Source of the DNA: Rhodoferax sp.
GTDB taxonomy: Bacteria > Pseudomonadota > Gammaproteobacteria > Burkholderiales > Burkholderiaceae_C
Assembly (NCBI GenBank): GCA_026224975.1
Contig: JAMFRW010000031.1
Coordinates: 1-37,607 of the forward strand
Length of the DNA: 37,607 nt
Direction: 5' to 3'
The stretch's first letter is position 1. Every line of letters begins with the position of its first letter. The position numbers and the translations under genes were made by a program. The notes beneath the pieces are model-generated. The model searched no databases. It saw only the letters and a list, made by a program, of their open reading frames with translations, and was not told where the DNA came from. This document shows, in pieces, positions 1 through 37,607 of this stretch.

Positions 1-2
1 AC

Positions 3-320
3 GGCCGGCCGATCGCCGGCGTGGTCGCCGCGCCCGATCGCGGCGAGGTGTTCGAGGCCACCGCCGGCGGCGGCGCGCGCATGAACGGCCGGCCCATCGC
101 CGCCAGCAATACCCTGGACCTGGAAGGCTCGGCCATGCTGGCGGACCTGGCCATGCTCAAACACCCGGCTTGGCCGACACCGTGGCCCGAAATGCGTGTC
201 GAGAGCCGCAACGCCATCGCCTACCGGCTCTGTTCGGTGGCCTGTGGCGATGTCGACGCCATGCTGGCCCTGTCGCCGAAGAACGAGTGGGACATGGCCG
301 CTGGTGACCTGATCGCCGCC
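3..320 (+). CDS. Inositol monophosphatase / CysQ-like family protein, internal fragment (both ends missing)
   Basis: Frame 3 reads GRPIAGVVAAPDRGEVFEATAGGGARMNGRPI...AIAYRLCSVACGDVDAMLALSPKNEWDMAAGDLIAA, typical of IMPase-fold phosphatases; homology stops abruptly near 320. Confidence 0.75.
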
Positions 321-1017
321 GACCGGCAGCGAAGCGGTATAGCGGATCGAGCCCTGGGTATAGATCGCGATGTCGGTGGTGCCGGCGCCGATGTCGACCA
401 GCGCCACGCCCAGGTCCTTCTCGTCTTCGGTCAAGACCGCGTGGCTCGATGCGCTGGGGTTCAGCACGAGCTGATCGACTTCCAGCCCGCAGCGCCGCAC
501 GCACTTCACGATGTTCTCGGCCGCGCTTTGTGCGCCGGTCACGATGTGCACCTTCACCTCGAGGCGCCCACCGCTCATGCCGATCGGCTCCTTCACTTCG
601 TGGCCGTCGATCACGAATTCCTGCGCCTGCACCAAGAGCAGCCGCTGGTCGTTCGGGATGTTGATGGCCTTGGCGGTTTCGACCACGCGGGCAACGTCGA
701 CCGGCGTGACTTCCTTGTCGCGCACGATGACCATGCCGGTCGAGTTTTGCCCGCGGATGTGGCTGCCGGTGATGCCGGTGTAGACGCGCGTGATCTTGCA
801 GTCGGCCATCATCTCGGCCTCTTTCAAGGCCTGCTGGATGGACTGCACGGTCGCATCGATGTTGACGACGACGCCGCGCTTGAGCCCGTGCGCCGGCGCA
901 CTGCCGAGACCCGCGATGCGCAGCTCGCCCCCAGGCATCACCTCGGCCACGACCACCATCACCTTCGCGGTGCCGATGTCCAGGCCGACCACCAGATCCT
1001 TGTATTCCTTGGCCATG
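303..1017 (-). CDS. ftsA: Cell division protein FtsA, N-terminal part only, truncated at a junction
   Basis: Minus-strand translation contains EKDLGVALVDIGAGTTDIAIYTQGSIRYTASLPVGGDQVT; immediately downstream of ftsQ; ATG at 1017. The frame stays open to the window edge through unrelated antisense sequence, so it is absent from the ORF track. Confidence 0.85.
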
Positions 1018-1026
1018 TTCTAGTTC

Positions 1027-1923
1027 CTATTTCTTCGCCGGCTTATCAGTGGCATTGATCGTTGTCGTGATGCCCTTGAGGCGCACTGCGTAACCCTGGT
1101 TGTGACGCAGGTCGGCGTATTCGAGCGGGCGCTGGTAGCGCTGGGTGATCTGCGTGAGCGTGCCCACGAAGCGCTGGGTGCGCGCGATCACCTCGTCATC
1201 GCTACCACGGCCCAGCTCCACTTCGGCGCCGGTGTCCAGCTCCACATGCCAGGAGCCGCGGCCGGAGAGCGCCAGCGTTTCGATGTGCGCATCGAGTGGC
1301 GCGAACACCTTGCCGAGCCGCCCCAGCAGCGCGAGCATGTGCGCCGAGCTGCCATCGGGGCCGGCCAGCGTGGGCAACGCGTCGTCTTCCACATCGCCGA
1401 GGTTGGCTTCGAAGACCTCGCCGAAGTTGTTGACGAGCTTGTCTTGCCCGCTCTCGGCCGCCAACGCCGCGCTGGCCTTGGCACTCGCCTTGACCTTCTC
1501 GCTGATCTCATTCACGGCGCTTTTGTCTGTCTCATCGGCCGCGCCCACGCCGCTCCACAAAGCCACGGCACGATGCTCTTCGAGCTGCACCGTGAGCCGG
1601 TTGGGCCACACACGGCGCACGATGGCCGCGCGCACCCAGGGCACCGATTCGAACGCATGCCGGCCTGCCGTGAGGTCCATCGTGAAGAAGCTGCCGACGA
1701 GCCGCGGTACCGCATTGGCGCGGATGGTCGAGACGCTGTTGCGCGTCACATCGCCTTCGATGCGAATCTCGTGCAACGCAAACAGCGGCTGCCGCGCAAC
1801 CCACACCACCGCCGTCGCCAGCAACGCCACCACGCCAACCGTCGCCAGGAAACCGGCGGTCGCGTTCATCAGGCGGATGTCGCCCGGCAACACGGTGTCG
1901 AAGGAGGCGGAGCGGGTGGCCAT
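1027..1923 (-). CDS. ftsQ: Cell division protein FtsQ (POTRA domain)
   Basis: 298-aa ORF with N-terminal TM, LFALHEIRIEGDVTRNS POTRA start, dcw position between ddlB and ftsA. Confidence 0.92.
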   Translation of the reverse strand: MATRSASFDTVLPGDIRLMNATAGFLATVGVVALLATAVVWVARQPLFALHEIRIEGDVTRNSVSTIRANAVPRLVGSFFTMDLTAGRHAFESVPWVRAAIVRRVWPNRLTVQLEEHRAVALWSGVGAADETDKSAVNEISEKVKASAKASAALAAESGQDKLVNNFGEVFEANLGDVEDDALPTLAGPDGSSAHMLALLGRLGKVFAPLDAHIETLALSGRGSWHVELDTGAEVELGRGSDDEVIARTQRFVGTLTQITQRYQRPLEYADLRHNQGYAVRLKGITTTINATDKPAKK

Positions 1924-1942
1924 TGTTCTTTCTTGCGTTCCG

Positions 1943-2914
1943 TCAGGCAGCCACAGGGCGAGATGCGTCCAGCGCCGCGTCGGCGATCAGGCGCACGCAC
2001 AGTTGCTCGTAGCTGATGCCCGCGGCGCGGGCCGAAATCGGCACCAGCGAATGCGAGGTCATGCCCGGCGAAGTGTTCATCTCCAGCAAAAAGGCCTTGC
2101 GGTCGCTGGCACGCACCATCAGGTCGGCCCGGCCCCAGCCGCGGCAGCCGAGCGTGCGATAGGCCTGCACGACGATGCGCTGGATCTCGGCTTCTTCATC
2201 GGCCGGCAAGCCGCTCGGGCACTGGTACTGAACGGTGTCGGTGAAGTACTTGTTCTGGTAGTCGTAAGCGCCTTCGGGGGCGTTGATGCGCACGATCGGC
2301 AAGGCGTGGGCCGACGCGCCCTGGCCCAGTACCGGGCAGGTGATCTCGATGCCGTCGATGAACTCTTCGCAAAGCACATCGGGGTCGTACTTGGCAGCCA
2401 GTTCCACCGCTTCCTGCATCTGCGAATAGCCTGCCACCTTGGTAATGCCGATGGAGGAGCCTTCACGCGGCGGCTTCACGATCACCGGCAGGCCCAGGTC
2501 ATCGGGCACGGTGCGGATGTTCTCGCGCGTGCGCTGCTCGGTGCTCAACCAGCGGTAGCGCGGCGTGGGCAGGCCTTCGGCGATCCACACGCGCTTGGTC
2601 ATGACCTTGTCCATCGCGATGGCCGAGGCGAGCACGCCGGAGCCGGTGTAAGGCATGTGCAGCAGTTCGAGCGCGCCTTGCATCGCGCCGTCCTCACCGA
2701 GCCGGCCGTGCAGCGCGATGAAGCAGCGCGCGAAGCCCTCGTGCTTCAGCTCGACCAGCTCGCGCTCGGCCGGGTCGAAGGCATGCGCATCCACACCTTG
2801 CGAGCGCAGCGCGTTCAACACGCCCGTGCCCGACATCAGCGAAATCTCGCGCTCGGCCGAGGTGCCGCCCATCAGGACGGCGACCTTGCCCAGCGCCTTG
2901 ACGTCCACATTCAT
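1943..2914 (-). CDS. ddlB: D-alanine--D-alanine ligase
   Basis: [53 protein letters not shown] at 2914 overlaps murC stop. Confidence 0.95.
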
Positions 2915-4353
2915 GCGCTTCCCTTTCCTGAAGTTCCGGCGGCCGATGCGGCCAGCATCTCGCTGACCAACCCAGGCACATTGCCGATCGAACCCGCGCC
3001 CATCGAGATCACCACATCGCCGTTTCGCACCTGTTCGGCGATGGTCTGCGGCATGGCGCCGATCTCGTCGACGAACACCGGATCGACCTTGCCGGCCACG
3101 CGCAGCGCGCGCGCCAGCGCCCGGCCATCTGCCGCGACGATGGGCAGCTCGCCCGCCGCATAGACCTCGGCCAGCAGCACCGCATCGGCCGTGCCGATGA
3201 CCTTGACGAAGTCCTCGAAACAATCGCGCGTGCGGGTGTAGCGGTGCGGCTGAAAGGCCAGCACGAGGCGCCGCCCCGGGAACGCACCGCGCGCTGCGGC
3301 CAGCGTGGCCGCCATCTCGACCGGGTGATGGCCGTAATCGTCGATCAGCGTGAAGCTGCCTCCCCCTTGGGCCGCGCTCACCGGCTGTTCCCCATAGCGC
3401 TGGAAGCGCCGGCCCACGCCGTGGAACTCGGCCAGGCCTTGCACCACGGGCGCATCGGCCAGTTCGAGTTCGGTCGCCACGGCAATGGCCGCGAGCGCGT
3501 TGAGCACGTTGTGGTCACCCGGCAGGTTGAGCGTGACGCGCATGTCGGGCATGCGGATGCCGTTGCGGCGCTGCACGGTGAAGTGCATGGTGCCGGCATC
3601 GGCCACCACTTCGACAGCGCGCACCATCGCGTCTTCACCGAAGCCGTAGGTCACCACCGGGCGCGAGATCATCGGCATGATGGAACGCACACCAGGGTCG
3701 TCACTGCACAAGATGGCGGCGCCATAGAACGGCATGCGGTGGATGAATTCCACGAACGCCGCCTTGAGCTTGGCGAAGTCGTGGCCGTAGGTGTCCATGT
3801 GGTCGGCGTCGATGTTGGTCACGACGGCCATCACCGGCATCAGGTTGAGGAACGAGGCATCCGATTCGTCGGCCTCGACCACGATGTAGTCGCCCGAACC
3901 GAGCCGCGAGTTCGCGCCTGCCGCATTCAACCGGCCGCCGATCACGAAAGTGGGGTCGAGCCCGGCCTGCGCGAGCACGCTGGTGACGAGGCTGGTGGTG
4001 GTCGTCTTGCCGTGCGTGCCAGCGATGGCGATGCCTTGCTTGAGCCGCATCAGCTCGGCCAACATGACGGCGCGCGGCACGACCGGCACGCGCTTGGTGC
4101 GGGCGGCGATCACCTCGGGGTTGTCGCCCTTCACAGCGGTCGAGGTGACGACCGCTTCGGCGCCTTCGATGTTGTGCGCGTCATGGCCGATGTCGATGCG
4201 GATGCCGATGGACGCGAGCCGGCGCGTCGTCGCGCTCTCGCTCTGGTCGGAACCCGAGATCACGTAGCCGAGGTTGTGCAGCACTTCGGCAATGCCGCTC
4301 ATGCCCGAGCCGCCGATGCCGACGAAGTGGATGTGTTTGACGGCGTGCTTCAT
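2911..4353 (-). CDS. murC: UDP-N-acetylmuramate--L-alanine ligase
   Basis: [17 protein letters not shown] and [13 protein letters not shown] motifs; dcw position. Confidence 0.96.
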
Positions 4354-5429
4354 GCGATCGCCAGCCTTTCTAATTCGTCCGCCACATGTGCAGCGGCTTT
4401 CGGCTTGGCGAGTGCCTTTGCCTTGATAGCCATGGCCGTCAAAACGTCCCGTGTCAAACCAGCCAGCAAGTCCGCCAACTTCCGTGGCGACAACTCACTC
4501 TGCGGCAGATGAATGCCCGCACCATGCCCGGCCAGCCATTGCGCGTTGTCGCGCTGGTGCGAGGTCGTGCTCACGATCAGCGGCACCAGCACGGAAGGAA
4601 CGCCGGCCGCGCACAACTCGCTGACGGTGATGGCGCCGGCGCGGCAGACGATGAGGTCGCACTCCGCCAGACGCTTTGCCATGTCGTCGATGAAGGGCAG
4701 CACTTCGGCTTGTACTTGCGCGACGTCGTATGCGGCTTGGACCGTTGCGTGGTGCGCCTGGCCGGTTTGATGCGTGACGCGCGGACGCTGCGCTTCGGTG
4801 AGCAGGGCGAGTGCTTGTGGCACGCAGTCGTTGAGCGCCTTCGCGCCCAGGCTGCCGCCGACGACCAGCAGGCGCAGCGCGCCAGTGCGGCCTTCGAAGC
4901 GCTGTGCAGGCGCCGGCAAGGATTCGATCTCCGCCCGCACCGGGTTGCCGGTGACGACGGCATTCTTGGTCTTGCTCGCGGCGGGTCCATCGAAGCCAAA
5001 GGCCACGCGATCAGCCACCGGCAGCAAGGCGCGGTTGCTCATCAGCAAGGCCGCGTCGGCGTTGACCAGCATCAGCGGCTTGCCCAGCAGCGAGGCCATC
5101 AGCCCGCCGGGAAAGCACACATAGCCGCCCATGCCGAGCACGGCGTTGGCATGGCGGCGGCGGATGATCTGCAGGCAGCTCCAAAAGGCCACCAGCAAGC
5201 GCAGGCCGCCGGTCAGCGTCTGCAGCAGGCCCTTGCCACGCAGGCCGGCGAAGGCGATGGTGTCGATGGGGATGCCGCTCGGCGGCACTAATCTGTTCTC
5301 CATGCCCTGCGGCGTGCCCAGCCAGCTGATGCTCCAGCCGCGCGACTGCATTTCGCGCGCGACGGCGAGGCCGGGAATCACGTGCCCGCCCGTGCCTGCG
5401 GCCATGATGATGAGATGGCGCGTCGTCAT
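4350..5429 (-). CDS. murG: UDP-N-acetylglucosamine--N-acetylmuramyl-(pentapeptide) pyrophosphoryl-undecaprenol N-acetylglucosamine transferase
   Basis: [16 protein letters not shown] and [22 protein letters not shown]; dcw position. Confidence 0.96.
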
Positions 5430-6724
5430 GCGCGACCGCCTCGCATCATTTGCCGATTCTCGATATCAATGCGTAGAACGATCGCCAACGCAATCATGTT
5501 CATCACGATCGCCGAGCCGCCGTAACTCATCAGCGGCAGTGTTAGCCCCTTGGTCGGCAGCACGCCGAGGTTCACGCCCATGTTGATGAAGGCCTGGCCG
5601 CCCATCCAGATGCCGATGCCTTGCGCATACAGGCCGGCGAACACACGGTCGAGCGCGATGGCCTGGCGGCCGATGTGGAAGAGGCGGCGCGAGAGCCAGA
5701 AGAACGCGAGGATCACGCAGGCCACGCCGACGAAGCCGAGTTCTTCGCCGATCACCGCGAGCAGAAAGTCGGTGTGTGCCTCGGGCAGGTAATGCAGCTT
5801 TTCCACGCTCGACCCCAATCCTTGTCCGAAGATTTCGCCGCGGCCGAAGGCGATCAGCGAGTGCGTCAACTGATAGGCCTTGCCGAGCGCGTATTCCGGG
5901 TCCCATGGCCGCAGGTAGGCAAAGATGCGCTCTCGCTTTTCAGGGCTGGAGGCGATCACCAGGCAGAAGGTGCCCACCAGCACCGCGCCGCTCAGCAGGA
6001 ACATGCGGCCGTTGACGCCACCCAGGAAGAGAACGCCCATCGAGATGAGCGCAACCACCATGAAGGCGCCCATGTCGGGCTCGCGCAGCAGCAGCGCGCC
6101 GGTGATGCCGAGCGCCACCGCCATGGGCCACACGGCCTGCACGAAGTTCTCTTTCACGTCCATCTTGCGCGTCATGTAGCTCGCGGCATACATGGCCATC
6201 GCGACCTTGGCCAGCTCGCTCGGCTGGAAGTTCATGACGCCCAGCGGAATCCACCGGCGCGACTTGTTGACGACCTTGCCGATGCCCGGCACCAGCACCA
6301 GCACCAGCAGCACGAGCGCGATGACGAAGATCCACGGCGCCGCCTTCTCCCAGGTGCTCACCGGGATCTGCACGGCCACGAAAGCCGCGATGCAGGCCAG
6401 GCTCACCTGCAGGATGTGGCGGGTGAGGAAATGGGTGGAGGTGTAGAGCGCGAACTTGGGGCTGTCGGGCAGTGCCACCGAGGCGCTGTAGACCATCACC
6501 ATGCCGAGCGCCAGCAAGGCGACGATGACCCAGACCAGCGCCTGGTCGAAGCCCAGCAAGCGCGTGGGCTGGCCACTGCCGACGTTGATCCAGTCGCGCA
6601 CCGGCACCGATTCGCGCAGGTCGTCGGCCTTGGCGCCGCGCGAGGTGAGCGATGCGAAGGCGGCGCGAATCCCGTCGAGGCCGAAGCGGCTCGGTGGGGC
6701 TGCGTTGTTGGATGCGGTATTCAT
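5426..6724 (-). CDS. ftsW: Septal SEDS glycosyltransferase FtsW
   Basis: Polytopic SEDS protein, [34 protein letters not shown]. Confidence 0.95.
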
Positions 6725-8502
6725 GCAGCCACCTCCCCCAGATCAGAAGCCAGCGCGTGCACTTCGGCCACGAAAACCTGCGCGCGATGGCCGTAGTTGC
6801 GGAACATGTCGAGGCTGGCGCAGGCCGGGCTCAGCAGCACGGCATCGCCCGCTTGCGCCTGTTCGAAGCACCAGCGTGCGGCGGCTTCCAGCGTGGCGTG
6901 GCGCTGCATCGGCACGCCGGTGCCGGCCAGCGCCTCTTCGATGCGATTGGCATCACGGCCGATCAGCGCCACGGCGCGCGCATGGCGGCGCACCGGCTCT
7001 TTGAGCGGCGAGAAGTCCTGCCCCTTGCCATCGCCACCCAGGATCACGACGAGCTGGCCCGGCGCCTTGTCGGCACCGAGGCCGAAGAGCGCTGCGACCG
7101 TCGCGCCGACGTTCGTGCCCTTGCTGTCGTCGAAGGCATCGATGCGGTTGACAGTCGCGATGAACTGCACGCGATGCGGCTCGCCAGCGTATTCACGCAG
7201 GCCGTGCAGCATGGGCGCGAGCGGGCAGCCGACGGCCGTCGCGAGCGCCAGTGCGGCCAGCGCGTTGGCGGCGTTGTGGCGGCCGCGCACGCGCAGCGCA
7301 TCGGCCGGCATCAGGCGCTGGATGACCAGCTCTTCGGGCTCGGCGATGCTGCCGCGCTTGGGGCGTTTGATGATGGTCTCGTCGCTTTCGAGCGCGCGCA
7401 CCAGCCAGGCCATGCCGTTCTCGTCGAGCAAGCCGAAGTCACCGGGATGGCGCGGCGCGTCGAGGCCGAAGCGCACCACCTGACGATGCACCGTGCGCGA
7501 TGGCCGGCCCTTGCCACCCTTGACGATGAGCGACTCGGGGATCAGCTTCTCGACCTGCGCATCGTCACGGTTGATCACCATCACCGCCGTCTTGCCGAAG
7601 ATGCGCGCCTTGGCCGCGATGTAGGCCGCCATGTCGCCATGCCAGTCGAGGTGATCCTGCGTGATGTTGAGCACCGTCGCCGCGCTCGGCTCGAAGCCCT
7701 TGACTTCGTCGAGTTGGAAGCTGGAGAGTTCCAGCACCCAGACTTCCGGGAGGTGTTCGAAGATGGGCAGCGGCGGGGGTGGATCGGGGAGGATGGGGGT
7801 GGGTTCTTCCTCGCTGCTCTGGAGCGCTTCGTCGCCCTCACCCTCGGTCCCTCTCCCAGGGGGAGAGGGAAGGTCGGCTTCGGCCAAGGTGTCTGGTGAC
7901 TCGTGGTCTTCTGCGGCGACATCCTCTTGAATTGGCCCCTCTCCCTCCGGTAGAGGGCTGGGGTGAGGGCCAGCGGCATCACCAGCCGGCTCCACATCCA
8001 ACGCATCCGCCAGCGTCTGCAACATCGTCGGCCCGATGTTCCCGGCCATCGCCACCCGCTTGCCAGCCCGCTCGATCAACATCGCCGCCATCGCGGTGGT
8101 GGTGGTCTTGCCGTTCGTGCCGGTGATCGCAATCACCTTCGGCGCATACCCGCGCACAGCCTTCAGATCGGCCAGCGCCCGCGCAAACAAGTCCAGCTCG
8201 CCCTGCACCGGCACACCCGCATCCATGCAACGCGAAAGCGGCCCGGCGATGCGCTCATCGAGCATCGACAACCCCGGGCTCTTGAGCACCAGCTTCACGC
8301 CCGCAAACGCCTCATCCGTCAACGACCCATTCAGCACCGTTGCAGATGGAACATGCTCGGCCAAAGCACCGGCATTCGGCGCCACATTCCGAGAATCCCA
8401 AACCCGCACGACCGCACCGAAGCGCGCCACCCAGCGCGCCATCGCCAGGCCCGATTCGCCGAGGCCCAGCACCAGAACAGTGGCGTCCTTGAGGTAAGTC
8501 AT
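6721..8502 (-). CDS. murD: UDP-N-acetylmuramoylalanine--D-glutamate ligase with a roughly 80-aa internal repeat-derived insertion
   Basis: [43 protein letters not shown]; likely start MTYLKDA at 8502. Extra segment [14 protein letters not shown]...[16 protein letters not shown] lies between the ATP-binding motif and ELSSFQL. Confidence 0.94.
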
Positions 8503-8516
8503 GACAGCCCCCACGG

Positions 8517-8576
8517 CGCTGCGCGCCGGCCCCCCGAGGGGGTGTCGACTGCTTTGAGGCGGCTCGGCAGCAGTCG
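8517..8576. repeat. REP-like palindromic repeat (CCCCCCGAGGGGG type) between murD and mraY
   Basis: ggccccccgagggggtgtcgactgctttgaggcggctcggcag resembles the element inside murE (11606-11690). Confidence 0.55.
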
Positions 8577-8578
8577 CA

Positions 8579-9757
8579 TCACCGCAGCTTCAAGCTCGCC
8601 AGCCCGATCAGGCACAGCAGCATGGTGATGATCCAGAAGCGCACGACGACCTGCGTTTCCTTCCAGCCGGATTTTTCGAAGTGATGGTGCAGCGGCGCCA
8701 TCTTGAGGATGCGCCGGCCGGTGCCGTAGCGCTTCTTGGTGAACTTGAACCAGCCCACCTGCAACATCACCGACAACGCCTCGGCCACGAACACGCCACC
8801 CATGATGCCGAGCACGATTTCCTGCCGCGTGATGACGGCGATGGTGCCGAGCGCGCCGCCCAAGGAGAGCGCGCCCACGTCACCCATGAACACCTGCGCC
8901 GGGTGCGTGTTGAACCACAAAAAGGCCAGCCCCGCGCCGGCCATCGCCGCGCAGAAGATCAGCAGTTCGCCGGCGCCCGGGATGTAGGGGAACAACAGGT
9001 AGCGGCTGAACACCGAGCTGCCGGTGATGTAGGCGAACACACCGAGCGACGAGCCCACCATCACCACCGGCATGATGGCCAGGCCATCGAGCCCGTCGGT
9101 CAGGTTGACGGCGTTGCTGGCACCGACGATCACGAAGTAGGTCAGCGCGATGAAGCCGAACACGCCCAGCGGGTAGCTGATGGTCTTGAAGAAGGGCACG
9201 ATCAAGTCGGCCTTGGGTGGCAGGTCGTTGGAGAAGCCGCTCTGGATCCAGCGCACGAAGAGTTCGAACACGCGCAGGTTGGAGGTTTCGCTGACGCTGA
9301 AGGCGAGGTAGAGCGCGGCCACCAGGCCAATCACCGATTGCCACAGGTACTTCTCGCCCGAGGGCATGCCTTCGGGGTTCTTCTGCACGACCTTGCGCCA
9401 GTCGTCGGCCCAGCCAATGGCGCCGAAGCCGAGTGTCACCAGCATCACGATCCAGACGAAGCGGTTGCTCCAGTCGAACCACAGCAGCGTCGAGATGCCG
9501 ATGCCGATCAGGATCAACACGCCGCCCATCGTGGGCGTGCCGCTCTTGACCATGTGCGCTTCCACGCCGTAGTTGCGCACCGGCTGGCCGATCTTGAGCG
9601 AGGTCAATCGCCGGATCACCCAGGGCCCGAACGAAAGGCCGATGAGCAGCGCGGTCAGCGCCGCCATCACCGCGCGGAAAGTCAGGTACTGGAAGACGCG
9701 GAAGAAGCCGAACTCCGGCGACAGCGTCTGCAGCCAGTTGGCCAGGCTAAGCAGCAT
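8579..9757 (-). CDS. mraY: Phospho-N-acetylmuramoyl-pentapeptide-transferase
   Basis: [39 protein letters not shown]. Confidence 0.97.
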
Positions 9758-11129
9758 GCGTGGCCTCCGAAGCGATCAGGGCAGCCACCACGCGCTCCAT
9801 CTGCATGAAGCGCGAACCCTTCACCGCCGCCGCATTGCAATGCGGCGCCTGCGCCAGCGCGGCGATCAGGCTGGGCACGGCATCGAAGTGGCGCGCGCCG
9901 GGAAAGGCCTGCGCCGCATGCGCGCTCATCGTGCCGGCCAGCCACACCGCATCGATGCCGCGCTCGTGCGCATAGGTGCCGACTTCGTGGTGGAAGGCCG
10001 GCCCTTGGTCGCCCACCTCGCCCATGTCGCCCAGCACCAGCCAGCGCGGGCCGGGCAGCGAAGCCAGCACATCGATCACGGCGCGCACCGAATCCGGGTT
10101 GGCGTTGTAGGTGTCGTCGATCAGCGTGACGAGGCGGCCGCCCTGCAGGAAGGATCGCACTTGCGAGCGGCCCTTGACCGGCGCAAAGGCTTCGAGGCCG
10201 CGGCCGATGGCTTCGAGCGGGCAGCCTGCTGCCAGCGCGCAGGCGGCGGCGGCAAGCGCGTTCTTCACGTTGTGCCAGCCGGCCACATGCAGTTGCAGCG
10301 TGACGGTGCCGGGCGGCGTGTGCAGCATCAGCGCCCAATGGGTCGCGTCCCAGACCGCGTGGCAGGTCACATCGGCCTTGCCTTGCAGCGCGAAGGTCAG
10401 CGTGGGGCGGGTGCCGGCGAGGCTGTGCCACAGCGGCGCGTGGGCGTCGTCGGCCGGAAACACCGCCACGCCGGTGGTGCCGAGCGATTCGATCACCGAG
10501 CCGTTTTCGCGTGCGACGGCTTCCACGCTTTCCATGAATTCCAGGTGTTCGCGCTGCGCGTTGTTGACCAGCGCGACCGTCGGCCGCGCGATCGCGGCCA
10601 GGTGCGCGATCTCGCCGGGGTGGTTCATGCCGAGTTCGACGACGCCGGCGCGATGGCCCACCACCTCGTCTTGCCGCAGGCGCAGCAGCGTGAGCGGCAC
10701 GCCGATGTGGTTGTTGAAGTTGCCTTCGGTCGAGAACGCCGCATCGCCGAGCCACGCGCGCAGAATGCTCGCGATCATCTGCGTGACGGTCGTCTTGCCG
10801 TTGCTGCCGGTGACGGCGATCAGCGGCAGCTCGAAGCGCGGGCGCCAGGCGGCGGCGAGTGCGGTGAGGGCTGCTTGGGTGTCGGCGACTTGCAGGCCGG
10901 GAAGACCTGCTTCGGCGAGGCCATGTTCTGCAATGGCAGCGACCGCACCGCTGGCGCGGGCCTGTGCGAGGAAGTCGTGCGCATCGAAGTTCTCGCCCTT
11001 GAGTGCGACGAACAAGTCACCGGCGCGCAGGCTGCGTGTGTCGCTGTGCACACGATGTATCGCCACAGAGCCATCGCCCACCAGCGTGGCCGAGGGCAGC
11101 AGCGCGTGGGCCTGGGCCAGCGTCATCAT
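9747..11129 (-). CDS. murF: UDP-N-acetylmuramoyl-tripeptide--D-alanyl-D-alanine ligase
   Basis: [32 protein letters not shown]; dcw position. Confidence 0.96.
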
Positions 11130-12742
11130 GCGGCGGCTCCCTTGTGCAGGCTGGCGCGTGCAGCGAGCGCTGCGCTGGCTTCTTCCACATCGGAAAAATG
11201 CTGCTTCACGCCGCGGATCTCTTGGTAGTCCTCGTGGCCCTTGCCGGCGACGAGGATCACGTCGCGCGCATCGGCGTTGCGCACCGCGTGGGCGATGGCG
11301 GCGCGGCGGTCTTCGATGACCTTGACGCGCTCTTGCGAGCCCGCCAAACCTGCCACGATCTGCAGCAGGATGAAGGCCGGCGCTTCGTGGCGCGGGTTGT
11401 CGCTGGTGATGACGGTGTGGTCGGCCAGCCGCTGCGCCAGCGCGCCCATCAGCGGGCGCTTGCCGGCATCACGGTTGCCACCACAGCCGAACACACACCA
11501 GAGCTCGCCGCCGCGCTCTTGCGCGAAGGGCTTCAGGGCGGTGAGCGCTTTTTCGAGCGCATCCGGCGTGTGGGCGAAGTCGACAATGACTTCCGGTAGG
11601 AACGGAGCCCCCCGCTCGCGGCTTACCGCGAGCGCCCCCCCGAGGGGGTCGAGCCCGGCTTGGGGCGGCCCGGCACTCGGGCTCGTGTCGGCTGCCTTCG
11701 CCACGCGTTGCATGCGGCCGGGCACCGGCGTGAGCGCGGCGCAGGCGCTTGCTGCATCGGCGAGTGACACGCCGAGTGCGCGCATGCCGCCGATGGCCGC
11801 GAGCAGGTTGCTCACGTTGTAGTCACCGATCAATGCGGTGGCGACCGAGGCGCGCTCATCGCCTTCGGCCAGCTCGAAGCTCAAGCCGCCTCCGTCGTAG
11901 CGGATGTGGGATGCCACAAGCGATGCCTTGCTGGAAGCACCCGCCGAATACGTCCACACCGCCGGCAGCTTGTCCATCAACGAAGACGCGAGCGAAGCGC
12001 CCTGCGCATCGTCGATGTTAACCACCGCGGCCTGCAAACCGGGCCATGAAAAAAGTTGCGCCTTGGCTTGCCAATAAGCGTCCATCGAGCCGTGAAAGTC
12101 CAAGTGATCCTGCGTGAAATTGGTGAACAGCGCGACTGAAATGCGCGTGCCTGCGAGCCGTTGCTCGGCGATGCCGATGGAGGTCGCTTCGATCGCGCAA
12201 ACCGCAAAGCCCGCGTCGGCGAACTGGCGCAGGCCCGCCTGCACGGTGACCGGGTCGGGCGTGGTCATGCCGGTGAAAGAGATGGCCGATGCTCGTCCAG
12301 CAACGGGTGGCTCGCCCACGCCCAGCGTGCCGATGAGGCCGCTGCGGCGGCCGAGGGCGCCGAGCGCCTGCGCGACCCACCAGGCCACAGACGTCTTGCC
12401 GTTGGTGCCGGTGATGGCGATGACGGCTAGTGCTTCGCTCGGCGATTTCATGAAGCCGCTGGCGATGCCGCCGGTGCTGGCCTTGAGGCCCGGCAGCGAA
12501 GCGACTGCCGACGAATCCTCGAAGTCGAACGCCTCCGCGCCCTCCGCCTCGATCAGGCAAGCCACCGCGCCCGCAGCTAGCGCCGCGCGCACGAACTGCC
12601 GGCCATCGACCGCATAACCCGGCCACGCAATGAACGCATCGCCGGGCTGCACGCGACGGCTGTCTGTCGCGAGCGCACGCACGCCGCGCTCGGCCAGCCA
12701 GGCCAGAGCCGCATCGATCGACGCGAGCGCGCGCACCGCCAT
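11126..12742 (-). CDS. murE: UDP-N-acetylmuramoyl-L-alanyl-D-glutamate--2,6-diaminopimelate ligase with an in-frame repeat insertion
   Basis: [51 protein letters not shown]; start ATG at 12742 overlaps ftsI stop. Confidence 0.95.
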   Translation of the reverse strand: MAVRALASIDAALAWLAERGVRALATDSRRVQPGDAFIAWPGYAVDGRQFVRAALAAGAVACLIEAEGAEAFDFEDSSAVASLPGLKASTGGIASGFMKSPSEALAVIAITGTNGKTSVAWWVAQALGALGRRSGLIGTLGVGEPPVAGRASAISFTGMTTPDPVTVQAGLRQFADAGFAVCAIEATSIGIAEQRLAGTRISVALFTNFTQDHLDFHGSMDAYWQAKAQLFSWPGLQAAVVNIDDAQGASLASSLMDKLPAVWTYSAGASSKASLVASHIRYDGGGLSFELAEGDERASVATALIGDYNVSNLLAAIGGMRALGVSLADAASACAALTPVPGRMQRVAKAADTSPSAGPPQAGLDPLGGALAVSRERGAPFLPEVIVDFAHTPDALEKALTALKPFAQERGGELWCVFGCGGNRDAGKRPLMGALAQRLADHTVITSDNPRHEAPAFILLQIVAGLAGSQERVKVIEDRRAAIAHAVRNADARDVILVAGKGHEDYQEIRGVKQHFSDVEEASAALAARASLHKGAAA

Positions 12743-14649
12743 CAGAAGCTCTCCTCTTCGGCGGGAATGTTCTTGGTGATGATCTGCGTCTTCACGTCCA
12801 GATCGGGTTGCACGCCGAGGGTGCGCAGGGTCTGCGAGACCAGATCGCTGAACACAGGCGCGGCCACATCGCCGCCGTACCACTTGCCGTTGCTCGGCTC
12901 GTCGACCATCACCGCGACGATGATGCGCGGGTGGTCGATGGGCGCCATGCCGACGAACCAGGAGCGGTACTTCTTGACCGCGTAGCCCTTGCCCTCCTGC
13001 TTGTAGGCCGTGCCCGATTTGCCGCCCACCGAGTAGCCCATGGCCTGCGCCTTGGGCGCCGTGCCACCGGGGCCGGTGACGAGGTTGAGCATCTTGCGGA
13101 TGGTCGCGGCTGTCTCGGGCGAGATCACGCGGATGCCGTTGACGCGCGGCCCCTGGCCCATGGCGGCGCTCGCGGCGTTGGCGTCGGCCGTGGCGGCTGC
13201 CGGTTCGTTGGCGACCTTGGTCAGCGTGACGGGAATGAATTCGCCGTCGTGCGCGAACACGGTGTAGGCATGCGCGATCTGGAACAGCGACGCCGACAGG
13301 CCGTAGCCGTAGCTCATGGTCGCCTGCTCGATCGGGCGCCAGGTCTTGTACGGCCGCAGGCGCCCCGTCACGGCGCCAGGGAAAGAGAGCTGCGGCTTCT
13401 GGTCGAACCCGGCCTGGGTGTACAGCTCCCACATCTCGCGCGGCTGGAACATCAGCCCCATGCGCATCGCGCCGATGTTGCTCGATTTCTGGATGACTTC
13501 CGATACCGTCAAGTCGCCATGGGCGTGCGAATCGCTGATGACGAAGCCGCCCATCGAGATCTTGCCCGGCGCGGTGTGGATGATGGTGTTGGGCGTGACG
13601 CGCTTGGTCTCGAGCGCCCAGGCGGCGATGAAGGGCTTGACGGTGGATCCGGGCTCGAAGGTGTCGGTGAGCGCGCGGTTGCGCAACTGCGCGCCGCTCA
13701 GGTTGCGGCGGTCGGCCGGCGTGTAGCTGGGGAAGTTGGCCAGCGCCAGCACTTCGCCGCTTTGCGCATCGAGCACGACCACGCTGCCGGCTTTGGCCTT
13801 GTTCTCGGCCACCGCATCGCGGATGCGCTGGTAGGCGAAGAACTGCACCTTCGAATCGATGCTGAGGTCGAGGTCCTTGCCATCGACCGGGGCCACGCTG
13901 TCGCCGATGTCCTCGACCACGCGGCCGAGCCGGTCCTTGATGACGCGGCGCGTGCCGTTGCGGCCCGACAAGTCCTTCTGGTGGGCGAGTTCCATGCCCT
14001 CCTGGCCCTTGTCTTCCACATCGGTGAAGCCGACCACGTGCGTCGCCGATTCACCCTCGGGGTACTTGCGCTTGTACTCGCGCACCTGGTGCACGCCCTT
14101 GATGTCGAGCGCGAGCACGTCCTTGGCGACCTGGTCGTCGACCTGGCGGCGCAGCCACACGAAGTTGGGGTTGTCGTCGAGCCGGTTTTCCAGCTCCTTG
14201 GGCGTCATGCCGAGCAGCTTGGCGAGCTTGGCGCGCTCGGCCGGGTCGGTGTCCAGATCTTTCGGGATCGCCCACAGCGAAGGCGCCGGGATGCTCGATG
14301 CCAGGATCTGCCCGTTGCGGTCGAGGATACGGCCGCGGCTCGCCGGCAGCTCGATGTTGCGCGCATAGCGGATCTCGCCCTGGCGCAGGAAGAAGGCCTG
14401 GTCGATCACCTGGACATAGACCGCGCGGCCGAGCAGCACGCAAAAGCTCGCGCCGACGATCGCGACGAGGAACTTCGAGCGCCATGGTGGCGTCTTCGAG
14501 GCCAGCAGCGGGCTGCTCGAATAGACCACGCTGCGCACGTTCGACGCACCGGCCCGGCCACGCGAGGTGGCGCCGCCGCTCGGGCGCTGCCGGGCACCGC
14601 GGCTGGGGGTTGCGCCTGCATCCCGCTTCGATGACTTGAACCAGCTCAT
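12742..14649 (-). CDS. ftsI: Peptidoglycan D,D-transpeptidase FtsI (PBP3)
   Basis: RGRILDRNGQILA, EPGSTVKPFI (SxxK), SSN, GGKSGTAYK; ATG at 14649 ([10 protein letters not shown]). Confidence 0.94.
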   Translation of the reverse strand: MSWFKSSKRDAGATPSRGARQRPSGGATSRGRAGASNVRSVVYSSSPLLASKTPPWRSKFLVAIVGASFCVLLGRAVYVQVIDQAFFLRQGEIRYARNIELPASRGRILDRNGQILASSIPAPSLWAIPKDLDTDPAERAKLAKLLGMTPKELENRLDDNPNFVWLRRQVDDQVAKDVLALDIKGVHQVREYKRKYPEGESATHVVGFTDVEDKGQEGMELAHQKDLSGRNGTRRVIKDRLGRVVEDIGDSVAPVDGKDLDLSIDSKVQFFAYQRIRDAVAENKAKAGSVVVLDAQSGEVLALANFPSYTPADRRNLSGAQLRNRALTDTFEPGSTVKPFIAAWALETKRVTPNTIIHTAPGKISMGGFVISDSHAHGDLTVSEVIQKSSNIGAMRMGLMFQPREMWELYTQAGFDQKPQLSFPGAVTGRLRPYKTWRPIEQATMSYGYGLSASLFQIAHAYTVFAHDGEFIPVTLTKVANEPAAATADANAASAAMGQGPRVNGIRVISPETAATIRKMLNLVTGPGGTAPKAQAMGYSVGGKSGTAYKQEGKGYAVKKYRSWFVGMAPIDHPRIIVAVMVDEPSNGKWYGGDVAAPVFSDLVSQTLRTLGVQPDLDVKTQIITKNIPAEEESF

Positions 14650-14984
14650 GGTGCGCTCCCCGCGCGTGTGGTGGCCGAAGGCAATCGATCCACCGACGCA
14701 TCCACGCCCGATGCCGTGCGCGCCGCATACCTCACGTACTGCGTGACAGCCGGCGTGGCGGTGCGCATGGCGAGCTTGTCGCGCGCGGTCTTTTCGACGC
14801 GCAGCGGCGTGGCCTGCGATTGCTTCTCGGACTTCAGGCGCTCCATCTCGCTGTCGAGCAGGCGCTCTTCGGTGCGCGCCTTGTCGAGCTCGGCAAAGAG
14901 GCTGCGCGAGGTGTGCGAGACGCGCACCAGGTAGACGCAGCTCACCATCAGCGCGAGCAGCAAGAGCACGTTGATTCGCGTCAT
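14646..14984 (-). CDS. ftsL: Cell division protein FtsL
   Basis: Short bitopic protein [36 protein letters not shown] followed by coiled coil; position between rsmH and ftsI. Confidence 0.9.
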
Positions 14985-15985
14985 CGGCGGCTCCCGGGCG
15001 GCGCGGGCGGCGGCGCATCGGTGCGTTCGGCCACCCGCATCACGGCGGAGCGCGAGCGGCCGTTGGCGCGCACTTCGTCGTCGCCCGGCTTGACGCGGCC
15101 CAGCGCCTTCAGGCGGTGCGCCTTTTCGGGCGCGAAGGGCGCGCGGCGATCGACCTCGCTGCGGCTCTCGCGCGCGATGAAAGTCTTGACGATGCGGTCT
15201 TCGAGCGAGTGGAAACTGATCACGACCAGCCGGCCGTTCGGCACCAGCAGGTCGATGGACGCCTTCAGCCCTTGTTCGAGTTCCTCGAGCTCAGCGTTGA
15301 CGAAAATCCGAAGAGCCTGAAATGTGCGCGTTGCAGGGTTCTGGCCCGCTTCGCGGGTCCGGACCGCACCAGCCACGACACTGGAAAGCTCTGCAGTGGT
15401 TCGAACCGGGTGCCCGCTTTCGCGCCGAGCAACAAGCGCCTTTGCAACCTGTACAGCAAACCGTTCTTCCCCATAGTCACGAATCACCTCCGCAATGTGG
15501 CGCTCGTCGGCACGAGCCAGAAAATCCGCAGCGCTCTCGCCGCGGCTCGTGTCCATGCGCATGTCCAGCGGGCCGTCGAAACGGAAGCTGAACCCGCGCT
15601 CGGGGTTGTCGATCTGCGGCGACGAGACGCCCAGATCCAGAAGCAGACCATCGACCTTGTCCACGCCCAGCGACGCCATCAGCGGCAGCAGGTGCGCAAA
15701 GCTGGTGTGATGGATGGAAAAACGCGGGTCCGTGACCCGCGTTGCGCCAGAACCTGCCGCCTCCACGGCAGACAGATCCCGGTCGATCGCCACCACCCTT
15801 CCCCGCGGCGAGAGCCGCGCCAGCAGCGCGCGCGAATGCCCGCCGCGGCCGAAGGTGCCGTCGACATAAATGCCGTCGGGCGTGGTGACGAGCGCATCGA
15901 TCGCCTCGCCCAGCAACACGGTGGTGTGCTGGAAGTCGTCGTTGGCGGCGGGGCTGGTGTCAGGAGCGTCCATGGGCGGGTTCAT
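14981..15985 (-). CDS. rsmH: 16S rRNA (cytosine(1402)-N(4))-methyltransferase RsmH (MraW)
   Basis: [52 protein letters not shown]; start at 15985 or 15973. Confidence 0.95.
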
Positions 15986-15990
15986 GGCCG

Positions 15991-16431
15991 TCAGAAGGCA
16001 AAGCTCTTGAGCGAATCCGGCATCTCGGATTTCATCACCGCGGCTTCGTGCTCGGCGTGCAACGTGGCATCCCACAGTTCGAAGTGGCTGCCCATGCCGA
16101 GCAGCATCACGTCGCGCTCCAGGCCGGCCGACTTGCGCAGCTCGGGCGGGATCAAGAGGCGCGAGGAGGCATCGATGTCCACATCCATCGCGTTGCCGAG
16201 GAACACGCGCTTCCAGCCGCTGGCCTCCATCGGCAGGGCGGCGACGCGATCGCGGAAGTTCTCCCACGCCGGGCGCGGGAAAATCATCAGCGAGCCCTCG
16301 GGGTGCTTGGTGATGGTGAGCTGGGCGACATCCATGGCCGTGAGCAGCTCACGATGGCGCGCCGGGACCGCGATGCGTCCCTTGCTGTCCAACGTCAGAG
16401 CTGCAGGCCCTTGAAATACGATGCTCGCCAC
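15991..16431 (-). CDS. mraZ: Transcriptional regulator MraZ
   Basis: [20 protein letters not shown] and [15 protein letters not shown] AbrB-like repeats; first gene of dcw cluster. Confidence 0.95.
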
Positions 16432-16434
16432 AAA

Positions 16435-16464
16435 ATCCCACTAAAGTGCACTTTGCGCCACTTT
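16435..16464 (-). promoter_or_regulatory. Candidate MraZ-box operator: three 10-bp-phased GTG repeats upstream of mraZ
   Basis: Minus strand reads AAAGTGGCGC-AAAGTGCACT-TTAGTGGGAT directly upstream of mraZ. Confidence 0.7.
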
Positions 16465-16766
16465 AGCTGACGGACGAGGCGTTTTCAAACTTCCATTGAA
16501 ATAAAAATCAATGGAATCAAAGACTTACGGACGAATCGAAAAGTTGTGTTTTGTCAGGAAATGCGTTCAAAAATAAGGACTTGCACGAATTACTGAAAGT
16601 GATGCGTGAGATGGGGAAACGTTGCGGGATGTGGAGCAGTCGCTTTCGGTCAAACTCCGTTCGCTGATGTGGCTTGGTAAGCAATCGTGAGTGGCACACC
16701 CCGCGAGGCTTGTAGAGATGCGCCACAAGATGCAAACTCACATCTCAATTGATGTCAAGGATTTGC

Positions 16767-16970
16767 ATGCGCACGACCGTCACGATCGACGATGACCTGT
16801 ACCAAAGGGCACTGGAAGCGGCCGATCCAGGCATGGACCGGGCCGATCTGTTCCGCGAGGCGATCAAGACTTTCGTGCGGGTACAGGCCGCCAAGCGCCT
16901 GACCGCGTTGGGCGGCACCGCGCCTGAGATGAAGGATGTGCCCCGGCGGCGCGCGGCGCCTTCTGCATGA
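16767..16970 (+). CDS. VapB-type antitoxin (ribbon-helix-helix-like)
   Basis: [45 protein letters not shown]; stop overlaps start of adjacent PIN toxin. Confidence 0.8.
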
Positions 16971-17350
16971 AGGGCGTGCTGGTCGACACCTCGGTGTGGG
17001 TCGATCACTTCAAGCGGCGCAACAAGGTTCTGGTCGACTTGCTCGGTGCCGATCTTGTGCTGACACATCCCATGGTGCTGGCCGAACTGGCCTGCGGGAC
17101 GCCACCGGCGCCGCGCGCACAAACGCTTCACGACATCGCGCTGCTGCAACAGACACAACAAGCGAGCTTGCGCGAGGTGACGGACTTCATCGAGCGCGAA
17201 GAACTGTATGGGCTGGGCTGCGGTCTGGTCGACATGGTGCTGTTGGCGTCGACGATCCTCACCATCGGCGCGTCGTTGTGGACACTGGACAAGCGCCTGG
17301 CCACGCTTGCAGATCGTTTCGGCGTGCGGCACAGCGCCGGTTTGCACTAG
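16967..17350 (+). CDS. VapC-type PIN-domain toxin
   Basis: [46 protein letters not shown]-domain acidic motifs. Confidence 0.88.
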
Positions 17351-17378
17351 CTCGAAGCGCAGCGCCTTCGCGCCGGCC

Positions 17379-18304
17379 TCAAAGCCGTATCGACCGCGAA
17401 TTGACCGCCCAGTCCCGGTTTCGGCCGTCGCGCTTGGCCTGGAACAGGGCCTGATCGGCCCGGCGAAAGATGCTGTCGACGCTGTCGTCGGCGGTCGCGA
17501 GGGCGATACCGGCGGAAAAGGTGTATTCGGGCACCGGCTGGTTCTCGGTCTCGGTCGATTCGGCGATGAGCTGGCGAATGCGGGCGAGCGTCAAGGCGGC
17601 GCCCTCGATGCCGGTGTTGGTGAGCACCAGCAGGAACTCTTCGCCGCCGATGCGGCCCACCGCGTCCATCGGCCGGAGCTGATGGCGCAACTGCGTGGCG
17701 AAGTGGCACAGCACGGCGTCGCCCACGTCGTGACCGGCGCTGTCGTTGATGCGCTTGAAGTGGTCGATGTCCAGCATGGCGAGCGTCAGCGGCCAGCGCA
17801 TGGCACGGGAGCCGGCGAGCATTTCGCCGAGGTGGCCCATGATGAAGCGGCGGTTGTAGAGATCGGTGAGCGGGTCTTTCTCGAGATGCGCACCGCCTCG
17901 TCGCGCGCCTTGCGCAGGTCGGACTCGGTGGCTTTCAGGGACGAGACATCGCTCACGACCATCGAGAGCCAGCCGTCGGGCTGCAAGGTTTCGGTGACCC
18001 AGACCCAGCGGCCGTCGACCAGATCGGATTCGAAAGCGCGGACCGGTAATTGCCGATACTTGGTGCGCACGCGCATCAGCCAGCCATCGATGTCAGTGGT
18101 TTCGATCAACACGCCGCGGTGGCGCGCATGGCAGTCGCGCATCATGGATTCCCAGGTGACATCGCCTGCCGCGGCGCTCACCTCGTAGGCCTGCTCGAAC
18201 CACGCGTTCGCCATGCGAAGCCTGTCGTCCGGGTCGAACAAGGCAAAGCCGAGGCCCGCGCCGTCGAGCGACGCCTGCAGACGGGCTTGCAGCGGGAGAT
18301 CCAT
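17379..18304 (-). pseudogene. PAS-GGDEF diguanylate cyclase split by an apparent single-base frameshift
   Basis: Frame 17786..18304 encodes the PAS domain (MDLPLQARLQASLDGAGLGFALFDPDDRL...SDLRKARDEAV); frame 17379..~17880 encodes EKDPLTDLYNRRFIM...RPMDAVGRIGGEEFLLVL. Confidence 0.8.
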
Positions 18305-18456
18305 CGTTGGACTTTACGCGGAGTGCTTGTTTTCGTGAGCGACTTCTCAGGCGTGTGCGACGGCGGCATCGGCGCAGAGCCGCTGCGCAAGCGCCCCACA
18401 CACCCGGCCGCGTGCGTGACCACAATGGACGCCCCGCCACCCTGCTCTCGCCTGCC

Positions 18457-19839
18457 ATGACCGTTCACCTCAAGAAGCCCGTCGCCAGCGCGGCGCCCAT
18501 CCACCTGGTCGACCGCGCCGGCTTGGCCGCTGCCGTGGCCGCCGCGCCGGCCGCAACAAAGCGGTGGCTGGAGACTGTCGGTTTCACCGGCGCGCCGGAC
18601 ACGCACGCGCTGCTGCCGGGCGCGGATGGTGCGCTGGCGGCCGTCTGGGCCGGCGTGCGCGATGCGGCGCATCCCTGGGCGCTGGCCGCGCTGCCCAAGA
18701 CCTTGCCGCCCGGCCGCTACCGGCTGGACGATTCGCGTGGGTTGACGCTGGACGCCGAAGCCGCCGCGCTCTCGTGGCGGCTCGGCGGCTACCAGTTCGA
18801 CCGCTACAAGGCGCGCAAGCGCGAAGCGGCCGAGCTGATGCTGATGCCGAGTGCCGAGGCGAGCCGCGGCCTGCTGATCGCCGAGGCCATCGCCGCCACG
18901 CGCGACCTGGTCAACACCCCCGCCGAGCACATGGGGCCGGCCGAGTTGGCCGAAGCAGTGCGGGCCGTCGCCTCGCAATACGGTGGCACCTTCAAGGAGA
19001 CGGTGGGCAACGCGCTGCTGAAGGCCCGCTTCCCTGCGGTGCATGCGGTGGGCCGGGCGGCCACGCGGGCGCCGCGCTTCATCGAAGTGACGTGGGGCCG
19101 GCCACGCGATCCGCGGCTCACGCTGGTCGGCAAGGGTGTGTGCTTCGACAGCGGCGGGCTCGACATCAAGAGCGCCGACGGCATGCGCCACATGAAAAAA
19201 GACATGGGCGGCGCAGCCAACGCGCTGGGGCTGGCCTCGTTGATCATGGCGCTGAAGCTGCCAGTGCGACTGCAATTGCTGATCCCGGCGGTCGAAAACG
19301 CCATTGCCGGAAATGCGTTTCGCCCGGGCGATGTGCTCGAAACGCGCAAGGGCCTGCAAATCGAAATCGGCAATACCGATGCCGAAGGCCGCGTGATCCT
19401 GTGCGATGCGCTGGCCTATGGCGCCGAAAGCCAGCCCGATTTGATGATCGACATGGCCACGCTGACCGGCGCTGCCCGCGTGGCGCTCGGCGCGCAACTG
19501 CCGGCGCTCTTTTGCCGCGACACGGCCCTGGCGCGCGATCTGGTCGACCGCGGCCTGCTTCTGCACGATCCGCTGTGGCACCTGCCGCTCTGGCGTGACT
19601 ACCACGCCGGCATCGAAAGCGACGTGGCCGACATCGTCAACACCGGGCGCAATGCGCTCGCCGGCGCGATCAACGCGGCGATTTTTCTGGAGGATTTCGT
19701 TCCTGCACAAACGCCCTGGCTGCACATCGACATGTTCGCCTGGAACGACCAGTCGCGGCCGGGGCGACCAGTGGGGGGCGAGGCGCAGACCTTGCGCACG
19801 CTGCTGGCGTACCTGGAGGAGCGGTATTCGCTCGTGTGA
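18457..19839 (+). CDS. Leucyl aminopeptidase family protein (M17)
   Basis: LVGKGVCFDSGGLDIKSADGMRHMKKDMGGAA, NTDAEGRVILCDALAYG, DMATLTGAARVALG. Confidence 0.92.
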   Translation: MTVHLKKPVASAAPIHLVDRAGLAAAVAAAPAATKRWLETVGFTGAPDTHALLPGADGALAAVWAGVRDAAHPWALAALPKTLPPGRYRLDDSRGLTLDAEAAALSWRLGGYQFDRYKARKREAAELMLMPSAEASRGLLIAEAIAATRDLVNTPAEHMGPAELAEAVRAVASQYGGTFKETVGNALLKARFPAVHAVGRAATRAPRFIEVTWGRPRDPRLTLVGKGVCFDSGGLDIKSADGMRHMKKDMGGAANALGLASLIMALKLPVRLQLLIPAVENAIAGNAFRPGDVLETRKGLQIEIGNTDAEGRVILCDALAYGAESQPDLMIDMATLTGAARVALGAQLPALFCRDTALARDLVDRGLLLHDPLWHLPLWRDYHAGIESDVADIVNTGRNALAGAINAAIFLEDFVPAQTPWLHIDMFAWNDQSRPGRPVGGEAQTLRTLLAYLEERYSLV

Positions 19840-19904
19840 CAGTCGCTCGTTTCAGCTGCAGGGGCGAAGCTGCGTCTCGGCAATCAGCCGACGTCAGCGC
19901 ATCT

Positions 19905-20102
19905 TCAGCGGAAGATGCCGGGAAGTGAATCCGCGGTTTGCTCGTCGACCGGTTGCGAATCGGCGAGCAGCCGATCGGTTTCCACGATTTCGGCCGTGAG
20001 GCGCTCGATGCGCCCCGCGTGCCACACGGGCGCGGTACAGGCTTCTTCGAGTTCGCGTCGAAGCCTTGCGTATTGCCCGAACAACTGGGCCGTCTCCATC
20101 AT
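19905..20102 (-). CDS. Small hypothetical protein
   Basis: MMETAQLFGQYARLRRELEEAC...; ATG preceded by CAGGAGCGAC Shine-Dalgarno-like sequence. Confidence 0.5.
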   Translation of the reverse strand: MMETAQLFGQYARLRRELEEACTAPVWHAGRIERLTAEIVETDRLLADSQPVDEQTADSLPGIFR

Positions 20103-20171
20103 GTCGCTCCTGAAATGTTGCAGTGCAGTATGAAACGATACTGCCACAGATTTTGTAGGACGACATGAGTT

Positions 20172-20199
20172 AGGCCCTCCCCTTGATGGGGGAGGGCCT
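20172..20199. terminator. Strong hairpin, possible terminator
   Basis: aggccctcccc-ttgatg-ggggagggcct: perfect 11-bp stem; no clear U-tract. Confidence 0.45.
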
Positions 20200-20232
20200 G
20201 CACAGTGACTTACGTCACGGCTGAGACAGATC

Positions 20233-20538
20233 TCAATCGCGGCTGCGCGTCAGCAAGCTCACCAGCGCCAGCAGCACGGCACCCGCGGCGGCAGCGGCCA
20301 GCAGCGACTTCAGCGGTGCCTGTTGCGTGTAGTTGGCAACCGAATCGAACGGCGCCGTCACGCGGTCCACCACTGGCGAAGCCCGGTCGCGCAGGTGATG
20401 CACCTTGTCGGCAACGTTGTCGAGCGCGGCGTTCGTCGCGCGCTGCGTGGCACGGATGGCCTCATCGGCGCGATCGGAGGCGCGCTCGACGACGTTGGCG
20501 GGGGTCGACGTGAAACCAGCGGGGTTGGTGGCAGACAT
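20233..20538 (-). CDS. DUF883/ElaB-like membrane-anchored protein
   Basis: MSATNPAGFTSTPANVVERASDRADEAIRATQRATNAALDNVADKVHHLRDRA...PLKSLLAAAAAGAVLLALVSLLTRSRD; AAGGAGAAGATCATG start context. Confidence 0.7.
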   Translation of the reverse strand: MSATNPAGFTSTPANVVERASDRADEAIRATQRATNAALDNVADKVHHLRDRASPVVDRVTAPFDSVANYTQQAPLKSLLAAAAAGAVLLALVSLLTRSRD

Positions 20539-20803
20539 GATCTTCTCCTTCGAAGTGGGCGGAAATCGGCGTGCTGAGCGTGTAGCCATCGCGTCGAATT
20601 CCTGAATCTCCATGATCGAGGCAGCGTCGCGGCACCACGAGCGGACGACCGCCACCGCGCCGGTCGGCTCGAACGGCGGCTGCGCGTGGGCCTCGTCCTA
20701 CGGCGGGCGCGTGCGCTCGAGCCCGCGCCCGACGGCTCCGCGCGATATCGCCGATGATTGCGGCTCCTTTTTGCACGACGCCCTCGCAGGCACCCGATCC
20801 CCG

Positions 20804-22063
20804 ATGACGACCGCCACGCCGCTCGAATTGCCTGCCCGCACCGCCTCGGCCCCGTGGTCCGTGGCGCTCGCCGGCATGGTCTCGCTCGCCATCGCGATGG
20901 GCATCGGGCGCTTTGCCTTCACGCCGCTGCTGCCGATGATGTTGCACGACGGCACGCTCGATCTGCCCACCGCCAGTTGGTTGGCCAGCGCCAACTACCT
21001 CGGCTACCTGGCCGGCGCGCTGCTCTGCACCTTTCAGCCGTGGATCTGGGCGCGCGTGAGGTGGCTGCCGGCCATCGTCGGCACGACGCTGGTGCGCGCC
21101 GGGCTGGTCACGACCGCCTTGCTGACGCTGGGCATGGCGCTGCCGCTTCCGAGCAGTTGGCCCGTGCTGCGCTTCGCCGCAGGCGTGGCAAGCGCGGTGG
21201 TCTTCGTCTACACCTCAGGCTGGTGTCTGGCACGGCTGGCGCAGCTCGGCGCGTCACCGCTGGGCGGCGTGATCTACGCGGGGCCTGGCGGCGGCATCAT
21301 CGTGAGCGGCCTGTTCGCGAGCGGCATGGTCGCGTGGCAATGGCGGGCGTCGACCGGTTGGGTGATCTTCGGCGTGCTGGCCTTGGGGCTGACGGCAGCG
21401 GCGTGGGGGATTTTTCGCGGGCGGGCGCCTGTGCCCGCGGCTTCGGCTTCGGCTTCGGCCAGCAGTGCGCCAGTGGCGGCCGGCAGCGGACGAGAGGTTG
21501 CGCTGCTCACGGTCGCCTACGGCCTGGCCGGCTTCGGCTACATCATCACCGCCACCTTCCTGCCGGTAATCGCACGCGTCGCCTTGCCCGGTTCGGCCTG
21601 GATCGACATGTTCTGGCCGATCTTCGGCGCGGGCGTCGTCGTGGGTGCGCTGCTCGCCACGCGCCTGCCCGCCACCGGCGACCGGCGCCTGCGGCTGGCG
21701 GGCAGCTACCTGCTGCAGTCGGCCGGGATCGCGGCGAGCCTGTGGAGCCCCAGCCTCGCCGGCTTTGCGATCGGCAGCCTGATGCTGGGCCTGCCGTTCA
21801 CCGCGATCACCTTCTTCGCGATGCAGGAAGTGCGGCGCCTGCGCCCGGCGCTGGCCGCTAGCTACATGGGGCTGTTGACGGCGACGTACGGCATCGGCCA
21901 GATCGTCGGGCCGCCGCTGGTGGCGCTGCTGTTGGCGCACAGTGGGAGCGCCGGCGAAGGGTTCACGCACTCATTGGAGATTGCGGCGGCGGCGTTGTTT
22001 GCTGGGGCGCTGCTTTATCTCTGGATGGTACGGGCGCATCCGCTGAGGGTTCGGCCGATCTAG
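20804..22063 (+). CDS. MFS transporter, YbfB/YjiJ family
   Basis: SVALAGMVSLAIAMGIGRFAFTPLLPMML..., 12-TM-like polytopic protein; exact start uncertain. Confidence 0.8.
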   Translation: MTTATPLELPARTASAPWSVALAGMVSLAIAMGIGRFAFTPLLPMMLHDGTLDLPTASWLASANYLGYLAGALLCTFQPWIWARVRWLPAIVGTTLVRAGLVTTALLTLGMALPLPSSWPVLRFAAGVASAVVFVYTSGWCLARLAQLGASPLGGVIYAGPGGGIIVSGLFASGMVAWQWRASTGWVIFGVLALGLTAAAWGIFRGRAPVPAASASASASSAPVAAGSGREVALLTVAYGLAGFGYIITATFLPVIARVALPGSAWIDMFWPIFGAGVVVGALLATRLPATGDRRLRLAGSYLLQSAGIAASLWSPSLAGFAIGSLMLGLPFTAITFFAMQEVRRLRPALAASYMGLLTATYGIGQIVGPPLVALLLAHSGSAGEGFTHSLEIAAAALFAGALLYLWMVRAHPLRVRPI

Positions 22064-22092
22064 TTGCGCGCCGGGCGGGCACTTCGACAAGC

Positions 22093-22788
22093 TCAGCGCC
22101 CCTTCACACCCTTGCACACCCTGCTCGCGATGTAGACACCGCCACCCAGCATCGTCTCCGTCCCGCGGTCTTCGGTAACGCCGATCAGGTGGCTCCAGGG
22201 TTTGTCCAGGCCGTCCAGCGAGGTCACCGAATGCAGCGCGGCTGGCAGCACGAAGAGGTTGATGGGCCAGAGCCACGGGCTGGCCCATTTGAGGCCGGAG
22301 GCGACCACTTTGGCGCCGGGCGCGAGGTGGGCCAGCACATGGGCCACGGCCTGCGGCTGGCGCAGGATGTCGTGGGTGAAATGGAACAGCGCGGCATCGG
22401 CCAATTGCGGCATCGCCGAGGCCAGATCGGCCACTTCCACCGGCGCGTTGACGAGCGTCACATTGCGCCAACCCGCTTCGGCCACGCGGTGGCGCGCCTT
22501 CTCGATCATGTCGGGGCTTTGCTCGATGCCGATGATGCGGCCGGTCGGGCCCACGGCTCGCTGCAGTAGCGGCAGGCTCATGCCGGTGCCGCAGCCCACG
22601 TCGAGCACGGTGTCGCCGGGCTTCAATGCGAGGCGCTCGATGGCACGCTTGCGCACCGGCTCCAGCAGCGCGAGTTCGACGTCGTAGACATCGGCGCGGC
22701 GCCGGTATTGTTCGAGGGCCGCACTGCGGTCGGGGCCGCGCGCGCGCGGCTTGGCGGGTTGCTTGACAGGTTGTTCGACTTGGGCCAT
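22093..22788 (-). CDS. Class I SAM-dependent methyltransferase
   Basis: LKPGDTVLDVGCGTGMSLPLLQRAVGPTGRIIGIEQSPDMIEKA; AGGAGCAATGAAATG start context. Confidence 0.85.
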   Translation of the reverse strand: MAQVEQPVKQPAKPRARGPDRSAALEQYRRRADVYDVELALLEPVRKRAIERLALKPGDTVLDVGCGTGMSLPLLQRAVGPTGRIIGIEQSPDMIEKARHRVAEAGWRNVTLVNAPVEVADLASAMPQLADAALFHFTHDILRQPQAVAHVLAHLAPGAKVVASGLKWASPWLWPINLFVLPAALHSVTSLDGLDKPWSHLIGVTEDRGTETMLGGGVYIASRVCKGVKGR

Positions 22789-22932
22789 TTCATTGCTCCT
22801 GGCAGCGAGTGCCTGCCCGCCGCGTTGATCGCCCGGCGTCCCAACGACAAGCGTGCCGTGAGCGTACCGCGTCCGGCTTCGTGGAGAAGAGTCAGCGTGC
22901 GAGAATTTGCAACGCACTCACTGGAGAAAACC

Positions 22933-24228
22933 ATGACCGCACGCCAGCCTTTGTCCGAACCCGTCACCAACGCCGGGCTCACTGCCCGGCGAGTTGCCGC
23001 GGCCCCGCGCGGCGTGGGTGTGATGTGTGACTTCTACGCCGCCAAGGCGCTCAACGCCGAGCTGTGGGATGTGGAAGGCCGCCGCGTCATCGACTTCGCC
23101 AGCGGCATCGCTGTGCTCAACACCGGGCACCGGCATCCGAAGCTCGTCGAGGCGATGAAGAGGCAGCTCGACTGCTTCACCCACACCGCCTACCAGATCG
23201 TGCCCTACGAGAGCTATGTGGCACTCGCCGAACGCATCAACGCCGTCACGCCGGGAACGCACGCCAAGAAAACCGCCTTCTTCACGACCGGTGCCGAAGC
23301 CGTCGAAAACGCGGTGAAGATCGCGCGCTCGCACACCGGCCGGCCGGGGATCATCGCGCTCTCGGGTGCCTTCCACGGCCGCACCTTCATGGGCATGTCG
23401 CTCACCGGCAAGGTCGCGCCGTACAAGCTCGGCTTCGGGCCGTTCCCGGGCAGCATCTACCACGTGCCGGCGCCGATCGAACTGCACGGCGTGAGCACAG
23501 CCGATTCGCTCAAGGCCATCGCCACGCTGTTCAAGGCCGACATCGACCCGAAGCAGGTCGCGGCCTTCATCGTCGAGCCAGTGCAGGGAGAAGGCGGCTT
23601 CTACATGATGCCCGCCGACTTCATGCGCGCGCTGCGCAAGCTCTGCGACGAGCACGGCATCCTGCTGATCGCCGACGAAGTGCAGACCGGCTTCGCGCGC
23701 ACCGGCAAGATGTTCGCGATGGAGCACTACGACGTGCTGCCCGACATCATGACCATCGCCAAGAGCCTCGCCGGCGGCATGCCGCTCTCCGGCGTATGCG
23801 GCCGCGCCGAGGTGATGGATGCGCCCGCGCCCGGCGGCCTGGGCGGCACCTACGCCGGCAACGCGATGGCCGTGGCCTCGGCGCATGCGGTGCTCGATGT
23901 GATCGAAGAAGAAGGCCTGTGCGCCCGCGCCAACGTGCTGGGCGAGCGGCTCAAGGCCACGCTGAACAAGGCCCGCGCCACGCAGCCGCGCATCTCCGAA
24001 GTCCGCGGGCCGGGCTCGATGGTGGCGGTGGAATTTGCCGACCCCGCCACGGGCGCGCCGGATGCCGCCTTCACGCAGGCGGTGCAGAAGCGCGCCATCG
24101 ACAAGGGCCTGCTGCTGCTGAGCTGCGGCGTTTATGGCAACGTGATCCGCTTCCTCTACCCGCTGACGATCCAGGACGCCGTGTTCGACGAAGCCATGGG
24201 CATCCTCGCCTCGGCACTCGAAGGTTGA
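22933..24228 (+). CDS. gabT: 4-aminobutyrate--2-oxoglutarate transaminase
   Basis: FFTTGAEAVENAVKIAR, FHGRTFMGMSLTGK, LLIADEVQTGFARTGKMFAMEH; paired with gabD. Confidence 0.92.
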   Translation: MTARQPLSEPVTNAGLTARRVAAAPRGVGVMCDFYAAKALNAELWDVEGRRVIDFASGIAVLNTGHRHPKLVEAMKRQLDCFTHTAYQIVPYESYVALAERINAVTPGTHAKKTAFFTTGAEAVENAVKIARSHTGRPGIIALSGAFHGRTFMGMSLTGKVAPYKLGFGPFPGSIYHVPAPIELHGVSTADSLKAIATLFKADIDPKQVAAFIVEPVQGEGGFYMMPADFMRALRKLCDEHGILLIADEVQTGFARTGKMFAMEHYDVLPDIMTIAKSLAGGMPLSGVCGRAEVMDAPAPGGLGGTYAGNAMAVASAHAVLDVIEEEGLCARANVLGERLKATLNKARATQPRISEVRGPGSMVAVEFADPATGAPDAAFTQAVQKRAIDKGLLLLSCGVYGNVIRFLYPLTIQDAVFDEAMGILASALEG

Positions 24229-24256
24229 CCATTTCCTCGCTTCAGGAGTACCCAAG

Positions 24257-25717
24257 ATGCTGAACCTCAAAGACCCCAGCCTGCTGCGCCAGCAGTGTTA
24301 CATCGCCGGCGCCTGGGTCGATGCCGACGACGGCAAGACAGTCGATGTGACCAACCCGGCCACCGGCGAGACCATCGGCACCGTCCCCATGTGCGGCACG
24401 GCCGAGACGGTGCGCGCGATTGCCGCCGCCGAAGTGGCGCAGCGCGCCTGGCGCGATGTGCCGGCAAAGGAGCGCACCGCGATCCTGCGCAAGCTCAACG
24501 ACCTGATGCTCGCCAACACCGAAGACCTGGCGCTCATCATGACCTCCGAGCAGGGCAAGCCACTGGCCGAAGCCAAGGGCGAAATCGCCTACGCCGCGTC
24601 CTTCATCGAGTGGTTTGCCGACGAAGCCCGGCGCACGTATGGCGACACCATTCCGGCGCCCAGCAACGACCGCCGCATCCTTGCCATCAAGCAGCCGGTG
24701 GGCGTGACGGCGGCCATCACGCCGTGGAATTTTCCGACTGCGATGTTGACGCGCAAGGCCGGCCCGGCACTCGCGGCGGGTTGCTCGATGGTCGTCAAGC
24801 CGGCCACGCAAACGCCGTTCTCCGCGCTCGCCTTTGCCGAACTGGCGGAGCGCGCCGGCGTGCCCAAGGGCCTGCTCTCGGTGCTGACCGGGTCGGCTGC
24901 GCAGATCGGCGGCGAGATGACGCGCAGCCCCATCGTGCGCAAGTTGACCTTCACAGGCTCCACCGAAGTCGGCCGCACCCTGATGCGCCAGAGCGCCGAC
25001 ACCATCAAGAAGCTCTCGCTCGAACTCGGCGGCAACGCGCCCTTCATCGTGTTCGACGATGCCGATCTGGATGCCGCCGTCGATGGCGCGATGATCAGCA
25101 AATACCGCAACACTGGCCAGACCTGCGTCTGCGCCAACCGCATCTATGTGCAGCGCGGCGTGCTGCAGGCCTTCACCGACAAGCTCGTCGCCAAGGTCAA
25201 GGCCTTGAAGGTCGGCAACGGCCTGGAAGCCGGCGTCACGCAAGGCCCACTGATCGATTCGAAGGCCGTCGCCAAGATCGAAGAGCACATCGCCGATGCG
25301 CGCGCCAAGGGCGGCGAAGTGCTGACCGGCGGCAAGCGCCACGCGCTCGGCGGCCTGTTCTTCGAGCCGACGGTGATCGCCGGTGCAACGGCCGACATGC
25401 TCGTCGCCCACGAAGAAACCTTCGGCCCGCTGGCACCGATCTTCGCGTTCGATTCGGAAGCCGAAGTGATCGAACTCGCCAACGACAGCGAGTTCGGCCT
25501 GGCCTCGTACTTCTACAGCCGCGACATCGGGCGTGTGATGCGCGTGGCAGAGCGGCTGGAATCAGGCATGGTTGGCGTGAACACTGGCTTGATTTCGACA
25601 CCCGAAGCGCCGTTCGGCGGGGTCAAGCAATCGGGCTTGGGGCGCGAGGGGTCGAAGTACGGGCTGGATGACTTTCTGGAGATCAAGTACATCTGCTTGG
25701 GTGGCATAGACAAGTGA
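24257..25717 (+). CDS. gabD: Succinate-semialdehyde dehydrogenase
   Basis: ITPWNFPTAMLTRKAGPALAAGC, FTGSTEVGRTLM, SLELGGNAPFIVFDDADLD, NTGQTCVCANRIYVQ. Confidence 0.94.
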   Translation: MLNLKDPSLLRQQCYIAGAWVDADDGKTVDVTNPATGETIGTVPMCGTAETVRAIAAAEVAQRAWRDVPAKERTAILRKLNDLMLANTEDLALIMTSEQGKPLAEAKGEIAYAASFIEWFADEARRTYGDTIPAPSNDRRILAIKQPVGVTAAITPWNFPTAMLTRKAGPALAAGCSMVVKPATQTPFSALAFAELAERAGVPKGLLSVLTGSAAQIGGEMTRSPIVRKLTFTGSTEVGRTLMRQSADTIKKLSLELGGNAPFIVFDDADLDAAVDGAMISKYRNTGQTCVCANRIYVQRGVLQAFTDKLVAKVKALKVGNGLEAGVTQGPLIDSKAVAKIEEHIADARAKGGEVLTGGKRHALGGLFFEPTVIAGATADMLVAHEETFGPLAPIFAFDSEAEVIELANDSEFGLASYFYSRDIGRVMRVAERLESGMVGVNTGLISTPEAPFGGVKQSGLGREGSKYGLDDFLEIKYICLGGIDK

Positions 25718-25730
25718 GGGTCGGGCAGTC

Positions 25731-25867
25731 CCTTCGACAGGCTCAGGGCGGTCGGGCACTTCGACAGGCTCAGTGCGAGCGGTTTGTGTAGGTCCGCTCA
25801 GTTCAGCCTGAGCCATCCTCCGTTCAGGCTGACCCACCCTCCGCTCAGGCTGAGCCTGTCGAAGCCC
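25731..25867. repeat. Cluster of TTCGACAGGCTCAG-type palindromic repeats between convergent gabD and the marC-family gene
   Basis: cccttcgacaggctcagg, cacttcgacaggctcagtgcgagcgg, cgttcaggctgac, cgctcaggctgagcctgtcgaagcccc in direct and inverted orientation. Confidence 0.8.
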
Positions 25868-25887
25868 CGCCCCAACGGCCCCGCCCC

Positions 25888-26487
25888 TCACAACGGCGAC
25901 ATGAAATAACGCTTCAACCCCGCCAGAATCATCTCGACCGCAATCGCCGTCAGCACCAGCCCCATCAGCTTCTCGATGGCCGACACCACCGAATCACCGA
26001 GCAGCCGGCGGATGCGGTCGCACAGCAGCAGCACAAGGCCCGAGACCAACATCGCGCAACTCAACGCACCCACCCACGACATCACACGATCCGGTTGGCG
26101 CGAGGCCAGCAGCAGCACCGTCGCCATCGCCGACGGCCCTGCCAGCAAAGGCACGGCGAGCGGGAAGACCAGCGGCTCCTTGCCCTCGGGCGTGCCGTAG
26201 ACGCCGCCCTCCTGGCTGAAGATCATGCGGATGGCCACCATCAGCAGGATCACGCCACCCGCCACTTCGAGCGAGCGTTCCGAAAGCCGCATCACGCGCA
26301 GGAACGCCTCGCCGAAGAACATGAACGCGAAAAGTACGCCGAACGCGATGCTCACTTCGCGCACCGCCACCCAGCGTCGCCGGTCCGGCGGCACTGTTCG
26401 CATGATCGGGATGAAGATCGCCAGGCTGCCCAGCGGGTCGAGCACCAGCAGCAACAGGATGAACGCGGAAAGGAAGGTATGGTCCAT
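25888..26487 (-). CDS. MarC/YhgN family (UPF0056) integral membrane protein
   Basis: ILLLLVLDPLGSLAIFIPIMR..., FPLAVPLLAGPSAMATVLLLAS. Confidence 0.88.
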   Translation of the reverse strand: MDHTFLSAFILLLLVLDPLGSLAIFIPIMRTVPPDRRRWVAVREVSIAFGVLFAFMFFGEAFLRVMRLSERSLEVAGGVILLMVAIRMIFSQEGGVYGTPEGKEPLVFPLAVPLLAGPSAMATVLLLASRQPDRVMSWVGALSCAMLVSGLVLLLCDRIRRLLGDSVVSAIEKLMGLVLTAIAVEMILAGLKRYFMSPL

Positions 26488-26519
26488 CGCGACCTTCGGG
26501 TTCGGTGTTCGGGCCGGGA

Positions 26520-27344
26520 TCAGTACGTCAACTGATAGCGGTAGGCCTTGTAGCGCAGCACCGCGGCCTTGGGTTTGATCTGCTCCAGCATGAGGTCGGT
26601 CGTGACCTTGTCGCCTTCGTGGAAGACCTGGCCGTTGAAGATCACCAGCCGGTTGGCCGGCACCGCGGAATACATCGAGCCGCTGACGCTGAGGTTCGGG
26701 AGCTGGCGGCGGATGTCGTCGGGGAGTTCGTTGAGGGCATAGATGCGCGGTTCGGTCGGCTGTGCGCCGGCTGGGTTCGATGCAACGAGTGCGACGGGCT
26801 TCTGGGCGATGGCCGGTGGCACGGGTTGCGCGGCGGATGGAAGCGCGAGCGCAACGGGAGGCGCCGTGGATGACGTCGGTGAAGCGCCGACGGCCGACGC
26901 TGCAGGGGCGGGTTTGCGCACTGCCGGCGCGGCTTCACGCAGCGCGGCCGCGATGGCCGGCACGGGCGGTGACTTCGCAGATGGCGTCGCCGTCAAGGTG
27001 GGCTGTGCTGTCGGCGATGCCGTCATCGGCGTTGGCGTTGTTACTGTTGCTGGCGTCGTCGATACCGTCGCAGCCGGTGTCGCGGTCGCGGCCGACGTAG
27101 TTGGCGCGGCTGCTGTCACAACCGTCTCACCGCCCCGCCCCACCATCTGCCACACCATCTGCCACACCAGCAAGCCCGCCAACACCACGCACGCCGCGAC
27201 AACGACCCAAACCCAAGCCGGCACACGGGAGCGCACGGCGGCCTCAGCCGCAGCCTGCCGAACCGGCTGCGCATGGATGCCCGGGACGCTGCCCCGTTCG
27301 CGTTCGGCTTCGGCCTTGCGCAGGGCGTCGAGGATGTAGGACAT
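26520..27344 (-). CDS. gspB: General secretion pathway protein B (GspB)-like
   Basis: MSYILDALRKAEAERERG N-terminus with TM; IYALNELPDDIRRQLPNLSVSGSMYSAVPANRLVIFNGQVFHEGDKV C-terminal GspB domain. Confidence 0.88.
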   Translation of the reverse strand: MSYILDALRKAEAERERGSVPGIHAQPVRQAAAEAAVRSRVPAWVWVVVAACVVLAGLLVWQMVWQMVGRGGETVVTAAAPTTSAATATPAATVSTTPATVTTPTPMTASPTAQPTLTATPSAKSPPVPAIAAALREAAPAVRKPAPAASAVGASPTSSTAPPVALALPSAAQPVPPAIAQKPVALVASNPAGAQPTEPRIYALNELPDDIRRQLPNLSVSGSMYSAVPANRLVIFNGQVFHEGDKVTTDLMLEQIKPKAAVLRYKAYRYQLTY

Positions 27345-27373
27345 GGTGGCGGAACGTCAGGTCAGTTGAAACA

Positions 27374-29119
27374 TCATTCGGCCGACAGCCGCGGCTCGGC
27401 TACGCCGGTTGCGCGGTTGAGCTGCATGAAAGTCGTCGGCCCAGCCAGGCCGTCGGGCTTCAGGCCCTGGCCGAGCTGGAAGGCTGCCACTTGCGCCTTG
27501 AGCGATTCACCTGAGAGCGCAGACGTTGCGCCGGCGGCATCACCCTGCAAGCCCGCCAACTGCGTCGCCAGCCCTTCAGCGACCACGCCCGAACTGCCGT
27601 CGACAAGCTTGCCGCTGTAGCCGGCTGGCGCGCGCCACAGCGTCGAAAAATCGCCGCGCCACACCTGCGCCAGCGAGGCGAGCGACACCGTCTGCGAGAC
27701 GCCGCCCATGCGCAGCGTGGCACCGCGTGTGCTCAGGCCGGTGAGCAGCGCGTAGACGGCGCGGCCGGTGTCGTCGCTCAAGGTCAGGATGCCAGGGCGG
27801 TCGAGCTGGCGGATCAGCGCCAGCGTGCTCGCCGTGCTCTTGAAGCAGTAGACCTGCTGGCGCTGTGCGCTGGGGCAAGGGTCGGCATCGGCGGCAAGCG
27901 TGAGCTTCCAGTCCGACGCCAGTTCGCGCCACGCGGTCTTCTCGTCGCGCGTCAGCGTCTTGAACTGCGCTTTCAGATCGATGGCGGCGAGCGTTATTGA
28001 GGGCGATGACGCGGACGATGGGGCAGACGCCGCCGCGGCCCCTCTCGCGGCCGAGGCCGCTGCAGAGATCGGCGATGAAGCTGCCGCTCCGAACGGTCCT
28101 GAAGCAGCCGACGACGCCGAACCCCGCGCCGCCACGCCCGACGCGCCCCCCTGCCCCGCCTTCGCCACCGCCACCGCCACATTGCCCGGCTTGCCGTTCA
28201 GGTACACACCCGCCCCCACCAGCGCCGCGCCCGTCACCAGCCCCAGCGCTACCCAGGCCGCGCGCCCCGGCAACCCACGCCGCGCGCCGGCCACTTCACC
28301 GGCATCGAACACTTCCCCCGCAGCCTTGTCCACGATAGACCGGCCCACGGTCGTCGTGCCCGTCGCGTACGCACCCAGCAGCGCGCGGTCGCACAGCAGG
28401 TTGATGCGCCGCGGCACGCCGCGCGAAAGCTGGTGGATGCGCGAGAGCGCCGCCCGGTCGAACGGCGGCGCGCCCGCCAGGCCAGCGATCGAGAGCCGGT
28501 GGCGGATGTACTGCTCGGTTTCGGCCTCTGACAGCGCCTCCAGGTGAAAGCGCGCAATCACCCGTTGCGCCAGTTGCTCCAGCTCCGGCCGCGCCAGCAT
28601 CTCGCGCAGCTCCGGCTGGCCGATCAGCACGATCTGCAGCAGCTTGCGCTCGTTGGTCTCCAGGTTGGTGAGCAGCCGCAATTGCTCCAGCACGTCGACC
28701 GAGAGCATCTGCGCCTCGTCGATGATGAGCACGTTGTTCTGGCCGACCGCGTGCGTGCGCAGCAGGAATTCGTTGAGCGGATCGATGCAGTCCTTCACCG
28801 TCGGCACGCCCGGCCCCTGGTGCCTGAATGGCACCCGAAACTCCTCGCAGATCGAGGTGAGCAGCTCGCCCACCGTCAGCTTCGGGTTGAAGATGTAGGC
28901 CACGTTACAGCGCTTGGGAATCTGCTCCAGGAAGCATCGGCACACCGTCGTCTTGCCCGCGCCGATCTCCCCGCTCAGCAGCACGAACCCGCCACCACCG
29001 TTGACGCCATACAGCAGATGCGCCAAGGCCTCCCGATGCCGCTCGCTCATGAAGAGGTAGCGGGGGTCGGGCGCAATGGAAAACGGCTCCTGGGTCAGGC
29101 CGAAAAAGGGCGCGTACAT
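27374..29119 (-). CDS. gspA: ExeA/GspA-type AAA ATPase with C-terminal peptidoglycan-binding-like domain
   Basis: MYAPFFGLTQEPFSIAPDPRYLFMSERHREALAHLLYGV, LLSGEIGAGKTTVCR Walker A, NVLIIDEAQMLS Walker B; ATG at 29119. Confidence 0.9.
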   Translation of the reverse strand: MYAPFFGLTQEPFSIAPDPRYLFMSERHREALAHLLYGVNGGGGFVLLSGEIGAGKTTVCRCFLEQIPKRCNVAYIFNPKLTVGELLTSICEEFRVPFRHQGPGVPTVKDCIDPLNEFLLRTHAVGQNNVLIIDEAQMLSVDVLEQLRLLTNLETNERKLLQIVLIGQPELREMLARPELEQLAQRVIARFHLEALSEAETEQYIRHRLSIAGLAGAPPFDRAALSRIHQLSRGVPRRINLLCDRALLGAYATGTTTVGRSIVDKAAGEVFDAGEVAGARRGLPGRAAWVALGLVTGAALVGAGVYLNGKPGNVAVAVAKAGQGGASGVAARGSASSAASGPFGAAASSPISAAASAARGAAAASAPSSASSPSITLAAIDLKAQFKTLTRDEKTAWRELASDWKLTLAADADPCPSAQRQQVYCFKSTASTLALIRQLDRPGILTLSDDTGRAVYALLTGLSTRGATLRMGGVSQTVSLASLAQVWRGDFSTLWRAPAGYSGKLVDGSSGVVAEGLATQLAGLQGDAAGATSALSGESLKAQVAAFQLGQGLKPDGLAGPTTFMQLNRATGVAEPRLSAE

Positions 29120-29249
29120 GGCGGGAAGAATAACGTGCCGATTTCGATCCCTCGGCGAGCGCCTGGAACGCGCGCCCCTTACGTCTGCAAACAGACTCCC
29201 GGGTAATCCCGGCTTCTCGCGGCCGGCTCTGAGGCGTCGAATGCCAATC

Positions 29250-29273
29250 GTTCGCGCAAACGTTTGCGCGAAC
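29250..29273. promoter_or_regulatory. Perfect 24-bp palindrome GTTCGCGCAAACGTTTGCGCGAAC, candidate LacI-family (RbsR) operator
   Basis: Self-complementary over all 24 bp; 64 bp upstream of the nucleoside hydrolase ATG; core identical to 31017-31032. Confidence 0.85.
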
Positions 29274-29336
29274 CCCGGTGGCGGCTTCGAACTGCAGGCC
29301 GGGACTACGACGCGTTGGACTCGAGGAGACAAGCAG

Positions 29337-30548
29337 ATGACAACTCACTTCAACCCGCGCGACAGCGCTGCGGCCTTGTTCGACCCGAACGGCGAGGTGC
29401 GCGTGGCGCTGCCTTCGCGCCGCCGGATGGCCCATGTCTTCGCCGCCCTGGCCTGCGCCGCCGCACTCATCGGCTGCGGCGGCAGCGACGACCCGGCTCC
29501 GCAGAAGATCATCATCGACAGCGACTACAACACCATGAGCGACGACGGCCAGCTCGGCGTGATGGCGGTGCAGTTGCAGTCGCAGGGCAAGGTCAAGGTG
29601 ATGGGGATCAGCGTGGTCTCGGGCAACCAGTGGCTGAAGCAGGGCGTGGCCGATGCGCTCAAGTCGGTCGAGCGGCTGGGCGTGGGCAGCCAGATCGGTG
29701 TGTATGCCGGCGCCAACCTCGCGCTCTCGCATTCGTTCGAGACCATCCAGGCCGAGATGGCGGCGGGTGCAGGCGGTGACGGCTACCTGGGCGCCTGGGG
29801 CACGCCCGAGCCGCTGACCGATGCCGACCTGGTCGCGCCGCCCGATGGCTTTGCACTCTACACCGCGGTGCAGACCAAGGGCGCCGTCGACTTCATCGTC
29901 GACACCGTCAAGGCCAACCCGAACGAGATCACCATCCTCGCCATCGGCCCGCTGACCAACATCGCGCAGGCCGTGCGGCGCAACCCCGAGATCGTGCCGC
30001 TGATCAAGAAGATCATCTACATGGGCGGAGCCATCGACGTGGCCGGCAACACCACCAACACTGCCGAGTTCAACTGGTGGTTCGACCCGGAAGCCGTGCA
30101 AACGGTGCTGCGCCTGCCGATCCCGCAGGTGGTGGTGCCGCTCGACGTGACCGACACGGTCTCGCTCACCGCGCCCATCTACAACCGCATCGCCCACCCG
30201 GCCCAACCCGGCCTGATCGCCGCCATCTTCCAGAAGCTCAACGGCTACGGTTTCGACGGAAAAAATGGCTTCGAGACCAACCCGAACTACACCCAGAACA
30301 TCTGGGACACGCTCACCCTCGCCTACCTGATCGACCCGAGCTTCGCCACGGAAACCACGAGCGAATACGTCGATGTGGTGACCACCGTCGGCGTCGATGA
30401 CGGGCGCTCGATCGGCTACAAGGACGCGCCGCCCGCCGGCGTGACGCTGCAGAAGATGACGGTCGTGAAGAAGTTCGACAACGCGCGCTTCTTCGAGTTC
30501 TATGTCGACCTGCTGACGCGGCCTGTGCCAGTGTCGCTGGGTCATTGA
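29337..30548 (+). CDS. Nucleoside hydrolase family lipoprotein (putative exported ribonucleoside hydrolase)
   Basis: Lipobox ALIGCGGS; KIIIDSDYNTMSDDGQLGVMAVQLQ; ILAIGPLTNIAQAVR; YMGGAIDVAGNTTNTAEFNWWFDPEA; GAGGAGACAAGCAG upstream of ATG. Confidence 0.86.
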   Translation: MTTHFNPRDSAAALFDPNGEVRVALPSRRRMAHVFAALACAAALIGCGGSDDPAPQKIIIDSDYNTMSDDGQLGVMAVQLQSQGKVKVMGISVVSGNQWLKQGVADALKSVERLGVGSQIGVYAGANLALSHSFETIQAEMAAGAGGDGYLGAWGTPEPLTDADLVAPPDGFALYTAVQTKGAVDFIVDTVKANPNEITILAIGPLTNIAQAVRRNPEIVPLIKKIIYMGGAIDVAGNTTNTAEFNWWFDPEAVQTVLRLPIPQVVVPLDVTDTVSLTAPIYNRIAHPAQPGLIAAIFQKLNGYGFDGKNGFETNPNYTQNIWDTLTLAYLIDPSFATETTSEYVDVVTTVGVDDGRSIGYKDAPPAGVTLQKMTVVKKFDNARFFEFYVDLLTRPVPVSLGH

Positions 30549-30571
30549 TCGCCGCGCAAGGGCCAGACGCT

Positions 30572-30907
30572 TCAGTGATAGTCGTCTTCGAGTTGATGCC
30601 GCACCGCCGAGACCACCACATCGGTCGTGCCCACGATCTCGAACAGCGCCACATAGCCCGAGCGTCCGAACGAGATGACGAGTTCCCGCAGCAATGGCTC
30701 GAGGCCGGCTCTTCGGCAGATGAACGGCGAGATCTTCAGCGACTGCACGGCTGCATGAAAGGCAGCGAGGGCCTGCTCGGCCAGTTCGAGATCGCCATCC
30801 GCGCGATCGAGTTCTCGTTCGAGGATGAAGTCGAAGAGCCGCCCCAGATCAGCGTGTGCCTCACGCGTGAGGCGGACACGAAAGTCAACCTCGGCGGCCG
30901 GGAGCAG
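30572..30907 (-). pseudogene. ParE/RelE-like toxin ORF without an ATG/GTG/TTG start
   Basis: Manual minus-strand translation: LLPAAEVDFRVRLTREAHADLGRLFDFILERELDRADGDLELAEQALAAFHAAVQSLKISPFICRRAGLEPLLRELVISFGRSGYVALFEIVGTTDVVVSAVRHQLEDDYH*. In-frame stop (TAG) upstream and only CTG as near-cognate start. Confidence 0.65.
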
Positions 30908-31016
30908 CCTCGTCGTCGCGCGCCGTAGGTCGACGCGTTCGCTGGCCTCTTCGGTCGAGATTCGGGGTATTCCCTATTCCCTCGACGAGCCTACGGCGCT
31001 TGAATAGCAAACGTTG

Positions 31017-31032
31017 GCGCAAACGTTTGCGC
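31017..31032. promoter_or_regulatory. 16-bp palindrome GCGCAAACGTTTGCGC, candidate RbsR operator upstream of rbsB
   Basis: Identical to the centre of the 29250-29273 palindrome; 59 bp upstream of rbsB ATG. Confidence 0.83.
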
Positions 31033-31091
31033 AACGACTACAGCGGCGGCTTCGGTGCCCGTCGCGACCACCACCCTCGAGGAGACACCAC

Positions 31092-32045
31092 ATGAACAAG
31101 ACCTTCACCCGCCGCGCGGCTGCCGTGGCCATTGCCGTGGCTTTCGGCACTACGCTCCTGGCCCCAACCGCCCATGCCCAGGACGCCAAGCCCAAGGTCG
31201 GGCTGGTGATGAAATCGCTGGCCAACGAGTTCTTCAAGAACATGACCGAAGGTGCGCTGGCGTATGAGAAGAAGCGCGGCGACTTCGCGCTCAAGGCGGT
31301 CGGCATGCAGTCCGAAACCGACTTCGATGCGCAGACCGCCGCCGTCGAAAACTTCATCACGCAGAAGTACGACGTGATCGTGGTCGCGCCGGCAGATTCG
31401 CGCGCCATGGTGGCACCCGTCGCCAAGGCGCTGAAGGCCGGCATCACGGTTGTCAACTTCGACGTGGCACTCGACCCGGCTGCGCTGAAGAAAGCCGGGC
31501 TCGACGTGGCCTTCGTCGGCCCCGACAACCGCGCCGGCGCGAAGATGGCCGGTGACGAACTGGCCAAGGCGGTGGGCCCGGGCGCCAAGATCGTGGTGAT
31601 CGAAGGCAACCCCGGCGCCGACAACGCGCTGCAGCGCAAGCTCGGCTTCGAGGACGCGGCCAAGGCCGGCAAGCTGACCATCGTCGCTTCGCAAACCGCG
31701 CACTGGGAAACCGAAGAAGCCAACGCCGTGTTCACCAACATCCTGACCGCCAACCCCGACATCAAGGGCGTGATGGTCGCCAACGATTCGATGGCGGTCG
31801 GTGTGGTCAAGGCGCTCGATGCAGCCGGCAAATCGGGCGCGATCAAAGTCGTGGCCTTCGACAACATCCCGGCCATCCGCCCGCTGATCAAGCAGGGCAA
31901 GGTGCTGGCGACGGTCGATCAGTTCGGCGTGGACATGGCGGCCAACGCCATCGACTACGGCATCAAATCGCGCAAGGACAACAAGCCGCTCAAGGGCTGG
32001 ATCAAGACGCCGATCGAACTGGTGACGGCGAAGAACGTCAAGTAA
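31092..32045 (+). CDS. rbsB: Ribose ABC transporter, substrate-binding protein
   Basis: Signal peptide ...LLAPTAHAQD; PKVGLVMKSLANEFFKNMTEGA; FVGPDNRAGAKMAGDEL; followed by ATPase, permease and LacI regulator. Confidence 0.9.
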   Translation: MNKTFTRRAAAVAIAVAFGTTLLAPTAHAQDAKPKVGLVMKSLANEFFKNMTEGALAYEKKRGDFALKAVGMQSETDFDAQTAAVENFITQKYDVIVVAPADSRAMVAPVAKALKAGITVVNFDVALDPAALKKAGLDVAFVGPDNRAGAKMAGDELAKAVGPGAKIVVIEGNPGADNALQRKLGFEDAAKAGKLTIVASQTAHWETEEANAVFTNILTANPDIKGVMVANDSMAVGVVKALDAAGKSGAIKVVAFDNIPAIRPLIKQGKVLATVDQFGVDMAANAIDYGIKSRKDNKPLKGWIKTPIELVTAKNVK

Positions 32046-33697
32046 TGACCAACCCCGTCGCGCTCGAACTGCGTGGGCTCACGCGCCGTTATCCGGGCGT
32101 GCTCGCGCTCGACGGCGTGGACCTCACGCTGATGCGCGGCGAGGTGCATGCGCTGGCCGGCGAGAACGGCGCGGGCAAGTCGAGCCTGATCAAGATCCTG
32201 TGCGGTGCCGACCGGCCCGATGCGGGCACGATGAGCTTGTTCGGCGAGCCTTATGCGCCGCACACGCCGCTGGATGCGATGCGCGCCGGCATCCGCGTGG
32301 TGCACCAGGAACTGCACATGCTCGACGAGTTGTCGGTCGCCGAGAACCTGCTGTTCGAGAAGCTGCCGCGCACGAAGCTCGGCCTGCTGGACCGTGCGGC
32401 GATGACGCGGCGGGCGACCGAACTGCTCGCGCTCGTCGGGCTCGATGACCTGGCACCTTCCACGCGCGTGGCCGGCCTGGGCATGGCGCAGCGGCAGTTG
32501 ATCGAGATCGCCAAGGCGCTCTCCAGCCAGAGCCGCATCGTCATCATGGACGAGCCCACCGCCACGCTCACGCCGCGCGAAACCGACCGCCTGCTGCAGA
32601 TCATCCGGCAGTTGCGCGATGGTGGCGTGGCAGTGGTGTTCGTCTCGCATCATTTGCAAGAACTCTTCGACGTGTGCGACCGCGTGACCGTGCTGCGCAA
32701 CGGCCGCAAGGTCGCGACGCAACCCATGGCCGGCACCAGCACCGATGACCTGGTGCGGCTGATGGTGGGGCGCGACCTCGCCGAACGCGCCGAGCGGCAG
32801 CCGCCGGTGCTCGATGCGAACCGGCCGGTTGCGTTGCGCGTGCAAGGGCTGCGCTTTCACGGCCAGCGCGGCGCGGCGCCGATCGACTTCGCCTTGCGTT
32901 ATGGCGAGATCGTGGGCCTGGCCGGGTTGGTGGGCTCGGGGCGGACGGAGACGGTGCGCGCGATCTTCGGCGCCGACCGGCTCACGGCCGGGCAGATCTT
33001 TCGCGACGAAAAGCCGGTGCAGATCGCCAGCCCGCGCGATGCGCTCGCCCACGGCATCTGCCTCGTCACCGAGAACCGCAAGGACGAAGGCCTGGTGCTC
33101 GGCATGCCGATCCGGGCGAACATCAGCCTGGCGAACCTGGGCGCGGTGTCACGCTCGGGTTTGATGAACGCATCGCTCGAAGCCGATGCGGCCCAGCGCA
33201 TGGTGGCCGAGCTGCAGATTCGCCTCGCGTCCATCGAACAGCCGGTGCGCGAACTCTCCGGCGGCAACCAGCAAAAGGTGGTGCTCGGCAAATGGCTGCT
33301 GCGCGAGCCGCAGGTGCTGCTGCTCGACGAGCCCACGCGCGGCGTCGATGTCGGCGCCAAGGCCGAGATCCATTCACTGCTCGAACGCATGGCCGCGCTC
33401 GGCATGGCGGTGCTGGTGGTGTCGTCCGACCTGCGCGAGCTGATGACGCTCTGCGACCGCATGCTGGTCCTGAGCCGCGGCGTGGTGGCCGGTGAAGTGG
33501 CCCGCGCGCAGTTCGACGAAGAGGCGATTCTGGCGCTGGCTTATTCGGAGTACATGCGGCAGGGCGAACCTTCCGTTCCGGGCGAACACTCCGTTCAGGC
33601 TGAGCCTGTCGAAGCCCCGAGCACCTCGGTGCAGGCACTTGGACAGGCTCAGTGCGAACGGAGATGGAGATCGGCACATCCGAGCCAAAAACAATGA
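32045..33697 (+). CDS. rbsA: Ribose/sugar ABC transporter ATP-binding protein with repeat-derived C-terminal tail
   Basis: Two ABC modules: [58 protein letters not shown]. Confidence 0.93.
33591..33661. repeat. REP-like palindromic element at the 3' end of rbsA
   Basis: ccgttcaggctgagcctgtcgaag...gcacctcggtgc...cttggacaggctcagtgcgaacgg: inverted termini with inner hairpin. Confidence 0.8.
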
Positions 33698-34719
33698 CAA
33701 CCCCAACCCCCTCAACCGCCCCGCGCGCTGCACGGCTAACACCCCCCAGCACCCTCCGCAGCAAATCCCAAACCGTGCTGCGCGAAGCCGGCATCGGCGT
33801 CGCCCTCGTGCTGCTCGTCGGCGTGTTCGCACTCCACTCGCCGATCTTTCTGACGACCGGCAACATCACCAACATCTTCACGCAGATCTCGATCAACGTG
33901 ATCTTGGCCGTCGGCATGACCTTCGTGATCCTGATCGGCGGCATCGATCTCTCCGTGGGCTCGGTGATGGCGTTCTGCGCCGTGGTCGCCGGCACGGTGT
34001 TGAAGCTCGAAGGGCTGGATGTCGGCATGGCGATCTCCCTCGCGCTGCTCGCCAGCATTGCCGTCGGCGCAGTCTGCGGGCTGGCCAACGGCTGGATCTC
34101 GGCCTTCTGGGCGATCCCGTCGTTCATCGTCACGCTCGGCATGCTCAACATCGCCCGCGGCGCGGCGCTGCAGTGGACGCAGGCGCGCTCGATCTACGAG
34201 TTTCCGGATGCGTTCAACAACTTCGGCAGCGCGACCGTGCTCGGCGTGCCGGCCATCTTTCTGGTGGCGCTGGCGCTGGTCGCCATCGGCTGGTTCGTGC
34301 TCAACCGCACCGTCTTCGGCCGGCTGATCTACGCCATCGGCAACAACGAAGAAGCGGTGCGCCTGGCCGGCCACAACGTGCGCGCCTACCGCATCGCGGC
34401 CTTCGTGATCTGCGGCGCGGCGGTCGGCGTGGGGGCGGTGATCTACATGACGCGCCTGACCATCGCGAGCCCCATCTCCGGCATCGGCTTCGAACTCAAC
34501 GCCATCGCCGCGGTGATCATCGGCGGCACCAGTTTGTCGGGCGGGCGCGGCTCCATCGTCGGCACCCTGCTCGGCGCGTGCATCATCGGCGTGCTGGCAA
34601 ACGGCCTGATACTGATCGGCATGAGCGACTTTCTGCGGCAAATGGTCACCGGCTTCGTCATCATCCTGGCGGTGGTGCTCGACGTGTATCGCGCGCGGCT
34701 GACGCGTGGCGCCGCGTGA
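33694..34719 (+). CDS. rbsC: Ribose/sugar ABC transporter permease
   Basis: VILIGGIDLSVGSVMAF, NNEEAVRLAGHNVRAYRI, ISGIGFELNAIAAVIIGGTSLSGGRGSIVGTLLGA; ATG overlaps rbsA stop. Confidence 0.93.
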   Translation: MTTPTPSTAPRAARLTPPSTLRSKSQTVLREAGIGVALVLLVGVFALHSPIFLTTGNITNIFTQISINVILAVGMTFVILIGGIDLSVGSVMAFCAVVAGTVLKLEGLDVGMAISLALLASIAVGAVCGLANGWISAFWAIPSFIVTLGMLNIARGAALQWTQARSIYEFPDAFNNFGSATVLGVPAIFLVALALVAIGWFVLNRTVFGRLIYAIGNNEEAVRLAGHNVRAYRIAAFVICGAAVGVGAVIYMTRLTIASPISGIGFELNAIAAVIIGGTSLSGGRGSIVGTLLGACIIGVLANGLILIGMSDFLRQMVTGFVIILAVVLDVYRARLTRGAA

Positions 34720-35753
34720 TGATCACCATCCGCGATGTGGCGCAGCACGCGCAGGTGTCGGTCACGACCGTTTCGCATGTGGTCAACCAGACCCGCTTCG
34801 TCAGCGACGCGGCGCGGCTGCGCGTGCAGCAGGCCATCGCCGAGCTGCGCTACGTGCCGAGCGCGCTCGCCCGCAGCCTCAAGAGCAACCGCACGCACAC
34901 CATCGGGATGATGATTCCGAACAGCTCCAACCCGTACTTCGCCGAGATCATCCGCGGCATCGAAGACACCTGCTTCGAAGCCGGCTTCAACGTGATCCTC
35001 TGCAACTCCGACGACGATCCGCAAAAGCAGAGCACCTATGTACGGCTGCTGAGCGAAAAGCAGGTCGATGGGCTGATAGTGATGTCATCGGGCGGCGACA
35101 TGGAACTGCTGGACACGCTGCGCGCCGCCAAGATGCCGCAGGTGGTGGTCGACCGCGAGATCGATGATCTGGAGGCCGACCTGGTCGAGGTCAACCATGA
35201 GGCGGGCGGCTTTCTGGCCACGCAGCACCTGCTGCAACTCGGCCACCAGCGCATCGCCTGCATCGCCGGGCCGCAGGGCTTGTCGTCGGCCCGGCAGCGG
35301 GTGGAAGGCTACAAGCGCGCGCTGCAGGAGGCCGGCGTAGCGGTCGATCGCAAGCTGCTGCGCAGCGGCGACTTCACCAGCGCCGGCGGGCACGCGGCGA
35401 TGACATCGCTGCTCGAATCGGCCAGCGTGCGGCCACAGCCGACCGCCGTGTTCGCATCGAATGACCTGATGGCCATCGGCGCGGTGTGCGCGGCGGCCAG
35501 CCACGGCCTTCGGCTGCCGCAAGATATCTCGGTGATCGGCTTCGACGACATCGCGCTCGCCGCCTTCAGCAACCCGCCGCTCACCACCGTCGTGCAGCCC
35601 AAGCACCAGACCGGCGCGCTCGCCGCGCGCCTGCTACTGGAACGCATCGCCAAGCCCGGCCGCGCCTTGCAGCGGGAGATTCTTCAGCCCTCGCTGGTGG
35701 TGCGGCAATCGACCGGGGTGCGTGAAAGCACGAAGGACGAGGTGAGTCCATGA
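34719..35753 (+). CDS. rbsR: LacI-family transcriptional regulator, probable ribose operon repressor
   Basis: MITIRDVAQHAQVSVTTVSHVVNQTRFVSDAARLRVQQAIAELRYVPSALARSLKSNRTHTIGMMIPNSSNPYF. Confidence 0.92.
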   Translation: MITIRDVAQHAQVSVTTVSHVVNQTRFVSDAARLRVQQAIAELRYVPSALARSLKSNRTHTIGMMIPNSSNPYFAEIIRGIEDTCFEAGFNVILCNSDDDPQKQSTYVRLLSEKQVDGLIVMSSGGDMELLDTLRAAKMPQVVVDREIDDLEADLVEVNHEAGGFLATQHLLQLGHQRIACIAGPQGLSSARQRVEGYKRALQEAGVAVDRKLLRSGDFTSAGGHAAMTSLLESASVRPQPTAVFASNDLMAIGAVCAAASHGLRLPQDISVIGFDDIALAAFSNPPLTTVVQPKHQTGALAARLLLERIAKPGRALQREILQPSLVVRQSTGVRESTKDEVSP

Positions 35754-36670
35754 AGCCCATCGTCGTGCTCGGCAGCGTCAACATGGACCTGGTGCTCAAC
35801 TGCCCGACTCTGCCCTTGCCCGGGCAGACTGTGCAGGGCGATGACTTCAAGACCTTGCCTGGCGGCAAAGGCGCCAACCAGGCCGTCGCCGCAGTGCGGC
35901 TGGGCGCGGCGGTGAGCTTCATCGGCTGCGTGGGCGACGATGATTTCGGCCGCAGCACGCGGGCCGTGCTGGTCGCCGAGGGCATCGACACTTCGCAACT
36001 TCGCACCGTTGCGGGTGTCGCCACCGGCGTGGCAATGATCATGGTCGAAGCCTCGGGGCAGAACTGCATCGCGCTCTCGGCAGGCGCGAACGGCGCGCTG
36101 AGCGTAGCGCAGGTCGATGAGGCAGCCGCGACGATCGAAGGCGCTGCCCTGCTGATCTGCCAGCTCGAATCACCCTTGCCCGCCGTGCAACGCGCCATCG
36201 CCATCGCGCACGCGGCCGGCGTGCCGGTGCTGCTGAACCCCGCGCCGGCTCAGCCGCTACCAGCCGAATTGCTGGCGCAGGTCGACGTGCTGGTGCCGAA
36301 CGAGAGCGAGGCCGCCGTGCTGCTCGGGCTGGTACCGGGCGCGGCCTTCGATGCCGCCGCAGCCGCCGAAGCCTTGCGCGCGCTCGGGCCGCGAACGGTG
36401 ATCGTCACGCTGGGCGCCGCAGGCGTCCAGGTGGCCGGTGATGGCAACAACCGCCACATCGCCGCTAAGCCCGTCAAGGCCATCGACACCACCGGCGCCG
36501 GCGACACCTTCATCGGCGCCTACGCCGCCGCACGCTGCGCCGGTGCCTACTTGCACGCAGCCGTGGCCTACGCCCAGCAAGCAGCAGCGTTCAGCGTCGC
36601 GCGCGCCGGCACCATCGATGCGATGCCACGCGTCGGCGATCTGCCGCCGTTGAAAGCGGCCAGCGCATGA
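35750..36670 (+). CDS. rbsK: Ribokinase
   Basis: VVLGSVNMDLVLNCPTLPLPGQTV, GGKGANQAVAAVRLGA, DTTGAGDTFIGAYAA (PfkB motifs). Confidence 0.95.
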   Translation: MKPIVVLGSVNMDLVLNCPTLPLPGQTVQGDDFKTLPGGKGANQAVAAVRLGAAVSFIGCVGDDDFGRSTRAVLVAEGIDTSQLRTVAGVATGVAMIMVEASGQNCIALSAGANGALSVAQVDEAAATIEGAALLICQLESPLPAVQRAIAIAHAAGVPVLLNPAPAQPLPAELLAQVDVLVPNESEAAVLLGLVPGAAFDAAAAAEALRALGPRTVIVTLGAAGVQVAGDGNNRHIAAKPVKAIDTTGAGDTFIGAYAAARCAGAYLHAAVAYAQQAAAFSVARAGTIDAMPRVGDLPPLKAASA

Positions 36671-37062
36671 AAAAAACCACCCTGCTGCACGGCGAACTCT
36701 CACACCTGATCGCCACCCTCGGCCACGGCGACGCCCTCGTCATCGCCGACGCCGGCCTCCCCGTGCCGCCCGGCACGCGCTGCATCGATCTCGCCCTGAT
36801 GCGCGGCGTGCCGTCCTTCGACCAGGTGCTGCAAGCCGTGCTCGCCGAAATGCAGGTCGAGCGCGCGACGTGTGCGCTCGAAATGGAAGCCAACAGCCCA
36901 CAAGCCGCCGCGCGCCTGGCCGATCAACTGGGCGCCACGCCCCTCACCGCCGTGCCCCACACCGACTTCAAGCGCCTCTCCGCCACCGCCCGCGCCATCG
37001 TCCGCACCGGCGAATTCACGCCTTACGCCAACGTCATTCTGTATTCGGGCGTGGTGTTCTGA
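36667..37062 (+). CDS. rbsD: D-ribose pyranase
   Basis: MKKTTLLHGELSHLIATLGHGDALVIADAGLPVP...RTGEFTPYANVILYSGVVF. Confidence 0.95.
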   Translation: MKKTTLLHGELSHLIATLGHGDALVIADAGLPVPPGTRCIDLALMRGVPSFDQVLQAVLAEMQVERATCALEMEANSPQAAARLADQLGATPLTAVPHTDFKRLSATARAIVRTGEFTPYANVILYSGVVF

Positions 37063-37163
37063 CCTTCTTTCGGGTTCGGCGACGCTGCGCCGATGACCGC
37101 CCCAGACAAGGTTAACGCAACCTGAATATCATGCGGCTCCCCTGCCCGAGGAAGTAAGCAGCC

Positions 37164-37607
37164 GTGTCCATGGTCCAGTTGGCGCTGAAACGCCCTTACA
37201 CGTTCATCGTGATGGCGATGCTCATCGTCCTGGCAACGCCGTTCGCGTTGCTCAACATGGCGACCGACATCTTTCCGGAAATCAACATTCCGGTGATCAG
37301 CATCGTCTGGAACTACAACGGGCTGCCGGCCCAGGAAATGGGCCAGCGGATCGCGGCGCAGAACGAGCGCAGCCTGACGACGACGGTGAGCGACATCGAG
37401 CACATCGAGTCGACCTCGCTCGCCGGCATCGCCATCATCAAGGTCTTCTTCCAGCCGACCGCCAACATCCAGACCGCGCTGGCGCAGGTCACCGCGGTGG
37501 AGCAGTCGCAGTTGCGCTCGCTGCCGCCGGGCATCACGCCGCCGCTGGTGATCAAGTATTCAGCGTCCAGCATCCCGGTCGTGCAGCTCGGGCTGTCGAG
37601 CGCCACG
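37164..37607 (+). CDS. RND-family efflux transporter permease, 5' part (runs off window)
   Basis: VSMVQLALKRPYTFIVMAMLIVLATPFALLNMATDIFPEINIPVISIVWNYNGLPAQEM...; GTG 37164 or ATG 37170. Confidence 0.88.
   Translation, partial: MSMVQLALKRPYTFIVMAMLIVLATPFALLNMATDIFPEINIPVISIVWNYNGLPAQEMGQRIAAQNERSLTTTVSDIEHIESTSLAGIAIIKVFFQPTANIQTALAQVTAVEQSQLRSLPPGITPPLVIKYSASSIPVVQLGLSSAT

Follow-up and report, generated by a model that had tools for sequence, protein, structure and literature searches.

A murD gene in the 37,607-nt window, which is the whole stretch of DNA analysed here, carries two inverted copies of a palindromic repeat, and according to the original prediction these copies built an insertion of about 80 residues in the protein. 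This raises the questions of which kind of repeat is involved, whether it gave rise to the inserted segment, and how an element of a normally intergenic type can come to be read as coding sequence of an essential Mur ligase.

The murD gene and its repeat pair

The ORF at 6721–8514 on the minus strand, with an alternative ATG start at 8502, constitutes murD and encodes a UDP-N-acetylmuramoyl-L-alanine--D-glutamate ligase of 597 aa. The product matches TIGR01087 with E=7.7e-101, which exceeds the curated cut-off, and contains the Pfam domains MurD-like_N, Mur_ligase_M and Mur_ligase_C; its best PDB matches are MurD crystal structures, both by sequence and by fold, and the MurD peptide quoted earlier agrees with the translation. 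The assembly of the window genome (G000) is fragmented, with 615 contigs and 87% completeness, and holds only one full-length copy of murD.

The open frame runs through both repeat copies, as predicted for a normally intergenic type of palindromic repeat lying in frame in an essential ligase, and both are presumably translated and tolerated in the cell. The first copy in the coding direction, at 7936–7969 (minus strand), consists of the third strand CCCTCACCCC followed by the palindrome CCCTCTACCGGAGGGAGAGGG and encodes an 11-letter peptide at about residues 182–193. The second copy, at 7835–7870 (minus strand), has the palindrome CCCTCTCCCCCTGGGAGAGGG, a 5-nt second loop, ACCGA, and then GGGTGAGGG, and encodes a 13-letter peptide at about residues 215–227. 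Compared with the pattern CCCTCTCCC-N3-GGGAGAGGG, the palindrome CCCTCTCCCAGGGGGAGAGGG at 7849–7869 has no mismatches and CCCTCTCCCTCCGGTAGAGGG at 7937–7957 has one. The chance expectation for the window is 0.06 matches, and two were not reached in any of 100 shuffles. The palindromes form an inverted pair separated by 67 nt, with arms that are 86% complementary, and a third segment is found on the outer side of each, with GGGTGAGGG lying past 7957 and the complementary sequence ahead of 7849. With these third-strand segments included, the extents and opposite orientation originally given for the two repeats are confirmed.

Identity and distribution of the repeat

The murD repeat is a G/C-rich intrastrand triplex motif (TM, called BoxC in E. 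coli), in which a palindrome is combined with a third, G-rich strand. Both murD copies show the defining order of a palindrome CCCTCTCCC/GGGAGAGGG followed by the third strand GGGTGAGGG. The motif is known from E. coli, for example as CCCTCTCCCTGTGGGAGAGGGCCGGGGTGAGGG (Holder et al. 2015, PMC4666352, Table 1), and was related by the same authors to BoxC, which is also treated in PMC2267715. In E. coli K-12 all 23 of 23 TM copies were reported to be intergenic, with five inverted pairs (PMC4666352). Intergenic location is a trait of the E. coli TMs outside the sequence definition, and it is not shared by the murD copies, which lie inside a conserved gene.

Pattern searches, on which all genome-wide repeat counts are based, gave 21 palindrome sites for the window genome, spread over 19 loci and mostly outside genes, and the expectation that the repeat should be found elsewhere in the genome is thereby borne out. 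The exact full TM motif is present in 27 of 121 genomes sampled from the family, with zero control matches. Around the sites that were read from five congeneric genomes there are 26 close TM pairs, of which 25 are inverted, and the murD pair, with the orientation and spacing seen for TM pairs genome-wide, therefore has the usual layout of the element.

Two other repeats were seen in or next to murD. One consists of a 22-bp palindrome, GTCCTGGCTTGCAAGCCAGGAC, that is flanked by about 70 conserved nt; it is located directly upstream of a TM in murD of genomes G005 (L216:1700-1840) and G008 (L217:1750-1895), and is also scattered over other loci of G005, G009 and G000 (also L261–L266). Together with the TM it looks like a composite element. 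The spacer between murD and mraY (window 8500–8578) resembles five further sites of the genome, with 80–86% identity, and contains the palindrome ggccccccgaggggg; it is another dispersed repeat.

The hypervariable MurD loop

The repeat pair is located in a hypervariable loop, residues 174–256, encoded by 7747–7995 (minus strand) and delimited by linker comparison, composition and AlphaFold2. The loop is found in the central domain, where it connects the helix that follows GNIGPTM to the next conserved strand, and is acidic and Pro-rich, with 21 D+E and one K+R. The AlphaFold2 model (34 aligned sequences) has a mean pLDDT of 83, mostly above 90 in the core, and leaves the stretch from the end of a helix at 174 to the strand at 258 free of secondary structure; the pLDDT is below 50 for residues 186–233, in keeping with the predicted placement in the central domain, probably in a surface loop. 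The model thus suggests a disordered, repeat-bearing loop on a confident MurD core. The sequence alignment to 8dp2 connects query residues 173 and 257 directly, indicating that the long loop stands in place of a short connection in solved MurDs.

In relatives the linkers range from 51 to 265 aa, counted from GTNGKTTT to a conserved 11-residue strand motif, and they are mostly acidic, Pro/Ala-rich and devoid of any TM. Since relatives without the repeat have loops that are equally long or longer, the loop should be older than the repeat and independent of it, with the TM pair as a later guest. The proposed origin of the insert from the repeat is accordingly not supported, and of the predicted insertion of about 80 residues made from two repeat copies there remains a loop of about 83 residues with two copies in it, where only about 25 residues are derived from the TM pair. 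The original prediction had also named presence of the insert in distant MurD homologues as an argument against a mobile repeat; such presence was found for the loop and not for the repeat.

The longest linker, in L090, has up to 265 aa between the motifs. In L064, L097, L102 and L114 the loop has apparently been enlarged by tandem duplication (e.g. DRTVPMALEDRTVPMGLE, EPGESTEPGESAGPGES and AEAEAEAEAEAGAGAEAG), and in the Rhizobacter-like L051 the linker has only 87 aa between the motifs, nearly all of the loop being a TM pair with GCAAGCG loops. A literature search on MurD, disordered linkers and Burkholderiales returned nothing relevant.

Gains and losses of the repeat in MurD

TM-type repeats are present in the murD loop of the window genome, G005, G008, G009, L051 (a Rhizobacter-like MAG, sister to the genus) and L061 (Methylibium rhizosphaerae, an isolate), and absent from four of the eight congeneric MurDs compared. 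In a quick gene tree built from the core sequence with the loop left out, all TM-positive MurDs fall within one 13-row clade, where they interleave with TM-negative ones, and the best tree has five changes of TM state, at least three of which are forced by well-supported branches. There may have been one TM origin, a single ancient insertion, with many erosions or losses.

Reading frame and second-loop length

The second loop is 3 nt long in 80 of 93 TMs, while the downstream murD copy has a 5-nt loop in G000 and G008 (ACCGA and ATTGA). Among ten congeneric genomes the 5-nt form GGGAGAGGGNNNGAGGGTGAGGG, with up to one mismatch, occurs in murD of these two only, which points to a common descent of their murD repeats. 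A canonical copy with a 3-nt loop, read in the frame used by the downstream copy of G000 and G008, would run into the repeat's own TGA, and it is the length of 5 nt rather than 3 that brings this TGA out of frame. The downstream murD copy of G005 has a canonical loop and uses a different open frame (LPLPLREGWGEG). The upstream copy is open in 3/3 frames and the downstream copy in 2/3, and the pair is readable in 5/6.

At three other loci (L167, L193 and L233) ORFs stop exactly at the TGA of a TM. The TMs near these 3' ends appear to provide the stop via the TGA of GGGTGAGGG, appending a PSPxGRGLG tail.

In-frame copies in other genes

In the sister genome G005 in-frame TMs are found in seven genes, namely mfd and a dipeptide-type ABC ATPase gene, both with an inverted pair, putA, hrpA, murD, ior (indolepyruvate ferredoxin oxidoreductase) and the gene of a CusA/CzcA-type pump. 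Empty sites exist for two of them: in an alignment with congeners the 40 aa of the mfd TM pair are absent from six relatives, and the repeat segment of ior is absent from the aligned relatives G002, G004 and G008. No target-site duplication, a mark of MITEs, is evident at the filled and empty sites of mfd and ior, where the flanks have diverged.

Gene-internal loci, called by cumulative flank scores and checked by NCBIfam, amount to 7 of about 38 in G005 and 0 of 18 in G002, and of the 19 loci of G000 murD alone is secure. Scoring the codon usage of short flanks was dropped as it failed on the known murD case, because of the low complexity of the loop, and the weakly scored internal candidate L173 had no NCBIfam family match and was not counted. 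Bacterial genomes are mostly coding, so that these few copies mean that genic TMs are strongly under-represented, as expected if selection removes most such insertions. A limited open-access literature search found no report of TM/BoxC repeats inside proteins.

Origin of the in-frame pair

We consider it highly probable that an old disordered loop was later colonised by a readable inverted TM/BoxC pair of a dispersed, mostly non-coding family, and that the pair is unlikely to have a catalytic role. The MurD of this Burkholderiales clade would already have had the old, length-variable and disordered loop after the GNIGPTM helix when an inverted pair of the family dispersed in these genomes inserted into it, a route that we infer. 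The insertion would have persisted since additional residues are tolerated at the landing site and the pair is readable; where the frame of the downstream copy would hit its own TGA, in the window genome and G008, the 5-nt second loop shifts this stop out of frame. The resulting peptide is rich in Pro, Gly and Glu, resembles the surrounding loop and would be a flexible tether, the TM-encoded segment most likely has no catalytic role, and we infer that the insertion in MurD is neutral. We know of no mobilising enzyme for TM repeats. A wider and clearly more tentative proposal, which we regard as possible and somewhat doubtful, is that TM/BoxC repeats remodel proteins of Burkholderiales by in-frame insertion, now or until recently, and that they have landed repeatedly in the murD loop, where the repeat was kept readable by a change of loop length that takes the built-in stop out of frame.

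Alternatively, the loop could owe its existence to the repeat: an early TM insertion in what was then a short loop of MurD would have been its starting point, and the linkers that lack a repeat in relatives would be what erosion has left of it. The L051 linker, almost entirely a TM pair, and the confinement of TM-positive MurDs to the 13-row clade would fit such a history, but long repeat-free linkers, in which no trace of a TM was seen, also occur in a 43-row Roseateles/Pelomonas group and in deeper rows (L064, L070 and L095), and we hold this origin to be unlikely. Still less probable is that the repeats are kept for a function in DNA or RNA, as a triplex or hairpin acting in replication, transcription or translation of the dcw operon, with the peptide as a by-product. 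Both murD palindromes are nearly intact and TMs fold as triplexes in vitro (PMC4666352), but Holder et al. saw nothing to suggest that TMs have a general role in regulation (PMC4666352), and the absence of the TM from half of the eight congeneric MurDs indicates that it is dispensable. The predicted fold of the mRNA region is only modestly more stable than that of shuffled sequences (z=-1.57), which leaves long-range mRNA structure unsupported as a selected feature.

Repeats are breakpoints in short-read assemblies, and a repeat-mediated chimera in this fragmented assembly, or a binning error, might have put intergenic repeats into murD. Such an artefact is strongly disfavoured, since the two halves are parts of a single MurD with one reading frame and the conserved motifs of the core. 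In-frame repeats of a similar kind are also present in murD of G005, G008, G009 and an isolate, and two independent genomes have the rare 5-nt loop in common. Under the preferred reading, a later colonisation of an existing loop, two easily confused processes are told apart, the growth of a disordered loop and its subsequent occupation by a repeat, and the filled and empty pairs of mfd, ior and murD make tolerance and neutrality directly testable.

Comparison with known in-frame palindromic elements

By its sequence the murD repeat belongs to the TM/BoxC kind, sharing with the E. coli repeats the plan CCCTCTCCC-N-GGGAGAGGG-NNN-GGGTGAGGG, the two-loop layout and the frequent inverted pairs. It differs in that the murD pair is coding whereas the E. 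coli K-12 copies are reported as intergenic, and in the 5-nt second loop of one murD copy.

Its working mode is like that of the Rickettsia palindromic elements (RPE) and of the intragenic GTAG/CGTC REPs. The latter (PMC3733652) are likewise extragenic-type palindromes inside conserved genes, including repair genes, and often inverted dimers, but the murD unit has neither a GTAG nor a CGTC tag, and the core of that unit is not printed in PMC3733652. A reading of the murD repeat as a REP/REPIN driven by a RAYT was rejected because the RAYT transposase (Y1_Tnp, PF01797) is absent from the 87% complete G000, the same search being positive in five control genomes.

Reports of RPEs cover 19 reading frames (Ogata et al., reviewed in PMC2229807), and gmk is one RPE-bearing frame shown to be translated and active (PMC2229807). 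Both families are short palindromic repeats found in frame in many unrelated conserved genes and apparently tolerated, and the seven genes of G005 with their empty sites show this trait for one repeat family. The analogy to RPEs drawn in the original prediction is therefore apt in how the insertion works, with the same in-frame tolerance in a different repeat family. An RPE is one unit of 105–146 bp (PMC2229807) in Rickettsia, and the murD repeat conforms to it neither in sequence, size nor host, the TMs being units of 33–36 bp in inverted pairs in Burkholderiales; the murD landing site, moreover, is a loop that was already hypervariable. In-frame palindromic insertion is best known from Rickettsia; the present cases extend it to repeats whose E. 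coli copies were described as strictly intergenic, and to Burkholderiales that are free-living, in whose core genes filled as well as empty sites occur.
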